Assembly: GCA_017849435.1 (NCBI GenBank)
Contig: JAFIGY010000015.1
Location: 62,001-126,000 of the forward strand
DNA from: Chitinophaga niabensis
Lineage (GTDB): Bacteria; Bacteroidota; Bacteroidia; Chitinophagales; Chitinophagaceae
Reading direction: 5' to 3'
DNA length: 64,000 nucleotides
The position numbers and the translations under genes are program-made. The notes beneath the pieces are model-generated. The model was given only the letters and a program-made list of their open reading frames with translations. It was not told the origin of the DNA and did not search any database. Shown here in pieces: positions 1 through 64,000 of this stretch (position 1 is its first letter; every line of letters starts with the position of its first letter).

Positions 1-402
1 ACGCTGATGGACAATCATGGGGATAAGTACCTGATCCGCTCAGACAAAAAGGTATATGAGCAGGATATGAAGCGCTACCAAAGTACCCAGTTCACGGACC
101 AGAACGAGACCCGTGAGATAGCCGGGTATAAATGCCGCAAGGCCATTGGTAAGATGGAAGATGGCAGCACCTTTGATGTGTATTACACGACGGACATTGT
201 GCCGGAGAACAAATATTACAATCGCCGGTTCATGAACCTCAAAGGGATTCCGTTGGAATTTGAGATCGTGATCAAGGCCGGGGCCAAGATGAGAGCAGTA
301 GCCACGAAAGTAGACCTGAGTCCCGTGCCGGCCTCTGTATTTGATGTGCCGAAGGGGTACAAGGAGATCACGCAGGAAGAGTTGAAGAAGATCAGGGGGT
401 AG
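1..402 (+). CDS. DUF4412-like protein, C-terminal part (cut by window edge)
   Basis: The reading frame is open from the first base, so this is the 3' part of a longer gene; the visible part is about 133 residues. The sequence has the look of the DUF4412/outer-membrane lipoprotein-sorting-like proteins common in Chitinophagaceae: a stretch with NETREIAGYKCRKA, where a cysteine sits in a beta-hairpin, then DVYYTTDIVPE and a C-terminal VFDVPKGYKEI. Such proteins are usually exported and of unknown role. The signal peptide, if any, lies outside the window. It ends just before a strong terminator and is transcribed away from the small secreted-protein gene on the other strand. The family assignment is by resemblance only. 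Confidence 0.6.
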   Translation, partial: TLMDNHGDKYLIRSDKKVYEQDMKRYQSTQFTDQNETREIAGYKCRKAIGKMEDGSTFDVYYTTDIVPENKYYNRRFMNLKGIPLEFEIVIKAGAKMRAVATKVDLSPVPASVFDVPKGYKEITQEELKKIRG

Positions 403-430
403 ATACAAATGATGTCGGATAAAAACAAGA

Positions 431-456
431 AAGGCCGTTCATATGAGCGGCCTTTT
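431..456 (+). terminator. Rho-independent terminator
   Basis: A near-perfect inverted repeat (AGGCCGTTCATATGAGCGGCCT) flanked by A-rich sequence on the left and TTTT on the right. It ends the DUF4412-like gene and, read from the other strand, can also serve the convergent gene that ends at 486. Confidence 0.8.
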
Positions 457-485
457 CTTATAAAATCTCTTTTCAAAAATGAAGT

Positions 486-884
486 TTAATCCCTCCTGAA
501 CGGCAGTTTGAACTGCAGCTGATGATATCGCATCGTGGGGAGAGGTGGTTCCTGAACCTGTACTACGTAAGGCACGATATAAGTAACATTACCCTTCTTG
601 AAAGTCATCACTGACTTTACACTCAGCGTATTGTTGGAACTCAGGTTGAAATCGGTTTTCAGGATGCCGCTGGCCTTGAAGCCTGCATCCAGGCTAAGGG
701 TCGTTTTGGGCATGGCGGTGAGGTTGTAATGTGTTTCCGTCTTTTTCACCACAACCTTGTCGTTGTTGTTGTCCAAATTACCGCCCAGATCATTGGCCTG
801 TACCTTTGGTGCAAGCATGAACAAAGCACTCACCATCAGGCAAGACAATGAAAATGTTTGAATTATGTGCTGAATCTTTTTCAT
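486..884 (-). CDS. Small secreted protein of unknown function
   Basis: 132 residues. The N-terminus MKKIQHIIQTFSLSCLMVSA followed by a hydrophobic run and VQAND is a clear signal peptide with cleavage expected after AQA-like residues near position 30. The mature part is rich in Asn, Thr and Lys and alternates polar/hydrophobic residues as in beta structure; it ends with a basic FRRD. I do not recognise a family. It is convergent with the upstream gene and divergent from the TPR gene. A perfect -7 box lies 8 bases before its start codon. Confidence 0.65.
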   Translation of the reverse strand: MKKIQHIIQTFSLSCLMVSALFMLAPKVQANDLGGNLDNNNDKVVVKKTETHYNLTAMPKTTLSLDAGFKASGILKTDFNLSSNNTLSVKSVMTFKKGNVTYIVPYVVQVQEPPLPTMRYHQLQFKLPFRRD

Positions 885-892
885 TGTAAATG

Positions 893-900
893 CAAATATA
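893..900 (-). promoter_or_regulatory. Bacteroidota -7 box for the secreted-protein gene
   Basis: On the minus strand this reads TATATTTG, an exact TAnnTTTG match, only 8 bases before the ATG at 884. No TTTG is seen at the expected -33 position, so support is moderate. Confidence 0.45.
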
Positions 901-995
901 CGAAAAATTCATCTATCATAACGGAATCTTAAAGCAATTTACCAAGTTATCTTAATAAAATGTTAAAAAATACACAAGCGGCAAAAAACGGGTTG

Positions 996-1027
996 TTTGG
1001 TGACAGCAGCAAAATCCCATATATTTA
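996..1027 (+). promoter_or_regulatory. Promoter of the TPR gene, start codon at the expected +1
   Basis: TTTG at 996-999, a 20-base spacer, then TATATTTA at 1020-1027 (one mismatch to TAnnTTTG). The ATG at 1033 falls where the transcript should begin, so the mRNA may be leaderless. Confidence 0.5.
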
Positions 1028-1032
1028 CATCA

Positions 1033-2463
1033 ATGAATCACGATTTCCCATCATTTAACGAGTTTAACGAGGATTTTGAAGATTTGAGGGACTTGCTTCA
1101 GCAATTTGAGAATCTAAAGGAAGGCCGCTCCCACGCCTTTCTGGACGAGGATTCCTTTGAACAGATCATTGACTACTACGACGAGCACGATGAATTGAAC
1201 AATGCGCTTCAGGCCGTAGAGATCGCCATCGAGCAGTTCCCATTCTCCTCCGCACTGCTCCTCAAGAAATCAGCCCTTCTTATTGAAACCAAGAAATACC
1301 GTGAAGCCCTGCAGCTGCTCGAAAAGGCCGCATTGCTGGACAGTAACGATATCAACCTGTATATACTCAAAACAGACGTTTACCTGGCCATGAACCAGCA
1401 TGAAAAGGCCGCCGCCCTCCTGGAAGAGCAGATCCGCATCTTCGACGGGGACGATCGTACGGACCTGTTGCTGGAACTGGCGGATGTGTATGACGACTGG
1501 GAAGAGTTTGAGAAAGTGTTCGATTGCCTTAAAATGTTGCTGGAATACGATCCCAACAACGAGGAGGCTTTGCACAAGATCTGCTTCTGGACTGAATTCA
1601 CGGGCCGGAATGAAGAAAGTATCCGCCTGCATACGAACATCATCAACGAACATCCTTACAACCAGCTGGCCTGGTTCAACCTCGGTACGGCCTACCAGGG
1701 CCTGAAGCTCTATGAAAAAGCCATAGACGCCTATCAGTACGCCGTAGTGATCGATGAGCGGTTTGACTATGCCTACCGCAACATGGGTGATGCGTATATT
1801 CATCTCCGTAAGTACAACGAAGCCATTGAAGTGCTGCAGAAGCATTTGGAGGTGGCCAAGCCGGAAGATGTGATCTATGAAGCCATCGGGCATTGCTATG
1901 AGAAGATGCGGAAGTTCACGCAGGCCCGGTATTACTATCGTAAGGCCTCCCACCTCAGTCCGAATGACGACAAGCTGTATCTCAAGATCGCGAAGGCGTA
2001 CATGACGGAAGAGAACTGGGAAAATGCCATTAAATCCCTCCAGTCCGCTTTGCGCATCAACAAGCACAGCGCGGAATACAATATTACACTGGGCCAGTGC
2101 TATCTCCAGATAGGCAGCGATAAAGAGGCGCTGGTGCATTTCCTCAATGCCGTGCGCATCCGCCCGAACAGCGCCCAGGCCTGGAAAGAGTTTATCCGTG
2201 GCCTTTATGCCGCCGGTCATGTGGAAGAAGCGCTTAGCCAGCTGGATGCCGTAGAGGCCAAGATCGGCCGCAAGCCGGTATTCCAGTATTACCGCGCCGC
2301 CATGCTGATCGCTATCGGGAAAACCAAGGAAGGGCTGCTGCAGCTGGAAACTGCCCTTCAGTTACATCCAAGGCAGGTGAAGAAAATAGTGGAGCTGGAT
2401 CCTTCCATCCTCCGGCATACCAGCGTGGTTGACCTTATCGGCCGGTACCGCCGTAAACGGTAG
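1033..2463 (+). CDS. Tetratricopeptide repeat protein
   Basis: 476 residues from the ATG at 1033; GTG/TTG codons 11-12 codons upstream keep the frame open but lie within the predicted promoter. The N-terminal 50 residues are acidic. From about residue 50 to 430 the protein is a run of helical TPR units, recognisable by W/L-G-Y-A-F-A-P patterns such as AWFNLGTAYQGLKLYEKAIDAYQYAV. It has no signal peptide or membrane segment, so it is probably a cytoplasmic scaffold for protein-protein contacts. It stands alone between two promoters. The family is certain; the partner is unknown. Confidence 0.85.
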   Translation: MNHDFPSFNEFNEDFEDLRDLLQQFENLKEGRSHAFLDEDSFEQIIDYYDEHDELNNALQAVEIAIEQFPFSSALLLKKSALLIETKKYREALQLLEKAALLDSNDINLYILKTDVYLAMNQHEKAAALLEEQIRIFDGDDRTDLLLELADVYDDWEEFEKVFDCLKMLLEYDPNNEEALHKICFWTEFTGRNEESIRLHTNIINEHPYNQLAWFNLGTAYQGLKLYEKAIDAYQYAVVIDERFDYAYRNMGDAYIHLRKYNEAIEVLQKHLEVAKPEDVIYEAIGHCYEKMRKFTQARYYYRKASHLSPNDDKLYLKIAKAYMTEENWENAIKSLQSALRINKHSAEYNITLGQCYLQIGSDKEALVHFLNAVRIRPNSAQAWKEFIRGLYAAGHVEEALSQLDAVEAKIGRKPVFQYYRAAMLIAIGKTKEGLLQLETALQLHPRQVKKIVELDPSILRHTSVVDLIGRYRRKR

Positions 2464-2469
2464 TCATTT

Positions 2470-2504
2470 TTTGCTTCTTCTATCGTTATTACTTCTTATT
2501 TTTG
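2470..2504 (+). promoter_or_regulatory. Promoter of comA-aroE
   Basis: TTTG at 2470-2473, 23-base spacer, TATTTTTG at 2497-2504 (exact TAnnTTTG). This gives a leader of about 90 bases before the comA start at 2602. Confidence 0.55.
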
Positions 2505-2601
2505 CGGGGTTTTTTAACAGCGCCAATTTAATTACAGGTAGGCATAGCTTTGTATGGAGGTTGGTGGAAATGACCATTCAGAAGAATTAAAATCGTGAAA
2601 A

Positions 2602-3366
2602 ATGAATTTTAATCTGACGCAAATCCCTGAAAGAACAGGCAAGCCGCGCAACCATGGACTCACCATGGTGATGGACAAAGGCTTGAGCGTAGAAGAAGCG
2701 AAGAACTTTTTATCCGCGGCATCACCACATGTAGACATCGTTAAGCTGGGGTTTGGCACCTCTTTCGTTACGCCTAATCTGCGCCAAAAAATCGAGCTGT
2801 ACCAGTCTGCCAACATCCCCGTTTATTTCGGTGGTACTTTGTTTGAAGCTTTCCTGATCCGGAACCAGTTTGATGAGTATGTAAAAGTGATCAAGGATTA
2901 CGGCATTACGTACATGGAAGTTTCGGACGGTTCCATTACCATTCCGCATGCAGAGAAATGCGGCTACATCGAGAAACTGACTAAGCATGGTCTCGTATTG
3001 AGCGAAGTGGGCTCCAAAGACGCCGAGCACATTATTCCGCCTTACAAATGGATCGAGCTGATGCGTGCCGAGCTTGCTGCCGGCGCCAGTTACGTGATCG
3101 CGGAAGCGCGCGAGGGCGGTAACGTGGGCATCTATCGCGGCACCGGCGAGGTGCGGGAAGGTCTGGTACAGGAGATACTCACACAGATACCCGCAGAGAA
3201 GATCATCTGGGAAGCGCCGCAAAAAGACCAGCAGTTGTATTTCCTGGAGCTGGTGGGCTGCAATGCCAACCTCGGCAACCTGGCGCCCCACGAGGTGATT
3301 CCCCTGGAAGCCATGCGTGTAGGGCTTCGCGGAGATACCTTTCATCTGTTCCTGGATAAAGAATAG
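2602..3366 (+). CDS. comA: Phosphosulfolactate synthase (ComA family)
   Basis: 254 residues, the family's usual length. ComA adds sulfite to phosphoenolpyruvate to give phosphosulfolactate, the first step of coenzyme M synthesis in methanogens; homologues occur widely in bacteria that make other sulfonates. A TIM-barrel with the family's signature stretches is visible: VDIVKLGFGTS (44-54), YMEVSDGSI (104-112) and EAREGGNVGIYRG (168-180). It lies 56 bases upstream of aroE on the same strand with a perfect hairpin between them. In Bacteroidota a plausible use is sulfonate supply for sulfonolipids, but that is inference; the enzyme family is clear. Confidence 0.85.
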   Translation: MNFNLTQIPERTGKPRNHGLTMVMDKGLSVEEAKNFLSAASPHVDIVKLGFGTSFVTPNLRQKIELYQSANIPVYFGGTLFEAFLIRNQFDEYVKVIKDYGITYMEVSDGSITIPHAEKCGYIEKLTKHGLVLSEVGSKDAEHIIPPYKWIELMRAELAAGASYVIAEAREGGNVGIYRGTGEVREGLVQEILTQIPAEKIIWEAPQKDQQLYFLELVGCNANLGNLAPHEVIPLEAMRVGLRGDTFHLFLDKE

Positions 3367-3373
3367 TCAATCT

Positions 3374-3408
3374 GATCACAGGTGATCCGCGCAGGATCAC
3401 CTGTGATC
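3374..3408 (+). repeat. Perfect 15-bp hairpin between comA and aroE
   Basis: GATCACAGGTGATCC (3374-3388), loop GCGCA, then its exact reverse complement (3394-3408). Each arm is itself almost palindromic (GATCAC-AG-GTGATC). No T-run follows, so it is not an ordinary terminator; it may be an RNA stabiliser, attenuator or a paired protein-binding site. Confidence 0.75.
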
Positions 3409-3422
3409 CGTAATAACATCTC

Positions 3423-4157
3423 ATGCGTTTATTCGGCCTTATCGGTTTCCCGCTTTCCCATTCCTTTTCCAAAGGGTTTTTCGCTGAAAAGTTCCAACGA
3501 GAGAACATTTCCGGTTGTGTCTATGAAAACTTCCCGATCCCGGATATTGCACTTTTCCCCGCATTATGGAAAGAGAACCCGCTGTTGGAAGGCCTCAACG
3601 TGACCATTCCTTACAAGCAGGCCGTAATCCCATTCCTGCATGAACTTAGCGAAGCCGCGAAAGCCATTGGGGCAGTGAATTGTGTGCGGAAGCAAGGGGA
3701 CAGGCTCACCGGCCATAACACGGATGTGATCGGATTTCAGCGCTCGCTGGAGCCGCTGCTGCAACCACACCATAACCGTGCGTTGATCCTCGGTGCAGGT
3801 GGCGCCGCCAAGGCTGTGAAGTTCAGCCTGCAACAGCTGGGTATTCCCTTCACGGAAGTGAGCCGCAAGCATCTTGAAGGTACGATCCCTTATGAAAAGA
3901 TTGATGAGTCCGTGATCCGCTCGCACCCGCTGATCATCAATACCACGCCGGTAGGCATGTATCCGAATGTGGAAGAAGCCCCGCCTGTCCCTTACCAGTT
4001 TATCAACACATCACATCTGCTCTACGATCTTATTTACAATCCTGCCGAAACACGATTTATGCAGAACGGCGCCACGCAGGGCGCTACGGTAAAGAACGGA
4101 CATGAAATGCTCATTCTCCAGGCGGAAGCTTCCTGGGAGATATGGAACGCCGGCTGA
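3423..4157 (+). CDS. aroE: Shikimate 5-dehydrogenase
   Basis: 244 residues. Catalyses NADPH-dependent reduction of 3-dehydroshikimate to shikimate in aromatic amino acid synthesis. The N-terminal domain has the substrate-binding GFPLSHSFS (8-16), NVTIPYK with catalytic Lys65, and NTD with catalytic Asp101. The Rossmann domain begins with ILGAGGAAKAV (122-132), followed by NTTPVGMYP. The C-terminus has DLIYNPAETRF and the family's final GHEMLILQA. It is shorter than the E. coli enzyme but typical of Bacteroidota versions. It probably shares the comA promoter. It is convergent with the methyltransferase gene, 5 bases between the stops. Confidence 0.93.
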   Translation: MRLFGLIGFPLSHSFSKGFFAEKFQRENISGCVYENFPIPDIALFPALWKENPLLEGLNVTIPYKQAVIPFLHELSEAAKAIGAVNCVRKQGDRLTGHNTDVIGFQRSLEPLLQPHHNRALILGAGGAAKAVKFSLQQLGIPFTEVSRKHLEGTIPYEKIDESVIRSHPLIINTTPVGMYPNVEEAPPVPYQFINTSHLLYDLIYNPAETRFMQNGATQGATVKNGHEMLILQAEASWEIWNAG

Positions 4158-4162
4158 GCCGG

Positions 4163-4963
4163 TCAGTTGTTCGGCCGGATGAGATAGTACATACAGGTGG
4201 TGAAGAAATTCCGCACGAAGGGAATGCCTTTCAGCCAGCTAAATTGCTCTCTGGGCTTGAGTTTGAACTTGTACTTGTATATCGGGTTGATGAGGTAATA
4301 TTTTCTTTGCGTGATATGGTAACCGGTTTGCCCTGCGATCTTCTCGAACCTTTCAATGGAAATACCTGTATCCACGAGCTCCATCAATTCTTTAATGGTA
4401 CCGTCGTGCTCCCCGAAAGCCTTGAGCAGTCCCCGATATAGCGGTCGGGGTAACAAGTGGATATAAGGCATGAAGCTGAGCACCCTGCTCTGGCATATCT
4501 GTTGATGCCCGCCGTGCGGCATATACCAGGGCGGAAAACCGAAGTATACCTGTCCCCGTACCGTCAGCAGGTTCTTCAGGTAGGCGATCAGTTTATCCTG
4601 ATCCGGAATATGCTCGATAGCATCTTTCAGAATGATCAGATCGAATGCATGCTGGAACTCCCCGAAAAAATCCACATCGTAGATATTCTTTGCGATCAGC
4701 TGCAATTGCCCGTTCTCCACATAATTCCCCAGGAACCCTTTTGCCAGCTCGATGCGCTCGGGGAAGAGATCGACTCCCACGCAGCGGCAGCCTGCTTCCA
4801 GGAAAGGAGTGAGCACACCGCCTTCGCCGCAGCCGATCTCCATCACGCGCAGGCCTTCCAGGGCAGGGAATTCCTGCCGTATGAACGGCAATACGTAGTT
4901 CTTTGAATTGTCCACCTGCTGCTGGTAGCGAAGGGTGGCGTCGGTATGTTGTGGTAATGACAT
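4163..4963 (-). CDS. Class I SAM-dependent methyltransferase
   Basis: 266 residues. Motif I VMEIGCGEGGV (40-50) and the acidic end of strand 2, VGVDLFPER, are the S-adenosylmethionine site of a Rossmann-type methyltransferase; a later LIILKDAIEHIPD is the post-II/III region. The architecture resembles small-molecule, lipid or glycan methyltransferases of the Methyltransf_11/23 type. The C-terminal third is long, hydrophobic and basic, and may contact the membrane or a lipid substrate. No neighbour indicates the substrate. It is divergent from the secreted-protein gene starting at 5059. Confidence 0.8.
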   Translation of the reverse strand: MSLPQHTDATLRYQQQVDNSKNYVLPFIRQEFPALEGLRVMEIGCGEGGVLTPFLEAGCRCVGVDLFPERIELAKGFLGNYVENGQLQLIAKNIYDVDFFGEFQHAFDLIILKDAIEHIPDQDKLIAYLKNLLTVRGQVYFGFPPWYMPHGGHQQICQSRVLSFMPYIHLLPRPLYRGLLKAFGEHDGTIKELMELVDTGISIERFEKIAGQTGYHITQRKYYLINPIYKYKFKLKPREQFSWLKGIPFVRNFFTTCMYYLIRPNN

Positions 4964-5001
4964 GCGCTCCTAAAATTCCGTGAAAATAGAAATTTTTTCC
5001 A

Positions 5002-5034
5002 TTGTGCGCATACGAGGGCTAATCCTTAAATTTG
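5002..5034 (+). promoter_or_regulatory. Promoter of the 5059 gene
   Basis: TTG at 5002-5004, a 22-base spacer, TAAATTTG at 5027-5034 (exact TAnnTTTG), 24 bases before the start codon. Confidence 0.5.
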
Positions 5035-5058
5035 GAATGGTTTTAGCAAAAGTGAAGT

Positions 5059-5769
5059 ATGTTGAGAACATTTCTCCTGATATTATTTGCGCTTCCCGCG
5101 CTGGCGCAGCAAAAGGAAGTTTCCCGCATCGATGCGGTGTATGATTCCAATTCCGTGGCGGAGTTATATAGCGTAACGCCTATAGGATTCATGATCACGT
5201 ATGCGGACGGAAGTGTACGGAAGACGACCGGTTTGCTCAAGGGAGATTATCACTGGAGCAGGGTGAGGGTGGAAACACCGGATGGTGAATGTAATAACGG
5301 TGTACTGCGTTTTAACAGGAACCGCATCCGCCCGGACAACTATCGCATGCGCCTGCTGGTAACACTGGAAGATGATCCCCGTAAGCAGCATGAGGTATTC
5401 CTGCAGCTGCCCTACCTGACCGCTATCCGCTTCCATCATTATACAGACAGTCTCAAACGTGGTATCCGCTTTTATCTTAACGTAGAAGGCATTTACAACA
5501 GCGGCCGGATCTATCCGCTGGATACGGCGAGAGTAAAGCTGTATACGGATAAAGGATCGATCCTCGGGCAGGATCTGCTCATTCCGCTTGACGACCATGT
5601 TACGCAGCAGATCAACGTGAAGGCAGTTTACAGGGGGAATGCCGGTATCAACGCAGAATCCGAGATACCGGTAAAGCAGGCGTCTGACGATGAATCGTTG
5701 ATCATCAGGAATGAGAAAGACCTTTTCAGGAAAAACACGAAAAAGAAGAAAAGCCATGGAGAGAATTGA
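5059..5769 (+). CDS. Secreted protein of unknown function
   Basis: 236 residues. MLRTFLLILFALPALA-QQ is a short signal peptide. The mature protein is predicted beta-rich with motifs such as GFMITYADGSVRKTTG and a central RFYLNVEGIYNSGRIYPLD; it ends in a very basic tail (residues about 220-236, FRKNTKKKKSHGEN). I do not recognise a domain. Its last 14 bases overlap the start of the SRPBCC gene, so the two are almost surely co-transcribed and perhaps translationally coupled. Confidence 0.65.
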   Translation: MLRTFLLILFALPALAQQKEVSRIDAVYDSNSVAELYSVTPIGFMITYADGSVRKTTGLLKGDYHWSRVRVETPDGECNNGVLRFNRNRIRPDNYRMRLLVTLEDDPRKQHEVFLQLPYLTAIRFHHYTDSLKRGIRFYLNVEGIYNSGRIYPLDTARVKLYTDKGSILGQDLLIPLDDHVTQQINVKAVYRGNAGINAESEIPVKQASDDESLIIRNEKDLFRKNTKKKKSHGEN

Positions 5770-6220
5770 CAAAGCTTCCCGGATCATCAGGGCATCGCCG
5801 CAGGTGATCTACCGCGCATTGCTCGATCCTGCAGCGATGATCGTGTGGCGGCCGCCGGAGGGTATGCATGGCGTGATGTACGAGTTTGATCCGAGGGTTG
5901 AGGGGATCTTTCGGATGGCGCTTGTTTACAATAATACCGATCATGCATTGCAGGGCAAAACATCCGGAGACACAGATGTGGCGACAGTGCGGTTTGTAGA
6001 ACTGATGGAAGATGAAAGAGTGGTGGAGGCTGCTGAATTTGAATCGGATGATCCTGCTTTTGCGGGCACCATGATCATTACCACCACTCTTGTTCCTGTA
6101 TCCGGCGGCACCGAAGTTACCATTGCCTGTTCGAACGTTCCATCCGGTATACGGCCGGAGGACCACTATCAGGGCATCTCTTCTACTTTAAAGAATCTCG
6201 CGGCGTTTACCGAAAAATGA
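5756..6220 (+). CDS. SRPBCC / AHSA1-family small ligand-binding protein
   Basis: 154 residues from the ATG at 5756; an earlier in-frame ATG at 5711 would put a basic stretch in front of the domain and overlap the upstream gene further. The family fold (helix-grip, Bet v1-like) is shown by the start SRIIRASPQVIYRALLDPAAMIVWRPPEGM and a C-terminal strand TTTLVPVSGGTEVTI followed by the long helix to LKNLAAFTEK. Members bind hydrophobic ligands or act as Hsp90 co-activators; no specific role can be read. It overlaps the preceding unknown secreted-protein gene by 14 bases. Confidence 0.8.
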   Translation: MERIDKASRIIRASPQVIYRALLDPAAMIVWRPPEGMHGVMYEFDPRVEGIFRMALVYNNTDHALQGKTSGDTDVATVRFVELMEDERVVEAAEFESDDPAFAGTMIITTTLVPVSGGTEVTIACSNVPSGIRPEDHYQGISSTLKNLAAFTEK

Positions 6221-6234
6221 ACAGTCATTTAAAA

Positions 6235-6266
6235 TTTGCAATTTAATAACCATTCGATTATCTTTG
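6235..6266 (+). promoter_or_regulatory. Promoter of the SRP RNA
   Basis: TTTG at 6235-6238, 20-base spacer, TATCTTTG at 6259-6266 (exact match). It predicts a 5' end at 6270-6271, which is exactly the first base of the SRP RNA terminal stem. Confidence 0.8.
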
Positions 6267-6270
6267 CACC

Positions 6271-6365
6271 GGCAAGTCTTATACGACCAGCTCCTGCTGA
6301 ACTCCCCCAGGACAGGAATGTAGCAAGGGTAGGCGGTTGTAGCGGTGCGATATAAGTAACTTGCC
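6271..6365 (+). ncRNA. ffs: Signal recognition particle RNA, small (4.5S-like)
   Basis: About 95 bases. The central segment CCCCCAGGACAGGAATGTAG followed by CAAGGGTA is the conserved domain IV: a GGAA tetraloop closing the hairpin and the AGCA internal loop that binds Ffh. The 5' end GGCAAGTCTTATA pairs with TATAAGTAACTTGCC at the 3' end, giving the long rod shape. A T-rich run (ATTTTTTATTTT) follows directly and acts as terminator. It lies between the SRPBCC gene and the aldolase gene, with its own consensus promoter. Confidence 0.88.
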
Positions 6366-6446
6366 ATTTTTTATTTTATACATGGCAGAAAGTTCTCTCC
6401 ACTTTTCCCGAAATTCGTCTGATCCTCACATCAAAAATATTCGACA

Positions 6447-7097
6447 ATGAAATTCTTTATTGATACGGCAAATCTGGCACAGATCCAGGAAGCGCACGAC
6501 CTGGGTATCCTGGACGGCGTTACCACCAATCCTTCCCTTATGGCCAAAGAAGGCATCAAAGGCGAAGCGGCTATCATGAAGCATTATGAAACGATCTGTG
6601 AAATGGTATCCGGCGACGTAAGTGCGGAAGTGTTATCTACAGACTTCAAAGGCATTGTGGAAGAAGGAAAGAAGCTGGCCGCCATTCATCCGAACATCGT
6701 GGTGAAAGTGCCGATGATCAAGGATGGCGTGAAAGCTATCAACTGGTTCAGTGAGAACGGCATTCGTACCAACTGTACGCTGGTGTTTTCAGCAGGACAG
6801 GCCATTCTGGCCGCTAAAGCCGGAGCTGCTTATGTATCCCCTTTCATCGGCCGTATTGACGACAGTAACTGGGACGGTATAGAACTCATCGCACAGATCG
6901 CGCAGATCTACAGCATACAGGGTTTCAAAACGGAAGTACTGGCTGCTTCCATCCGCAGTGCTCTTCATATCGTGAAATGCGCGGAAAGCGGAGCGGATGT
7001 ATGTACCTGTCCGCTGGATTCCATCCTTGGTCTGCTGAAACATCCTTTGACGGACATCGGCCTGGCCAAGTTCCTGGAAGACGCGAAGAAAATGTAA
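6447..7097 (+). CDS. fsa: Fructose-6-phosphate aldolase / small transaldolase (TalC family)
   Basis: 216 residues, the length of the compact FSA/TalC group. FIDTANL (4-10) with Asp6, GVTTNPSLMAKEG (24-36) and NIVVKVPM with Lys87 as the Schiff-base residue are the family's active-site motifs; YVSPFIGRIDD and the SIRS motif near residue 166 also fit. It either splits fructose-6-phosphate to dihydroxyacetone and glyceraldehyde-3-phosphate or acts as transaldolase in the pentose phosphate pathway; sequence alone does not separate these. It is followed by a terminator and then glpK, so a dihydroxyacetone/glycerol link is possible. Confidence 0.9.
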   Translation: MKFFIDTANLAQIQEAHDLGILDGVTTNPSLMAKEGIKGEAAIMKHYETICEMVSGDVSAEVLSTDFKGIVEEGKKLAAIHPNIVVKVPMIKDGVKAINWFSENGIRTNCTLVFSAGQAILAAKAGAAYVSPFIGRIDDSNWDGIELIAQIAQIYSIQGFKTEVLAASIRSALHIVKCAESGADVCTCPLDSILGLLKHPLTDIGLAKFLEDAKKM

Positions 7098-7121
7098 GCA
7101 ACTAAGAAATTGATATCTCAT

Positions 7122-7161
7122 AAAAGGGAGAAGTATCCGACGGCGGTATTTCTCCCTTTTT
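7122..7161 (+). terminator. Rho-independent terminator after fsa
   Basis: AAAAGGGAGAA is paired with a later TTTCTCCCTTTTT across a GC-rich loop; the T-run follows on the + strand. Confidence 0.8.
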
Positions 7162-7233
7162 ATTTTTTACTTTTAATTTTAAATTTCTACATTTACTACC
7201 TCGTAAAGCTAGGTACCACGTTAAACAATACAA

Positions 7234-8730
7234 ATGAAAGCACAATTCATCATGGCCCTGGATCAGGGAACCACCAGCTCCCGCGCTATTATCTTCAATC
7301 ATGAGGGGAACATCGTAGCTGTTTCACAAAAAGAATTCAGGCAGATTTACCCGCAACCGGGATGGGTGGAACATGATCCGCACGAGATATGGACCACGCA
7401 GGCCGGCGTTGCGGCGGAAGTGATTGTGAAGGCGGGGACTACGGGCGATCAGATCGCAGCGATGGGCATTACCAATCAGCGGGAAACCACCGTCGTTTGG
7501 GATCGTAAGACGGGTAAGCCTTTGTATAATGCCATTGTGTGGCAGGACCGGCGTACCGCGGCCTACTGCGATGAATTGCGCAGTAAAGGTCTCGCGGAAG
7601 ATATCCGTTCCAAAACAGGATTGATCGTGGATGCCTATTTCTCCGGCACCAAAGTAAAATGGATACTGGATAATGTAGCCGGTGCCCGTGAAAAGGCCAG
7701 GGCAGGGGAATTGGCGTTTGGTACTGTGGACACCTGGCTGATCTGGAATTTTACCAAGGGGAAACTGCACGTGACGGATGTGAGCAATGCTTCCCGTACC
7801 ATGCTGTACAATATTCACACACAGCAATGGGATGAAAGTCTGCTCAAACTGATGGATATTCCTGCATCCATGCTGCCTGAAGTGCGTGCTTCCAGTGAAA
7901 TATACGGTCATACCGAAGCCACCCTCACTCCTTACAACATTCCTATTGCAGGTATTGCCGGGGATCAGCAGGCGGCTTTGTTCGGGCAGATGTGCATTGA
8001 GCCCGGCATGGTAAAGAACACCTATGGCACTGGCTGTTTCATGATGCTTAATACCGGAGAGAAAGCGATTCAATCTGCCAACAACCTGCTCACTACAATC
8101 GCCTGGCGGATCGGCAACACTACACATTATGCGCTGGAAGGCAGTATCTTTATTGGCGGGGCGGTTGTACAATGGCTGCGGGACGGATTGGGGATCATCC
8201 GCCATTCCGCAGATGTGGAGGCACTGGCCGCTTCCGTGAAAGATACGGATGGCGTGTATATGGTGCCGGCGTTTGCAGGGCTTGGTGCGCCGCACTGGAA
8301 CCAGTATGCCCGCGGGACGCTCGTAGGGATGACCCGTGGCACGAGGGATGCACATATCGCCCGTGCTGCGCTGGACAGTATCGCTTATCAGACGATGGAT
8401 GTGCTCAAGGCCATGGAATCGGACGCTGGTATGAAGATCCGGGAATTGCGGGTAGATGGAGGCGCTACCGCCAACAACCTGCTTATGCAGTTCCAGGCGG
8501 ATATCCTTGACACAACGGTTGTAAGGCCGAAAGTAACAGAAACCACCGCACTTGGCGCCGCTTACCTGGCGGGACTGGCCACTGGTTTCTGGGACAGTAT
8601 TGACAGCATCCGTCAGCAGTGGCAGGAAGATGCGCGTTTTGCGCCGGCGATGGATACCAGCATCCGTACCAAACTCACAAAAGACTGGGAACGCGCCATC
8701 CGTGCGGCTAAAGCCTGGGCTGAGCAATAA
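7234..8730 (+). CDS. glpK: Glycerol kinase
   Basis: 498 residues, the normal GlpK length. Phosphorylates glycerol to glycerol-3-phosphate with ATP. The FGGY-kinase signatures are present: [11 protein letters not shown] near the N-terminus (phosphate loop), WQDRRTA (substrate region), [13 protein letters not shown] around residue 240, and the C-terminal [21 protein letters not shown] and [10 protein letters not shown]. It is 26 bases upstream of glpF on the same strand, making a glycerol-uptake operon. The leader is AT-rich; TACATTTA at 7189-7196 is one base off the -7 consensus and could be its promoter. Confidence 0.96.
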
Positions 8731-8756
8731 TTTCACTTCAAAAACCTCGACCAACA

Positions 8757-9464
8757 ATGTCTATTTTTCTCGCAGAATTCATCGGCACAGCGCTGCTCAT
8801 CATTCTCGGCGACGGCGTAGTAGCCAACTGTGTACTTAACAGGAACAAGGGGCAGAACGGCGGATGGATCGTGATCACCCTCGGCTGGGCCATGGCTGTA
8901 TTCGTGGGTGTTTTTACCGTAGGTAAATTCAGCGGAGCCCATCTGAATCCCGCCGTAACGCTGGCTATGGCCGTTGCAAAGAATATCACCTGGGACCTGG
9001 TGCCGGTTTATATGGCTGCGCAGCTGCTGGGTGCTTTTGCAGGCGCCTGCATCGTATGGATCACGTATAAACAACATTTTGACGCTACGGACGATGCGAA
9101 CAGCAAGCTGGCTGTTTTTTGCACGGCGCCCGCCATCCGCAGTACCATTCCCAATCTGATCACCGAGATCGTGGGAACTTTCGTGCTTATTTTCGGCGTG
9201 TTTTATATCGCCAAACCGCAGGTGGGGCTGGGAGCTGTGGATGCCTTGCCCGTGGCGCTGCTGGTACTGGCTATCGGACTTTCTCTCGGCGGGCCTACCG
9301 GGTACGCCATCAACCCCGCGAGAGACCTCGGCCCAAGAATCGCTCACTTCTTCCTGCCTGTTAAAAACAAAAGGGACAGTGACTGGAGCTATGCCTGGAT
9401 CCCCGTTATTGGCCCGGTGATCGGATCTTTACTGGCTACTGCGGCGTATCTGGCTTTGCAGTGA
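8757..9464 (+). CDS. glpF: Glycerol facilitator (aquaglyceroporin)
   Basis: 235 residues with six membrane helices and two half-helices. The first pore motif is GAHLNPAVT (Asn64-Pro65-Ala66), the second GYAINPARDLGPR (Asn186-Pro187-Ala188). The Asp190 after the second NPAR and the Gly-rich context are typical of glycerol-conducting GlpF rather than water-specific AqpZ. It lets glycerol diffuse across the inner membrane, where the kinase encoded just upstream traps it. A strong terminator follows. Confidence 0.95.
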   Translation: MSIFLAEFIGTALLIILGDGVVANCVLNRNKGQNGGWIVITLGWAMAVFVGVFTVGKFSGAHLNPAVTLAMAVAKNITWDLVPVYMAAQLLGAFAGACIVWITYKQHFDATDDANSKLAVFCTAPAIRSTIPNLITEIVGTFVLIFGVFYIAKPQVGLGAVDALPVALLVLAIGLSLGGPTGYAINPARDLGPRIAHFFLPVKNKRDSDWSYAWIPVIGPVIGSLLATAAYLALQ

Positions 9465-9483
9465 TGCTTCAGGAATAATCTTC

Positions 9484-9523
9484 AAAAGGGGGCTGTCCAA
9501 AAATCAGGGACAGCCCCCTTTTT
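9484..9523 (+). terminator. Rho-independent terminator after glpF
   Basis: AAAAGGGGGCTGTCC (9484-9498) pairs with GGACAGCCCCCTTTTT (9508-9523); loop of about 10 bases and a run of T. Confidence 0.93.
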
Positions 9524-9580
9524 GTTGCAAAACATGATATCTATCATCTCCTAATCTTTCATTTTTTCCTGAAAGTATTG

Positions 9581-9588
9581 TACTTTTG
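9581..9588 (+). promoter_or_regulatory. -7 box of the NADH dehydrogenase gene
   Basis: TACTTTTG, an exact TAnnTTTG match, 20 bases upstream of the start codon. The -33 region has only TTTC (9557-9560). Confidence 0.5.
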
Positions 9589-9607
9589 ATAATAATTATT
9601 AAAAGTC

Positions 9608-10942
9608 ATGATACAACCGAATATTCCGGATACAGACCGGCCCAGGGTAGTGATCGTTGGTGGGGGATTTGGAGGCATCAATCTCGCCAAGGCTTTAAGG
9701 AACGCACCGGTACAGGTAGTGTTGCTGGACAGAAACAATTACCATCTCTTCCAGCCATTGCTCTACCAGGTGGCCACAGCGGGCCTGGAGCCGGACAGCA
9801 TAGCTTTCCCGCTTCGGGGAATCTTTAAACACCAGAAGAACCTGCATTTCCGCATGGCGGAGGTGAGGGGCGTGCGCAGGGATGAGAACGTGCTGGAAAC
9901 CAATATCGGGGACATCCGGTACAACTATCTCGTGATCGCTACCGGCAGCAATACCAATTTCTTCGGGAACAAGATCATCGAGGAGCATGCCATCGGTATG
10001 AAATCCCTCATAGAAGCGGTGCAGATCAGGAATTATGTGCTGAAACAGTTTGAAGAATGTTTGCTGTTGAAAGATGAATCGGAGATACGGCCCAAGCTGA
10101 ATTTCGTGATGGTAGGCGGTGGCCCCACAGGCGTGGAGCTGGCCGGCGCTTTCGCGGAACTGCGGCGGTACATCCTGCCTAAGGATTACCCGGAACTGCC
10201 GCTGCATCTGATGAATATCTACCTGATCGAAGCGAGTCCCCGTGTATTGGCAGCGATGTCTGAAACCTCCAGCCGGAAAACCGCGGAGGGACTGGAGCAC
10301 ATCGGTGTGAAGGTAATGACGGGCACGGCCGTGAAAGATTATGACGGGCTCAACCTCCTGCTGAGCAACGGAGAAACCATCCAAACGCAATCCCTTTTAT
10401 GGTCCGCGGGCGTGAAAGGATTTCCGATCAGCGGTCTGCCGGAAGGAGTTGTTTTACCAAACGGCCGTATCACGGTAAATGATCACAACCTGGTGGAAGG
10501 TACCACTAACATCTATGCCATCGGCGATATCGGGCAGATGCTCAACGATCCCCGTTTCCCTAAAGGATATCCGATGGTGGCGCAGGTGGCGATGCAACAG
10601 GGGAAACAATTGGGGCACAATATCAAAGCGGGCCTGCAGGGCGGCGCTTTCAAACCCTTCAAATACAAAGACCTCGGCAGCATGGCCACTATCGGCCGGA
10701 ACAGGGCGGTGGCGGAATTCAGCGGTATGCGCCTGAGCGGCTATCTGGCCTGGATCGCCTGGATGATCGTGCATTTGCTGAACCTGATGGGCTTCCGGAA
10801 CAAGCTGGTGGTATTCATCAACTGGTTTTACCGATATTTCACATACGACCGCGGAACCCGTATCATCATCAAACGAGGTGCTGCCAATATTGTGAAGCTG
10901 CGGCAAAGTGTTTATCAGAGCGACCCGTCAATAGGCCTCTGA
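9608..10942 (+). CDS. ndh: Type II NADH:quinone dehydrogenase
   Basis: 444 residues. A two-dinucleotide-binding-domain flavoprotein: the FAD motif VVIVGGGFGGINLAKAL (14-30) at the N-terminus and the NADH motif FVMVGGGPTGVELAGAF near residue 170. The segment NNYHLFQPLLYQVATAGLEPD and the C-terminal YAIGDIGQM and PMVAQVAMQQGK are typical of NDH-2. The C-terminus has hydrophobic/amphipathic helices (YLAWIAWMIVHLLNLMGF, then KLVVFINWFYRYF) that dock the enzyme on the inner membrane. It passes electrons from NADH to quinone without pumping protons. It is convergent with the plug-protein gene; the ends touch at 10942/10943. Confidence 0.93.
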   Translation: MIQPNIPDTDRPRVVIVGGGFGGINLAKALRNAPVQVVLLDRNNYHLFQPLLYQVATAGLEPDSIAFPLRGIFKHQKNLHFRMAEVRGVRRDENVLETNIGDIRYNYLVIATGSNTNFFGNKIIEEHAIGMKSLIEAVQIRNYVLKQFEECLLLKDESEIRPKLNFVMVGGGPTGVELAGAFAELRRYILPKDYPELPLHLMNIYLIEASPRVLAAMSETSSRKTAEGLEHIGVKVMTGTAVKDYDGLNLLLSNGETIQTQSLLWSAGVKGFPISGLPEGVVLPNGRITVNDHNLVEGTTNIYAIGDIGQMLNDPRFPKGYPMVAQVAMQQGKQLGHNIKAGLQGGAFKPFKYKDLGSMATIGRNRAVAEFSGMRLSGYLAWIAWMIVHLLNLMGFRNKLVVFINWFYRYFTYDRGTRIIIKRGAANIVKLRQSVYQSDPSIGL

Positions 10943-12223
10943 TCATCTGCGGTTGAGGAGGGAATTCAGCTGCAGCTGGCCCACCAGTTCATCGAAGCGG
11001 GTACCGAGCGCGCGGAAGTAGACCAGGATGGTGTAGGTATTCTCTGTTTCCCAGTAATCGCCTTCCGTAAACTCTGTGCTGAACTTGTTGGTTGTACGGT
11101 CGATAAGACCGTAAACGTAATTGTAATAGCCCTGTTTCAGGAAGAGCGCTCCTTCATAAGCCTGGCGGGGACCGTTATAAGTGAGTTTGTTTTCAGTATT
11201 ACATTCATAGCCCGTGAGCTCACCGAAGATGTACAGATCGTATCCGGCATAGGGTTCCTTGGCCGGGAAAACGAAGTTCACGCGCGCATAATCCCCTTCA
11301 AAGTTCGGATCGTAATTATCCAGTGTAGCGGGAAAGAACCGCCCGTTGATATCCTTGATGTACTGATACACGGTGTTATCCCTGGGGAAATCCGGCATCG
11401 CATATACGATAGTGCCGTTCCGCTGGTAGTCCGACTTCTGCACCCGTTCCGTTTGCAGGCGAAAACTGCGCAAGTCTATCCAGCGCCATTCTTTCATGGC
11501 AGGGAAGATGCAATCCTGCTCCGCATTGTATTCTATCACATCGCCTTTGATGAATTGCGGTTTGATGCCGGTAATAGCATTATCCCAGCGGTAATTCTGC
11601 TGGATCACGATTTTCAGCTGATCGAAAGGATTCTGGATGTTCAAGCCCTTCGTATTCACGGAAACATTGATCTTCTGGGAGTTTTTGAAGAACCGGGGAT
11701 TGACGGGCTGGGAGATGAACCCGCCGATACCGGCCGTGTTGCTGTTCACGAGCACGCGCCGGGTGAAGGCAAGTTTGGACGTATCACTATCCAGGTAAAC
11801 TTTCAACAGATAATTCCCCCCTTTAACAGGCGTGCAGTTCCTGTTAGGTATTTCCGCCCGGTAATGTACATATTTTTGCAGAGCTATGCTGGAATAACGA
11901 TAATCCGTGATCTGGTTCTCGGTGAATCCCCGGAGATATTCGATAGGGTTGATCTGCGCGGGGGTCCAGTCTGCATTGCACAGGATCAGCGTGAAGTAAT
12001 AGTTCTTCACCTGATATTGCAGGTCGTCAAAATTCAGTTCCAGTTTGTCACCGGAATTGAGGGTGATGACAGGAGCTGACAGTGGGTCCCCTATGCGGTT
12101 GAGCTTAACCGTTCTGATATTCGGATGATAGATATGATCCGGCGTGATCCTGTTTTCCTGCGCTTGCAGGGAAAAAGATGCCAATAGGGCCATCACGGTG
12201 AAGCATACATGTGCAAATCTCAT
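10943..12223 (-). CDS. Type IX secretion system plug-protein family (DUF5103)
   Basis: 426 residues. A signal peptide (MRFAHVCFTVMALLASFSLQAQ) leads into a DUF5103 protein, the family that includes the plug of the SprA translocon in Bacteroidota. Recognisable stretches are IYHPNIRTVKLNRIGD near the N-terminus, LELNFDDL, YYFTLILCNADWTPAQ, NFVFPAKEPYAGYDLYIFGELTGY and the C-terminal QGYYNYVYGL. Plug proteins bind the outer-membrane SprA barrel and close its pore when cargo is absent. No other T9SS gene lies in the window, so the system is encoded elsewhere. It is divergent from the permease gene. Confidence 0.85.
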   Translation of the reverse strand: MRFAHVCFTVMALLASFSLQAQENRITPDHIYHPNIRTVKLNRIGDPLSAPVITLNSGDKLELNFDDLQYQVKNYYFTLILCNADWTPAQINPIEYLRGFTENQITDYRYSSIALQKYVHYRAEIPNRNCTPVKGGNYLLKVYLDSDTSKLAFTRRVLVNSNTAGIGGFISQPVNPRFFKNSQKINVSVNTKGLNIQNPFDQLKIVIQQNYRWDNAITGIKPQFIKGDVIEYNAEQDCIFPAMKEWRWIDLRSFRLQTERVQKSDYQRNGTIVYAMPDFPRDNTVYQYIKDINGRFFPATLDNYDPNFEGDYARVNFVFPAKEPYAGYDLYIFGELTGYECNTENKLTYNGPRQAYEGALFLKQGYYNYVYGLIDRTTNKFSTEFTEGDYWETENTYTILVYFRALGTRFDELVGQLQLNSLLNRR

Positions 12224-12267
12224 AGCTGTAATTTACAATGAATTTCTAAATTGTATAAATTAGCGCC

Positions 12268-13488
12268 ATGCGCGTATCCATGTTCATTGCCAGGAGGATT
12301 GCTTTTAACCGGTATTCTTCCTTTTCCAAATTCATCATCAATATAGCGGTGATCGCCACGGCATTCAGCGTGGCAGTGATGATTCTGGCTACTGCGTTGA
12401 TCAACGGGTTCCAGCAGGTGATCTCGGAAAAGATATTCAGTTTCTGGGGGCATTTACACGTTACACAGTACCAGGTCAATGCAGGTCCGTTGACCGAACA
12501 GATCCCCTTTACCGCCAACCCCAAACTGGAAGCCAGGCTTCGCACATTACCCGGTGTAACGGCCGTTCACGACTTCGCCACCAAATCCGTGATCGTGAAA
12601 AAAGACCGGGAAACGGAAGGCATGATCTTCAAGGGGATCGACCGGGGGAATCCATTACCCTTTATACAGGAAGGCCGAAACGTACAGTTCAAGGATAGCG
12701 GGTATGTGCCGGAGATACTCGTTTCCGCCAATACCGCCGCACTCTTACGGTTACGGCTAAACGATGCGGTGATCGTGTATTTTGTACGGGGAGACGGGCT
12801 GCCGCCCCGTGCCCGTAAGCTGACCATCTGCGGTATTTACAAGACAGGTATTGAGGAATATGATAAAACATACCTGATCGGGGATATCAACCTTGTTCGC
12901 CGGTTGAACGACTGGAAGCAGGATGAGATCGGGGGATATGAGATCTATCTGAAAGATTACCGGACGGGCGACAGCCTGCAGACGAAGATAGGAGAGATGA
13001 TCCCCGATGAACTGAACGTGCGCAATATGAAAGAAGTGTACCCCAATATTTTCGACTGGCTGGGATTGCAGAACAAGAACGAAAGCATTATCCTGATCAT
13101 CATGACTATTGTGGCTATTATCAACATGATCACGGCTATCCTGATCCTCATCCTGGAGCGCACGAATATGGTCGGGATACTGAAGGCCCTGGGCATGCCG
13201 AATACCAGCATACAGGGCGTTTTTGTGTATCAGGCGGGGTATATCGTACTGCTGGGCATCGTTATCGGGAATGTATTGGGGATAGGACTGGCGTTGATCC
13301 AGCAATACACGGGTTTTTTCAAGCTGCCGGAAGAATCTTACTATATGACCGTTGCTCCTATTGCCATACAGTGGTGGAAAGTGATGCTGATCAACGTTGT
13401 TACGCTGGTGATCTGTGTGGTGATCCTGCTGATCCCCTCTTTATTGATCCGGAGCATTACGCCGGTGAAAGCTATCCAGTTCAAATAA
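12268..13488 (+). CDS. LolC/LolE-like ABC transporter permease (FtsX family)
   Basis: 406 residues. One membrane helix near the N-terminus (about 23-50) is followed by a large periplasmic MacB-like domain and three further helices (about 270-295, 318-345 and 370-395), the standard FtsX-type permease layout. The C-terminal LIRSITPVKAIQFK is a hallmark of the LolC/LolE/MacB group. Such permeases work with an ATPase to move lipoproteins or export small molecules; the ATPase gene is not adjacent. Its last 8 bases overlap the convergent RNA methyltransferase gene. Confidence 0.85.
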   Translation: MRVSMFIARRIAFNRYSSFSKFIINIAVIATAFSVAVMILATALINGFQQVISEKIFSFWGHLHVTQYQVNAGPLTEQIPFTANPKLEARLRTLPGVTAVHDFATKSVIVKKDRETEGMIFKGIDRGNPLPFIQEGRNVQFKDSGYVPEILVSANTAALLRLRLNDAVIVYFVRGDGLPPRARKLTICGIYKTGIEEYDKTYLIGDINLVRRLNDWKQDEIGGYEIYLKDYRTGDSLQTKIGEMIPDELNVRNMKEVYPNIFDWLGLQNKNESIILIIMTIVAIINMITAILILILERTNMVGILKALGMPNTSIQGVFVYQAGYIVLLGIVIGNVLGIGLALIQQYTGFFKLPEESYYMTVAPIAIQWWKVMLINVVTLVICVVILLIPSLLIRSITPVKAIQFK

Positions 13489-14221
13489 GCAGCCTGCCGC
13501 AGATAATACCGGTGGCTATGGCCGCGTTAAGGGATTCTGCCTGCCCGATGCGGGGAATGGTAATATGATGGCTGCTCAGTTTGAGCACTTCTTCACTCAA
13601 TCCGCGGGATTCATTTCCGATGAGGATGATCCCTTCCCGGATAGTTTTGATCTTGATAATATTATCACCGTGCAGTGTGGCGGCGTAGGCGGGAATATGC
13701 CTGTTCCGTTCCAGCAATTCCGGGATGGTATGCACGATCACGGGCACGCGCATAAAGCTGCCCATGGTGGCCTGGATGGTTTTAGCGTTGTAAGCATCCG
13801 CACAATCCGGCGAACAAATGATCTGGCGCACGCCAAACCAGTCGGCTATACGAATAATGGTACCGAGATTGCCGGGGTCCTGGATGGTTTCCAGGGCCAG
13901 GGACACGGCTCCGTCCAGTACAGGCGCTTCCGGAGCGGGGATCTGCACGAGCGCCAGGGCCTGGTTGGGGGTGGAAAGGGAAGAAAGTTGTTTCAGTTCC
14001 ACGGGCGCTACTTCCAGCACATCCACACCAGTGGCTTTTTCGGCAAGCATGCGATGATCGAGCAGCCACTCACGGGTGGCATACACGGCTTTCACGTACC
14101 GGGTAGCCTGTAACAGCTCCTGCACGATCTTGTCACCCTCGGCTACGAACTGGCCAAATTTTTGACGGTATTTTTTGTGCTGTAATGATTGAATATATTT
14201 AATTTGCGCCTTTGATAACAT
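13481..14221 (-). CDS. TrmH/SpoU-family RNA 2'-O-methyltransferase
   Basis: 246 residues starting at the ATG at 14221; a longer reading to 14257 would start upstream of a perfect promoter box and is disfavoured. The N-terminal LSKAQIKYIQSLQHKKYRQKFGQFVAEG is the substrate-binding domain of the 23S rRNA/tRNA methylases; the SPOUT knot is shown by IQDPGNLGTIIRIADWFG, LIGNESRGLSEE and the C-terminal ESLNAAIATGII. It methylates a ribose in rRNA or tRNA. It is divergent from tamL, as commonly seen in Bacteroidota. The start codon lies where transcription should begin (TTG at 14255-14257, spacer 20, TAGGTTTG). Confidence 0.9.
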   Translation of the reverse strand: MLSKAQIKYIQSLQHKKYRQKFGQFVAEGDKIVQELLQATRYVKAVYATREWLLDHRMLAEKATGVDVLEVAPVELKQLSSLSTPNQALALVQIPAPEAPVLDGAVSLALETIQDPGNLGTIIRIADWFGVRQIICSPDCADAYNAKTIQATMGSFMRVPVIVHTIPELLERNRHIPAYAATLHGDNIIKIKTIREGIILIGNESRGLSEEVLKLSSHHITIPRIGQAESLNAAIATGIICGRLLI

Positions 14222-14226
14222 AGGGT

Positions 14227-14257
14227 CAAACCTACGTGAATTCCGGCATTCAGCCAA
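14227..14257 (-). promoter_or_regulatory. Promoter of the SPOUT methyltransferase gene, predicted leaderless
   Basis: On the minus strand TTG (14257-14255), 20-base spacer, TAGGTTTG (14234-14227, exact). The A of the ATG (14221) is 6 bases after the last G, close to the expected +1. Confidence 0.6.
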
Positions 14258-14307
14258 GCAGCCCCGAAGTTTCGGGAAGTGTAGATACCCGTTAATTCAA
14301 TTCGTCT

Positions 14308-16734
14308 GTGAAGAAAAATACATACCCATCCTGCATAAATATGCTGCTGACAGCCGTGTTGGTGGTGGTATGCCTCTTGCTGAACGCCTGTTCCAATACC
14401 CGTTACCTGCAAAAGGATGAAACGCTCTTCACTTCGGCGAACCTGGAGATCAAGGGAACGCTGACCTCGAATGAAAAAACGGATATTAAGAATGATCTGA
14501 GTTCCAAATCGCTCATGCTCCAGCAGCCGAACAAGAAATTCCTCGGCACGCGGATCAAAGTCTGGCTCTACAATCAAAAGTCCTATGAAAAAAAGCGCAA
14601 CTGGTTCTGGAAACTTGTGCTGGCCCAGCGGAACCTGGATGCGCCGGTGATCTATGATTCACTCAGGACTAAGGAGTCCGTTTCCCGCATGGTATCCTTC
14701 CTCAACAACCAGGGCTACTTTTACGCTACAGTGGATTACAATGAAAATATACGGCACCGGAAAGCCAGCGTTACCTACAAAGTGAATACCGGCAAGAATT
14801 TCGTGATCAAGAAGATCAATTACGATATACCGGATACGGCTATCGCCAAGATCGTAAAGGATGCGGCGAAATTCTCGCTGGTGAAGGTGAACGATGCTTA
14901 TAAGGCTGGCAATCTCAATGCGGAAAGAGAGCGTCTCTTACGCATCATTCGGGATGCGGGGTATTACAAGTTCAGCAGGGATCTCATCGACTTTACGATC
15001 GACACCCTCAACAAATCGCTCTTCATCGATCCGCTGAATCCCTTTGAGAGTATGCCTACGGTATTGAGCGCCGGTCAGCGGCCTACGATGGACGTGGAAC
15101 TTTCCATCCGCCCGCCGGAGGATTCTGCCAACGATCAGGCCAAAATATTTTACCTGAACAAGATTTACGTCTATCCGGATTTCCCCGTACAGGGCAATGT
15201 GAACGATACTACTTTCAATACCACACAGACGCGGGTTTTCACGATGAAGTATCATGAGAACATCATTCGTCCGAGAGTGCTGGCCCGGGCTATCCAGTTG
15301 CGTAGCAACGAGAAATACTCCATCCAGAATTATAACAATACCGTGAACCGCCTGTACGACCTCAATCTCTGGCAGTTCATCACCATCAACTATAAAGAAG
15401 CGAAAGATACTGTGCAGAAGCTGGACGCCTATATCCAGTTACTGCCCAAAAAGAAACAGGAACTGAGTGCCAACGTGGATGTGACCACGAGTAGCGATTA
15501 CTTCGGCGGTAGCGCCGTTACGCTGGGATGGCGGCATTTCAACCTGAACCGTGCCGCTACAGAGCTGCACATCACGGCTAAAGCAGGATTGGAGATCATC
15601 CGTACCCCGGCCGGTAATTTCGATCTGCAGGCGCAGGAATACGGTATTAATGCCGATCTGACCTATCCCCGTTTCATCACCCCTTTCCGGCTACGCCAGA
15701 ATAACCGCTCTACAGCTAAAACCCGTATCTCCGCAGGGTTCAATAACCTTCGCAGGATCGACAAGTTCAATATCCGTAACGTAACCGGGGCTTTCGGTTA
15801 CGAATGGAACGAGTCCATCTACAAACGCTGGAACCTCAAGCCCTTTACCCTCAACTATGTAGGAGTGGTGTTGAATGATGCTTTCAAGAGCACCGTGGTG
15901 GACCCGAACCCTTATCTCAAAAGAAGCTTTGAACCGGCTTTTGTGGGTGGGGAAGCAGTGGCGTATACTTTCAGTAACAGCGATATCTTCCATCAGCGCC
16001 AGAACTCTTATTTCCGCATGGGATTTGAAGAATCCGGTCTATGGCTGAAAGGCATTAATGGTCTGATCAACGGCGTTACGGGAGGTAAGGAAAATCTCGA
16101 GAGTCTGTCAAAAGTGAAGATATCACAGTTCTTCCGGCTGGAATCCGACTACCGCCATTACTGGAATTATCCGAAAACGTCCGTGGCTACCCGTGCTTAT
16201 GCAGGTGTGGGCATTCCATATGGGCAAAGCGACGTGTTGCCCTATATCCGCCAGTTCACAGCCGGCGGGCCGAACAGTATCCGTGGCTGGAGGTTGCGTA
16301 CGCTGGGCCCGGGTTCTTACCAGGATACCACCGCCACTGCCAAGATATTCCCCGACCAGACCGGCGACCTCAAGCTGGAAGGCAATGTGGAATACCGTTT
16401 CAACCTCATCCGGTTGTTTGGCGGTACGATGTATCTGAAAGGCGCTACCTTTCTGGACTTCGGTAATATCTGGATGCTGAAGAAAGATACTTCCCGTCCC
16501 GGTGCGGAATTCCAGTTTTCCAATCTCTACCGTGATCTCGCGATCGGTACGGGCGCAGGTTTGCGAGTGGACTTCAGCTATTTTGTGATCCGTTTCGACT
16601 GGGGTATTCCATTGAAAAAACCTTATCCCACCAAAAACAGGAGTGGCTGGTATATCGGGGAGTGGACGCTGGGAGACAGCCGCTGGCGGCGCGATAACGT
16701 TGTCTGGAACATCGCGATCGGTTATCCGTTCTGA
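14308..16734 (+). CDS. tamL: Translocation and assembly module lipoprotein TamL (Omp85 family)
   Basis: 808 residues with a GTG start. A lipoprotein signal ends in LLNAC-SN (lipobox). POTRA-like domains (about 30-360) precede a C-terminal Omp85 barrel with the family signature GGPNSIRGWRLRTLGPG and an aromatic final residue in NIAIGYPF. In Bacteroidota TamL replaces TamA as the outer-membrane partner of TamB, and it is thought to serve outer-membrane protein or lipid assembly. It is divergent from the methyltransferase gene, and its last 13 bases overlap the convergent truB gene. Confidence 0.92.
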   Translation: MKKNTYPSCINMLLTAVLVVVCLLLNACSNTRYLQKDETLFTSANLEIKGTLTSNEKTDIKNDLSSKSLMLQQPNKKFLGTRIKVWLYNQKSYEKKRNWFWKLVLAQRNLDAPVIYDSLRTKESVSRMVSFLNNQGYFYATVDYNENIRHRKASVTYKVNTGKNFVIKKINYDIPDTAIAKIVKDAAKFSLVKVNDAYKAGNLNAERERLLRIIRDAGYYKFSRDLIDFTIDTLNKSLFIDPLNPFESMPTVLSAGQRPTMDVELSIRPPEDSANDQAKIFYLNKIYVYPDFPVQGNVNDTTFNTTQTRVFTMKYHENIIRPRVLARAIQLRSNEKYSIQNYNNTVNRLYDLNLWQFITINYKEAKDTVQKLDAYIQLLPKKKQELSANVDVTTSSDYFGGSAVTLGWRHFNLNRAATELHITAKAGLEIIRTPAGNFDLQAQEYGINADLTYPRFITPFRLRQNNRSTAKTRISAGFNNLRRIDKFNIRNVTGAFGYEWNESIYKRWNLKPFTLNYVGVVLNDAFKSTVVDPNPYLKRSFEPAFVGGEAVAYTFSNSDIFHQRQNSYFRMGFEESGLWLKGINGLINGVTGGKENLESLSKVKISQFFRLESDYRHYWNYPKTSVATRAYAGVGIPYGQSDVLPYIRQFTAGGPNSIRGWRLRTLGPGSYQDTTATAKIFPDQTGDLKLEGNVEYRFNLIRLFGGTMYLKGATFLDFGNIWMLKKDTSRPGAEFQFSNLYRDLAIGTGAGLRVDFSYFVIRFDWGIPLKKPYPTKNRSGWYIGEWTLGDSRWRRDNVVWNIAIGYPF

Positions 16735-17408
16735 TGCGCTGCTTTATACTGTGTAATAAAATCCTGCACATCCATCGCATCCTCCAGTTTGAACGCACCA
16801 ATGCGGGTGCGGCAAAGACTGCTCAGGTAAGCACCACAACCCACGGCCGCGCCGAAGTCGTTGGCCAGCGAACGGATATAAGTGCCCGTACTGCATTGTA
16901 CTTTGAAATGCACCACCGGCAACGCCACTTCTGTGATCTCGAAAGCATAAATCACGATATTCCGCGGTTCCACTTTTACTTCCACACCTTTACGGGCCAG
17001 ATGATAGATCGGTTTGCCGTTCTGTTTGATGGCGGAATGAATAGGCGGTAATTGCTGCAGTTCGCCGGTGAACCGGCCGGCGATTTCCTGGAGCGCAGCT
17101 TTATCCAGCTCCGGCACGGGTTTGTGATCCTGCGGTTCGGATTCGAGATCGTAGGTAGGAGTAGTGGCGCCGAGGGTGAAGGAACCGGTATATTCCTTTT
17201 CCTGCGCCTGATATTCATTGATCTTTTTGGTCATTTTACCGGTGCAGCAGATGAGGAGGCCGGTGGCCAGGGGGTCCAGCGTACCGGCATGGCCGATCTT
17301 GGCCCTGGTGGTGTTCCTGATCTTGCGCACAACGTCAAAGGAAGTCCAGTTCAACGGCTTGTTGATCAACAGCACAGCGCCTTCCTGGTAATTTTGTAAT
17401 ACGGACAT
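16722..17408 (-). CDS. truB: tRNA pseudouridine-55 synthase
   Basis: 228 residues from the ATG at 17408; a further upstream ATG at 17426 would include the promoter box. TruB makes pseudouridine 55 in the T-loop of tRNAs. The catalytic motif GHAGTLDPLATGLL carries Asp45; LLINKPLNWTSFDVV starts the family domain, and QLPPIHSAIKQNGKPIYHLARKG and CSTGTYIRSLANDFG are also typical. It is shorter than E. coli TruB, lacking part of the C-terminal PUA region, as usual in this phylum. The start codon is 5 bases after a perfect -7 box. Confidence 0.94.
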   Translation of the reverse strand: MSVLQNYQEGAVLLINKPLNWTSFDVVRKIRNTTRAKIGHAGTLDPLATGLLICCTGKMTKKINEYQAQEKEYTGSFTLGATTPTYDLESEPQDHKPVPELDKAALQEIAGRFTGELQQLPPIHSAIKQNGKPIYHLARKGVEVKVEPRNIVIYAFEITEVALPVVHFKVQCSTGTYIRSLANDFGAAVGCGAYLSSLCRTRIGAFKLEDAMDVQDFITQYKAAHQNG

Positions 17409-17412
17409 CTTG

Positions 17413-17420
17413 CAAAGGTA
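17413..17420 (-). promoter_or_regulatory. -7 box of truB, predicted leaderless
   Basis: TACCTTTG on the minus strand, exact consensus; the A of the ATG (17408) is 5 bases after its last G. No TTTG is seen at the ideal -33 spacing. Confidence 0.5.
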
Positions 17421-17508
17421 ATTCAATTTTGAAAAGCTGATGGGTAATCAGCCGCAGAAGTGAGTGACACAACAGCGGCCGGGCGATTTGCCGCGGCCCG
17501 TTCCACAA

Positions 17509-18645
17509 TCATTTTTTTCGTTTAGCCATGATCGTTATCATCAGTCCCATGATGGCGATGATGGCGAAAGACACCCGTAAGCCCGATGCCTGCGCAATGA
17601 AACCGATCAGCGGCGGACCGCTCAGGAAGCCGAGGAATCCCACGGTGCTCACGGCCGCCAGCGCCACACCGGGAGACATGGTAGTGCTTCTTCCGGCTTC
17701 GCTGTACACCAGGGGAATGACCGTGGCTATGCCCAGCCCTACGAGGAAAAACCCTGCTGCCGCCCAGGAAGCCACCGGCAGCAGTACAGCGAGCAGGAGT
17801 CCGGATGCGGCCAGTACACCGCTGCCGGCCAGCATCCCGCGAATGCCGTAACGCCGCGTGAGCCAGTCGCCGTTAAGACGCCCGAAAGTAGTGGCCAGCG
17901 TAAAGGCGGTATATCCCAGCGTTACCTGTCCCGCCGGCGCCTGCACCACTTTTGCGAAGTACACCCCGCTCCAGTCGTACATCGTGCCTTCGCAGATCAT
18001 ACAGCAGAAGGCGATGATACCAAGACTGATCAACGCTTTATCCGGTTTCACGAAAAAAGGCTGCCGTTCCGATTTCACGCCTTCCTGTCGCAACGTGCGC
18101 CGGAAGCTGAGGAAAATGATCACATAGGAGATCATCATCACGTACAGGAAATGTTCTTCCGGCGGTATTTGCAGGTTCACCATCAGTGTACCGATGCCTG
18201 CTCCTGTAAGTCCCGCCAGGCTCCAGATGGCGTGGAAAGACGACATGATCGTTCTTCCGAAAAGCATTTCCACGTTCACGGCCTGCGTATTCACAGAAAT
18301 GTTTCCCAGGTTGCCGATGATGCCGAAGCAAAACAGCGTGGCGCCCAGAATCCAGGGAGTTGCGGCGGTGCCGACCAGCACGAGGCAGACCGGATAGAGG
18401 ATGGCGGCGGTGATCAGTACCGGTCTGCTGCCGATGCGCGTGATCAGCCACCCGGAAAGCGGAAGGGATGTGAGTGCGCCGATGGGAATGCAGAGCAAAA
18501 GGCTGCCCAATGCGGCTTCATTCAGTTGCAGTTTTGCCTGTATGGCCGGAATACGTGAAGCCCAGCTGGCGAAGCAAAGGCCGTTCAGGAAAAAGAAGGA
18601 GGCTACGGCCACGCGGGCCTGCCATTTATCGGGAATCGTTCGCAT
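17509..18645 (-). CDS. MFS transporter
   Basis: 378 residues with about 12 hydrophobic segments. The N-terminal half has the pattern FFLNGLCFASWASRIPAIQ that is typical of a group of bacterial MFS proteins of unknown substrate (FucP/YbjJ-like), and a conserved loop with RIGSRPVL. It sits 4 bases downstream of the nitronate monooxygenase-like gene and is probably in one operon with that gene and ribE. There is no direct hint of the substrate. Confidence 0.85.
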   Translation of the reverse strand: MRTIPDKWQARVAVASFFFLNGLCFASWASRIPAIQAKLQLNEAALGSLLLCIPIGALTSLPLSGWLITRIGSRPVLITAAILYPVCLVLVGTAATPWILGATLFCFGIIGNLGNISVNTQAVNVEMLFGRTIMSSFHAIWSLAGLTGAGIGTLMVNLQIPPEEHFLYVMMISYVIIFLSFRRTLRQEGVKSERQPFFVKPDKALISLGIIAFCCMICEGTMYDWSGVYFAKVVQAPAGQVTLGYTAFTLATTFGRLNGDWLTRRYGIRGMLAGSGVLAASGLLLAVLLPVASWAAAGFFLVGLGIATVIPLVYSEAGRSTTMSPGVALAAVSTVGFLGFLSGPPLIGFIAQASGLRVSFAIIAIMGLMITIMAKRKK

Positions 18646-18649
18646 GTAT

Positions 18650-19636
18650 TTATCGGAAAGCCAGCAGCGTTTGATCGTATTCGTGTATCAGGCGGGCAAC
18701 GATCTCTTCCACGCTGAGGATATCATCCACCAGTTCCACACTTTGCCCCGCACTCCAGAGATGATTGTAGTTATTAGGTTTGATCGCTCTTTCCAGCTGC
18801 TTCATGCCTTTTATTTGTACAAGCATCTTGAAATACTTGCGGGTGCGTGGATTGCGGGAAAGCCATTTCTCGAAGCGGTTCTGTTTGTAGCCCAGCTTTT
18901 TTGCGGCGGGAGTATTGATAATGTTGCAGGGAGTGCCGGAGAGGCGTTCCGTGAGCACAATATCTTCCATCCCGTATTCGAGGATCGCTTGTTTGTATTC
19001 TTCGCTGACGGTGGCTTCCAGGCAGGCGATGAAGCGGGTGCCCACAGATACTGCGTCCGCACCCAGCACCATGGCGCTGGCCATTTGCTGCCCTGTTGCG
19101 ATGCCGCCCGCCGCCACTACCGGGATGTGGGGGAATGCTTTTTTCAGAGCCGGTACCAGCACGTGCATGGGGTAGGGGCCGGCATGGCCGCCCGCTCCCG
19201 CGCATACGGCAATAAAGCCGTCCGCCCCGTTCCTGGCGGCTTTTTCCGCATGTTCCAGATTGGTTACATCGCAAAGAACTTTGGCGCCATAGCTATGCGC
19301 GGCATCGATCACTTCCCGCGGATTCCCGAGGGAGGTGATGAAGAAAGGTACTTTGGCGTGTACGCAGGTATCCAGGTGTTTTTTATAGAGCGGATTTGTT
19401 TTTTGCACGATCAGGTTCACGCCGTAGGTACCAGTGGATTGCTCCGTTCTGGCTTCGTTGAGCCTTTCCAGGAGGGCGCCCAGCTCGCCTTCCCTGCGGA
19501 AATTGAGGGAAGGGAAGGTACCGGCGATTCCGCTGCGGATGGCAGCTTTCATCATCGGCTCATTGCTCACGAGGAACATGGGCGCCATGATCACCGGGTG
19601 CTGCATGCCAAGGGTTTGGGAGATAGATGGGTTCAA
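18650..19636 (-). CDS. Nitronate monooxygenase-family FMN enzyme
   Basis: 328 residues. TIM-barrel flavoprotein of the 2-nitropropane dioxygenase/nitronate monooxygenase family: HPVIMAPMFLVSNEPM at the N-terminus, the glycine-rich VCAGAGGHAG, VVAAGGIATGQQMA and GADAVSVGTRFIA (phosphate-binding end for FMN). Family members oxidise alkyl nitronates or act as enoyl reductases. The gene's start overlaps the stop of ribE by four bases (ATGA), so the two are translationally coupled; a riboflavin synthase next to an FMN enzyme is a sensible pairing. Confidence 0.88.
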   Translation of the reverse strand: MNPSISQTLGMQHPVIMAPMFLVSNEPMMKAAIRSGIAGTFPSLNFRREGELGALLERLNEARTEQSTGTYGVNLIVQKTNPLYKKHLDTCVHAKVPFFITSLGNPREVIDAAHSYGAKVLCDVTNLEHAEKAARNGADGFIAVCAGAGGHAGPYPMHVLVPALKKAFPHIPVVAAGGIATGQQMASAMVLGADAVSVGTRFIACLEATVSEEYKQAILEYGMEDIVLTERLSGTPCNIINTPAAKKLGYKQNRFEKWLSRNPRTRKYFKMLVQIKGMKQLERAIKPNNYNHLWSAGQSVELVDDILSVEEIVARLIHEYDQTLLAFR

Positions 19637-20232
19637 GATGCCGAAATTTTTGTGCCCAGTTGTCTTGCCACGTATTTCCCCAGAATGTCGAATTCCAGGT
19701 TCACCGTGTCTCCGGGTTGCAGGTATTGGATATTGGTATGTTGATAAGTGTAGGGGATGATAGCCACGGTAAAGGCGTCATCGGTGATATTGAACACGGT
19801 GAGGCTGATACCGTTCATGCTGATAGAGCCTTTCTCCACGATCAGTGGGGCGAATTGCGGCCGGAAGCGGATGCGGTACAACCAGCTGCCGCCTTCTTCC
19901 GTAATGGATTCACAGATGCCGGTTCCATCCACGTGGCCCTGCACCAGGTGCCCGTCCACACGGCTGTTGAGCAGCATGGACCTTTCCAGGTTCAGGGACT
20001 GCCCGGGCTGAATGGTGCCGAGATTTGATTTCTCGAGCGTTTCCGCGATCGCTATGGCTTTGTAACTTTGGCCCTCTACAGCAGTAACGGTAAGGCAAAC
20101 GCCGTTATGGGAAACGCTCTGGTCTATTTTCAGTTCCGGCGCTATAGCTGCCTGTACGGTGATTTCCATATTCCCGCCTTCCTGCACGGTGGAGGTGACC
20201 GTGCCCATTGTTTCTATGATTCCGGTGAACAT
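19633..20232 (-). CDS. ribE: Riboflavin synthase, alpha chain
   Basis: 199 residues made of two lumazine-binding repeats. The start MFTGIIETMGTV is the family signature; SVSHNGVCLTV and the second-repeat equivalents HLVQGHVDGTG and KGSISMNGISLTV are present. It dismutates two 6,7-dimethyl-8-ribityllumazine molecules to riboflavin. It heads an operon with the nitronate monooxygenase-like gene and the MFS transporter, reading away from rpsU. Confidence 0.95.
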   Translation of the reverse strand: MFTGIIETMGTVTSTVQEGGNMEITVQAAIAPELKIDQSVSHNGVCLTVTAVEGQSYKAIAIAETLEKSNLGTIQPGQSLNLERSMLLNSRVDGHLVQGHVDGTGICESITEEGGSWLYRIRFRPQFAPLIVEKGSISMNGISLTVFNITDDAFTVAIIPYTYQHTNIQYLQPGDTVNLEFDILGKYVARQLGTKISAS

Positions 20233-20254
20233 AATTCGTCTGGCTTTTGGCCTC

Positions 20255-20262
20255 CAAAGTTA
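20255..20262 (-). promoter_or_regulatory. -7 box of the ribE operon
   Basis: TAACTTTG on the minus strand (exact TAnnTTTG), 22 bases before the ribE start. No clear -33 element. Confidence 0.45.
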
Positions 20263-20288
20263 GTCAATGTTTAAGACCGTGAATAAGT

Positions 20289-20340
20289 TTTGGAAATAGA
20301 AATATTTGGTTTATCTTTGCCGTCCGTAAAAATAAAGGAG
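20289..20340 (+). promoter_or_regulatory. rpsU promoter and Shine-Dalgarno site
   Basis: TTTG at 20289-20292, 19-base spacer, TATCTTTG at 20312-20319, then AAGGAG at 20335-20340, four bases before the ATG at 20345. A strong Shine-Dalgarno sequence is exceptional here; other genes in the window have A-rich leaders instead. Confidence 0.8.
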
Positions 20341-20344
20341 AAAT

Positions 20345-20542
20345 ATGTTAATTATCGATTCCAAAGATTGCGAAAACATCGACAAAGCGCTCAAAAAATA
20401 TAAAAAGAAATTCGAGAAAGCGAAGATCCTGTTGCAACTGAGAGCGCGTCAGTCATTTACGAAGCCGTCTATCCGTCGTCGTACGCAAGTACTGAAAGCT
20501 GTTTACAAACAGCAGATGGCATCCGGTAAGTTCGAAGCGTAA
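20345..20542 (+). CDS. rpsU: 30S ribosomal protein bS21
   Basis: 65 residues, highly basic, with the family pattern IDSKDCENIDKALKKYKKKFEKA and FTKPSIRRRTQVL. bS21 sits on the platform of the small subunit near the 3' end of 16S rRNA. In Bacteroidota, bS21 together with bS18 and bS6 helps hide the anti-Shine-Dalgarno sequence, and in Flavobacterium an SD-dependent rpsU is thought to sense bS21 shortage. The SD site here fits that model. The gene starts the rpsU - recombinase - hpf - tRNA - tuf series. Confidence 0.95.
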   Translation: MLIIDSKDCENIDKALKKYKKKFEKAKILLQLRARQSFTKPSIRRRTQVLKAVYKQQMASGKFEA

Positions 20543-20630
20543 TTTCGATCTGAATTAAATCCTCATACATAAAATTGATGATTGTAAGGTTTTTGATAAC
20601 TTTACAGTCATCAATTTTTTTGTGTTGGGT

Positions 20631-21602
20631 ATGAAAGAAGCACCGCTGTTTGTTTTGCCTCCTTTGGCGGAGGAGTTCCTGGCTTACCTGGCCGGGGAGA
20701 AGCGCAAATCCCCGCTTACTGTCACTTCTTACCGGGTGGACCTGACCCAGTTTTTCCGGTACCTCGAGGATGTTTACGATGGAATGCCTCTGCAACAGGT
20801 GAACGCCCTGATCATTCAGTCGTGGCTCGTCACCGGTTTGTCCGGAAGGCTGCAGTCCGGAAATGGCAAAAAGGAGAAAGTTTCGCCCGCTACGGTGCGG
20901 CACAAGATTTCCTGTCTGAAATCATTTTTCAAATATGCCGTAAGGAAAAGAGCGGTGGAACAAAGCCCTATGTCAAAGGTCGTAAGTCCCAAAATGCGTC
21001 CGCGTTTGCCGGTATTTGTGGAAGAGGAAGGGATGCAACTGCTGGAGCAGAATGCAGTAGCGGGGCAGCCCGTTTTCGGGGATGATTTTGCCGGTGCTAC
21101 GGAAGCGTTGGTGATCGGGTTGCTGTACCAGACGGGTATCCGCCGGATCGAGCTGCGGGATTTGACGATGCGCCGGGTGGATGTCAGTAATGCGCAGATC
21201 AAAGTGATGGGGAAGGGAGGGAAAGAGCGTATCATTCCCCTGAGTGCGCATCTGCTGGAGGAGATTAAGGTTTATAACGAGCGTAAGCGGCAGGAGTTCG
21301 GAGATCCCGTGTTGCTGGACGGGGATGCGCCGTTGCTGTTGACTGCCAAAGGGGAGAGATTTTCGGAGCAGAGCTTGTACAGAATTGTGCGGAAGTCACT
21401 GGCCCGGGTCACCACGATACAAAAAAAGAGTCCGCACGTATTGCGGCATACTTTCGCCACGCACCTCGTGAACAATGGGGCTGATCTGAATGCGGTGAAG
21501 GATTTACTGGGTCATGCCAGTCTTGCTTCCACCCAGGTATACACGCACAACACCATCGAAAGTCTGAAAAAGGCGTACAAGCAGGCGCATCCCAAGGCCT
21601 GA
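20631..21602 (+). CDS. xerC: Tyrosine recombinase, XerC/XerD type
   Basis: 323 residues from ATG 20631 (an in-frame GTG at 20622 is possible). The N-terminal SAM-like core-binding domain (about 10-110) is followed by the catalytic domain with the full set of active-site residues: Arg171 in TGIRRIEL, Lys195 in GKGGKER, His269 and Arg272 in HVLRHTFATHL, His295 in LGHASLAS and the nucleophile Tyr304 in VYTH. It most likely resolves chromosome dimers at dif. The position between rpsU and hpf is the common one for this enzyme in Bacteroidota and argues for a housekeeping role, not a mobile element. Confidence 0.9.
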   Translation: MKEAPLFVLPPLAEEFLAYLAGEKRKSPLTVTSYRVDLTQFFRYLEDVYDGMPLQQVNALIIQSWLVTGLSGRLQSGNGKKEKVSPATVRHKISCLKSFFKYAVRKRAVEQSPMSKVVSPKMRPRLPVFVEEEGMQLLEQNAVAGQPVFGDDFAGATEALVIGLLYQTGIRRIELRDLTMRRVDVSNAQIKVMGKGGKERIIPLSAHLLEEIKVYNERKRQEFGDPVLLDGDAPLLLTAKGERFSEQSLYRIVRKSLARVTTIQKKSPHVLRHTFATHLVNNGADLNAVKDLLGHASLASTQVYTHNTIESLKKAYKQAHPKA

Positions 21603-21857
21603 GTTCTTATCAATTTTTATATTGACAAACCGGCCGGCTGATGAAAAACAGCGGATCGGGTGAGGTATGTCAGGAATTGCGCGCGGGATAAGGGCTAACA
21701 TTGCTAAAGTTGATTTTAACAAAATTTTTAGGCAGGAAAATGGAATAAGATAGAAAGTTCAGTAAATTAGTAATACGGTTCTTTACATAAAAAAATAGCC
21801 TATGAAAAGATGATTACACCTTTGAAATTAGATTGTTAAATGTTAAATTTTAGTGCT

Positions 21858-22157
21858 ATGAATGTTCAAATCCAAACTGTGCGTTTTGATGCTGACGCCA
21901 AACTCATTGATCATGTCAACAGAAGAATTCAGAAGCTCTCCACGTTTTATGACCGTATTGTGAATGTAGAAGTGTTCCTGAAGCTGGATCAGTTAGCCCA
22001 TCAGGTAAAGGATAAGATCGCTGAAATTAAAGTACATGTACCCCGTCACGATTTCTTTGTAAAGCATGAGTCCAAGTCCTTCGAAGAGTCCTTCGATCTT
22101 GCATTTGATTCGCTTGTAACCCAGATCAAGCGCCAGAAGGAGAAGAATTTATATTAA
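21858..22157 (+). CDS. hpf: Ribosome hibernation promoting factor (short HPF/RaiA family)
   Basis: 99 residues from the ATG at 21858; the codon at 21840 gives six extra N-terminal residues and is less likely. The fold is shown by VQIQTVRFDADAKLIDHVNRRIQKL at the N-terminus and FDLAFDSLVTQIKRQKEK at the C-terminus. It binds the 30S A/P site region and silences ribosomes in stationary phase. Only the short form without the dimerising C-terminal domain is present. It lies 256 bases after the recombinase and just upstream of the tRNA/tuf operon. Confidence 0.9.
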   Translation: MNVQIQTVRFDADAKLIDHVNRRIQKLSTFYDRIVNVEVFLKLDQLAHQVKDKIAEIKVHVPRHDFFVKHESKSFEESFDLAFDSLVTQIKRQKEKNLY

Positions 22158-22171
22158 TTTTTCAAAAATAT

Positions 22172-22202
22172 TTTGGAATTAATTTTCTCTTTACTACCTT
22201 TG
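22172..22202 (+). promoter_or_regulatory. Promoter of the tRNA-tuf operon
   Basis: TTTG at 22172-22175, 19-base spacer, TACCTTTG at 22195-22202 (both exact). It should start transcription near 22206, about 180 bases before tRNA-Thr. Confidence 0.75.
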
Positions 22203-22241
22203 CCATCCCGATTCAAAAAGGGATCGGCGAGGGTAGTAAAG
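22189..22241 (+). repeat. Inverted repeat across the tRNA-operon promoter and start
   Basis: CTTTACTACC (22189-22198) and GGTAGTAAAG (22232-22241) are exact reverse complements; inside them ATCCC/GGGAT pairs again. The left arm overlaps the -7 box. Confidence 0.7.
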
Positions 22242-22387
22242 TTCTTTACTGTAGGGCATTTAAGCCGAATGGATCAGGTGATCGATTTCACCCGGAAGCG
22301 GAAAAAAATATTTGTTTCTTCGAAACTAAACCACTTATTTTGCGCTTCATTTTTTCACGGTGTGTGAATCTTTTTCTTGACATAATT

Positions 22388-22461
22388 GCCAGCATAGCTC
22401 AGTTGGCCAGAGCTACTGATTTGTAATCAGTGGGTCGGGGGTTCGAATCCCTCTGCTGGCT
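22388..22461 (+). tRNA. tRNA-Thr (anticodon TGT)
   Basis: Acceptor GCCAGCA pairs with TGCTGGC at the 3' end; anticodon loop TTTGTAA in stem ACTGA/TCAGT gives TGT; T-loop TTCGAAT is canonical. CCA is not encoded. First of four tRNAs ahead of tuf. Confidence 0.95.
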
Positions 22462-22501
22462 CGAGAGAGCTTCGGGATGATCCGGGCGATGTTTTTAGTA
22501 G

Positions 22502-22584
22502 GGGCAGATTCCAGAGCGGCCAAATGGGGCGGACTGTAAATCCGCTGTCTTTCGACTTCACAGGTTCGAATCCTGTTCTGCCCA
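22502..22584 (+). tRNA. tRNA-Tyr (anticodon GTA)
   Basis: 83-base class II tRNA: acceptor GGGCAGA/TCTGCCC, anticodon loop CTGTAAA in stem GCGGA/TCCGC, long variable arm (GTCTTTCGACTT) and T-loop TTCGAAT. Confidence 0.95.
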
Positions 22585-22593
22585 CGGAATTAA

Positions 22594-22680
22594 ATGGTTG
22601 CGAATTGTCCGTTACCAATTGCGATTCAACGGAAATGTTCAGTCAGATCGTAATTTGTAATTGACAATTCGTAATTGAAC
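22594..22680 (+). repeat. AT-rich inverted repeat between tRNA-Tyr and tRNA-Gly
   Basis: GCGAATTGTC near the left end is the near-exact reverse complement of GACAATTCGT at the right; further AATTGCGA/CGTAATT copies lie between. It resembles the small palindromic AATTCGTAATT-type elements seen in intergenic DNA of this phylum. Confidence 0.5.
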
Positions 22681-22682
22681 AT

Positions 22683-22755
22683 GCGGGAGTAGCTCAGTTG
22701 GTAGAGCGACAGCCTTCCAAGCTGTAGGTCGCGGGTTCGAACCTCGTCTCCCGCT
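22683..22755 (+). tRNA. tRNA-Gly (anticodon TCC)
   Basis: Acceptor GCGGGAG/CTCCCGC, anticodon loop CTTCCAA in stem ACAGC/GCTGT, T-loop TTCGAAC. CCA not encoded. Confidence 0.95.
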
Positions 22756-22767
22756 CAGTGTACCACT

Positions 22768-22839
<72 letters not shown>

Positions 22840-22871
22840 CAAGGAGTTTCAACAGCTCTGATTTTTAATCG

Positions 22872-22928
22872 TTTCGGATGCAAGGTACCGGATGTCCTGC
22901 GGGAAAGTCGGGGGCCCGGTATCCGAAA
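22872..22928 (+). promoter_or_regulatory. Long bulged hairpin in the tuf leader
   Basis: TTTCGGA plus TACCGG (22872-22878, 22886-22891) pair with CCGGTA plus TCCGAAA (22916-22928): 13 pairs with one 7-base bulge and a G-rich 24-base loop. It stands just before the tRNA-like element. Confidence 0.55.
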
Positions 22929-22943
22929 TTTGAAGTTTAACTA

Positions 22944-23013
22944 AGCTAATAAGCTCGATGGATGAGCGTTCCGTACAAGCGGGAAGGACGGGTTCAATCC
23001 CTGTAATTAGCTC
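22944..23013 (+). other. tRNA-like element upstream of tuf (tRNA remnant or regulatory mimic)
   Basis: The stretch folds as a cloverleaf. Acceptor AGCTAAT (22944-22950) pairs exactly with ATTAGCT (23006-23012); a D-like stem GCTC/GAGC (22953-22956, 22964-22967); an anticodon-like stem TTCC/GGAA (22969-22972, 22982-22985); a T-arm ACGGG-TTCAATC-CCTGT (22988-23004) with a canonical loop. It departs from true tRNAs: A instead of T at position 8, no T33 in the anticodon loop, only two bases in the variable region and one extra base before the 3' acceptor strand. It is either a decayed tRNA or a structured leader element for tuf. Confidence 0.55.
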
Positions 23014-23088
23014 AAGTTTGTTGTGATTTGCTTTTTTAAACAGAACCATACAAAGTAAACTTTACAAACATTTTTAAAAAAAAATACA

Positions 23089-24276
23089 ATGGCAAAAGAA
23101 ACCTTTAAGCGGGATAAACCCCACGTTAACATTGGTACCATCGGTCACGTGGACCACGGTAAAACTACCTTGACTGCTGCCATTACTACAATTCTGGCAA
23201 ACAAGGGCTTGGCTGAGAAGAGAGGATATGATGAAATCGACGCGGCTCCTGAAGAAAAAGAAAGAGGTATTACCATCAATACAGCGCACGTTGAGTATCA
23301 GACAGCAAACCGTCACTACGCTCACGTTGACTGCCCCGGCCACGCTGACTATGTGAAGAACATGATCACTGGTGCTGCTCAGATGGACGGTGCTATCCTG
23401 GTGGTTGCCGCTACTGATGGTCCGATGCCGCAAACGAAAGAGCACATCCTCCTGGCTCGTCAGGTAGGTGTACCCCGTATCGTTGTTTTCATGAACAAAG
23501 TTGACCTGGTAGATGATCCGGAACTGCTGGAACTGGTAGAGATCGAGATCCGCGACCTGCTGTCTTCTTATGGTTTTGACGGCGATAATGTACCCATCAT
23601 CAAGGGTTCTGCAACCGGCGCACTGGCTGGCGACGCAAAATGGGTTTCTGCAATCGACGAACTGATGGATGCTGTTGATACTTACATTCCGATGCCTCCC
23701 CGTCCGGTTGATCAACCGTTCCTGATGTCAGTAGAAGACGTGTTCTCTATCACCGGTCGTGGTACAGTTGCTACCGGTCGTATCGAGCGCGGTCGTATCA
23801 AAGTGGGTGAAAACGTTGAGATCGTAGGTCTGATCCCCGAGTCTCTGAAATCCACCTGTACTGGTGTGGAAATGTTCAAAAAACTGCTGGACGAAGGTGA
23901 AGCAGGTGATAACGCAGGTCTGCTGCTCCGTGGTATTGAAAAGACCCAGATCCGTCGTGGTATGGTAATCTGCCAGCCCGGTTCTATCACTCCGCACACT
24001 GAATTCAAATGCGAAGTATACGTACTGAGCAAAGAAGAAGGTGGTCGTCACACACCGTTCTTCCAGAAATACCGTCCTCAGTTCTACTTCCGTACTACGG
24101 ACGTAACTGGTGAGGTTGAACTGCCTGCAGGTGTTGAAATGGTAATGCCTGGTGATAACATCAGCCTGACCGTTAAACTGATCGCTCCGATCGCGATGGA
24201 AAAAGGTCTGAAATTCGCTATCCGCGAAGGTGGCCGTACCGTAGGTGCTGGTCAGGTGACCGAGATCCTGAAATAA
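23089..24276 (+). CDS. tuf: Elongation factor Tu
   Basis: 395 residues. EF-Tu brings aminoacyl-tRNA to the ribosome. G-domain motifs: [10 protein letters not shown] (19-28, P-loop), the switch I region with [20 protein letters not shown], and NKVD; the end VTEILK is typical. The codon choice is visibly biased as expected for a highly expressed gene. It stands alone after four tRNAs, not in an str operon with rpsL/rpsG/fusA, the usual arrangement in Bacteroidota. A 249-base structured leader separates it from tRNA-Thr. Confidence 0.98.
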
Positions 24277-24298
24277 TCAGACAGATCTGACAAAAAAT

Positions 24299-24377
24299 AA
24301 AAAAGCCATTAGCCAGTAACAGGTAATCCTTAGTAGATTATATTTGCTGGTGGAGAAAGTTACGCTAATGGTTTTTT
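24299..24377 (+). terminator. Terminator between tuf and tRNA-Trp
   Basis: AAAAGCCATTAGC pairs with GCTAATGGTTTTTT; an inner CCAGTAA/TTGCTGG helix closes the long loop. A T-run follows at 24372-24377. Confidence 0.75.
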
Positions 24378-24381
24378 ATAC

Positions 24382-24452
24382 ACGGGTATGGTGCAACGGT
24401 AGCATACGGGTCTCCAAAACCTTTGATCTGGGTTCGAATCCTAGTACCCGTG
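24382..24452 (+). tRNA. tRNA-Trp (anticodon CCA)
   Basis: Acceptor ACGGGTA/TACCCGT, anticodon loop CTCCAAA giving CCA, T-loop TTCGAAT. The anticodon stem has one mismatched outer pair. Located between tuf and secE, its usual place in the phylum. Confidence 0.93.
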
Positions 24453-24462
24453 CTTAAACTTG

Positions 24463-24525
24463 AATTGCCGGAAAGTTAAATTGCCTGCTTTACAGTGAGA
24501 CAGGCAATTTTTCTCCACGGCAATT
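24463..24525 (+). terminator. Nested terminator hairpins after tRNA-Trp
   Basis: AAATTGCCTG (24478-24487) pairs with CAGGCAATTTTT (24501-24512); around it AATTGCCG (24463-24470) pairs with CGGCAATTTTT. Either form carries a T-run, so secE expression must come from read-through or a weak local promoter. Confidence 0.7.
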
Positions 24526-24556
24526 TTTATCGTTCATATCAGGATAATTTATTACC

Positions 24557-24751
24557 ATGAACAAAATCACATCTTATTTCAGGGAATCGTATCATGAACT
24601 GGTACATAAAGTGTCCTGGCCAACCTGGAAGGAGCTGCAGTCTTCCACGATGATCGTATTGATAGCCACTGTTATCATCACGCTGATGGTATGGGCTATG
24701 GATGCCACATCTCACCTGGTTTTAACCCAATACTATAAACTGTTTCAATAA
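24557..24751 (+). CDS. secE: Preprotein translocase subunit SecE
   Basis: 64 residues, the short single-helix form. SYHELVHKVSWPTWKELQSST is the conserved amphipathic part and the membrane helix follows at about 30-55. SecE clamps the SecY channel. Its stop codon overlaps the nusG start by one base, so the two are co-translated. Confidence 0.93.
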   Translation: MNKITSYFRESYHELVHKVSWPTWKELQSSTMIVLIATVIITLMVWAMDATSHLVLTQYYKLFQ

Positions 24752-25326
24752 TGGATGAAGCCCAAAACCCCACTCAGCCCACTCAGGAAACCAAATGGTA
24801 CGTGCTGCGCGTGGTGAGTGGCAAGGAGAAGAAAGTAAAAGAATACCTGGATATCGAAGTACGTCGCAGTGACTGGGGCAACGTGATCACCCAGGTGTTC
24901 CTTCCGGTGGAGAAAGTATATAAAGTGCAGGCTGGTAAAAAGGTCATGCGCGAGAAGAATTTCTATCCCGGTTATGTGATGATCGAAGCCATCGACGGAA
25001 AGATGACCGATGAAGTGATCCAATCCATCCGCAACGTATCCGGTGTGATCCATTTCCTCGGGAAAGATAAGCCCATCGCTCTCCGCAAAGCGGAAGTGAA
25101 CAAAATGCTGGGCAAGGTGGACGAGATCTCCGATCAGGGTCTGACCATGAGCGAGCCGTATATCGTGGGCGAAACTATCAAGATCATTGATGGACCGTTC
25201 AACGATTTCAACGGTGTGATCGAAGAAGTGTTGGAAGACAAGAAGAAGCTGAAAGTAACGGTGAAGATCTTCGGGCGTGCTACGCCGGTAGAGCTGAACT
25301 TTATGCAGGTAGAGAAGATCAGCTAG
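24751..25326 (+). CDS. nusG: Transcription antitermination factor NusG
   Basis: 191 residues. The N-terminal NGN domain starts [19 protein letters not shown] and carries FYPGYVMIE; the C-terminal KOW domain has [21 protein letters not shown]. It couples RNA polymerase to Rho or the ribosome. It is followed by a terminator and, unexpectedly, by a gene on the other strand, so the usual continuity with rplK is interrupted. Confidence 0.97.
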
Positions 25327-25342
25327 CGCTGTGTAAAATAAT

Positions 25343-25377
25343 AAAAAGCCGTTCTGTTTTCAGCAGGACGGCTTTTT
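25343..25377 (+). terminator. Terminator after nusG
   Basis: AAAAAGCCGTTCTG pairs with CAGGACGGCTTTTT. The A-run on the left makes it usable for the convergent DUF1579 gene as well. Confidence 0.9.
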
Positions 25378-25395
25378 GCGTTTCCGCAGGGTGTT

Positions 25396-25959
25396 TTATT
25401 TGCGGGTGAGTTTGATCTCCATCGTTTTGAATTCCGTGCCGTTCATCATCATATACATTTCCAGGAAGTGGTGGTTGTCGTCGATCCACTTCAGTGTTTC
25501 GCGCACGGGGATGTCTTTACCGGAGGCCGGGTCCGTGGATTTGCCGGTGAAATTGATGGACCGGGTGGCATCGTCCCATTTCCCTTCCAGGAGCATGATA
25601 CCGGTGCCCATATTGTCGATCCAGGAGCTGATGAATACTTTCTTTGCGTTGTCGTATGCCAGTGTGCCGATCCCTTCAAAGGGCTGACCGCCGAAAGTGC
25701 TGGTGTGCAGGGATTCCTGGTAGCGTCCGCCGAGGATCATTTTGTTGGTGCAGGCGCCGGTCTCTTTGGTGGGTGGCGCTCCGGGGGCCATCCAGACGGT
25801 CAGATCCGTTTTCCATTCGCCATTGGCGAGCGCCATCATTTTGTGCATGGAGCCGGGTGTCATATATTCCATCCAGGCTTTTTGGGCTGCTTCATCCTGT
25901 TGGGCGTACAAAGCGGGGGAGCAGCAGGAAATGGTGAGGAGGAGGAGAATGCGTTTCAT
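25396..25959 (-). CDS. Secreted DUF1579-family protein
   Basis: 187 residues from the ATG at 25959; the longer reading from 26028 would put residues without signal-peptide character in front of MKRILLLLTISCCSPALYAQQ. The mature part fits DUF1579: a short helix then a lipocalin-like beta-barrel with GEWKTDLTVWMAPG, GGRYQESLHTSTFGGQPFEGIGTLAYD and WIDDNHHFLEMYMM. Function unknown, probably binding of a hydrophobic ligand in the periplasm. It lies on the minus strand between nusG and rplK, splitting an otherwise conserved gene series. TAACTTTA at 25988-25981 on its strand is one base off a -7 box. Confidence 0.82.
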   Translation of the reverse strand: MKRILLLLTISCCSPALYAQQDEAAQKAWMEYMTPGSMHKMMALANGEWKTDLTVWMAPGAPPTKETGACTNKMILGGRYQESLHTSTFGGQPFEGIGTLAYDNAKKVFISSWIDNMGTGIMLLEGKWDDATRSINFTGKSTDPASGKDIPVRETLKWIDDNHHFLEMYMMMNGTEFKTMEIKLTRK

Positions 25960-26114
25960 GTGGGGTGGTTTTAAGGAGGGTAAAGTTACGGAATACCTGC
26001 TTTGGTACCTTTTTAGGTGGTGCGACACCTATTGTTGGTTTACAGTAACTTATATGTGAATAGAAAGGCGTAATTGGGGATAATAGCAAAAAAAATGCCG
26101 AACTCCAAACATTT

Positions 26115-26146
26115 TTTGTTATTCATTTAATATTTACCTACCTTTG
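26115..26146 (+). promoter_or_regulatory. Promoter of the rplKAJL-rpoBC series
   Basis: TTTG at 26115-26118, 20-base spacer, TACCTTTG at 26139-26146, all exact. Expected start near 26150, leaving a leader of about 95 bases. Confidence 0.8.
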
Positions 26147-26149
26147 CAT

Positions 26150-26244
26150 CCCCCTTAAAAGGTCTTTTCAGGACTTTTGAGTTTTGGGAGTTTTTCCTTC
26201 GGGAAACCGGGGGAGGGACGTTTAACCAAATTAAAACAGACATC
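26150..26244 (+). promoter_or_regulatory. rplK leader with a UUCG hairpin
   Basis: TTTCC-TTCG-GGAAA (26193-26206) forms a C(UUCG)G hairpin flanked by GGGAG and GGGGGAGGG. The L11-L1 operon is often autoregulated by L1 binding its leader; this could be that site, but I cannot match the L1 target with certainty. Confidence 0.4.
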
Positions 26245-26688
26245 ATGGCAAAAGAGATCGCAACGTACGTGAAATTGCAGGTGAAAGGCGGCCAAGCCAA
26301 TCCTGCACCTCCGATTGGTCCCGCTCTGGGTTCCAAAGGTGTGAACATCATGGAGTTCTGCAAACAGTTCAATGCCCGTACCCAGGATAAAATGGGGAAA
26401 GTATTGCCGGTTTTGCTGACCGTTTACACTGACAAGTCTTTCGACTTCGTAATCAAAACGCCTCCGGCAGCTGTTCAGCTGTTGGAAGCAGCCAAATTGC
26501 AAGGTGGTTCCAAGGAGCCGAACCGTAACAAGGTGGGTAAAGTATCCTGGCCGCAGGTTGAGGCTATTGCCAAAGACAAAATGCCCGACCTGAACTGCTT
26601 TACGCTGGAAAGCGCCATGAAAATGGTAGCCGGTACAGCCCGCAGCATGGGTATCACTGTTGATGGTAAAGCACCCTGGGAAAATTAA
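26245..26688 (+). CDS. rplK: 50S ribosomal protein uL11
   Basis: 147 residues. Part of the GTPase-associated centre with 23S rRNA. The proline-rich N-terminus [21 protein letters not shown] and C-terminal [22 protein letters not shown] are diagnostic. It has its own strong promoter and is followed by rplA at 48 bases. Confidence 0.97.
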
Positions 26689-26736
26689 TTTGTTCACCCC
26701 CGCGTATAACGGGGCAAACTTTTAAAACATTTTGCA

Positions 26737-27426
26737 ATGGCAACCAAGAAAAGAAAAGTAGCTGATACGAAGGTGGACAAAAATAAGTCTTACAGCCTGA
26801 AAGAGGCTTCCACCCTTGTAAAAGACATTAACTGTACTAAATTCGACTCTTCCGTCGATTTACATATCCGCCTGGGCGTTGATCCCAAGAAGGCTGACCA
26901 GGCAATCCGTGGCTCTGTAACGCTTCCCCACGGAACTGGTAAGACCAAACGTGTACTGGTACTTTGCACCCCTGATAAAGAGGCGGCTGCTAAAGAAGCC
27001 GGTGCTGACCATGTAGGGCTGGACGAATTTATCCAGAAGATCGAAGGTGGCTGGACGGACGTAGATGTGATCATCGCAACGCCTTCCGTGATGCCTAAGA
27101 TCGGTAAACTGGGTAAAATCCTCGGTCCCCGTAACCTGATGCCCAACCCGAAAACCGGTACTGTTACTAATGATGTAGCAGCTGCCGTGAACGAGGTAAA
27201 GGGTGGTAAGATCACTTTCAAGGTAGACAAGGCAGGCATCGTGCATGCTTCTATCGGTCGTGTTTCCTTCGCTCCCGAGAAGATCGAACAGAACTCCCAG
27301 GAGTTGATCAACGCGATCATCAAGCTGAAGCCCGCTACCGCAAAGGGTACCTACCTGAAAGGACTGTCTATGGCCAGCACTATGAGTCCCGGTATCGTAA
27401 TTGACACTAAATCTGTTCAAAACTAA
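26737..27426 (+). CDS. rplA: 50S ribosomal protein uL1
   Basis: 229 residues. It binds the L1 stalk of 23S rRNA and in many bacteria represses translation of its own operon. Motifs: [44 protein letters not shown] and [18 protein letters not shown]. Confidence 0.97.
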
Positions 27427-27473
27427 TTGATCGCCCGTAGCAATTACGAGTTATCAATGCCAAACCAAAAGCA

Positions 27474-27995
27474 ATGAACAAAGATCAAAAAAATGAGGTA
27501 ATTGAGCTGCTGAAAGGCAAGTTCTCTCAATACAACAACTTCTACATCACCAATACAGAGTCATTGACCGTGGAGCAGGTGAACCATCTGAGGAAGGTGT
27601 GCTTCGACAAGAAGGTAGAAATGAAGGTGGCTAAGAACACCCTCATCCGCAAGGCGCTTGAGAGCCTGAACAATGAGAAATATGCCGGTGTATACGATGC
27701 GCTGCATGGTGTAACGGCCCTGATGTTCTCTGACAGCCCGAAAGAGCCGGCGCTGATCATCTCTAATTTCCGCAAGGAGAACGCTAAGCTGGAGAAGCCC
27801 GTACTGAAAGCTGCTTTTGTAGGCGAAGAGGTTTACATGGGCGACAATCAGCTGGCCACCCTCACGAAGATCAAGACCAGGAACGAGCTTATCGGCGAAG
27901 TGATCGGTCTGTTGCAATCTCCTGCAAAACGCGTTATTGCGGCTTTGCTGGAAAAAGCGAAGAAAGAAGAGGAAGGCGTTCCCGCAGCCGAATAA
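27474..27995 (+). CDS. rplJ: 50S ribosomal protein uL10
   Basis: 173 residues. Base of the L7/L12 stalk. The N-terminus MNKDQKNEVIELLKGKFSQ binds rRNA; the C-terminal helices LLQSPAKRVIAALLEKAKKEEE hold L7/L12 dimers. Only 47 bases separate it from rplA, too few for a classical L10 leader. Confidence 0.96.
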   Translation: MNKDQKNEVIELLKGKFSQYNNFYITNTESLTVEQVNHLRKVCFDKKVEMKVAKNTLIRKALESLNNEKYAGVYDALHGVTALMFSDSPKEPALIISNFRKENAKLEKPVLKAAFVGEEVYMGDNQLATLTKIKTRNELIGEVIGLLQSPAKRVIAALLEKAKKEEEGVPAAE

Positions 27996-28106
27996 TCACC
28001 GGGATACCGGGGTATATGCTCCGGGATATAACATTGGCTTCCAAGTCACAATATAAACAACAATCTGTTTAACAACATTTTAAAAAACTACAAAAAATAT
28101 CATACA

Positions 28107-28481
28107 ATGGCAGACGTAAAAGCATTAGCTGAACAATTAGTAGGTCTTACTGTTAAGGAAGTGCAGGAACTGGCGGACGTTCTGAAGAACGAATACGGTA
28201 TCGAACCTGCTGCTGCTGCAGTTGTTGTAGCTGCTGACGGTGGTGGCGGAGCCGCTGCTGTTGAAGAGAAAACAGCGTTTAACGTAATCCTGAAATCTGC
28301 AGGAGCCAGCAAGCTGAACGTGGTGAAAGTAGTGAAAGATCTGACTGGTCTTGGTCTGAAAGAAGCAAAAGAACTGGTTGACGGTGCGCCGAAAGCAATT
28401 AAAGAAGGCGTAAGCAAGGCTGAGGCAGAAGATCTGAAAGCGAAGCTCACTGAGGCTGGTGCTGATGTAGAGATTCAGTAA
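28107..28481 (+). CDS. rplL: 50S ribosomal protein bL12 (L7/L12)
   Basis: 124 residues. N-terminal dimerisation helices ([21 protein letters not shown]), an Ala/Gly hinge ([17 protein letters not shown]) and the factor-binding C-terminal domain ([32 protein letters not shown]). It recruits translation GTPases. The 111-base gap after rplJ contains CCGGGATA-like repeats and an A-rich start region. Confidence 0.97.
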
Positions 28482-28508
28482 TTCTTTGTTTACTAGTACA
28501 TCTTTATA

Positions 28509-28543
28509 AAGGTCAAAAAGTGCTACCCGCACTTTTTGGCCTT
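28509..28543 (+). terminator. Hairpin between rplL and rpoB (attenuator or processing site)
   Basis: AAGGTCAAAAAGTGC, loop TACCC, GCACTTTTTGGCCTT: 15 pairs including one G-T. Only a weak T-rich tail follows, so it probably reduces but does not stop read-through into rpoB, as in many rplL-rpoB gaps. Confidence 0.65.
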
Positions 28544-28704
28544 ATTCCCTTTGGGAAGGTGTCTTTCAAAATGGGCGGCAAAAGGGGAAATCACTGGAAA
28601 GTGTGCCGTTCATACCGCTGAAAAACAATAATTTGGATGTATTTGACAAAGAATCCTTAATTTCCCTGATTCATACAAGTACATATTAACTGCTAACTTC
28701 GAAT

Positions 28705-31700
28705 ATGTCTCTAAAAAAAGCCCAAACTAACGAAAGAGTAAATTTTGGAAAGATCAAACAAGTTGCTGAGACACCGGATCTGTTGGCTATCCAAATCCAA
28801 TCTTTCAAGGATTTCTTCCAATTAGAAACCACACCAGACAAGCGAAACAACGAAGGCCTTTTTAAAGTATTCAAGGAAAACTTCCCGATTACGGATACCC
28901 GTAACATCTTTAATCTGGAGTTCCTGGATTATTTCGTAGACCCTCCGCGTTATACCATCGAAGAGTGTATTGAGCGGGGGCTTACGTACTCCGTGCCGCT
29001 CAAGGCAAAACTCCGTTTGAGCTGTAACGATGAGGAGCACGTAGACTTCCAGACCATTGTACAGGATGTGTTCCTCGGGAACATTCCCTACATGACCCCC
29101 AGAGGTACTTTCGTGATCAACGGCGCCGAGCGTGTAGTTGTTTCCCAGCTGCATCGTTCTCCTGGTGTGTTCTTTGGTCAATCCATCCATCCCAACGGTA
29201 CCAAGATCTACTCCGCAAGGGTAATCCCGTTCAAAGGTGCCTGGATGGAGTTTGCGACGGACATCAACAACGTGATGTACGCGTATATCGACCGTAAGAA
29301 GAAGTTCCCGGTAACCACGCTGTTACGTGCCATCGGCTACGAAACAGACAAGGACATCCTGGAGCTGTTTGGCATGGCTGACGAAGTGAAAGCAGACCGC
29401 AAGAACCTGGAAAAATACGCCGGCAAGAAGCTGGCTGCCCGCGTTCTCCGCAGTTGGGTGGAAGATTTTGTGGATGAGGACACCGGCGAGGTGGTGAGCA
29501 TCGAAAGGAACGAGATCGTGCTGGAGCGCGACAGTATCCTTGATGAAGCCAACATCGAGCTGATCACCGATATGGGAGTGAAGTCCGTATTCGTGCAGAA
29601 AGAAGAAGTGAGCGGTGACTTTGCCATCATCTACAACACCCTCAACAAAGATACCTCCAACTCTGAGCTGGAAGCCGTTCAGCACATCTACCGCCAGTTG
29701 CGCGGTGCTGATGCGCCGGATGATGAAACAGCAAGGGGCATCATCGATAAATTATTCTTCTCCGACAAGCGGTACGACCTCGGAGATGTTGGCCGTTATA
29801 AGATCAATCGCAAGCTGGGTCTGGCTACATCCCTTGAGATGAAAGTACTCACCAAGGACGACATCATCGCCATCATCAAATACCTCGTACAGCTGACCAA
29901 CGGTAAAGCCGAGATCGACGACATCGATCACCTGAGCAACCGCCGCGTACGTACGGTAGGAGAGCAGCTCTACGCACAATTTGGCGTAGGTCTGGCGCGT
30001 ATGGCGCGTACCATCCGTGAAAGGATGAACGTAAGGGATAACGAGGTGTTTACACCGGTGGACCTGATCAATGCGAGGACCCTGTCTTCCGTGATCAACT
30101 CCTTCTTCGGGACTTCCCAGTTGTCTCAATTCCTCGACCAGACCAACCCCCTGTCTGAGATCACGCACAAACGCAGGATCTCCGCACTTGGTCCCGGTGG
30201 TCTGAGCCGCGAACGCGCCGGCTTTGAGGTACGTGACGTACACTACTCCCACTACGGCCGTCTCTGTACGATCGAAACCCCGGAAGGACCGAACATCGGT
30301 CTGATCTCCACTCTGTGCGTACACGCCATGGTGAACGAGATGGGCTTCATTGAAACACCTTACCGCAAAGTAAAAGACGGTAAAGTGGATATGCATAAGA
30401 TCGAATATCTGAGTGCCGAAGAAGAAGATTCTGTAAAGATCGCACAGGCAAACGCCCCGCTCGATGAGAAGGGACAGTTTGTGAACGATAAGGTGAAGTC
30501 CCGCGAAACCGGCGACTTCCCGATCCTGGATGCCGGTGAAGTGGAATATATGGACGTAGCGCCGAACCAGATCGTTGGTTTGAGTGCGTCCCTGATCCCC
30601 TTCCTCGAGCATGACGATGCCAACCGTGCATTGATGGGATCCAACATGCAACGTCAGGCAGTTCCCCTGATCGCGCCGCAGGTGCCGATCGTAGGTACCG
30701 GTCTGGAAGGCAAGGCTGCGCGCGATTCCCGCCTGCAGATTACTGCTGATGGTAAAGGAACCGTAGAGTTCGTGGATGCCAACGAGATACACGTACGTTA
30801 CGAGCGTGATGAGATGCAGAAGCTGGTAAGCTTTGAAGACGATCTGAAGATCTACAGGCTGACCAAATTCGTTAAAACGAACCAGAGCACCTGTATCAAC
30901 CTTCGTCCTGCCGTGAAGAAAGGTCAGCGCGTAGAGGAAGGCGACTTCCTGACTGAAGGTTATGCTACCCGCGCCGGCGAACTGGCACTGGGCCGCAACC
31001 TGAAAGTGGCGTTCATGCCCTGGAAAGGTTACAACTTTGAGGATGCGATTGTGATCTCCGAGCGCGTAGCGAAAGAAGACTGGTTCACTTCCATCCACAT
31101 TGATGAATATGAACTCGAAGTACGTGATACCAAACTGGGTGAGGAAGAACTGACACCGGATATCCCGAACGTGAGTGAAGAGGCCACCAAGGACCTGGAT
31201 CAGAACGGTATCATCCGTGTTGGTGCGCATATCAAGGAAGGAGACATCCTCATCGGCAAGATCACGCCGCGTGGTGAATCCGATCCTTCTCCGGAAGAAA
31301 AGCTCCTCAGAGCGATCTTCGGTGATAAAGCTTCCGATGCGAAGGACGCTTCCCTGAAGGCACCCCCGTCCACAGAAGGCGTGGTGATCGACAAGAAGCT
31401 GTTCTCCCGTGCGAAGAAAGACAAGAACTCCAAGACCCGCGAAAAAGCGGCTCTGGAGAAACTGGAGAAAATACACCAGAAGAACGAGGAAGACCTGATG
31501 GAAGTGCTGATGAGCAAGCTGCTGGTACTGCTGAAAGACAAAACTTCTGCAGGTATCACCAACACTTACGGTGAAGTACTGATCTCCAAAGGTTCCAAAT
31601 TCTCCGGTAAGAACCTGGCGAATGTGGACTTCCAGAATGTGAACCCACTGGGCTGGACGACCGATCAGGATACCAACGACCAGATCAATACCCTGCTCCA

Positions 31701-32514
31701 CAACTACAACATTAAGTACAACGAGGAGCTGGGCCGCTACAAACGCGAGAAGTTCAATATCTCCATCGGGGATGAACTGCCCGCAGGCGTGCTGAAACTG
31801 GCAAAGGTTTACCTGGCCAGCAAACGTAAGCTGAAAGTAGGGGATAAGATGGCAGGCCGTCACGGTAACAAGGGTATTGTGGCCAAGATCGTGCGTGATG
31901 AAGACATGCCGTTCCTGGAAGACGGTACACCGGTAGATATCGTACTGAACCCGCTGGGCGTACCTTCCCGTATGAACCTCGGTCAGATCTACGAAACCGT
32001 ACTCGGATGGGCCGGTCAGAAACTGGGCGTAAGGTTTGCCACTCCGATCTTTGATGGTGCCAGCACCGAAGAGATCGCGCAATACATCGACGATGCGAAA
32101 CTGCCGAGCTTCGGCCATACTTATCTGAGCGACGGTGAAACCGGCGAACGCTTCCACCAGAAAGCGACCGTGGGTATCATCTACATGCTTAAACTGAGCC
32201 ACATGGTGGATGACAAGATGCACGCCCGTTCTATCGGACCGTACTCTCTCATCACACAACAGCCGCTGGGTGGTAAAGCCCAGTTCGGTGGCCAGCGTTT
32301 TGGTGAGATGGAGGTATGGGCGCTCGAAGCATACGGTGCATCCAACATCCTGCAGGAGCTGCTTACCATCAAATCCGATGATATCGTGGGCCGTGCGAAA
32401 GCATATGAGTCTATCGTGAAAGGAGACAACATCCCGAAAGCCGGTGTGCCTGAATCCTTCAACGTATTGATCCATGAGCTCCGCGGTCTCGGTCTGGACC
32501 TGAAGTTTGATTGA
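28705..32514 (+). CDS. rpoB: RNA polymerase beta subunit
   Basis: 1269 residues, the usual size in Bacteroidota. The rifampicin-binding region (about residues 465-510) reads [22 protein letters not shown] and [13 protein letters not shown], with the drug-contact Gln, Asp, His and Ser present, so the sequence shows no common resistance change there. The C-terminal part has the switch and clamp regions with GRHGNKG and [18 protein letters not shown]. It is followed by rpoC after 111 bases of AT-rich, repeat-bearing DNA. Confidence 0.98.
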
Positions 32515-32521
32515 TAAAAAA

Positions 32522-32599
32522 TTTAAAATGAAAAATTAGAATGTGAATGTTTGCGAATGCATGTGAATGTTTCATGTTTTAGTTTTTCATTTTTCCAAT
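32522..32599 (+). repeat. AT-rich inverted and direct repeats between rpoB and rpoC
   Basis: AAAATGAAAAATTA at the left pairs with TAGTTTTTCATTTT at the right; between them TGTGAATGTTT occurs twice about 20 bases apart. The transcript must read through this to reach rpoC. Confidence 0.6.
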
Positions 32600-32625
32600 A
32601 GTGAGTTTTCTTTAAATAACATACA

Positions 32626-35600
32626 ATGGCCATCAAAAAAGAAAATCGTCCTAAATCCAATTTTAGCAGCATCACCATTAGTCTCGCTTCCCCGGATACC
32701 ATCCTGGAGCGTTCTTATGGCGAAGTGCTGAAACCCGAAACCATCAACTACCGCACTTACAAGCCGGAACGTGATGGTTTGTTCTGCGAAAGGATATTCG
32801 GTCCCGTAAAGGATTACGAATGCTATTGCGGAAAGTACAAGCGTATCCGCTACAAGGGCATTGTGTGCGACCGTTGTGGAGTAGAAGTGACAGAGAAGAA
32901 AGTGCGTCGTGAGAGAATGGGCCATATTCGTTTAGTGGTGCCCGTAGTACATATCTGGTATTTCAAATCATTACCCAATAAGATCGGTTACCTGCTGGGC
33001 ATGAGTTCCAAGAAACTGGAAACGATCGTGTATTATGAAAGATACGTGATCATCCAGAGCGGTGTGAAGCAGGAAAAAGGGCTGAACTACGGAGATCTGC
33101 TGACGGAAGAAGAGTACCTGGACATCCTGGATACGCTTCCGAAAGACAACCAGATGCTGCCTGACGAAGATCCGAACAAGTTCATCGCCAAAATGGGTGC
33201 TGAAGCTGTTGAAATGATGCTGGCCCGTATTGATCTGGACGGTCTTTCTTACCAGCTCCGCAACCAGGCAGCTACTGAAACTTCCCAGCAACGTAAAGCC
33301 GAGGCGCTGAAACGCCTGAGCGTAGTGGAAGCTTTCCGCGATGCCAATGGCCGCGTAGATAACCGTCCCGAGTGGATGGTAATGCAATACATCCCTGTTG
33401 TACCGCCGGAGTTACGTCCCCTCGTACCCCTGGACGGTGGCCGTTTTGCGTCTTCCGACCTGAACGACCTCTACCGCAGGGTGATCATCCGTAACAACCG
33501 TCTGAAACGCCTGATCGAGATCAAGGCGCCGGAAGTGATCCTGCGCAACGAAAAACGTATGCTGCAGGAAGCCGTGGATTCCCTGTTCGACAACTCCCGG
33601 AAATCCAACGCGGTGAAAGCGGAAGGCGGTCGCGCCCTGAAATCCCTCTCCGATGTGCTGAAAGGTAAACAAGGTCGTTTCCGTCAGAACCTGCTCGGTA
33701 AACGTGTGGACTACTCCGGCCGTTCCGTGATCGTAGTAGGTCCTGAGCTGAAACTGCACGAGTGCGGTTTGCCGAAAGATATGGCGGCAGAGCTTTTCAA
33801 GCCGTTCATTATCCGCAAGCTCATTGAAAGAGGCATCGTTAAAACCGTAAAATCAGCGAAGAAACTTGTAGATAGAAAAGAGGCAGTGGTATGGGACATC
33901 CTGGAAAATGTACTGAAAGGTCACCCCGTACTCCTTAACCGTGCTCCGACGCTTCACCGTTTGTCTATCCAGGCCTTCCAGCCTAAACTGGTAGAAGGTA
34001 AAGCGATCCAGCTGCACCCGCTCGTGTGTTCCGCGTTCAACGCCGACTTCGACGGTGACCAGATGGCGGTACACGTGCCATTGAGCAATGCCGCGATTCT
34101 GGAGGCGCAGCTCCTGATGCTGTCTTCCCACAACATCCTCAACCCGCAGAATGGTACGCCGATCACCCTGCCTTCACAGGACATGGTACTCGGTCTCTAC
34201 TATATTTCCAAGGGTAAAAAATCCACCGCTACCGAAATCGTGAAAGGAGAGGGCAAAGCCTTCTACTCTGCGGAAGAGGTGATCATTGCGCACAATGAAG
34301 GCCGTGTAGACCTGCATGCGAACATCAAGGTGAAAGCCGATGTACGCCTGGAGAGCGGCGAATTGCAGCGTAAACTGATAGAGACTACGGTGGGCCGTGT
34401 GATCTTCAACCAGTACGTTCCGAAGGAAGCAGGTTATGTAAACGCCCTGCTCACCAAGAAATCCCTGCGTGAGATCATCGGTGACATTATCAAAGCAACC
34501 GACATTCCGAAAACCGCGAAGTTCCTGGACGACATCAAGCAATTGGGTTTCCGTACGGCTTTCCGCGGTGGTCTGTCCTTCAATATCAATGACCTGATCA
34601 TCCCCGAAGTGAAGCAGCACATGATCGATGGCGCTTCCGGCGAGGTGGATGAAGTGTGGGATAACTACAACATGGGTCTGATCACTAACAACGAACGTTA
34701 TAACCAGATCATCGACATCTGGAGCCGTGTGGATACGAAAGTGACCGAAACGTTGATCCGCGAGCTGTCCAACGACAAGCAAGGTTTCAACTCCGTGTAT
34801 ATGATGCTGGATTCCGGGGCCCGTGGTTCCAAGCAGCAGATCAAGCAGCTCGCAGGGTTGAGGGGGTTGATGGCCAAGCCGCGTAAGAGCGGTTCCACCG
34901 GTTCCGAGATCATCGAGAACCCGATCCTTTCCAACTTCAAAGACGGTCTGAACGTATTGGAATACTTCATCTCCACGCACGGTGCCCGTAAGGGTCTTGC
35001 GGATACGGCGCTCAAAACGGCGGATGCCGGTTATCTGACCCGCCGTCTCGTAGACGTTGCACAGGACGTGGTGATCACGGAAGAAGACTGCGGAACGCTT
35101 CGTGGTATTGCTACATCAGCGCTGAAAGACAACGAGGAAGTGGTAGAACCGCTGTATGACCGTATCCTCGGCCGTACATCCCTCCACGATGTATTCGAAC
35201 CCCTGACCGAAGAACTGCTGGTAGCTGCCGGTGAGCAGATCACGGAAGACATCGCAAGACGTATCGACGAAAGCACCATAGACACCGTAGAGATTCGCTC
35301 CGTACTCACCTGCGAAAGCCGTAGAGGCGTTTGCGTGAAATGTTACGGCAAGAACCTCGCTACCGGTTATACTGCACAAAGAGGTGATGCCGTAGGTATC
35401 ATCGCTGCACAGTCCATCGGTGAGCCGGGTACCCAGCTGACACTGCGTACCTTCCACGTAGGTGGTGTGGCCGGTTCCGCTTCCGTAGAATCTACCCTGA
35501 ACGCCAAATTCGACGGTACCGTTCAGTTCGACGGCCTCCGTACCACTACCTTCGAAAATAACGAAGGCGAGAAAGTACAGGTGGTAATCGGCCGTACCGG

Positions 35601-36921
35601 TGAGCTGCGTATCATGGACGTGAAGAACGACCGCCTCCTTATCACCAACAACGTGCCTTACGGTTCTACCCTGATAGTGAAAGACGGTCAGAAAGTAACG
35701 AAAGGCGACGTGATCTGCACATGGGATCCGTTCAACGCCGTGATCGTTTCCGAGATTGCCGGTAAAACACGCTTCGACAGCATTATTGAAGGTATCACCT
35801 ACCGTGAAGAAGCTGATGAGCAAACCGGTCACCGTGAGAAAGTGGTGATCGAAACCAAAGACAAGAACAAGATTCCTTCTCTTATCATCGATGGTAACAA
35901 GGAAAGCAAATCATACAACCTGCCGGTGGGCTCTCATATCGTGATCGAAGAAGGGGAGACCGTAAGAGCCGGCCAGGTGATCGTGAAGATCCCGCGCGTG
36001 ATCGGTAAACTGCGAGACATCACCGGTGGTCTGCCCCGTGTAACCGAGCTCTTCGAAGCCCGTAACCCAAGCAACCCTGCGATCGTTTCCGAGATTGACG
36101 GTGTTGTTGCCTTCGGTAACATCAAACGCGGTAACCGCGAGATCATCATCGAAAGCCGCGAAAGCCAGATCAAGAAGTACCTCGTTCCCCTCACCCGTCA
36201 CATCCTGGTACAGGACGGTGACTTCGTGAAGGCAGGTACCGCACTGTCTGACGGTTCCATCACCCCGGCAGATATCCTCTCCATCAAAGGTCCGTTCGCC
36301 GTTCAGGAATACCTGGTGAACGAGATTCAGGAGGTGTACCGCCTGCAGGGTGTGAAGATCAACGACAAGCACATCGAGGTGATCGTGCGTCAGATGATGC
36401 GCAAGGTAACCATCGAGGATCCGGGAGATACCCGCTTCCTGGAAGGCGATACCACAGACAAGTTCGAATTCTTTGAAGAGAACGATAATATTTTCGACAA
36501 GAAAGTAGTGACAGAAGCCGGTGAATCTGCCAGCCTCAAAGCCGGCCAGATCGTAACCCTGCGCCAGGTACGTGAGGAAAATTCCCTGCTGCGCCGTGCA
36601 GACAAAAAGCTCGTGGAATACCGCGACGCCAATCCTGCCACCTCCAGCCCGCTGCTGTTGGGTATCACCAAAGCATCACTGGGTACACACAGCTGGATCT
36701 CCGCCGCATCCTTCCAGGAAACCACCAAAGTACTGTCTTCTGCAGCCATCAACGGCAAAACAGACGACATGCTGGGCCTGAAAGAGAATGTGATCACGGG
36801 TCACCTGATCCCGGCAGGTACCGGTTTGAGAGAGTTCGAAAATATGATCGTAGGCTCCAAAGAGGAATACGACATCCTGGCATCTTCCAAAGAAGTATTC
36901 CAGTTCGACGAAGAGGAATAG
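32626..36921 (+). CDS. rpoC: RNA polymerase beta' subunit
   Basis: 1431 residues. The N-terminal zinc ribbon has Cys66, Cys68, Cys81 and Cys84; the active-site loop NADFDGD (472-478) holds the Mg-binding aspartates. A second cysteine group sits in [13 protein letters not shown], followed by the trigger-loop region with [21 protein letters not shown]. The C-terminus ends in an acidic FQFDEEE. It closes the rplK-rpoC series with a strong terminator. Confidence 0.98.
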
Positions 36922-36945
36922 TTTATATCAAACCAGTAATGATAG

Positions 36946-36979
36946 AGAAAGGGGAACACTTCGGTGTTCCCCTTTTTTT
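36946..36979 (+). terminator. Terminator after rpoC
   Basis: GGGGAACAC-TTCG-GTGTTCCCC (36951-36972) with seven T after and AGAAA before; works for both rpoC and the convergent kinase gene. Confidence 0.95.
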
Positions 36980-38759
36980 ATGACGTAGTAACGGTGGTCT
37001 GCCGAAGATGTTTGCCCAGTATGGTGTACAGGGATTTGTACTGCACAGGCTTCAGGAGGTAATCGTCAGCCCCGGCCTGCAATATTTCATCTATCGCATC
37101 CCGGAGCGCGTCCCCGGAAACGATCACCACGGGAATGTGTTGCAGTGCAGGGTCTTTTTTCAATTCCAGTAAAGCTTCACGGCCATTCATTACAGGCATC
37201 TGCATGTCCAGCAGGATCAGGTCGGGTATTTGCTGTCGCGCTTTTTCCAGCGCCTGCCTGCCATTGTCCGCCATCACCAGCCGGCAGCCGGAACGGGAAA
37301 GGAAATTGGAGAACACCAGCTGGTTCATCATGTTGTCTTCCGCAACGAGGATGGTTTTACCATGAAAATCCGTCGTTCCCGGAGCAGCCTGCGGAACTTC
37401 CGCAGTAGTGCCTTCGAATGGGAAGCTGGCAGTGAAGGTAGTACCGCCGCTCGCGTTGTTGATGACGGTAAGCTGCCCCTGCAGTAATTCCGTCAACCGT
37501 TTTGCAATGGGAAGTCCCAGTCCGCTGCCATCGATCGTACCGCCCTGTTCGATGACGAAGGGGTTGAAGATATGTTCCATCCTGTCTTCCGTAATCCCCC
37601 GCCCCTGATCAGAAACAGCAATGAACCAATGTTCTTTCTCCCTGAACAGATGTATGGTAACGATCGTATCACTCTCTGTGAACTTGATCGCATTCATCAG
37701 CAGGTTATTCACCACCTGAGTCAGCTTTATTTTATCGCTTGTGATACGGTCTGCCATGGCTGGATTTACTTCCAGCCGGAGTTTCACGGATCGGAGGTCC
37801 GCTACGTATTGATAGATCTGGATGATATTGTCTATCCATTCCTTCACCATAATGGGGTCTTTGCGGAGGTCATCCATGGCGCCGGCTTCTATCCTGGATA
37901 ATTCGAGGATATTGTTGATGATCTGTGTGACGTTGTAGCTGGCCGAATGCAGATGTACGATCAGGGGCGCGAGATTTTTGTATTGCTCATGTTTGTCGAT
38001 CTCCATCATCAGCAATTGGCTGATCCCGAAGATGGCATGCAGCGGATTGCGGATCTCGTGGCTGGTTTCGCGGAGGAACACGGTTTTGGTGAGATTGGCT
38101 TTTTCCAGCGCGGCATTGGTCAGTTGCAGGTCCCGCCCCCGTCTTTCCAGCGCCAGTCCCGTATCCTGCAACTGTTGCAGCAGCCTGTCGTTCTGCAACA
38201 CATACAGCATGATGGTGAAGCTGATGATCAGGACGATCACGATCACGGTGCAGTAGTGAATGATCAGGCTGATGTGTGGGGGAAAGATGATCGGGGAGAT
38301 GAAGGCATAATGCTTGTTCAGCTCCATGACCACGAGGGAGAGGAGCGTAGCGGAAAAAGCGAAAGCGCGTGAGCGGTTGTTTTTTAACAGGAGGAAAGAA
38401 ATGCCGATGGTGAAAATAGCCAGCAGGCTCGCTTCTATGGCCATACCCAGCAAACAGCCGAAGTAGATGGCGGAAAGGATGAAAGTAACCTGCGCGAGCA
38501 GTGCAGCGATGTGATATCTGCGCACCTTGTTGAGCAGAATCACTCCCGCAAAGCAGGCGGATTCCACAAGAACGCCGGCTAATATCCCGCCTTCGCCGGA
38601 AATGATGAAATAGAATGTTCCAAAAAAGAAAGCCAGACTACCGATGAGGAGCGCCATATAATTGTTCCTGACAATACCGGCGTGAAGATCTTTATCGACG
38701 ACATTCTCCGTTCCCGAAAGAACGATGGAGAGAATCCTTTGCTTAAGCCGCATGGGCAA
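36978..38759 (-). CDS. Membrane-bound hybrid histidine kinase with receiver domain
   Basis: 593 residues. About six membrane helices fill residues 33-190, with no large periplasmic sensor, so the signal is likely sensed in or at the membrane. A short coiled coil (about 190-225) leads to HisKA with the phosphorylated His234 in ETSHEIRNPLHAI, then the ATPase domain (NNLLMNAIKF, DQGRGI, GSGLGLPIAK). A receiver domain (about 468-590) follows with acidic pocket AEDN and phosphoacceptor Asp518 in LLDMQMP. No DNA-binding output domain or response regulator is adjacent, so the partner is unknown. Confidence 0.9.
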   Translation of the reverse strand: MPMRLKQRILSIVLSGTENVVDKDLHAGIVRNNYMALLIGSLAFFFGTFYFIISGEGGILAGVLVESACFAGVILLNKVRRYHIAALLAQVTFILSAIYFGCLLGMAIEASLLAIFTIGISFLLLKNNRSRAFAFSATLLSLVVMELNKHYAFISPIIFPPHISLIIHYCTVIVIVLIISFTIMLYVLQNDRLLQQLQDTGLALERRGRDLQLTNAALEKANLTKTVFLRETSHEIRNPLHAIFGISQLLMMEIDKHEQYKNLAPLIVHLHSASYNVTQIINNILELSRIEAGAMDDLRKDPIMVKEWIDNIIQIYQYVADLRSVKLRLEVNPAMADRITSDKIKLTQVVNNLLMNAIKFTESDTIVTIHLFREKEHWFIAVSDQGRGITEDRMEHIFNPFVIEQGGTIDGSGLGLPIAKRLTELLQGQLTVINNASGGTTFTASFPFEGTTAEVPQAAPGTTDFHGKTILVAEDNMMNQLVFSNFLSRSGCRLVMADNGRQALEKARQQIPDLILLDMQMPVMNGREALLELKKDPALQHIPVVIVSGDALRDAIDEILQAGADDYLLKPVQYKSLYTILGKHLRQTTVTTS

Positions 38760-38878
38760 TGGTTTTATAGGGTTTCGGTGTATAGAAACAGAAAGGGTTA
38801 TCTTATCGTAAATTAATCAAAACCCCGCACGAATGCAAAACTTTCCGGCTATCTTGATCCGGATTCTTTCGTAAGAAA

Positions 38879-38937
38879 TTATAAGTAAAATGTAAGAATA
38901 TAAAAGTATCTTGTAAGCTTATAAAAGTACTTGTCAG
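38879..38937 (+). repeat. Three imperfect tandem repeats upstream of the GDPD gene
   Basis: TATAA(AA)GTA-nnTTGTAAG-like units start at 38880, 38899 and 38920, i.e. 19-21 bases apart, about two helical turns. They end 15 bases before the start codon and look like stacked protein-binding sites. Confidence 0.55.
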
Positions 38938-38952
38938 AAAAAATACATTACC

Positions 38953-40002
38953 ATGCGTCCGCGTTCCTACCGATCTACAAAAGTTATGTTTATGATTCCT
39001 GTACTGATGGCTGCTGTAACGGCCTTCGGCCAATCTTCCCCCGGCCTGCAGCTCAACAATTATACGATTCCCGTGGGGAAAGCCGGTGCTGTAGTGGGAC
39101 AATTTCATGATCAGCAAGGTATTGCGAAAGCGGTGAAGCTGGTGGAAGATACCTCCGGCCTGTTTGACATCAGCAGGAAAGGGGAGATGAAACTGAAAAA
39201 GAAAACCAGCCTTGCCAATAATGGTGCCGCTTTCAAATTTGCTGTAACCGTTGAAAGCAATGGTACCCGGGAACATTTCATCCTCGTAAAGGATAATTTC
39301 ATCCGTAATAAAGTGGTGGCGCACCGGGGCGCCTGGAAGAACAATGCCGGCAGCCAGAATTCACTGACTTCCCTGAGAGATGCCATCCGCATTGGTTGCG
39401 AGGGATCGGAGTTCGATGTGTGGCTGTCCAGCGACGGGGTACCGATGATCTCCCATGATCCGCATATCGGTGGTAAGAAGCTGGAAGAAACCCCTGCTGC
39501 CGAACTCGGCGCTATCGACCTGAAGAACGGAGACAAAGTGCCTTCGCTCGAAGCGTATATCGGGGAGATCATGAAACAGAACAACACCCGCCTCGTACTG
39601 GAGATTAAGCCCTCCGGTGTAAGCAAAGAAAGAGGGCAGCAGCTTGCGCAAACCTGTATGGATATCATCCGCAGACACAATGCCCAGGCCTGGATGTATT
39701 ACATCAGCTTCGATTACGACATCTGCAAAAAGATCGCAGCGCTGGACCCCTTTGCAAAGGTTGCCTACCTCAACGGCGATAAAACACCCGCAGAACTGAA
39801 AGCCGACAAGATCTGGGGCTTCGATTATAACTGGAAGATCATCGACGATAATATGAACATCTTCAAAGACGCCCGCAAGAACGACGTCACTGTGAATATC
39901 TGGACCGTGAACAAACCCGAGCAGATGGACACTTACCTGAAAGCCGGTACGGACTACCTGACCACCGATGAACCCGAAATGCTGTTGCAAAAAGTAAAAT
40001 AA
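38953..40002 (+). CDS. Exported glycerophosphodiester phosphodiesterase
   Basis: 349 residues. A signal peptide (about 1-26, ending TAFGQ) and an extra N-terminal beta domain (about 30-115) precede the GDPD TIM-barrel. Active-site residues are visible: His124-Arg125 in VVAHRGAW, Glu153 and Asp155 in EFDVWLS, and His168 in MISHDPHIGG. The usual PENT after the HRG motif is SQNS here. It hydrolyses glycerophosphodiesters to glycerol-3-phosphate and an alcohol in the periplasm, and could feed the glycerol pathway. A strong terminator follows. Confidence 0.88.
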   Translation: MRPRSYRSTKVMFMIPVLMAAVTAFGQSSPGLQLNNYTIPVGKAGAVVGQFHDQQGIAKAVKLVEDTSGLFDISRKGEMKLKKKTSLANNGAAFKFAVTVESNGTREHFILVKDNFIRNKVVAHRGAWKNNAGSQNSLTSLRDAIRIGCEGSEFDVWLSSDGVPMISHDPHIGGKKLEETPAAELGAIDLKNGDKVPSLEAYIGEIMKQNNTRLVLEIKPSGVSKERGQQLAQTCMDIIRRHNAQAWMYYISFDYDICKKIAALDPFAKVAYLNGDKTPAELKADKIWGFDYNWKIIDDNMNIFKDARKNDVTVNIWTVNKPEQMDTYLKAGTDYLTTDEPEMLLQKVK

Positions 40003-40004
40003 CG

Positions 40005-40038
40005 AACGAAAGGGAGGGCAACCCTCCCTTTCGTTTTT
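40005..40038 (+). terminator. Terminator after the GDPD gene
   Basis: AACGAAAGGGAGGG, loop CAA, CCCTCCCTTTCGTT then more T. Confidence 0.95.
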
Positions 40039-40081
40039 CTGGTGAAGACCCGGTACTGGAAAGGATCGTGCATAACAGAAT

Positions 40082-40116
40082 GTTAAAATGTACACGATCA
40101 TTTTAACGTTTTTTTA
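40082..40116 (+). terminator. Second, AT-rich terminator-like hairpin
   Basis: GTTAAAATG (40082-40090) and CATTTTAAC (40099-40107) are exact complements, followed by G and eight T. It backs up the preceding terminator or ends a separate small transcript. Confidence 0.6.
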
Positions 40117-40130
40117 TTCCCCAAAAACCT

Positions 40131-40138
40131 TATTTTAG
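40131..40138 (+). promoter_or_regulatory. Possible -7 box of the OmpH-like gene
   Basis: TATTTTAG differs from TAnnTTTG by one base; 55 bases upstream of the start codon. No clear -33 TTTG. Confidence 0.35.
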
Positions 40139-40192
40139 CCCCGCAAGCATTTTCTTTACTTAAACTAAAAGGGTTAAAATCTACCGAACAAC

Positions 40193-40807
40193 ATGCACAC
40201 TCGTCAACTTTTTGTGAAAAATGGACTCTTTCTGGCGGCGATAGCCGGTGTATTCGCAGCGTGCCAGCAACAGGGGAACAAACCTGCCGCAGGCACATCC
40301 ACTACCACTTCCACCGAACAAACCGCTGCTTCCGGCAACGCTCAAAAGCTGGCATATGTAGATATTGACTCGCTTGAAGCGCATTACGATTATTTCAAAG
40401 AGAGGAAAGCGGAAATGGATAAAAAGCGGGAAGCCGCCCAGAATGATATCAGTGGCCGGGAAAGGCAATTGCAGAATGAGTATGTGGCCCTGCAGCAGAA
40501 AGCGCATACCATGACGCAGGCGGAAGGCCAGGCCGCGGAAGCCAGCCTCCAGAAAAAGGCGCAACAACATGAGCAGAACCGCCAAAGCCTGTTTGCGCAG
40601 ATACAAACCCAGGAAGCACAATTCCAGGAAGATCTTCAAAAACGCGTGGATGAATGCATCAGGAAGATCAATGCGGACAAACACTATTCTTTCATCTTCT
40701 CCTACCGTAGCGGCGCCAGCAACATCCTTTATAAAGATGAAGCATACGATATCACGTCTCAGGTGATCAAGGAACTGAACGCCGAAGCCGCAAAAACTAA
40801 AAAATAA
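40193..40807 (+). CDS. OmpH/Skp-family lipoprotein
   Basis: 204 residues. A lipoprotein signal ends at FAAC with Cys24, followed by a Thr/Ser-rich linker to about residue 50. The rest is the OmpH pattern: LAYVDIDSLEAHYDYFKERKAEM, a long charged coiled coil (about 70-160), then the returning strand HYSFIFSYRSGASNILYKDEAYDIT. Skp/OmpH chaperones hold outer-membrane proteins in the periplasm; this one is tethered to a membrane by lipid. It stands alone between terminators. Confidence 0.85.
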   Translation: MHTRQLFVKNGLFLAAIAGVFAACQQQGNKPAAGTSTTTSTEQTAASGNAQKLAYVDIDSLEAHYDYFKERKAEMDKKREAAQNDISGRERQLQNEYVALQQKAHTMTQAEGQAAEASLQKKAQQHEQNRQSLFAQIQTQEAQFQEDLQKRVDECIRKINADKHYSFIFSYRSGASNILYKDEAYDITSQVIKELNAEAAKTKK

Positions 40808-40844
40808 GGTACAGGGTGAACTAATTCCGAAATATATTAAATTT

Positions 40845-40875
40845 AATCCCGGTCTGTTGGACCGGGATTTTTTTA
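40845..40875 (+). terminator. Terminator after the OmpH-like gene
   Basis: AATCCCGGTC, loop TGTTG, GACCGGGATT and a T-run. Confidence 0.95.
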
Positions 40876-40899
40876 TCACCATCATTTATCAACCTCTGC

Positions 40900-42324
40900 A
40901 TGTCAATCAACCAGGAAAAAACTTTTAAACCCAGCCTCAGTCTGCTGGATGCTACGATGATCGTTGCCGGCTCCATGATCGGATCCGGTATTTTTATTGT
41001 TTCTGCTGAAGTATCACAGGTATTGGGCTCCGCCGGATGGATGATGGCGATGTGGGTGCTCGCAGGTGTGGTGACGCTGATCGCCGCCCTGAGCTATGGC
41101 GAATTGTCCGGGATGTACCCTAAGGCCGGAGGGCAGTACGTATACCTGCGGGAAGCCTACAATCCTTTCGTGGCCTTCCTCTTCGGGTGGACGCAGTTTG
41201 GCGTGATCCAGACGGGAACCATTGCCGCTGTTGCCATGGCCTTTGCGAAATACATCGGGTATTTTAAACCGGAACTGAGCGAGAACAGCTTTGTGTTCGA
41301 AGCAGGGTCCTTCCATATTTCCGTGGCCCAGCTGGTGGCGATCGCTTCCATCATCCTGCTTACTTTCATCAATACGAGGGGAGTGAAGAACGGCAAGATC
41401 ATTCAAACCGTTTTCACTTTCACCAAACTCTTTTCCCTCTTCGGCCTGATCGTTTTCGGTCTGCTTTTGGGCGCAAAACAGGAGATCTGGGATGCTAACT
41501 GGCAGAATGCCTGGCAGGCCATGCGGATAGGGGATGGCGGCGGTACGGCGCTGACCGTACCGGTGGCGTTAAGCGGCATGGCCCTTTTTGGTGCCATGGC
41601 CATTTCTATGAAAGGTACGCTCTTCTCCAGCGATGCCTGGAACAACGTGACCTTCATTGCCGGTGAAATCCGTAACCCGCAGAAGAACATCGGGCGGGCT
41701 TTGTTCCTCGGCACATTCATCGTTACTATTATTTACGTGGCCGCCAACCTCATGTACCTGGCCGTGATCCCTTTCCACGACATTGCCTTCGCTAAAGACG
41801 GCAGAGTAGGGATGGCCGCGGCTGAACGCATCTTCGGCACGGGCGTAGGCGCGATGGCCATTGCGGTGATGATCATCATCTCCACTTTCGGATGTAATAA
41901 CGGTCTTATCCTGTCCGGCGCGCGTATTTATTTTACGATGGCGCAGGATGGCCTCTTCTTCAAAAAAGCAGGCGAACTGAACCGCTACAACGTGCCCTCT
42001 TACAGCCTTTGGGTGCAATGCATCTGGGCTTCCCTGCTTTGCCTTACCGGCAAGTACGGAGACCTTCTGGCGATGGTGATCTTCGGCGTGCTGATCTTCT
42101 ACATCCTCACAATCGCGGGTATTTTCATCCTGCGTAAAAAACAACCGGATATCCCGAGAAGTTATAAGGCATTCGGTTATCCCGTGTTGCCTGCGATCTA
42201 TATGCTGGTGGCATTTGCACTGGCTGTGCTGTTGCTGATCTATGAATATAAATATGCAGTACCGGGACTGGGGATCATCCTGTTAGGCATACCACTGTAT
42301 TATCTCGCGATGCGGAAGAAATAA
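40900..42324 (+). CDS. APC-superfamily amino acid permease
   Basis: 474 residues with 12 hydrophobic segments. Helix 1 has the unwound glycine motif GSMIGSGIF that binds the amino-acid backbone; SYGELSGMYPKAGGQYVYLREAY is the conserved helix 2-3 region, and DAWNNVTFIAGEIRNPQKNI fits the LAT-type branch of the superfamily. Substrate not predictable. It lies 24 bases after a terminator, so it must have its own promoter within or overlapping that hairpin region, which I cannot define. Confidence 0.88.
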   Translation: MSINQEKTFKPSLSLLDATMIVAGSMIGSGIFIVSAEVSQVLGSAGWMMAMWVLAGVVTLIAALSYGELSGMYPKAGGQYVYLREAYNPFVAFLFGWTQFGVIQTGTIAAVAMAFAKYIGYFKPELSENSFVFEAGSFHISVAQLVAIASIILLTFINTRGVKNGKIIQTVFTFTKLFSLFGLIVFGLLLGAKQEIWDANWQNAWQAMRIGDGGGTALTVPVALSGMALFGAMAISMKGTLFSSDAWNNVTFIAGEIRNPQKNIGRALFLGTFIVTIIYVAANLMYLAVIPFHDIAFAKDGRVGMAAAERIFGTGVGAMAIAVMIIISTFGCNNGLILSGARIYFTMAQDGLFFKKAGELNRYNVPSYSLWVQCIWASLLCLTGKYGDLLAMVIFGVLIFYILTIAGIFILRKKQPDIPRSYKAFGYPVLPAIYMLVAFALAVLLLIYEYKYAVPGLGIILLGIPLYYLAMRKK

Positions 42325-42332
42325 ACATAACG

Positions 42333-42363
42333 GATCCCGGCAGTAAGACCGGGATCTTTTTTT
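42333..42363 (+). terminator. Terminator after the permease gene
   Basis: GATCCCGG (42333-42340) pairs with CCGGGATC (42349-42356), followed by eight or more T. Confidence 0.95.
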
Positions 42364-42462
42364 ATTAACAATAACCTAAAGCGCAGGGGCAGCCTGCCTA
42401 TTTGATAGTTCCCTATTTTTGGGTATTTTGACAACATCCAGTCTTTCCACGACTTAGATCAC

Positions 42463-43029
42463 ATGAGCGGAATGCGTAAAATAGAAGAAACCGAATGGGT
42501 ACGCCGGTTCAGGGAAGGAGACGTCCAGGCATTCGAATGGCTGTACAGGCAGTACGCCAGGGATATGATGGATACCGCTGCCGGCAAACTGATATCCCTG
42601 GAAGAAGCGAGGGATATTATCCATGACCTGTTGGTGGAGCTGTGGGCCCGTCGCGCGCAGTTGCAGGTAGAGCAATCACTGCGGGCTTATCTGCTGAAAG
42701 CGGTGCGCTTTCGCGTGATCGATCATTTGCGCCGGAATATGTTGCATGATAACTATTTGTCGGCAGTACATACATCGGATAATGATGTAGATGACAGTAC
42801 AGGAAATGCGATCGTGTATAAAGATCTGGATAATGCGGTGTCAGCCGAGCTGGACCGTTTACCGCCCAGGGCCAGGGAGATCTACCGCCTGAGCCGGCAG
42901 CAGCATATGAGCGTGAACGAAATTGCCAGTACCCTGAATATTTCTTCCCAAACCGTCAAGAATCAACTCACGATGGCGTTGAAGCAGTTACGTTTTTCGG
43001 TTAAAAAGATGTTCTTCTTCTTTTTTTGA
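42463..43029 (+). CDS. ECF RNA polymerase sigma factor (SusC/D-locus type)
   Basis: 188 residues. Region 2: FREGDVQAFEWLYRQYARDM through LLKAVRFRVIDHLRR; region 4: LPPRAREIYRLSRQQHMSVNEIASTL with the helix-turn-helix ending VKNQLTMALKQLR. The C-terminus is KKMFFFFF, an unusual run of Phe that may touch the membrane. It is the first gene of a sigma / anti-sigma / SusC / SusD series and should be held inactive by the FecR protein encoded next until the SusC receptor is occupied. Confidence 0.92.
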   Translation: MSGMRKIEETEWVRRFREGDVQAFEWLYRQYARDMMDTAAGKLISLEEARDIIHDLLVELWARRAQLQVEQSLRAYLLKAVRFRVIDHLRRNMLHDNYLSAVHTSDNDVDDSTGNAIVYKDLDNAVSAELDRLPPRAREIYRLSRQQHMSVNEIASTLNISSQTVKNQLTMALKQLRFSVKKMFFFFF

Positions 43030-43096
43030 AAATATTTTATCCCTGTATAGTACCATCCCATTTTTTCATTCGACAATATAGATGTAAAGTCCACCG

Positions 43097-44062
43097 ATGG
43101 ATCAAGAGCAAATTAGCAGACTGCTGGATAAATACCTGGCCGGGGCCTGTACTCCTGAAGAGGAACAAGCCGTGCATGAGTGGCTGAAAAGCAGGCATTA
43201 TGATCAGAGCCAATGGCAGCGGATGTCAGGGCAGGCGCAACAGGAATTCCTGGATGCCTTGTACCGGGACGTGCGCCAGTCCATCAATGTGAAAAAGCCG
43301 GCGCCGGATCGCCGCTCCATTCGCATGACCCTCCGGATCGCCGCAGTGGGCCTTGTGTTATTGGGTGCTGCATTGCTCTACCTGGTCACCAGCCGGAATG
43401 ATAAGGCAGAGGAACTGACGATAGCCACCACCACAGGAACAAAGAAAGCAACGCTGCCGGATGGTTCCGTGGTGATCCTGAACGCATCCAGCCAGCTGCG
43501 TTATAAGCAAAGCTGGAAAGCGCGGGAGGTGGAATTATCCGGGGAAGCCTATTTTGACGTACAACCGAACAGCGACCGGCCTTTTGTGATCCGGAGCGGT
43601 GCGGTGCGTACACGGGTGTTAGGTACCAGTTTCAACATACAGGCCTATCCGGCAGAAAGACGTATAGCCGTTTCTGTTATATCCGGGAAAGTAGCGCTCA
43701 CCGGTGAGAAGTCCGAAGAGAAAATATTGCTGGAGAAAGGGCAGGCGGGGATATATGACCGGGAAGATCACCGGATCACGCAGGTACGGACGGAAGGGGA
43801 TTCCCCTGCTGCGTGGACGGAAGGAAAGCTGAACTTTTTTCACATGACCCTGGAAGAAGTGGCGGCAGTGCTGGAACGTACGTATAATATCAGGATCAGC
43901 ATAAAGAACGACCGTACCAGGAAATGCGAGATCACGGGTCGATTCCATATCAACCAATCGCCCGCTGAAATACTGGAGGTCATCTGTAAAACGATTGATG
44001 CCACGTATAAGATTGAGGGAGAAAACATAACGATCGATCAGCCGGCTGGCTGCGGTCGATAA
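43097..44062 (+). CDS. FecR-family anti-sigma factor
   Basis: 321 residues. An N-terminal cytoplasmic sigma-binding part (LLDKYLAGACTPEEEQAVHEWL), one membrane helix (about 79-98), the FecR domain (GTKKATLPDGSVVILNASSQLRY and LSGEAYFDVQPN) and a C-terminal DUF4974 domain (LNFFHMTLEEVAAVLERTYNI) that contacts the STN domain of the receptor. Transmits the receptor signal to the ECF sigma encoded upstream. Confidence 0.93.
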   Translation: MDQEQISRLLDKYLAGACTPEEEQAVHEWLKSRHYDQSQWQRMSGQAQQEFLDALYRDVRQSINVKKPAPDRRSIRMTLRIAAVGLVLLGAALLYLVTSRNDKAEELTIATTTGTKKATLPDGSVVILNASSQLRYKQSWKAREVELSGEAYFDVQPNSDRPFVIRSGAVRTRVLGTSFNIQAYPAERRIAVSVISGKVALTGEKSEEKILLEKGQAGIYDREDHRITQVRTEGDSPAAWTEGKLNFFHMTLEEVAAVLERTYNIRISIKNDRTRKCEITGRFHINQSPAEILEVICKTIDATYKIEGENITIDQPAGCGR

Positions 44063-44148
44063 TAATCAGATCATATAAACAACGCAGTATCCCGTTTTGC
44101 GATGGGAGCGAACAGACAGTTACCTGCCTGAATGAGCGTTCTGTTTCC

Positions 44149-44194
44149 AAAAATAAAAAGCCCCCTGTGCGAGCGCCAACCTGCACATGGGGGC
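44149..44194 (-). terminator. Minus-strand terminator in the susC leader
   Basis: GCCCCCTGTGC (44160-44170) pairs with GCACATGGGGGC (44183-44194). The run AAATAAAAAG lies on its left, so only a minus-strand transcript meets a T-run (CTTTTTATTTTTGG). On the + strand no T follows. Confidence 0.65.
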
Positions 44195-44219
44195 CATGTT
44201 TAATGTTCCTAAAAACGAT

Positions 44220-44250
44220 CAAATGTATGGATTTTTACCGGTTATCTAAA
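44220..44250 (-). promoter_or_regulatory. Predicted antisense promoter in the susC start region
   Basis: On the minus strand TTTA (44250-44247), 19-base spacer, TACATTTG (44227-44220, exact). It would start an RNA near 44215 that reaches the terminator at 44149, about 60 bases. Confidence 0.4.
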
Positions 44251-47200
44251 CACACAATCCTTGTCATTATGAGAGGGTCAGTCATGGGATTTGCGCTTTT
44301 GCTGTTGTCGCTGCAGTTCGCATTTTCCAACAACGCGGGGGCGCAGTCCCTGTTTGAGAGAAGGGTCAGTTTCGAGGTCAGGAATGAAACACTCGAGGCT
44401 GCTTTGCAGCAGTTGTCCCGAAAAACGAATGTGGATTTCGTTTATGGGGCGATCCCTGCCATGTCCGAATCCGTGACGTTGTTCGCGGAGAACAGGCGGC
44501 TGGGGGAGATATTGAAACAATTGTTACAACCGTACAGGCTTACTTATGAGCAGGTGGGCCGGAACATCGTGATCAGGAGTACGGCGCCGCCGGCCCAGGT
44601 GATTAACAGCCCTGTACCTCCACCGGTACGATACGATATGGATATTCTGGGTTTCGTGAAAGATGGAATAGGCAATAACCTCCCGGGGGTTACCATCCGT
44701 GTGAAGGGGAAGAGCACCGGTACGGTGACAGACGACAAGGGGCAGTATCATATTAAAGCCGAGCCGAAGGATTCCCTGGAGTTCTCCATGATCGGCTACA
44801 AATACCAGGTAGTAGCCGTCCGCAACCGGGACGAGATCAACGTGGTGATGGAAGCATTGGAAGGCGGATTGAATGAAGTAGTGGTGGTAGGTTTCGGACA
44901 GCAGAAGAAGATCAGCCTTGTTGGCGCTCAATCTTCCGTAAAACCTTCCGAACTGCAACTGCCTACTGCTAACCTGAGCACCGTACTGGGCGGGCGTCTT
45001 TCCGGCGTTATTTCCGTGCAGCGCAACGGGGAGATCGGGGCAGGTGCGGATATCTGGATCAGAGGCGTGTCCACATTCAAGGAGAATCTCAGTAAACCGC
45101 TGATACTCGTGGATGGCGTACCGCGTGATATGAACAACGTAGACCCGGAAGATATCGCCAGTTTTGCGATCCTGAAAGATGCGTCTGCTACGGCAGTGTA
45201 TGGTGTACGCGGAGCAAACGGCGTTGTGCTGATCACCACTAAAACCGGTAAGATCGGAAAGCCGTTGGTGCGACTGCGTTACAATGAAGGGATCACTTCC
45301 CTGACCCGCATCCCTGATTTTGCGGATGGTGTGGCTTATATGAAAGCTTCCAATGAAGCGCTGGTTACCCGTGGCGGTGTACCCATCTATTCCGATGAAG
45401 TGATCGAGGCTACCCGCAAGCAGTCCGATCCGGAACTCTATCCGAACGTGAACTGGTTCAAGGAATTATTCAATAAATATGGCCGCAGCCGCCGCGTAAA
45501 TATGAATATTAACGGCGGTAGTGAAAAGGCCACTTATTATGTAGGTGCTACTTATTATGATGAAGTGGGGATGTATAAAACAGATGCGTTGGCCCGGTAT
45601 AATTCCGAGATCGCGTTCAAGCGCTACAACGTAACTTCCAACCTTACCCTGCAGCCCACCCGCACTACCAACATCAAACTCGGCCTGCAAGGCTGGCTCG
45701 CCAATGTGAACTATCCCGGCGCAAATGCTTCGGATATTTTCGGGAAGGCTTTCTTCCTCACTCCTATTACCTACCCCGTGATGTACAAGGACGGCAAGAT
45801 ACCTGATATCCCTGCCGGTACCAACGCTTTGAGCAATCCGTACGCGATGCTTACACAAACCGGCTACGCGAACCAGTGGCGTAACCAGCTGTACTCGAAT
45901 CTGCAGGTGCGCCAGGACCTGGACTTCATCACGAGGGGTTTGTCCATTAACGCCATGTTCTCCTTTGACGCTTACAACTACCTCAGCCAGAGGCGCACTA
46001 AAAAACCCAGCACTTTCCGGGCCACAGGAAGGGATGCGGATAATAAACTGATCTACCAGGAAGTGGTGCGCGGGGATGATTATCTCAGCTACAGCACCAA
46101 TCGTATCGGCGATCGTTCCCTCTACAATGAAGCATCCATCAACTATGCCCGCGAATTCGGTAAGCATAGCGTAGGTGCAATGATCATTTATAACCAGAGC
46201 GATAAGATCAACACACAAACCGATGATCTGCTTACTTCCCTGCCTTACCGCTTCAGAGGCGTGAGCGGTCGCGGTACTTACGGGTATGCGGACAAATACT
46301 TCCTGGAACTCAACTTCGGATACAATGGTTCGGAAAACTTCGCACCTGCAAACCGCTACGGCTTCTTCCCCTCTGTGGGGGCAGGGTGGCTGCTTTCCGA
46401 GGAGAAGTTCTTCGCGCCGCTGAAGAATACGGTCCAGATGGCCAAGCTGCGGGTGTCGCATGGTATCGTGGGCAGCGCCACCATTGATGGTCGCCGTTTT
46501 GCTTACATCGCTACCGTGGAATCCCCCAGTGGCTACACGTTCGGCAAAAACATGACCAACTCCTTCTCCGGAAAAGATATCGGAGAATATGCATCGGACG
46601 TGACCTGGGAAACTTCGAGGAAAACGAACATCGGTCTTGACCTGCAAATATTCAAAGGCATCAACATCCAGGCGGATGTGTTCCACGAGCGGAGGGAAGG
46701 TATTTTCCTGCGTAAGGAATCCGTACCGGCTTATGTAGGTCTCCGCAACGCGCCCTTCGGTAACGTTGGGATAGTGGAGAACAAAGGGATAGATGGATCC
46801 ATCACCTGGAACGGCAAGATCACGCACGATCTCCGTTTTCAATTGCTCACGAACTTCACTTTCACCCGCAACAAGGTGATCGAGAATGACCTGCCGCCGC
46901 GCCGCTACCCATGGCTGGAGGAAAGAGGCTACAAAGTGAAACAGACCTTCGGTTACATCGCGCTGGGTCTCTTTGAAAGCGATCGCGAAGTGGCTAACAG
47001 CCCTAAACAAACCGGGGATACCCGTGCAGGGGACATCAAATACAAGGATCTGAACGGAGATGGTATCATCGATGCGAATGACAAAACAGCTATCGGTTAC
47101 GGCCAGATACCGGAGATCGTATATGGCATCGGCTTCACGTTGTCTTACAAATCATTTACGTTGTCCGGATTATTCCAGGGTATCGGGAATGTGGATATCT

Positions 47201-47595
47201 ACCTGAGCGGAGAAGGCATGACCCCCTTCCAGCAGGGTCTCACAAGAGGTAACCTTTACAGCAATATCGATGACAGGTGGACGGTGGAGAACCCCAATCC
47301 CAAGGCCTTTTATCCGAGACTCATGCCCGGCACCCTCAACGATAACTACGCCATGAGCACCTTCTGGTTGCGCAACGGACGTTACATGCGACTGAAGAAT
47401 GCACAGCTGGCATACAGCATGCCCAAATCATGGCTCAACCGTGTGAAAATAAAGAACGCCTCCGTGTTTGTGGAAGGAGTGAACCTCTTTACGATCTCTC
47501 CATTCAAACTCTGGGATGTGGAGCTTGGAAATGGCAGCGGCGCTGCATTCCCCATGATCAAGACATACAGTGCCGGTATTGATTTTACTTTTTAA
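44227..47595 (+). CDS. SusC/RagA-family TonB-dependent receptor with STN domain
   Basis: 1122 residues from ATG 44227 (44203 is an alternative). A signal peptide ends near NAGAQS; then an STN domain (about 40-110) for signalling to FecR, a carboxypeptidase-D-like beta sandwich (IDILGFVKDGIG region, DDKGQYHIKAEP), the plug with EVVVVGFG (TonB-box-like) and the SusC marks GVRGANGVVLITTKTG, and a 22-strand barrel ending in an aromatic residue (IDFTF). Imports an oligomer held by SusD across the outer membrane. Seven bases separate it from susD. Confidence 0.95.
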   Translation: MDFYRLSKHTILVIMRGSVMGFALLLLSLQFAFSNNAGAQSLFERRVSFEVRNETLEAALQQLSRKTNVDFVYGAIPAMSESVTLFAENRRLGEILKQLLQPYRLTYEQVGRNIVIRSTAPPAQVINSPVPPPVRYDMDILGFVKDGIGNNLPGVTIRVKGKSTGTVTDDKGQYHIKAEPKDSLEFSMIGYKYQVVAVRNRDEINVVMEALEGGLNEVVVVGFGQQKKISLVGAQSSVKPSELQLPTANLSTVLGGRLSGVISVQRNGEIGAGADIWIRGVSTFKENLSKPLILVDGVPRDMNNVDPEDIASFAILKDASATAVYGVRGANGVVLITTKTGKIGKPLVRLRYNEGITSLTRIPDFADGVAYMKASNEALVTRGGVPIYSDEVIEATRKQSDPELYPNVNWFKELFNKYGRSRRVNMNINGGSEKATYYVGATYYDEVGMYKTDALARYNSEIAFKRYNVTSNLTLQPTRTTNIKLGLQGWLANVNYPGANASDIFGKAFFLTPITYPVMYKDGKIPDIPAGTNALSNPYAMLTQTGYANQWRNQLYSNLQVRQDLDFITRGLSINAMFSFDAYNYLSQRRTKKPSTFRATGRDADNKLIYQEVVRGDDYLSYSTNRIGDRSLYNEASINYAREFGKHSVGAMIIYNQSDKINTQTDDLLTSLPYRFRGVSGRGTYGYADKYFLELNFGYNGSENFAPANRYGFFPSVGAGWLLSEEKFFAPLKNTVQMAKLRVSHGIVGSATIDGRRFAYIATVESPSGYTFGKNMTNSFSGKDIGEYASDVTWETSRKTNIGLDLQIFKGINIQADVFHERREGIFLRKESVPAYVGLRNAPFGNVGIVENKGIDGSITWNGKITHDLRFQLLTNFTFTRNKVIENDLPPRRYPWLEERGYKVKQTFGYIALGLFESDREVANSPKQTGDTRAGDIKYKDLNGDGIIDANDKTAIGYGQIPEIVYGIGFTLSYKSFTLSGLFQGIGNVDIYLSGEGMTPFQQGLTRGNLYSNIDDRWTVENPNPKAFYPRLMPGTLNDNYAMSTFWLRNGRYMRLKNAQLAYSMPKSWLNRVKIKNASVFVEGVNLFTISPFKLWDVELGNGSGAAFPMIKTYSAGIDFTF

Positions 47596-47601
47596 AATGT
47601 T

Positions 47602-49452
47602 ATGAATATGAACAGAATAGGCGTTTCCCTTTTTCTGCTGACGATATTATCGCTTACCGCCTGCCAGAAGAAATTCCTGGACCAGGTGCCGGACGACAGA
47701 CTTTCCATTGAACAGGTCTTTTCCCGCAGGGACCTCACAGAACAATATCTTGCCAACATTTACAACGTGGTGATCAAGGATCATGCGGGCGTTACAGCCG
47801 GTATTCCCTGGATCGGATGTGCGGATGAAGGGGATGTTTCCTATGACCGGCCGGATTACAACTCTTACAAGATCAATCTTGGTAACTGGAACGCATCTTC
47901 CGATTACTATCCTTTCTGGGGTTCCTATTACCAGGGTATCCGCTCTGCCACCTATTTCATGGCCAATGTGGGAAAGAACCAGCAGATATTGAATGAAGGG
48001 AATGGGAAGGAGCTTGTTAAACAATATACCGGCGAGGCGCGTTTCCTCAGGGCCTATGCTTACTTCCTGCTCCTGCAGCAATACGGGCCTGTGATGCTGG
48101 TGGGTGAAGATGTTATCCCGCCGGATGTTTCCGCCAATGATCCACGCATGAACCTGCCGCGCAGTTCTTTTGATGAATGTGTGGATTATATCGTGAGTGA
48201 ACTCGACAAAGCTGCTACGGAACTGCCACAGCACTTCACGGCGCAGGCGGACCTGGATTATGGCCGCGCTACGAAAACAGCCTGTATGGCAGTAAAAGCA
48301 AGATTATTACTATACGCTGCCAGTCCGCTCTACAATGGTAACCGGGATTATGCGGATTTTAAGAATAAAGACGGCAAGCAACTGATCAATCAAACCGCTG
48401 ATGTCACCAAATGGCGTAAGGCTGCAGATGCATCCAAAGCGCTGATCACTGAAGGCGTATTCTCCCTTTACAAAAAATACGATGCCACCGGTAAACCGGA
48501 CCCCCTGGTATCCTGCCGCGATCTCTGGCTGGACACCTGGAACAGCGAATGGATCTTTGCACGCGCAAAGAGCAGTATTTCCGCCTGGGAACGAACCGCC
48601 ACACCACGCGGTATTGCAGCCGGTTTTTCCGCAACAGGGCCTACGCAGCAGCTGGTAGACCAGTTTGAAATGGAGAACGGCCAGCGCCCGATCACGGGTT
48701 ACAATGGCGATGGCTCGCCGGTCATCAATCCGGCTTCCGGCTACAAGGAAACTGGTATGTCCACCACCGCCACCAAATACACGCAGGTGGGCACTTACAA
48801 CATGTACGTTGGCCGTGAGCCACGTTTCTATGTGACCGTGAATTATCCCGGTTGCTTATGGATCAACACCAGCGAAGGGAACAAGGTGATCCAGACCTGG
48901 TTTTCCGGGGAGTCCGGCAAGAAGGGGTCATGGGATTATTCCCGTACCGGTTACCTGAACCGCAAGAATGTGTCCCCGCTCACCAATCCCCGCCTCAGCA
49001 AGTATGCAGACCGCGGCTATCTGATGTTCCGTTACGGAGAAGTGTTGCTGAACTATGCGGAAGCATTGAATGAAGTAGAACCCGGCAACAATGAGATACT
49101 ACAATACCTCAACATGATCCGCGAAAGGGCCGGGGTGCCGCAATACGGGCAGGGCACGAATGCATTGCCGGTACCCGCCGGTCAGTCCGCCATGCGCGAA
49201 GCGATCCGCCATGAACGGCAGGTAGAGCTGGCATTCGAATACCTGCGTTACTTCGACACCCGTCGTTGGAAGATTGCAGAGCAAACAGACGGTGGTCCGT
49301 TCTGGGGAATGAATGTAGACGCCGACCCTCCGGCTTTCTATCGCAGAACTGTATTTGAGACCAGGGTGTTCCGCAGGAATTATTATTTCTTCCCGATCCC
49401 GCAATCAGAGCTGGACAAGGATCGCAATCTGGTTCAGAATCCCGGATGGTAA
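47602..49452 (+). CDS. SusD/RagB-family nutrient-binding lipoprotein
   Basis: 616 residues. Lipoprotein signal ILSLTAC with Cys21. The TPR-like helical scaffold shows at RFLRAYAYFLLLQQYGPV and the C-terminal RYGEVLLNYAEALNEV, IRERAGVPQYG, and AIRHERQVELAFEYLRYFDTRRW, followed by YYFFPIPQSELDKD near the end. It caps the SusC barrel and binds the substrate. The partner receptor is encoded directly upstream. Confidence 0.95.
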   Translation: MNMNRIGVSLFLLTILSLTACQKKFLDQVPDDRLSIEQVFSRRDLTEQYLANIYNVVIKDHAGVTAGIPWIGCADEGDVSYDRPDYNSYKINLGNWNASSDYYPFWGSYYQGIRSATYFMANVGKNQQILNEGNGKELVKQYTGEARFLRAYAYFLLLQQYGPVMLVGEDVIPPDVSANDPRMNLPRSSFDECVDYIVSELDKAATELPQHFTAQADLDYGRATKTACMAVKARLLLYAASPLYNGNRDYADFKNKDGKQLINQTADVTKWRKAADASKALITEGVFSLYKKYDATGKPDPLVSCRDLWLDTWNSEWIFARAKSSISAWERTATPRGIAAGFSATGPTQQLVDQFEMENGQRPITGYNGDGSPVINPASGYKETGMSTTATKYTQVGTYNMYVGREPRFYVTVNYPGCLWINTSEGNKVIQTWFSGESGKKGSWDYSRTGYLNRKNVSPLTNPRLSKYADRGYLMFRYGEVLLNYAEALNEVEPGNNEILQYLNMIRERAGVPQYGQGTNALPVPAGQSAMREAIRHERQVELAFEYLRYFDTRRWKIAEQTDGGPFWGMNVDADPPAFYRRTVFETRVFRRNYYFFPIPQSELDKDRNLVQNPGW

Positions 49453-49482
49453 AGCATTTCGTCAATCAATCCAATTATCAAC

Positions 49483-50670
49483 ATGAAATATTTTCTTTCC
49501 ATACTATCGCTTGTACTCATTTTCTCCGGTTGTAAGGATAACAAGGATATTCCCGATGCCGCAAAATATGTGAAGATCTATATGCCGCAGGCAACGGAAT
49601 CACCGGCTAAGGTATCGCTGGTGATGGCCGATACAGCACAGACGATCATTTTTGGTGCTGCTTATGGCGGGCTGGATTTTCCCGGAGCGGATATTAATAT
49701 AACGTTCAAGGTAGATAATGCGCTGGTAGCGGCTTTCAATCAGAAGAACGGTACGAATTACGCCGTTATGCCCGTTGGCAGCTACGAACTGCAACAGACC
49801 AGTGCTGTCATCAGCAAAGGAAAACTTGCTACTGCACCGCTGCAGATCCGTGTGAAAACCGCCGGAGTGCTGGAATCCCTCAGGCAATACCTCCTCCCGG
49901 TTACCATCGAACAGGTGAGCGGCAACCTGCCGGTGAACGAAGCCCTGCGTACAGCTTATTTCCTCGTGGAAGCACAACGGGAAGGGCAGGATGTAACAGT
50001 TGTTTCCTTCGGCAAAAAATCCACCGTAATGGATGTGAACGCCGTGGTGGAAGTATTACGCCCGTTGAATGCAGACCTCATCGTGATCCGGGAAATTGAC
50101 AGGAATACTAAACGCAGCGGCTATACGAATATGCCGGCTGAGATCGCTAAAAAACTCGGCATGAACCAGTTCTTCGCCAAAGCCATCAATTACGACGGCG
50201 GCGAATACGGCACAGCAGTGCTTTCCCGCTTCCCGATCACGGACAGTGCGGCGTTCATCCTGCCGGTTCCTTCCGGTGAACCCGGACCGCTGGCACTGAT
50301 CAGGGTAAAGGTGAAGAATGGCCAGACGCTGGCATTTGCGGGTACACACTTCAATGCCACCGCCAATTTGCGCGCAGGCCAGCCCGCTAAGCTACTCGAG
50401 TTCCTGAAAGATGTGACCGATCCACTTATCGTGGGCGGTAACTTCAACGATCAGCTGGCAGGAGATACCTATCTCGAACTGAAAACACGATTTACATTGA
50501 TCTGTACGGAAGGATGCGCCTTCAACTACCCGGCTGCCAATCCTTCCGGCAATACGGATTATATTATTTACGCTCCTGCAAACAGGTTCAGGGTGATGGA
50601 AAACAAAGTGGGCACTGCGTCTACCAGCGACCATCTTCCTGTGATCTCCCGGATGCAGGTTTACTATTAA
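49483..50670 (+). CDS. DUF1735-like plus degenerate EEP-fold lipoprotein
   Basis: 395 residues. Lipoprotein signal with Cys17. Residues about 28-165 resemble the DUF1735 surface-glycan-binding module (VKIYMPQATE, FKVDNALVAAFNQKNGTNY, LLPVTIEQVSG). Residues about 170-395 match the EEP fold of the next protein almost motif by motif: REIDRNTKRSG, INYDGGEYGTAVLSRFPI, GTHFN with His289, TSDHLPV with Asp383-His384. Two catalytic positions are lost: the first-strand Asn is missing (VVSFGKKS) and the GD-N motif reads GGNFN, Asp to Asn320. It is probably a binding protein, not an enzyme. Confidence 0.8.
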   Translation: MKYFLSILSLVLIFSGCKDNKDIPDAAKYVKIYMPQATESPAKVSLVMADTAQTIIFGAAYGGLDFPGADINITFKVDNALVAAFNQKNGTNYAVMPVGSYELQQTSAVISKGKLATAPLQIRVKTAGVLESLRQYLLPVTIEQVSGNLPVNEALRTAYFLVEAQREGQDVTVVSFGKKSTVMDVNAVVEVLRPLNADLIVIREIDRNTKRSGYTNMPAEIAKKLGMNQFFAKAINYDGGEYGTAVLSRFPITDSAAFILPVPSGEPGPLALIRVKVKNGQTLAFAGTHFNATANLRAGQPAKLLEFLKDVTDPLIVGGNFNDQLAGDTYLELKTRFTLICTEGCAFNYPAANPSGNTDYIIYAPANRFRVMENKVGTASTSDHLPVISRMQVYY

Positions 50671-50673
50671 GAC

Positions 50674-51507
50674 ATGATCAGAACTATCTGTTTACTGGTG
50701 GCAGCGGGATGGATATTCCTGTCCTGCAGCAAAGGAAAAGGGGACAGCGCCCCACCGGTGGATACAACGGGAACCGCTATCAAAGTGAATGTAAAAGTGA
50801 TGAGCTACAATATTCGCAGAGGTATTGGCATGAGTAGTCCGGATATCAACCTGCAGGGCACCGCAGATGTGATCAATGCTATTCAGCCGGATCTGGTGTC
50901 GCTTTCCGAAGTGGACCGCTATACCAAACGCAGCGGCACTACGGTGGATCAGGCAAAAGAACTGGGCCGGCTCACCGGTATGCATGCTTACTTTACGAGG
51001 GCCATCAGCTACGATGGCGGTGAATATGGCGATGCCGTACTCTCACGCTATCCCATACTTGACTCCGCCCGTTACGCGCTGCCTATCGCCATTCCGGGTT
51101 CGGAATTCCGTTCCATGGCCATGATCACCGTAGAAGCGGAAGGCATCCGATTTCATTTTGCTGCCAGCCACCTGGACCATCTGGGGCAGGAAGACAACCG
51201 CATCCTGCAGGCCAATGAGATCGTTAAGAACATTGTGCCTAAGCTGGAACTGCCTTTGGTATTGGCCGGAGATATGAATGCCACGCCCGCGAGCCAGACG
51301 GTGAGTATCCTGAAACAGCAGTTCACTTTCGGCTGCATCAGCTGTGCTTTCACTTTTCCTTCAGACAAGCCCTCCTCTACGATCGATTATATCATGTACC
51401 GTCCTGCTGCGCAGTTCAGGGTGATGAGTTATGGCCCGGTCAACGGGAAGCTCGCATCCGACCATCTGCCGGTGGTATCGGTATTGCAGATGACGAAGAA
51501 ACGATAA
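50674..51507 (+). CDS. Endonuclease/exonuclease/phosphatase (EEP) family lipoprotein
   Basis: 277 residues. Lipoprotein signal with Cys18 (FLSC). A complete EEP active site: Asn46 in VMSYNIRRG, Glu79 in SLSEVDRYTKRSG, His166 in ASHLDH, Asp200 and Asn202 in AGDMNATP, and Asp263-His264 in ASDHLPV. The family cleaves phosphodiesters or phosphomonoesters (nucleases, sphingomyelinases, inositol phosphatases). It sits 3 bases after its degenerate paralogue and should act on the SusC/D substrate, suggesting a phosphate-bearing polymer, lipid or nucleic acid. Confidence 0.88.
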   Translation: MIRTICLLVAAGWIFLSCSKGKGDSAPPVDTTGTAIKVNVKVMSYNIRRGIGMSSPDINLQGTADVINAIQPDLVSLSEVDRYTKRSGTTVDQAKELGRLTGMHAYFTRAISYDGGEYGDAVLSRYPILDSARYALPIAIPGSEFRSMAMITVEAEGIRFHFAASHLDHLGQEDNRILQANEIVKNIVPKLELPLVLAGDMNATPASQTVSILKQQFTFGCISCAFTFPSDKPSSTIDYIMYRPAAQFRVMSYGPVNGKLASDHLPVVSVLQMTKKR

Positions 51508-51532
51508 CGAAGAACGGAAACCATGCATGTGA

Positions 51533-51562
51533 GAGCCGCCTTTAACGGGCGGCTCTTTTTTT
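51533..51562 (+). terminator. Terminator closing the SusC/D operon
   Basis: GAGCCGCC (51533-51540), loop, GGCGGCTC (51548-51555) and a T-run of eight. Confidence 0.95.
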
Positions 51563-51653
51563 CCTGTACCGAATGTTACCAAATTGTAAACTCCGCTTTT
51601 CCCGTTAGTACATCCTTCTCCGCCGAACGTACTCTTATCGTAAACAGCATCAC

Positions 51654-52562
51654 ATGGACATCGATCGCCAATTGCTCGAAAAATATTTCAAAGGCCTGTG
51701 TACTTCGGTTGAACAGGAGCTTGTGGAAGCTTACCTCGCGCAGCCGGATCATACGGTTCTGGATGCATACCTGGAAGAACAATGGCAGGAGCCGGCGCCG
51801 GTGGTGAAGGTGAGGAAGATGTACAGGTGGCGATATGCCGCTGCGGCCATTTTGGTGTTATTGGCCGGAGGAGGATTATGGTGGATGAAAGGTGGTATAA
51901 GAACAAACCCCCTCGCCCAACGGTGGGACACACTCCGCAACGCCCGCTCCACCGTAAAACTGGTAGTGATGCCGGATGGATCGAAAGTTTGGCTGAACGC
52001 TTACACAACACTGGTGTTCGGCAGCGGATATAACCGCGGGGATCGTGAGCTGTGGCTGGAAGGAGAAGCCTATTTTGAAGCAGCGAAGAATAGCTCCCTG
52101 CCTTTCCGGGTGCACGCGGGCGGACTGGTGACCACGGTGTTGGGAACCGCTTTCAATATCGTCACGGGTAAACATACGGAAGTAAGTCTGCTGGAAGGAA
52201 AAGTGGCGGTGTCTGACAGCAGTGTATCCTTTACGGAGATACTGCAACCCGGACAGATGTTATCCTATCACGCAGATAAGCATTTGTATGACATGGCACG
52301 CTTCGATAAAAATAAAGTGCTGGACTGGAAGAATGGCAAGTTGTTATTTGACAGGAGTCCGCTGGAGGAAGTGTTCGCCAAACTGGAAAGACGTTACGGT
52401 ACAAAGATCACGCTGGAATATACAAGAATAGCACAGAAGAAGATCACCGGCGAGTTTAATGCGAACGAACCGCTGGAAGATATTATGGCCAATCTGCAAT
52501 ACGTTCACCGGTTCAGGTGTGTAAAGGCAGCAGATGGTTCATGGATTGTTCGAAAACCATAA
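51654..52562 (+). CDS. FecR-family anti-sigma factor without adjacent sigma gene
   Basis: 302 residues. Short N-terminal sigma-binding part (LLEKYFKGLCTSVEQELVEAYL), a membrane helix (about 60-78), FecR domain (VVMPDGSKVWLNAYTTLVF, LEGEAYFEAAK) and DUF4974 (LLFDRSPLEEVFAKLERRYG). No ECF gene precedes it: the upstream neighbour is a terminated SusC/D operon. The nearest free ECF gene is at 60090-60602 on the other strand. It lies 72 bases upstream of an STN-containing receptor that should signal through it. Confidence 0.92.
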   Translation: MDIDRQLLEKYFKGLCTSVEQELVEAYLAQPDHTVLDAYLEEQWQEPAPVVKVRKMYRWRYAAAAILVLLAGGGLWWMKGGIRTNPLAQRWDTLRNARSTVKLVVMPDGSKVWLNAYTTLVFGSGYNRGDRELWLEGEAYFEAAKNSSLPFRVHAGGLVTTVLGTAFNIVTGKHTEVSLLEGKVAVSDSSVSFTEILQPGQMLSYHADKHLYDMARFDKNKVLDWKNGKLLFDRSPLEEVFAKLERRYGTKITLEYTRIAQKKITGEFNANEPLEDIMANLQYVHRFRCVKAADGSWIVRKP

Positions 52563-52634
52563 CACAACTGTTCCCGCCGGAAATGCCGCCGGCTTTCTAT
52601 AATCATTCTTAACGATCAAAATATCATTTCAGGT

Positions 52635-55600
52635 ATGCAAAAATCTACACAAAGATTTTGTAACGGACTTTCTATGTATTTCAGGAGGGTATGGATAGGA
52701 TGCTGTCTGCTCGGCGGTTTTCCTGTGGCGCTGGCAGCGCAGTCCTACGCGGCACTGGACCATAAAGTGCAACTGAAGATGGAACACACTAACGCTGCAG
52801 CCGTAGTACTCGCATTAAAGCAGCAAACCCCATATACTTACATCTACGACCCCGAGTACCTGCAACGCTGCACCCTTCCCCAGGTGCAGTTTGCAGGAAA
52901 ACGCCTGGCCGATGTGCTGCGCTTCCTGGACGACCGGGCGCCGCTAGACATCGCGTTCCGGGATAACACCATCGCCATCCGGCAGGGAGTGGCGGATAAA
53001 CCCGCGAAAGAAGAAGAAGGAAAGATCAGCGGAAAGATCGTGGACAATAAGAATGAGGCGCTGCCCGGTGTAACGGTGCAGGTGGAAAACGGTCAGGGTA
53101 CTGTATCCCAGGTAGACGGTAGTTATGAGCTTACATTGAAACCCGGGAAGTACACACTGATCTTCCGGTATATTTCCTTCAACACCCGTAAAGTGACGGA
53201 TATTACCGTGCAACCTAACCGGGTCACTCCCTTGAGTGTGGTGCTGTCTCCTGCTTCCTCCGCATTGAAGGAAGTGGTGGTGACCGGCAATTATCAACGT
53301 TCTTCCGTTGAAGGGCTTTATGCAATTCAAAAGAACAACGCGGCGATTACAGATGGCATCAGCGCGGACCTCATTGCACGCACACCAGACAAGAATGTGG
53401 GCGAGGTGCTGAAACGGGTAAGCGGTCTTTCTACGCTGGACAACCGTTATGTAGTGGTGCGTGGCCTCAGTGAACGCTATAACCAGGCGATGCTGAACGG
53501 ACAGATCATGCCCAGCACGGAATTGAACAGGAAGAACTTTAGTTTCGATATCATTCCCGCTAACATTGTAGAGAATATCACCGTCATAAAAACGATCACG
53601 CCGGAGTACAGTGCGGAATTCGGGGGAGGATTGGTAGAAGTGAATACGATTGATATTCCAAGCCGGAATTTTTTAAATATCAGTGCAGGTGGAAGTATAA
53701 ACGATAACACCACCGGGAAAACCTTCCGGTCATTACAACTGGAAGACAGGGCGGAGTATTGGGGAAGAGTGCCCGGGAGCCGGAAACTGATGGGGACCTT
53801 GTATTGGAAAACGTCGGAAGAGATCACCACGGCGTTCCATGCAGGAGGCAAGGACCCCAGGCTGCTGACTAATAATTGGGGTGTTTATGAATTCAATGCT
53901 CAGCCCTCCCAGAATTACCGCGCTTCACTGGGGCATGTGTTTTCGCTTGGCGGTAACCGCCAGATCGGCATCACTGCGGCCGCGAGCTACAGGCATACCC
54001 TGGCCACGCAGGATGTGGACATGAACTGGGATGGATTCCTGAAACCGGGCGTAACCGGCAGAAGGGATACTACCGCCTATTCCGGGAAAAGATATGGCTT
54101 TACCACTAACCTTGGCGGACTGCTGGGAGTTGGATATAAAACAAGCGGAACAAAGATCGGGTACCAATCCATCTTCCTTCGCTCTTTTGATCAGCAATTG
54201 CTCATCGGTACAGGTTTTGACGATCAGCAGCAAGCCATGATGCTGGGCTTTTACGATTTCACCACGCAAACGGATCTCTGGCAGCAGCAGTTGCGGGGAG
54301 AACATGCGCTGGGCAAAAAGGGAATAAAACTGAAATGGCTGGGCAGCTATGTTCACCTCGATCGTTATAAACCGGATAATCATGTGCTGAAGGGTGGATT
54401 GATGAATAACGGAAATCTCAAAAGCAATGAATTCAATATCAATGAAGTGAGGGCCCCTATCAGCCAGGGTGCGCTCCGTTGGTGGAACAGAGCATTGGAA
54501 AACGGTTACAACTGGGATGCCGCATTGAGCGTTCCCTTCCGGTTAAATGCCGGCGGCCGGGTACTAAGCAATACTTTCAAAGCAGGCTACGCAGGCTGGT
54601 CTAAAAAGCGGCTTTTCTATGTCGTGAATTTCAGCGCAATACCGGTTCCCGGAGAGGAATATATCACACTGGCAAATAAATTTGATCCGGGAAACGGTGC
54701 AAAGGTGGAGATCAGCAGCTTCTCTGACGATTTTAACCGTACGGCAAGTCTGCATGCGGTATATGGCATGTTCGACAATAAGCTGGGCGATAAACTGCGG
54801 CTGGTATGGGGGGTAAGGGCTGAATATTATGACATCAATAAAGTGAACGCGCTATTGGATACCCTGTTCAAAAAGATCAATCAGGACCGCAACGGTCAAT
54901 TCGATTATAGCGCGTTGCTGAGCCAGGAGAAGAAATGGAATATCTTTCCTTCAGCCAATCTCACCTACAGCCTTACACCCGCCATGAACCTGCGGCTGGC
55001 TTATGCCAAAAGTATCATTCGCCCGGACCTCAGAGAGCTCTCGTTTTTTCACGAATACGATTTTGAAATAGGCGGACAATACGACAGCAGGCTGGTACGC
55101 TCTACCATCCTGCATCATGGCGATTTTCGCTATGAATGGTATCCCGGCTCGGGAGAGATTTTGTCCCTCTCGCTGTTCTATAAATACATTAAACAGCCGA
55201 TGGAGATATACGAATTTCAATATCCCATCTTCAATCTTCTTAACAGCAAATCTGCAAAGAACTATGGCCTTGAAATGGAGGTGCGGAAGTCACTCAGATT
55301 TACGAAAGTGCCCTGCCTCCGGGATATTACGCTATACGCCAACTTCACCATGCTTGATGCAAGGCTGACACCGATGAAGGTAGCTTATGACAGCATCGAT
55401 GCGAACAATCCCAACCGGATCATCCCCAAGGAGACAATCGGAAAGGAAGAGAAACGGCCGCAGACGGGAGCCAGTAACTACATCATCAATGCCGGTATTT
55501 ATTACGATGCACAACCGGTTGCCGCCAGCCTTGTCTACAATTATGTTACAAACAGGATGTACCGCCCTAATGCTGTATATGCTGCGTCCCTCTTTGAACG

Positions 55601-55856
55601 GCCGCTGGAATCACTGGATGCGCAGGTGGCGGTGCGTTTTCTGCGGCAGAAAGCGGAAGTACGGCTGAATGCCTCCAACCTGTTGAACAGTTTTTCTGTC
55701 ATCTATAAAAACTGGTACCGGAACGGTAAAAGCACGCCAGACGGGGATCGTGCCCCTACAAAAAGAGAATTGATGTTCAATGAAAACGATGATGAAGTCA
55801 ATTTTAGGGTTCGGCCCGGAAGAACATTGGGCGTTACGTTCAGCTACAATTTCTAA
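52635..55856 (+). CDS. TonB-dependent receptor with STN and carboxypeptidase-like domains
   Basis: 1073 residues. Signal peptide to about ALAAQS; STN domain (about 40-115, VVLALKQQTPYTYIYDPEYL); CarboxypepD_reg-like sandwich (KISGKIVDNKNEALPGVTVQV); plug starting EVVVTGNYQ with EVLKRVSGLSTLDNRYVVVRG and GGGLVEVNT; and a barrel ending GVTFSYNF. It lacks the SusC-specific GVRGANGVVLITTK, and no SusD gene follows. It belongs to the receptors that pair with other surface lipoproteins, here probably the beta-helix protein encoded next. Confidence 0.92.
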   Translation: MQKSTQRFCNGLSMYFRRVWIGCCLLGGFPVALAAQSYAALDHKVQLKMEHTNAAAVVLALKQQTPYTYIYDPEYLQRCTLPQVQFAGKRLADVLRFLDDRAPLDIAFRDNTIAIRQGVADKPAKEEEGKISGKIVDNKNEALPGVTVQVENGQGTVSQVDGSYELTLKPGKYTLIFRYISFNTRKVTDITVQPNRVTPLSVVLSPASSALKEVVVTGNYQRSSVEGLYAIQKNNAAITDGISADLIARTPDKNVGEVLKRVSGLSTLDNRYVVVRGLSERYNQAMLNGQIMPSTELNRKNFSFDIIPANIVENITVIKTITPEYSAEFGGGLVEVNTIDIPSRNFLNISAGGSINDNTTGKTFRSLQLEDRAEYWGRVPGSRKLMGTLYWKTSEEITTAFHAGGKDPRLLTNNWGVYEFNAQPSQNYRASLGHVFSLGGNRQIGITAAASYRHTLATQDVDMNWDGFLKPGVTGRRDTTAYSGKRYGFTTNLGGLLGVGYKTSGTKIGYQSIFLRSFDQQLLIGTGFDDQQQAMMLGFYDFTTQTDLWQQQLRGEHALGKKGIKLKWLGSYVHLDRYKPDNHVLKGGLMNNGNLKSNEFNINEVRAPISQGALRWWNRALENGYNWDAALSVPFRLNAGGRVLSNTFKAGYAGWSKKRLFYVVNFSAIPVPGEEYITLANKFDPGNGAKVEISSFSDDFNRTASLHAVYGMFDNKLGDKLRLVWGVRAEYYDINKVNALLDTLFKKINQDRNGQFDYSALLSQEKKWNIFPSANLTYSLTPAMNLRLAYAKSIIRPDLRELSFFHEYDFEIGGQYDSRLVRSTILHHGDFRYEWYPGSGEILSLSLFYKYIKQPMEIYEFQYPIFNLLNSKSAKNYGLEMEVRKSLRFTKVPCLRDITLYANFTMLDARLTPMKVAYDSIDANNPNRIIPKETIGKEEKRPQTGASNYIINAGIYYDAQPVAASLVYNYVTNRMYRPNAVYAASLFERPLESLDAQVAVRFLRQKAEVRLNASNLLNSFSVIYKNWYRNGKSTPDGDRAPTKRELMFNENDDEVNFRVRPGRTLGVTFSYNF

Positions 55857-55927
55857 GAAATGTACATGTGCATTCAAAATACCCTGATCAGGTTAATCAT
55901 TCATTAACTCAAAAAAGAAAAAACCCA

Positions 55928-57364
55928 ATGAAAAAGCAAACCCTTTTTGTAACCATTGCTGCGGCGCTTTGTGCAATTGGCACGGCGTGTCAGAAAGACA
56001 AGCAGCATAAAAGTCCTAACCGCGCGGTAGTTGCAGGTACAACCGCTCTTTGCGCAGATACTGTTGCAACCGCAACATTGAGCGGAGTTATTTCCGCGAA
56101 CACGACCCTGTTCAGCAACACTGTTTATTACCTGAGCGGCCTCGTATATGTTTCCGGTGGAGCTACCCTCACCATTCAGCCTGGCACTATCATCCGCGGC
56201 CTGCCTGGTACTACCGGGGTTCCGGGTGGTGGCCTGATTATCACCCGCGGTTCTAAAATTGACGCGCAGGGTACGGCCAGCTGTCCCATCGTCTTCACAT
56301 CCTACCGTCAGCCCGCTGGTACTGCGGAATCTGGTGACTGGGCGGGTGTGATCATCCTGGGCTCGGCGCCGATCCATACTGAAACCGGCGCAACCACTGC
56401 CATGATTGAAGGTGTTCCTGACAATCCTCCGGCAAGCGCTGAGTATGGTGGTTCCAATGCAAGCGACAATTCCGGTATCCTGACGTATGTGCGTATCGAG
56501 TATGCCGGTTTTGAATTGTCCACCGACAACGAGATCAACGGCCTTACCCTCGGGGGCGTTGGCTGCGGTACAACCCTCGAACACATTGAAGTGTACAAAT
56601 CCAAAGATGATTCTTTCGAATTCTTCGGCGGTACCGTAAATGCCAAATGGCTGGTATCTGTTGACGGATTGGATGACATGTTTGATTTTGACTTCGGTTA
56701 TTCCGGTCATATCCAGTACGCACTCGGTCTCTCTGACCCTAACCGCGCTGACAAGAGCCAATCCAATGGTATTGAATCCGATAACGACAAGAATGGCACT
56801 ACCAACACTCCGCAGACGCTGCCTGAGATCGCTAACCTTACCATCATCGGTGTAAGTAATGCTACCCTGGCTCAGCAAACCAACCTGCCGCCTTCCGGTA
56901 CCGGCTCTTATGGTCGCGGTGCGCACTTCAGAAGGAACAGCGGTTATAAGCTGGTGAACTCTATCCTGCTGGGTTTCAAATGGGGCGTTCACCTGGACAA
57001 TTCTTCTGCCAGCGTTCCGGGTTCCATTAACAAGCTGAATACTTCGGAAGGCTGTTTCGAGAACAACCTCGTGCATGGGTATCTGATTGCGTTCAATTGG
57101 GCAACGCCGCCGTCCGCCAGTGCATCTAATACCGGTGTAACCGGTGCTGTGCCTGCATCCTGGCTGAACGATCCGTTCAACCGTACTACGCCTGATTTCG
57201 CGTTGCCGGCCGCAGGTTCACCTGCATTGAGTTCATCATTCTATTCTGCCTGCCTGGGCACAGGCGCCTGCAGCTTCTCTTTCCTCTCCACTGACTACAA
57301 AGGTGCATTCGGTACCACTAACTGGGCTACTGACATCATTGATGGCGGTTGGGTAAAATATTGA
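55928..57364 (+). CDS. Right-handed beta-helix surface lipoprotein
   Basis: 478 residues from ATG 55928; the frame is open further upstream, but only this start gives the lipoprotein signal MKKQTLFVTIAAALCAIGTAC. After a linker, residues about 60-430 show repeated beta-helix coils: VYVSGGATLTIQPGTIIRG, GGGLIITRGSKIDAQG, WAGVIILG, LTYVRIEYAG, FEFFGGTVNAKWLVSVDG. Such proteins are frequently encoded beside TonB-dependent receptors in Bacteroidota, often with unclear annotation. It lacks an obvious catalytic set; ligand capture is a likely role. Confidence 0.8.
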   Translation: MKKQTLFVTIAAALCAIGTACQKDKQHKSPNRAVVAGTTALCADTVATATLSGVISANTTLFSNTVYYLSGLVYVSGGATLTIQPGTIIRGLPGTTGVPGGGLIITRGSKIDAQGTASCPIVFTSYRQPAGTAESGDWAGVIILGSAPIHTETGATTAMIEGVPDNPPASAEYGGSNASDNSGILTYVRIEYAGFELSTDNEINGLTLGGVGCGTTLEHIEVYKSKDDSFEFFGGTVNAKWLVSVDGLDDMFDFDFGYSGHIQYALGLSDPNRADKSQSNGIESDNDKNGTTNTPQTLPEIANLTIIGVSNATLAQQTNLPPSGTGSYGRGAHFRRNSGYKLVNSILLGFKWGVHLDNSSASVPGSINKLNTSEGCFENNLVHGYLIAFNWATPPSASASNTGVTGAVPASWLNDPFNRTTPDFALPAAGSPALSSSFYSACLGTGACSFSFLSTDYKGAFGTTNWATDIIDGGWVKY

Positions 57365-57374
57365 TTCCTGCTTA

Positions 57375-57405
57375 AAGCGGTCCGGGTGCCCTCACCCGGC
57401 CGCTT
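57375..57405 (+). terminator. GC-rich hairpin between the beta-helix and lipoprotein genes
   Basis: AAGCGG-t-CCGGGTG, loop, CACCCGG-CCGCTT. Stable but followed only by ATCATTTC, so it may attenuate or protect the mRNA end and not fully terminate. Confidence 0.5.
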
Positions 57406-57431
57406 ATCATTTCTGACAATCATTTCCTGAT

Positions 57432-58220
57432 ATGCATAAAAAACAGTTACATTTTCTCGCCGGTTTCGTGTTGTTGGCCATCGTATGCTTTTCCTGCCGT
57501 AAAGGCGAGCCGGTGGAGCAATTCGCCTTTGGTAAAGTGGAATTGCGGTACCTGAACTTTACGGAAAGATTGCCGGTGAAGGTGACCGTTGATACGATGA
57601 ACATCGGCGTATTCAATAACGGGGACAATCAAACGGCAATCGTTCCTTTTTATGGTGTTCCCCTGAAGATTGCCGTGAAGGATAGTGCGACCGGCGCTGT
57701 TTTGACGGATTCATCCTTCCTTCCGAAAAGCGGGGGCAACAAATTCATTTTCCTGGGCAGTAAGGCCCTCAACCTGTATACTTTCTTTACACCACCGGCA
57801 ACGCCTCCCGCCGCGGAACAAGCCAGGGTGCAGGCCGTGAACCGGTTGATGATTAACGGCAGCGGCCGGAAGATCACTTTTCGTTTCTTTACGAATGCGA
57901 ACCGGACCAACACCATGTTTGACTCCACCGCCTTCGCGCTTGCCAATGTGGAAAGCGGAAAATTGTCCGGAGTCATTGATCTGCCTGCGGCTACTTTCCC
58001 GCCACCGCTCAATACACAATTCAGGAACTATTATATCAAAGCCTACGATGCGGAAACGAACGCCCTGTTGTTCGACCTGCGCACCGGATCCACCAATGCG
58101 GCTTACGGCCGTGTGGTCAGCTGGAACAACGATAAGGGGAAGCATTATGTGATAGAGGTGAGATCGAAAGACGAAGCGGGAAAGAGCGTATACGACATCT
58201 TCAACAGGTTCCTGTTTTAG
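57432..58220 (+). CDS. Lipoprotein of unknown function (DUF4397-like)
   Basis: 262 residues. Lipoprotein signal with Cys22 (VCFSC). The mature protein is beta-rich in two similar halves: VELRYLNFTERLPVKVTVDTMNIGVF and later VNRLMINGSGRKITFRFFTN, with FRNYYIKAYDAETNALLFDLRTG. The first half recalls DUF4397 domains, which have a bacterial-Ig-like look, but the match is weak. It is the last gene of the receptor operon and probably an outer-membrane accessory to the uptake system. Confidence 0.65.
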   Translation: MHKKQLHFLAGFVLLAIVCFSCRKGEPVEQFAFGKVELRYLNFTERLPVKVTVDTMNIGVFNNGDNQTAIVPFYGVPLKIAVKDSATGAVLTDSSFLPKSGGNKFIFLGSKALNLYTFFTPPATPPAAEQARVQAVNRLMINGSGRKITFRFFTNANRTNTMFDSTAFALANVESGKLSGVIDLPAATFPPPLNTQFRNYYIKAYDAETNALLFDLRTGSTNAAYGRVVSWNNDKGKHYVIEVRSKDEAGKSVYDIFNRFLF

Positions 58221-58772
58221 GCAGGTACCCATTTATAAAGCAGACTAATTTCCTCGGGAGAGGATCATCATAACCATTTTACATTCTCAGATTATGCGGC
58301 AATTTGAACATTGCATAGGAGCGCAGCGTTTCAACGTTGTGCTTTCTGATCTTTCGGGATCGCTAACCATGGCTGTTTCAACAGGTTGTAAATACTGTCT
58401 TTCGTTTTATCTAAAAATCGCTCACTGCATACTTTTTGCAGTAAAGACACTTAATTTAGCATAAGACCTCCAGTCAAAAGTGAACATACCAATTTAGCTT
58501 GACTATATGTCGTGTAACCCGTTGACAAGAAAAGAATAACCAGAAAAGACATGGAAGATCTGCACAGGACTTGATTTTCCGTTCACATAATTTTCATGAG
58601 CCCAACAGCGTTGCTGGCGTTCCCAACAAGTTGGCGTTCATGCAAATGTATCTATACAACAAAATGCTAAAATGCTTTTGCGATTGCTTATGTTTTTAGA
58701 AAAAGCCCTCTTTAGAGACCATTAAAAGCCTACACAATTGCATTCTCGAACATTCACATGATTTTATGTCCG
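58221..58772 (+). other. Gene-free AT-rich intergenic region
   Basis: 550 bases with no credible reading frame on either strand. It holds a tandem motif at 58601-58640 (CCCAACA...TTG...GGCGTTC twice) and ends in a + strand terminator. Its composition is visibly lower in GC than its neighbours. No transposase fragment or structured RNA family is recognised. Confidence 0.6.
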
Positions 58773-58801
58773 GCACATTGTTTCTACAGTGTGCTTTTTT
58801 T
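58773..58801 (+). terminator. Plus-strand terminator facing the S41 gene end
   Basis: GCACATTG, loop TTTCTA, CAGTGTGC and seven T. It serves + strand transcripts, although the nearest + strand gene ended 550 bases earlier. Confidence 0.75.
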
Positions 58802-60080
58802 ATTTGGATGGAAGTATGGGCGGCAGCGCTGTTTGCCGTGATTCATAAAAGGGTTTGACAGGAGCGGACTCCGGCAGCGATTGCCGTCCGCCACCCTTTA
58901 TGATCGCAAGGGCTTTGGCGGTGAGGGGGTCTCTGTTGTCCCCGAAAGGAAGCAGCGGAAGCTGGCTCATTTCATCCACCACATGATCCGGTGCAATTCC
59001 CAAAGAGTAGCCGCCTTCGCCACGGGCGTTCGCCAGTTTGTAAGCGATGGGGAGGAGGGTATAGTTGATCCTTTTGGGACTGCGCTGATCACGGATGATC
59101 ACGGCGCCTTCATCTTTCCCGTAAGTGGTTTGCCCGATAAGCACCACTTTCGTATAGGGTTTGAGGTTATTGATGAGCAATTCTGCGGCGGATGCCGTAT
59201 GGGCGGTGCAGAGAATGAACACCCTCACCCCCGGGAACTTCCCTTCCTGCAGACTGCCAAAATCAACAGGCTGGCCGGTTTCCGGAGTTGCCAGCGCCTC
59301 CCGGAAGCTGAGGGCACGTTTCCCATTCTTTCCTGTGTAAATCACAAAGGGATCGTCCGCCCGCACCTGCGGCGCTATCAGGGCGCATAGCATACCCGCC
59401 GCCGCCACACTGCCGCCGGCATTATACCGCAAATCCAATATCAGTTCCTTTACGCCCTTGTTCCTGAAATTCCTGAACAACCGGAGGAGTTGAGCGTTAT
59501 AGGCATCCCGGAAGCTGTTGTAGCAGAGGTAGGCGGTTTGCTCCCAGATAGTACTGGAGAGAACAGGTTCTTCGGATTGAAGCGCAGGGGAGAGCGAAAC
59601 GATGCGGCCGTCTGACAATGTAAGGCTGCCATCGTGGTCCAGCATTTGAGCAACAAGGGTAGCGGCATTACCGGCTGTGACAGTGATACCGTTGATATGG
59701 GTAAAAAAATCGCCACGTTGCAATCCCGCCCGTTCCGCCGCAGAACCAGGTATCACTATGCGGATCACTCCGATGGCGCCACCCGGACCGGGAATCACGC
59801 TGATATCGATGCCGTAATGGGTATAAAGACTGCGGGGTATTTTATCATAAAGCAAAGAAAACCGGTCCGCCGCATTCCGCAGGGATTGAAAGTAATCAGG
59901 AGGTGCCTGTTCAGCAGGAGCAATGTCAGGCAAAGGCCAGTAATAAAACCGGTACATGCTGTCCCTGATCCATTGATTGATCTCTTTGACCGTAACAGGG
60001 CCGGTTGGAACGGGGAGAGGCGTATCCTCCTTACGGCATGCCATCAACAGGAACAGGAGGAGAAAGCGGGTTTTTGACAT
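58800..60080 (-). CDS. S41-family (C-terminal processing) peptidase lipoprotein
   Basis: 426 residues. Lipoprotein signal ending LLMAC with Cys15. An N-terminal helical part, a PDZ domain (about 88-150, GVIRIVIPGSAAERAGLQRGD), then the tail-specific protease core: LILDLRYNAGGS (213-224), the nucleophile Ser297 in CTAHTASAAE and Lys322 in YGKDEG, giving a Ser-Lys dyad. It cleaves proteins at C-terminal sites in the periplasm or at the surface. It is downstream of an ECF sigma gene with 9 bases between stop and start, so the protease may be controlled by, or control, that sigma factor. Confidence 0.9.
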   Translation of the reverse strand: MSKTRFLLLFLLMACRKEDTPLPVPTGPVTVKEINQWIRDSMYRFYYWPLPDIAPAEQAPPDYFQSLRNAADRFSLLYDKIPRSLYTHYGIDISVIPGPGGAIGVIRIVIPGSAAERAGLQRGDFFTHINGITVTAGNAATLVAQMLDHDGSLTLSDGRIVSLSPALQSEEPVLSSTIWEQTAYLCYNSFRDAYNAQLLRLFRNFRNKGVKELILDLRYNAGGSVAAAGMLCALIAPQVRADDPFVIYTGKNGKRALSFREALATPETGQPVDFGSLQEGKFPGVRVFILCTAHTASAAELLINNLKPYTKVVLIGQTTYGKDEGAVIIRDQRSPKRINYTLLPIAYKLANARGEGGYSLGIAPDHVVDEMSQLPLLPFGDNRDPLTAKALAIIKGGGRQSLPESAPVKPFYESRQTALPPILPSK

Positions 60081-60089
60081 GGGGAATAT

Positions 60090-60602
60090 TTATTCTGCGA
60101 GGTAAATGGCCATTTCCTGCCGGATGAATTGCAGGGCAAGGCTGAGATGATTCCGTACAGTGGCCGGCGAAAGCCCCATTTGCACCGCGATCTCCTTGTA
60201 GCTGCGCCCCTCATTCCTGCTCATGAGATACACCATCCGGCGTTGTTCCGGCATTTTTTCGATCGCCTGCTGCATATGCTGCTGCATTTCTTTTTGGAGG
60301 AGTGGTAAACTATTCACCGTATCAGGATTTTGCGCGGAGAGCTGCGCGATCTTTTGCTGTTCCCGGTAGAGGCGGCGGGCGTCGTCGATCACGAGGCGTT
60401 TTACGAGCACAAAAAGGAGCGGAAAAATATCTTTCCCTTCTTCCACCTGGTGCATCTTTTCCCAGAGACGGATGAAGCATTGCTGTGTGATCTCTTCTGC
60501 ACGGGAGGGATCACCCGTGAGCTTGCAGGCAAAGCGGAACACTTTGTCGCGGTTGGCGTCAAACAATCGCTGAAATAGTGCCGTAGCAGGGTTATCAGAC
60601 AT
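60090..60602 (-). CDS. ECF RNA polymerase sigma factor
   Basis: 170 residues from the ATG at 60602; the longer form from 60650 adds an N-terminus unlike the family. Region 2: LFQRLFDANRDKVFRFACKLTGDPSRAEEITQ, LLFVLVKRLVIDDARR; region 4: MPEQRRMVYLMSRNEGRSYKEIAVQMGLS with VRNHLSLALQFIR. It is of the type paired with FecR regulators, yet no FecR gene lies next to it; the orphan FecR at 51654 is the nearest candidate. Confidence 0.9.
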   Translation of the reverse strand: MSDNPATALFQRLFDANRDKVFRFACKLTGDPSRAEEITQQCFIRLWEKMHQVEEGKDIFPLLFVLVKRLVIDDARRLYREQQKIAQLSAQNPDTVNSLPLLQKEMQQHMQQAIEKMPEQRRMVYLMSRNEGRSYKEIAVQMGLSPATVRNHLSLALQFIRQEMAIYLAE

Positions 60603-60684
60603 AGTGAATTTGGTTAGCTCCGTTTTGGGATTTAAATGTAAAAAAGGCATATTACCGGAGTGTTAAGTTGAGAAGGGATTTTTA

Positions 60685-60692
60685 TACATTTG
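60685..60692 (+). promoter_or_regulatory. -7 box of the DUF4254 gene, predicted leaderless
   Basis: TACATTTG, exact, with the ATG (60697) starting 5 bases after its last G. A TTG at 60668-60670 has a short 14-base spacer. Confidence 0.5.
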
Positions 60693-60696
60693 CTCC

Positions 60697-61302
60697 ATGT
60701 TTACTGCACTTTGTATCCGGATTTTTGATCAGAGTATCAGAGATTATCATGTTCACGATGATATTCACCGCACTATCGAAAATCCATTTGAGAAAACCGA
60801 CATAGAACACCTGCTGTATGCCAAGAACTGGATTGACACTGTACAGTGGCACCTGGAAGATGTGATCCGGGATCCGCAGATCGATCCCGTACGCGCACTG
60901 GAGATCAAACGCTGGATCGACCGCTCCAACCAGGAACGGACGGATATGGTGGAGTATATCGACAGTTATTTTCTTGAAAAATATAAAGACGTTGTTCCGC
61001 GGCCCACTGCAGCAATCAATACCGAAAGTCCCGCCTGGGCTATAGACCGTCTTTCCATCCTCAGCCTGAAGATCTTTCACATGCACGAAGAAGCTACTCG
61101 CATAGACGCTACGGAAGCGCACCGGCAGGCTTGCCAGCGTAAGCTGGATGTACTGCTTGAACAGCAGAAAGACCTTTCCACCGCTATCGAAGAATTGTTG
61201 GAAGACATCAGCAAAGGCAACAAGTGCATGAAAGTGTACAAGCAGATGAAGATGTACAACGATCCTTCGCTCAATCCCGTGTTATATGGCCAAAAGCCGT
61301 AA
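60697..61302 (+). CDS. DUF4254 family protein
   Basis: 201 residues, mainly helical. The family pattern is clear: IFDQSIRDYHVHDDI near the start, ENPFEKTDIEHLLYAKNWIDTVQWHLED, and the C-terminal LSILSLKIFHMHEEATR with LEDISKGNKCMKVYKQMKMYNDPSLNP. Function unknown, but members are regularly encoded beside LPS glycosyltransferases in Bacteroidota. Its last 17 bases overlap the start of the GT9 gene, so the two are translationally coupled. No signal peptide. Confidence 0.88.
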   Translation: MFTALCIRIFDQSIRDYHVHDDIHRTIENPFEKTDIEHLLYAKNWIDTVQWHLEDVIRDPQIDPVRALEIKRWIDRSNQERTDMVEYIDSYFLEKYKDVVPRPTAAINTESPAWAIDRLSILSLKIFHMHEEATRIDATEAHRQACQRKLDVLLEQQKDLSTAIEELLEDISKGNKCMKVYKQMKMYNDPSLNPVLYGQKP

Positions 61303-62296
61303 CGGACATACCATCCTGGCGATCCGTTTTTCGGCGATGGGAGACGTGGCCATGACCATTCCCGTCATGCGCGAGGTGCTGGAAGCGTATCCGGACCTGA
61401 CCATCGTATTTGTCACCAACAAGAACTGGGGGGCTTTATGTGAAGGTATCCCGCGGCTCGTGTTCTTTCCCGCCGATCTGAAAGGAGTGCACCGGGGGGT
61501 GAGGGGGCTGTACAGGCTGTTCAAAGCGTTGCGGGCCGCGCATCCCGGGGTAGAAGCCGTGGCGGATCTGCATCATGTTTTACGGTCGAGGGTGCTGCGC
61601 ACGTTCTATCGGCTGGCAGGCATCCGCGTATCCGTGATCGACAAAGGGCGGAAGGAAAAGCAGGCGCTCACGCGGAAAGAGAACAAAGTATTAAAACCCC
61701 TTGTGTCAACGATCTCGCGCTATCGCGAGGTGTTCCGGGGAGTAGGGTATGGCGTTGCTGCAACGGATAAACCCGCGGAATCCCGCGGTGTATCGGGCCG
61801 GAAGAAGATCGGCATTGCGCCTTTTGCCACGTACAAAGAGAAAACCTATCCCCTCGAAAAAATGGAAGAGGTAATCATACGATTGCTGGAGCGGCAGGAC
61901 CTTGATATCCTCCTTTTCGGTGGCGGAGCATCCGAGGTGGAGCAGCTGAATGCCCTGGCGGAAAAATATCCCCGCCTGCAGGTAATGGCAGGGCGTTACA
62001 GCCTGAAAGAGGAGCTGGCCATTATCCGGGAGCTGAACCTTATGGTGAGCATGGATTCCGCCAATATGCACCTCGCATCTTTGTATGGGGTACCGGTAGT
62101 GTCCGTCTGGGGCGCTACACACCCTTTTGCCGGGTTCATGGGATATGGGCAATTGATGGGGAATGCGGTGGAGACAGACCTTTACTGCCGCCCATGTTCC
62201 GTATTCGGCAATAAGCCCTGTTTTCGCGGAGATCATGCCTGTATGGAGCAATTGCCACCGGAGTTGATCCTGCAGCGAATAAGGGAGATCGTTTGA
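61286..62296 (+). CDS. Glycosyltransferase family 9 (heptosyltransferase-like)
   Basis: 336 residues. GT-B fold: N-terminal AIRFSAMGDVAMTIPVM, the sugar-nucleotide site in the C-terminal half with IGIAPFATYKEKTYPLEKM, LLFGGGASE and MVSMDSANMHLASLYGVPVVSVWGATHP. GT9 enzymes add heptose from ADP-heptose, or related sugars, to the LPS core on the inner face of the inner membrane. It is coupled with the DUF4254 gene. Confidence 0.9.
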   Translation: MAKSRNGHTILAIRFSAMGDVAMTIPVMREVLEAYPDLTIVFVTNKNWGALCEGIPRLVFFPADLKGVHRGVRGLYRLFKALRAAHPGVEAVADLHHVLRSRVLRTFYRLAGIRVSVIDKGRKEKQALTRKENKVLKPLVSTISRYREVFRGVGYGVAATDKPAESRGVSGRKKIGIAPFATYKEKTYPLEKMEEVIIRLLERQDLDILLFGGGASEVEQLNALAEKYPRLQVMAGRYSLKEELAIIRELNLMVSMDSANMHLASLYGVPVVSVWGATHPFAGFMGYGQLMGNAVETDLYCRPCSVFGNKPCFRGDHACMEQLPPELILQRIREIV

Positions 62297-62318
62297 GCGA
62301 AAGGCTTGATAGAGAGGA

Positions 62319-62354
62319 TTTTTGCAAAAAAACCGGAAGATTTTTTTGCAAAAA
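62319..62354 (+). repeat. Perfect 14-bp inverted repeat TTTTTGCAAAAAAA upstream of tRNA-Gln
   Basis: TTTTTGCAAAAAAA (62319-62332), loop CCGGAAGA, TTTTTTTGCAAAAA (62341-62354). Each arm is itself palindromic around GC. It starts 23 bases after the GT9 stop and covers the -33 element of the tRNA-Gln promoter. Confidence 0.8.
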
Positions 62355-62374
62355 TGAAAAAAAGTATACTTTTG
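62345..62374 (+). promoter_or_regulatory. Promoter of tRNA-Gln
   Basis: TTTG at 62345-62348, 18-base spacer, TACTTTTG at 62367-62374 (both exact); expected start about 13 bases before the tRNA. Confidence 0.75.
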
Positions 62375-62391
62375 CAATCCCAATTCACGGA

Positions 62392-62462
62392 TGCCTCATA
62401 GTATAATGGTAGTACGACAGATTTTGGTTCTGTTTGTCTTGGTTCGAATCCAGGTGAGGCAA
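62392..62462 (+). tRNA. tRNA-Gln (anticodon TTG)
   Basis: Acceptor TGCCTCA/TGAGGCA, anticodon loop TTTTGGT in stem ACAGA/TCTGT, T-loop TTCGAAT. CCA not encoded. Confidence 0.95.
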
Positions 62463-62466
62463 CTAG

Positions 62467-62541
62467 GGTTACCAGATCCAACGGTAACAAAAAGCACTCA
62501 AGCCCGTTGCGGACGAAAGTTTCGGCGGGTTTTTTCTTTTT
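62467..62541 (+). terminator. Hairpins and T-run ending the tRNA-Gln transcript
   Basis: A first hairpin GTTACC/GGTAAC (62469-62487), then AAGCCCG (62500-62506) pairing with CGGGTTT (62526-62532) with an inner CGAAAGTTTCG, followed by TTTTTTCTTTTTT. Confidence 0.7.
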
Positions 62542-62817
62542 TAGTCCGCTGCCACTTTTACCGCGAAATACCGCCTGTTTTTAATCCCAATATTTGTGTC
62601 AGCTCCCCGGAAGTAACCAATTTGAAATAAGCCCCAGAATGATTTTGTCGGCTTTTTACAATAGCTGTTTGATGAGTACCAATTAACTTTAAATGGTTAT
62701 TCAGTTGGCCGGACTTTGCGGCAGTTAATCGGTTATACCCCGTCCATTCTTTCTTCTGCTCATTTTTCTGCGTTGATCTTTCGAAATGACGGAAGCGTAT
62801 CAAAATGATTAAATAAC
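62542..62817 (+). other. Intergenic region with a possible decayed gene fragment on the minus strand
   Basis: On the minus strand a frame of 81 codons (62803-62558) is open, and its end continues in another frame as KTGGRYFAVKVAAD before a stop, as if frameshifted. LTAAKSGQLNNHL and LVTSGELTQIL faintly recall a winged-helix C-terminus such as that of Fic-type proteins. No intact gene is supported. Confidence 0.3.
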
Positions 62818-63714
62818 ATGAAATTATTTTACTGTTTAGCGGTTCTCTTTATCTCCAGTCTCCCGAACGGGCAATGTCAGAGCCGGTTCATTGACAGTAT
62901 TATTGCATTGCGTCATATGGATAGCCTGCCGGGGAAAATAAAAGTCTACTATACCCCGGGCTACCGAAAAAATGCCGAACGGTACCAGCACCTCTTTACC
63001 GGAGCCACCCGTTTTTATGAGCAGCATTATCGCACAGGTTTCAAGTACAAGGTAGCTATACTGGATTCGGCGCAATGGATCACTGAAAAGTATCCATTTG
63101 GCCTGCTGGCTTACGATTCCGGCTGGCTGTTCATTCCGGCCGTGGTGAAGGCCCCTTTTTTTCAAAAGATCCACGGGCTGGATGAAAGAAATGTGGCTTA
63201 TAGTGCGTTTCTTAAACAACATCGCCTTACCACACAAAAAATCTCTGACGACTTTTATTTAACACTTTCGCTGCACGAATTGGGGCATTATTTTACGATA
63301 GATAATATGCACGCTGTGATGCCGGATATGTTTGCCGCTGAACTGATCGCCACCTATTTCGCTTATGCTTATTTGCAGCAGTCGCGCCATCCCGCGTTAA
63401 AAACACTAGTGGATTATTCAGTGTTTGCAATAGACCAGTACCAGCCGCAGTATCGCCATATTTCGGCATTGGACAGCTTGTTTGTGAACATGCCGATACA
63501 GAACTTCAGATGGTTTCATCGCAATATCGTTCTGCTGGCGCAACGCATTTACGATGTTCACGGTTTAAGTTTTATAGATTATTTCCTGCATACATTTAAA
63601 GAAGGCGGTTCTACTCAATTTACAACACAACAGGTGATAGAATTGCTGGATAAAAAATGTAACGGTATTGTAGATCGATGGGTAAATGAAATGACCAGCG
63701 GAGCCCCTAAATAG
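62818..63714 (+). CDS. Secreted HExxH protein, putative metallopeptidase
   Basis: 298 residues. Signal peptide to about GQCQ. The segment SLHELGHYF contains HELGH (153-157), the zinc-binding HExxH motif, on a predicted helix; 18 residues later AAELIATYF offers Glu175 as a third zinc ligand, the gluzincin layout. The preceding GWLFIPAVV strand fits the edge strand of such sites. I do not recognise the family. It stands alone after tRNA-Gln. Substrate and export route beyond the Sec signal are unknown; the motif could occur by chance, but its helical context argues for a real site. Confidence 0.7.
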   Translation: MKLFYCLAVLFISSLPNGQCQSRFIDSIIALRHMDSLPGKIKVYYTPGYRKNAERYQHLFTGATRFYEQHYRTGFKYKVAILDSAQWITEKYPFGLLAYDSGWLFIPAVVKAPFFQKIHGLDERNVAYSAFLKQHRLTTQKISDDFYLTLSLHELGHYFTIDNMHAVMPDMFAAELIATYFAYAYLQQSRHPALKTLVDYSVFAIDQYQPQYRHISALDSLFVNMPIQNFRWFHRNIVLLAQRIYDVHGLSFIDYFLHTFKEGGSTQFTTQQVIELLDKKCNGIVDRWVNEMTSGAPK

Positions 63715-63776
63715 CATGGAGGATATGATCGCAAAGGATCCTCTTAGCCCGAAATTTGATTCGCTTTTACACTTCC

Positions 63777-64000
63777 TCAATCCCGCTTTATCCCCAACTT
63801 CCTCATCTCCGCTGTAGCCTCCTCAGCCCCGGCTTCTTCTGCCTGTTTGAACCAACGGATGGCTTCTTCTTTGTCTTTCTTCACACCGGCTCCATGCCAA
63901 TACATCTCCGCTACGTTGAACATACCTCTGGTAGAGTTGTGCTCTGCAGCCTGGAGAAACCACTTGAATGCCATTTCGTTATCCTTGGGAACACCTCGCC
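63777..64000 (-). CDS. Sel1-repeat protein, C-terminal part (cut by window edge)
   Basis: The frame stays open to the last base of the window, so this is the C-terminal 74 residues or so of a longer protein. Two Sel1-like repeats are visible: GVPKDNEMAFKWFLQAAE and the next MFNVAEMYWHGAGVKKDKEEAIRWFKQAEE, each a pair of helices with the typical G-V-x-K-D and A-x-x-W pattern. Sel1 repeats mediate protein contacts. It is convergent with the HExxH gene. The N-terminus and cellular location cannot be read. Confidence 0.85.
   Translation of the reverse strand, partial: RGVPKDNEMAFKWFLQAAEHNSTRGMFNVAEMYWHGAGVKKDKEEAIRWFKQAEEAGAEEATAEMRKLGIKRD

Follow-up and report, generated by a model that had tools for sequence, protein, structure and literature searches.

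A conserved tRNA-like element in front of tuf in Chitinophaga, possibly a retained leader of the tuf mRNA

Known tRNA-like RNAs and the tuf locus

The yjdF riboswitch is a cloverleaf of tRNA origin that lies in the leader of a bacterial mRNA; the GG of its D-loop and its T-loop are conserved, it does not decode, and its 3′ end is not free. All these features are shared by the element described here, for which the position in a leader is probable. The element was found in a stretch of 64,000 nucleotides of Chitinophaga niabensis DNA (referred to as the window; positions are counted from its first letter). There are also clear differences. Between acceptor and D-stem, the element has 2 nt (TA or AA), whereas the yjdF riboswitch has an extended, purine-rich J1/2 region that forms its ligand pocket. 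Furthermore, the element precedes tuf, occurs in a host group without Shine-Dalgarno pairing, and is kin to tRNA-Thr, whereas the yjdF riboswitch is kin to tRNA-Lys. A search with the yjdF family gave no match in the window at the gathering cut-off, nor in 22700–23200 up to E = 5.

Two other kinds of tRNA-like RNA are relevant, both described in PMC11658184. The t-elements of plant mitochondria are, like the present element, derivatives of tRNA genes that lie beside mRNAs, have kept the cloverleaf, and do not decode. They are excised, whereas the present element usually has a blemished acceptor, has a working tRNA just upstream, and resides in a bacterial chromosome. The mascRNA, derived from MALAT1, shares the tRNA-like fold, an odd anticodon region, and the lack of charging; its precursor is a mammalian long noncoding RNA, out of which RNase P and RNase Z release it (PMC11658184), whereas the present element fronts a coding mRNA. 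A literature search, by title, gave nothing on a tRNA-like element in tuf leaders of Bacteroidetes or in Chitinophaga.

The gene order at the locus (Table 1) is a familiar one. In Escherichia coli, the thrU-tyrU-glyT-thrT-tufB operon has the identical order of four tRNAs and tuf, and to our knowledge, no extra tRNA-like element lies between thrT and tufB in that species.

Table 1. Features of the tuf locus in the window
Feature	Position	Strand	Sequence or remark
Promoter-like two-box site, Bacteroidota-type	22171..22202	+	TTTTG, 19 nt, TACCTTTG
tRNA-Thr(TGT), tRNA-Tyr(GTA), tRNA-Gly(TCC), tRNA-Thr(GGT)	22388..22840	+	ARAGORN
tRNA-Thr(GGT)	22768–22840	+	paralogue from which the element derives
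Spacer hairpin	22872..22928	+	TTTCGGA...TCCGAAA; in the gap between tRNA-Thr(GGT) and the element; some Chitinophaga groups only
tRNA-like element	22944–23013	+	between tRNA-Thr(GGT) and tuf; fold, conservation, covariation
Element, acceptor	22944–22950 / 23006–23012	+	AGCTAAT / ATTAGCT; 7/7 pairs
Element, positions 8/9			A8 A9
Element, D-arm	22953–22967	+	GCTC-GATGGAT-GAGC; 4-pair stem
Element, anticodon-position hairpin	within 22968–22987	+	
Element, T-arm	22988–23004	+	ACGGG-TTCAATC-CCTGT; 5 pairs; TTCAATC in loop
Element, extra base	A23005	+	between T-stem and acceptor
Element, last base	C23013		directly after the acceptor 3′ strand
Trailer stem	23016–23021 / 23064–23069, within 23016..23069	+	GTTTGT / ACAAAC
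A-rich translation start region	23070..23088	+	no visible Shine-Dalgarno sequence
tuf	23089..24276	+	elongation factor Tu, 395 codons + stop; coordinates by eye, start motif by translation

Fold and conservation of the element

A cloverleaf is predicted for the window element at −20.9 kcal/mol with a z-score of −1.75 (RNAfold), and 11 of 200 shuffled sequences folded equally well; judged by the window sequence alone, the cloverleaf exceeds chance only mildly. The window element is not called as a tRNA by ARAGORN, and the Rfam tRNA model (RF00005) gives it 16.7 bits, which is below the cut-off of 29. Two relatives in another family of the order (family f3, described later) scored 44.1 and 44.3 bits and lie above this cut-off. 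It is conservation across species that makes the predicted tRNA-like fold secure.

All 39 Chitinophaga genomes whose interval from tRNA-Thr(GGT) to tuf was read base by base have the element. Using a covariance model (R1) built on 36 of these genomes, a full-length place besides that of tRNA-Thr was found in 79 of 79 Chitinophaga genomes; the presence of tuf downstream was checked in the 39 genomes that were read. In the window genome, there are 16 model places in all, three at this locus (tRNA-Gly, tRNA-Thr, and the element) and 13 elsewhere, and the places outside the locus are ordinary tRNAs only, as judged with ARAGORN. A pattern scan of named genomes for the trailer stem gave 45 stretches, namely 42 labeled Chitinophaga, one [Flexibacter] sp., one Flavihumibacter-labeled MAG, and a record from Campbellbacteria. 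This last match lacks both the D-arm and the T-loop and looks like chance. The other 44 stretches have the D-arm and the T-loop just upstream of the stem, and tuf begins 16 to 19 nt past the stem in 43 of them, the 44th ending too soon. The 39 genomes and 43 named records yielded 82 elements, among which some species are doubled and 55 elements are distinct. The tuf tree comprised 81 of these elements, as L034 was omitted for having too little tuf.

The elements were extracted by requiring AGCTC...GAGC and GTTCRATYC, a search that every input passed, which means that the constancy described here is not a selection effect. Across the 81 elements on the tuf tree, G18, G19, T54, T55, C56, and A58 have not changed once, and all four pairs of the D-stem are unchanged as well, so that the D-loop/T-loop elbow residues of tRNA are present in 81 of 81. 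The five pairs of the T-stem underwent 22 changes of pair state, and pairing is kept in 404 of their 405 cells; the unpaired cell belongs to L011, in which a deletion has shifted the register. Covariation was counted in a 36-row alignment over the D-stem, the T-stem, and acceptor pairs 3 to 7 (1:72 and 2:71 left out). In this alignment, 95.9% of the cells are paired, versus 36 to 58% when the partner is slid, and 42 cells changed on both sides, versus 11.4 in shuffled alignments, a number reached by none of 500 shuffles. Two weaker measures gave 8 pairs changed on both sides (5.8 when shuffled; 14/500) and 16 further pair types (14.6 when shuffled; 120/500).

Mean pairwise identity among the 39 genomes amounts to 0.907 for the D-arm and 0.832 for the T-arm, versus 0.531 for the anticodon segment (shuffled, 0.437) and 0.458 for the spacer (shuffled, 0.380). 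The corresponding values are 0.776 for third positions of tuf, 0.908 for the A-rich start region, and 0.995 for the distal arm of the trailer stem. Judged by identity and covariation, the Chitinophaga element is under selection as a tRNA fold. The original prediction, made from the window, of a tRNA-like fold before tuf was correct, the cloverleaf being present with its acceptor pairs and T-arm.

The same prediction had described the acceptor as an exact 7-bp helix and the acceptor/T-arm side as the best-kept part of the element. The seven pairs do exist in the window, but A23005 shifts the helix off the T-stem by one base, and across species, it is the D-arm and the T-loop that are best kept, whereas the distal acceptor is the worst-kept tRNA helix. 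In the tRNA register, the acceptor has seven unbroken pairs in one of the 55 distinct elements and a mismatch or bulge in the other 54, with at least six pairs in 42/55. If one bulge in the 3′ strand is allowed, at least six pairs form in 55/55 and seven in 26/55. Pair 1:72 is formed in 18 and pair 2:71 in 9 of the 36 alignment rows (tRNA register). The acceptor of the adjoining tRNA-Thr is perfect in 39/39 genomes, which have only two distinct sequences among them. The nature of the lesion differs by group, being a G2–G71 mismatch, a bulge at 70, a T1 mismatch, or a 4–69 mismatch, and in the group of the window, it is the extra base next to the T-stem, with seven pairs shifted by one. This variety, seen in few groups, is suggestive of an acceptor that need not, or must not, serve as a substrate of tRNA enzymes. 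A CCA follows N73 (counted from the T-stem) in five of the 55 elements (L004, L005, L007, L014, and L037). By eye, an upstream AAACTT could pair with AAGTTT and thus lengthen the acceptor in some groups only; we do not propose this as a conserved feature. Compensatory changes in the acceptor and T-stem, combined with a freely varying anticodon loop, had been put forward as a sign of function. The T-stem and the inner acceptor pairs indeed covary and the anticodon loop is free, but changes in the distal acceptor are uncompensated, which the prediction had named as a sign against function.

The segment between the D-arm and the T-arm forms a predicted hairpin of at least three pairs in 55/55 and at least four pairs in 53/55 distinct elements, with z below 0 in all 55 (mean, −1.92; single values, −0.09 to −4.76). 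The loop at the anticodon position measures 3 to 18 nt among the 55 distinct elements, its sequence is free, and a common anticodon is absent; 54 different anticodon segments occur among 81 elements. As foreseen in the original prediction, the element is, on this evidence, one that does not decode.

Downstream of the element, a stem of at least six pairs that begins no more than 5 nt past the 3′ end is found in 55/55 Chitinophaga trailers, versus 11.5 expected from shuffles. The arms GTTTGTAAA/TTTACAAAC are identical in 49 of the 55 distinct elements, and the others have a shorter form; by this identity, the trailer stems of Chitinophaga are for the most part a single inherited stem with a long loop, which is why there is little covariation behind it. 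The first 26 nt of the trailers fold weakly (mean, −0.43 kcal/mol, versus −1.83 and −0.7 for element-free leaders). Leaders in which tRNA-Thr comes last have stems in 24/59 (20.5 in shuffles) and 10/18 (6.8 in shuffles), that is, no clear excess. In the 39 genomes, the distance from the element to the ATG is 68 to 81 nt, and the upstream spacer is 23 to 204 nt. When folded in context, a pair probability above 0.5 was obtained for the D-stem in 46/55, the T-stem in 32/55, and the trailer stem in 35/55. We also considered the trailer stem as a terminator or attenuator and rejected this, as the T run after the stem is missing (by eye).

Transcription and origin

In the window, the two-box site of Table 1 is the only one of its kind in the 1,200 nt preceding tuf. 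Using the same consensus, 66 of 67 Chitinophaga loci were found to have a two-box site that precedes tRNA-Thr(TGT) by more than 150 nt, a raw count with no chance control, and 53 loci have a closer site as well. In the interval between tRNA-Thr(GGT) and tuf, this one consensus gave no two-box site in any of the 67 loci, and a single-box TAnnTTTG occurs in the spacer of one locus. A promoter of its own for tuf, behind tRNA-Thr, was rejected on the same count. Since two-box sites lie upstream of the cluster and not in this interval, transcription of tuf probably runs through the tRNA cluster, which would make the element part of the tuf mRNA leader.

The core of the Chitinophaga element has an identity of 0.83 with that of Chitinophaga tRNA-Thr (typed representatives), a likeness by which the element is derived from a tandem copy of tRNA-Thr(GGT). 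Gene conversion by tRNA-Thr is unlikely, as its D-loop, AGGGGTA, is found in 39/39 genomes and in 0/55 distinct elements.

No intact element was found in 82 loci of 68 other genera of the family, which were read up to tRNA-Thr or, where tRNA-Thr was not found, over the last 200 nt; sister genera have tuf without the element. Decayed or partial copies of tRNA-Thr are present at the locus in six genera (L113, L136, L138, L105/L198, L128/L197, and L086/L199). Duplication and decay of tRNA-Thr(GGT) at the tuf locus is thus recurrent in other genera, L193 being a further case, and L198 has repeated partial copies with a remodeled T-arm.

Among 20 loci of other families of the order, two looked tRNA-like, both in family f3. 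Of 16 f3 genomes that were followed up, g126 and g127 were unreadable, and 10 of the 14 genomes read have a tRNA-like element before tuf. The element is present in 6/6 genomes of genus g129. One element in g125 (by eye) shows both-sided changes in the T-stem and the D-stem, g23 has two elements with a remodeled T-arm, g3 has a divergent element in one of three genomes, and none was found in the single genomes of g124 and g128. The core of the g129 element resembles that of its own tRNA-Thr (identity, 0.79) more than those of two Chitinophaga elements (0.62 and 0.65), which speaks for a separate origin of the f3 element; the rival account is old descent with losses. Several f3 elements have an unbroken acceptor, which entails that the idea of an element built to escape processing does not hold in f3. 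Nine f3 trailers were tested (L201 of g3 left out), six of which come from close kin. RNAfold predicts a stem-loop of 4 to 6 pairs starting at base 1 or 2 in 9/9, six of these stem-loops having just four or five pairs; at least six pairs were found in 6/9, and three of these are wobble stems elsewhere. A phylum-wide pattern for aberrant elements before tuf matched 2 of 395 genomes, a weak negative given that this pattern detects only elements with a long anticodon segment and misses the window element.

Possible roles of the element

The ribosome, RNase P, RNase Z, and the CCA-adding enzyme all recognize the elbow of tRNA (PMC4810234), and hence two main readings of the element come into view, a leader acting on the ribosome and a mark for processing. 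Our preferred reading, to which we give a probability of roughly 0.38, is that the element is a retained tRNA-like leader of tuf and promotes translation in the manner of the yjdF leader. In this reading, a copy of tRNA-Thr(GGT) would have ceased to decode and been preserved as a structured part of the tuf mRNA. A single transcript would span the four tRNAs and tuf; the tRNAs would be cut out of it, while the L-shaped element would remain at the start of the tuf mRNA, kept in place by its imperfect acceptor together with the stem starting 1 to 4 bases downstream. Placed at a fixed distance from the start codon, the element could show its tRNA elbow to the initiating ribosome, and this contact would raise translation of tuf.

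The analogy draws on PMC9142559. G19/G20 of the yjdF leader, matched by G18/G19 of the element, are needed, the double mutant being near background, and cis-tRNAs gave 2- to 6.3-fold more expression in vitro (PMC9142559). A cis-tRNA that lost ACCA and the acceptor gave 25% less expression, and little expression was lost when the ACCA end was changed to weaken binding of EF-Tu (PMC9142559). The same study reports that E. coli components and an mRNA bearing a Shine-Dalgarno sequence were used and that expression did not track the D-loop and T-loop sequences (PMC9142559), all of which counts against the analogy. Ribosomes of Bacteroidia do not recognize Shine-Dalgarno sequences, and tuf of Flavobacterium johnsoniae is without one, according to PMC9976891, making another aid to initiation plausible. 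A wider version of the retained-leader reading is that, probably twice or more, a tandem copy of tRNA-Thr became a permanent, ligand-free cis-tRNA that has lost decoding and, as a unit with the stem behind it and at a set distance from the start codon of tuf, constitutively enhances translation through its elbow, in bacteria where Shine-Dalgarno pairing plays no part. We regard this as possible, with the odds somewhat against it. If true, a natural ligand-free cis-tRNA before a housekeeping gene would mean that cells use the boost known from grafted tRNAs in vitro. It would also show a path from tRNA gene to leader RNA at a locus where duplication and decay can be seen in other genera, and would have a bearing on the way heavily used genes of Bacteroidota are initiated without Shine-Dalgarno pairing.

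Alternatively, the element could be a punctuation mark similar to t-elements, excised by RNase P and/or RNase Z to leave a tuf mRNA with its 5′ end near a protective stem. The elbow is a feature that both enzymes read (PMC4810234), and t-elements at mRNA ends are cut and CCA-tailed but not charged (PMC11658184). This reading also fits the seeming cotranscription of tuf with the tRNAs and the f3 elements in which an unbroken acceptor is followed by a stem-loop 1 to 2 bases on. However, processing of tRNA-Thr(GGT), 23 to 204 nt upstream, should already free tuf, and sister genera would free tuf via tRNA-Thr too, with leaders that lack a clear excess of stems. Acceptor lesions in 54/55 elements and, in the window's group, the extra base between acceptor and T-stem also argue against excision. 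A CCA following N73 should stop RNase Z, which should therefore be blocked in the five elements that have it. Taken together, the acceptor lesions and the working tRNA-Thr upstream would favor the retained leader a little over a processing mark, which we consider a serious but doubtful candidate.

In the original prediction, the element may be a feedback site at which EF-Tu, or a tRNA-processing enzyme such as RNase P or the CCA-adding enzyme, acts on its own mRNA. As a feedback site, the element would be bound by EF-Tu or another tRNA-binding protein, which would thereby repress or adjust tuf. The tRNA fold does adjoin the EF-Tu gene, and it does so in a similar position in two families. EF-Tu recognizes the acceptor/T-arm helix together with a free, aminoacylated CCA end, whereas the 3′ end of the element, unless excised, lies inside the mRNA, where it is neither free nor chargeable. 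Furthermore, the acceptor carries the lesions described above, the invariant part is the elbow instead of the acceptor, and the end mutation that weakens EF-Tu binding had little effect in the yjdF system (PMC9142559). EF-Tu as the ligand was not borne out, and feedback, which we regard as improbable, is less supported than a retained leader or a processing mark. Equally improbable, in our view, is that all the element and the stem do is protect the 5′ part of a highly abundant mRNA against nucleases. A compact fold followed by a stem would suit such a stabilizer, but any hairpin would suffice, and the invariance of G18, G19, T54–C56, and A58 asks for a partner that knows tRNA.

Two further accounts, both of which we give hardly any credence, can be dismissed briefly: a functionless, decaying tRNA duplicate, offered as the plain alternative in the original prediction and reminiscent of the decaying tRNA-Thr copies at the same place in six other genera, is ruled out for Chitinophaga by retention in 79/79 genomes, by the contrast in identity between the D- and T-arms and the spacer and anticodon segment, and by a covariation score that no shuffle matched, and a working tRNA with an odd anticodon is ruled out by the free sequence and loop size of the anticodon arm, even though ARAGORN labels some copies Phe, Cys, Leu, Tyr, Lys, Ile, or Stop.

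Some minor observations concern other RNAs. A different conserved motif, GUGCGACGCAAC, occurs in the tuf leaders of 13 of the 68 other genera, starting 77 to 132 nt before tuf (L065, L093, L104, L112, L118, L126, L127, L134, L135, L136, L139, L141, and L096); 10 matches are exact, two have one mismatch, and one has two mismatches and is possibly due to chance. Loosely similar sequence follows downstream, often with ACAUAA. The region gave no Rfam match in the eight loci scanned, and the motif is possibly part of another tuf-leader RNA. In the window, an inverted repeat, AAAAAGCCATTAGC ... GCTAATGGTTTTTT, at 24300–24377, after tuf and before tRNA-Trp, looks terminator-like on both strands (by eye). 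An ordinary Bacteroidales small SRP RNA (RF04183) is located at 6263–6370 of the window, with 99.9 bits.
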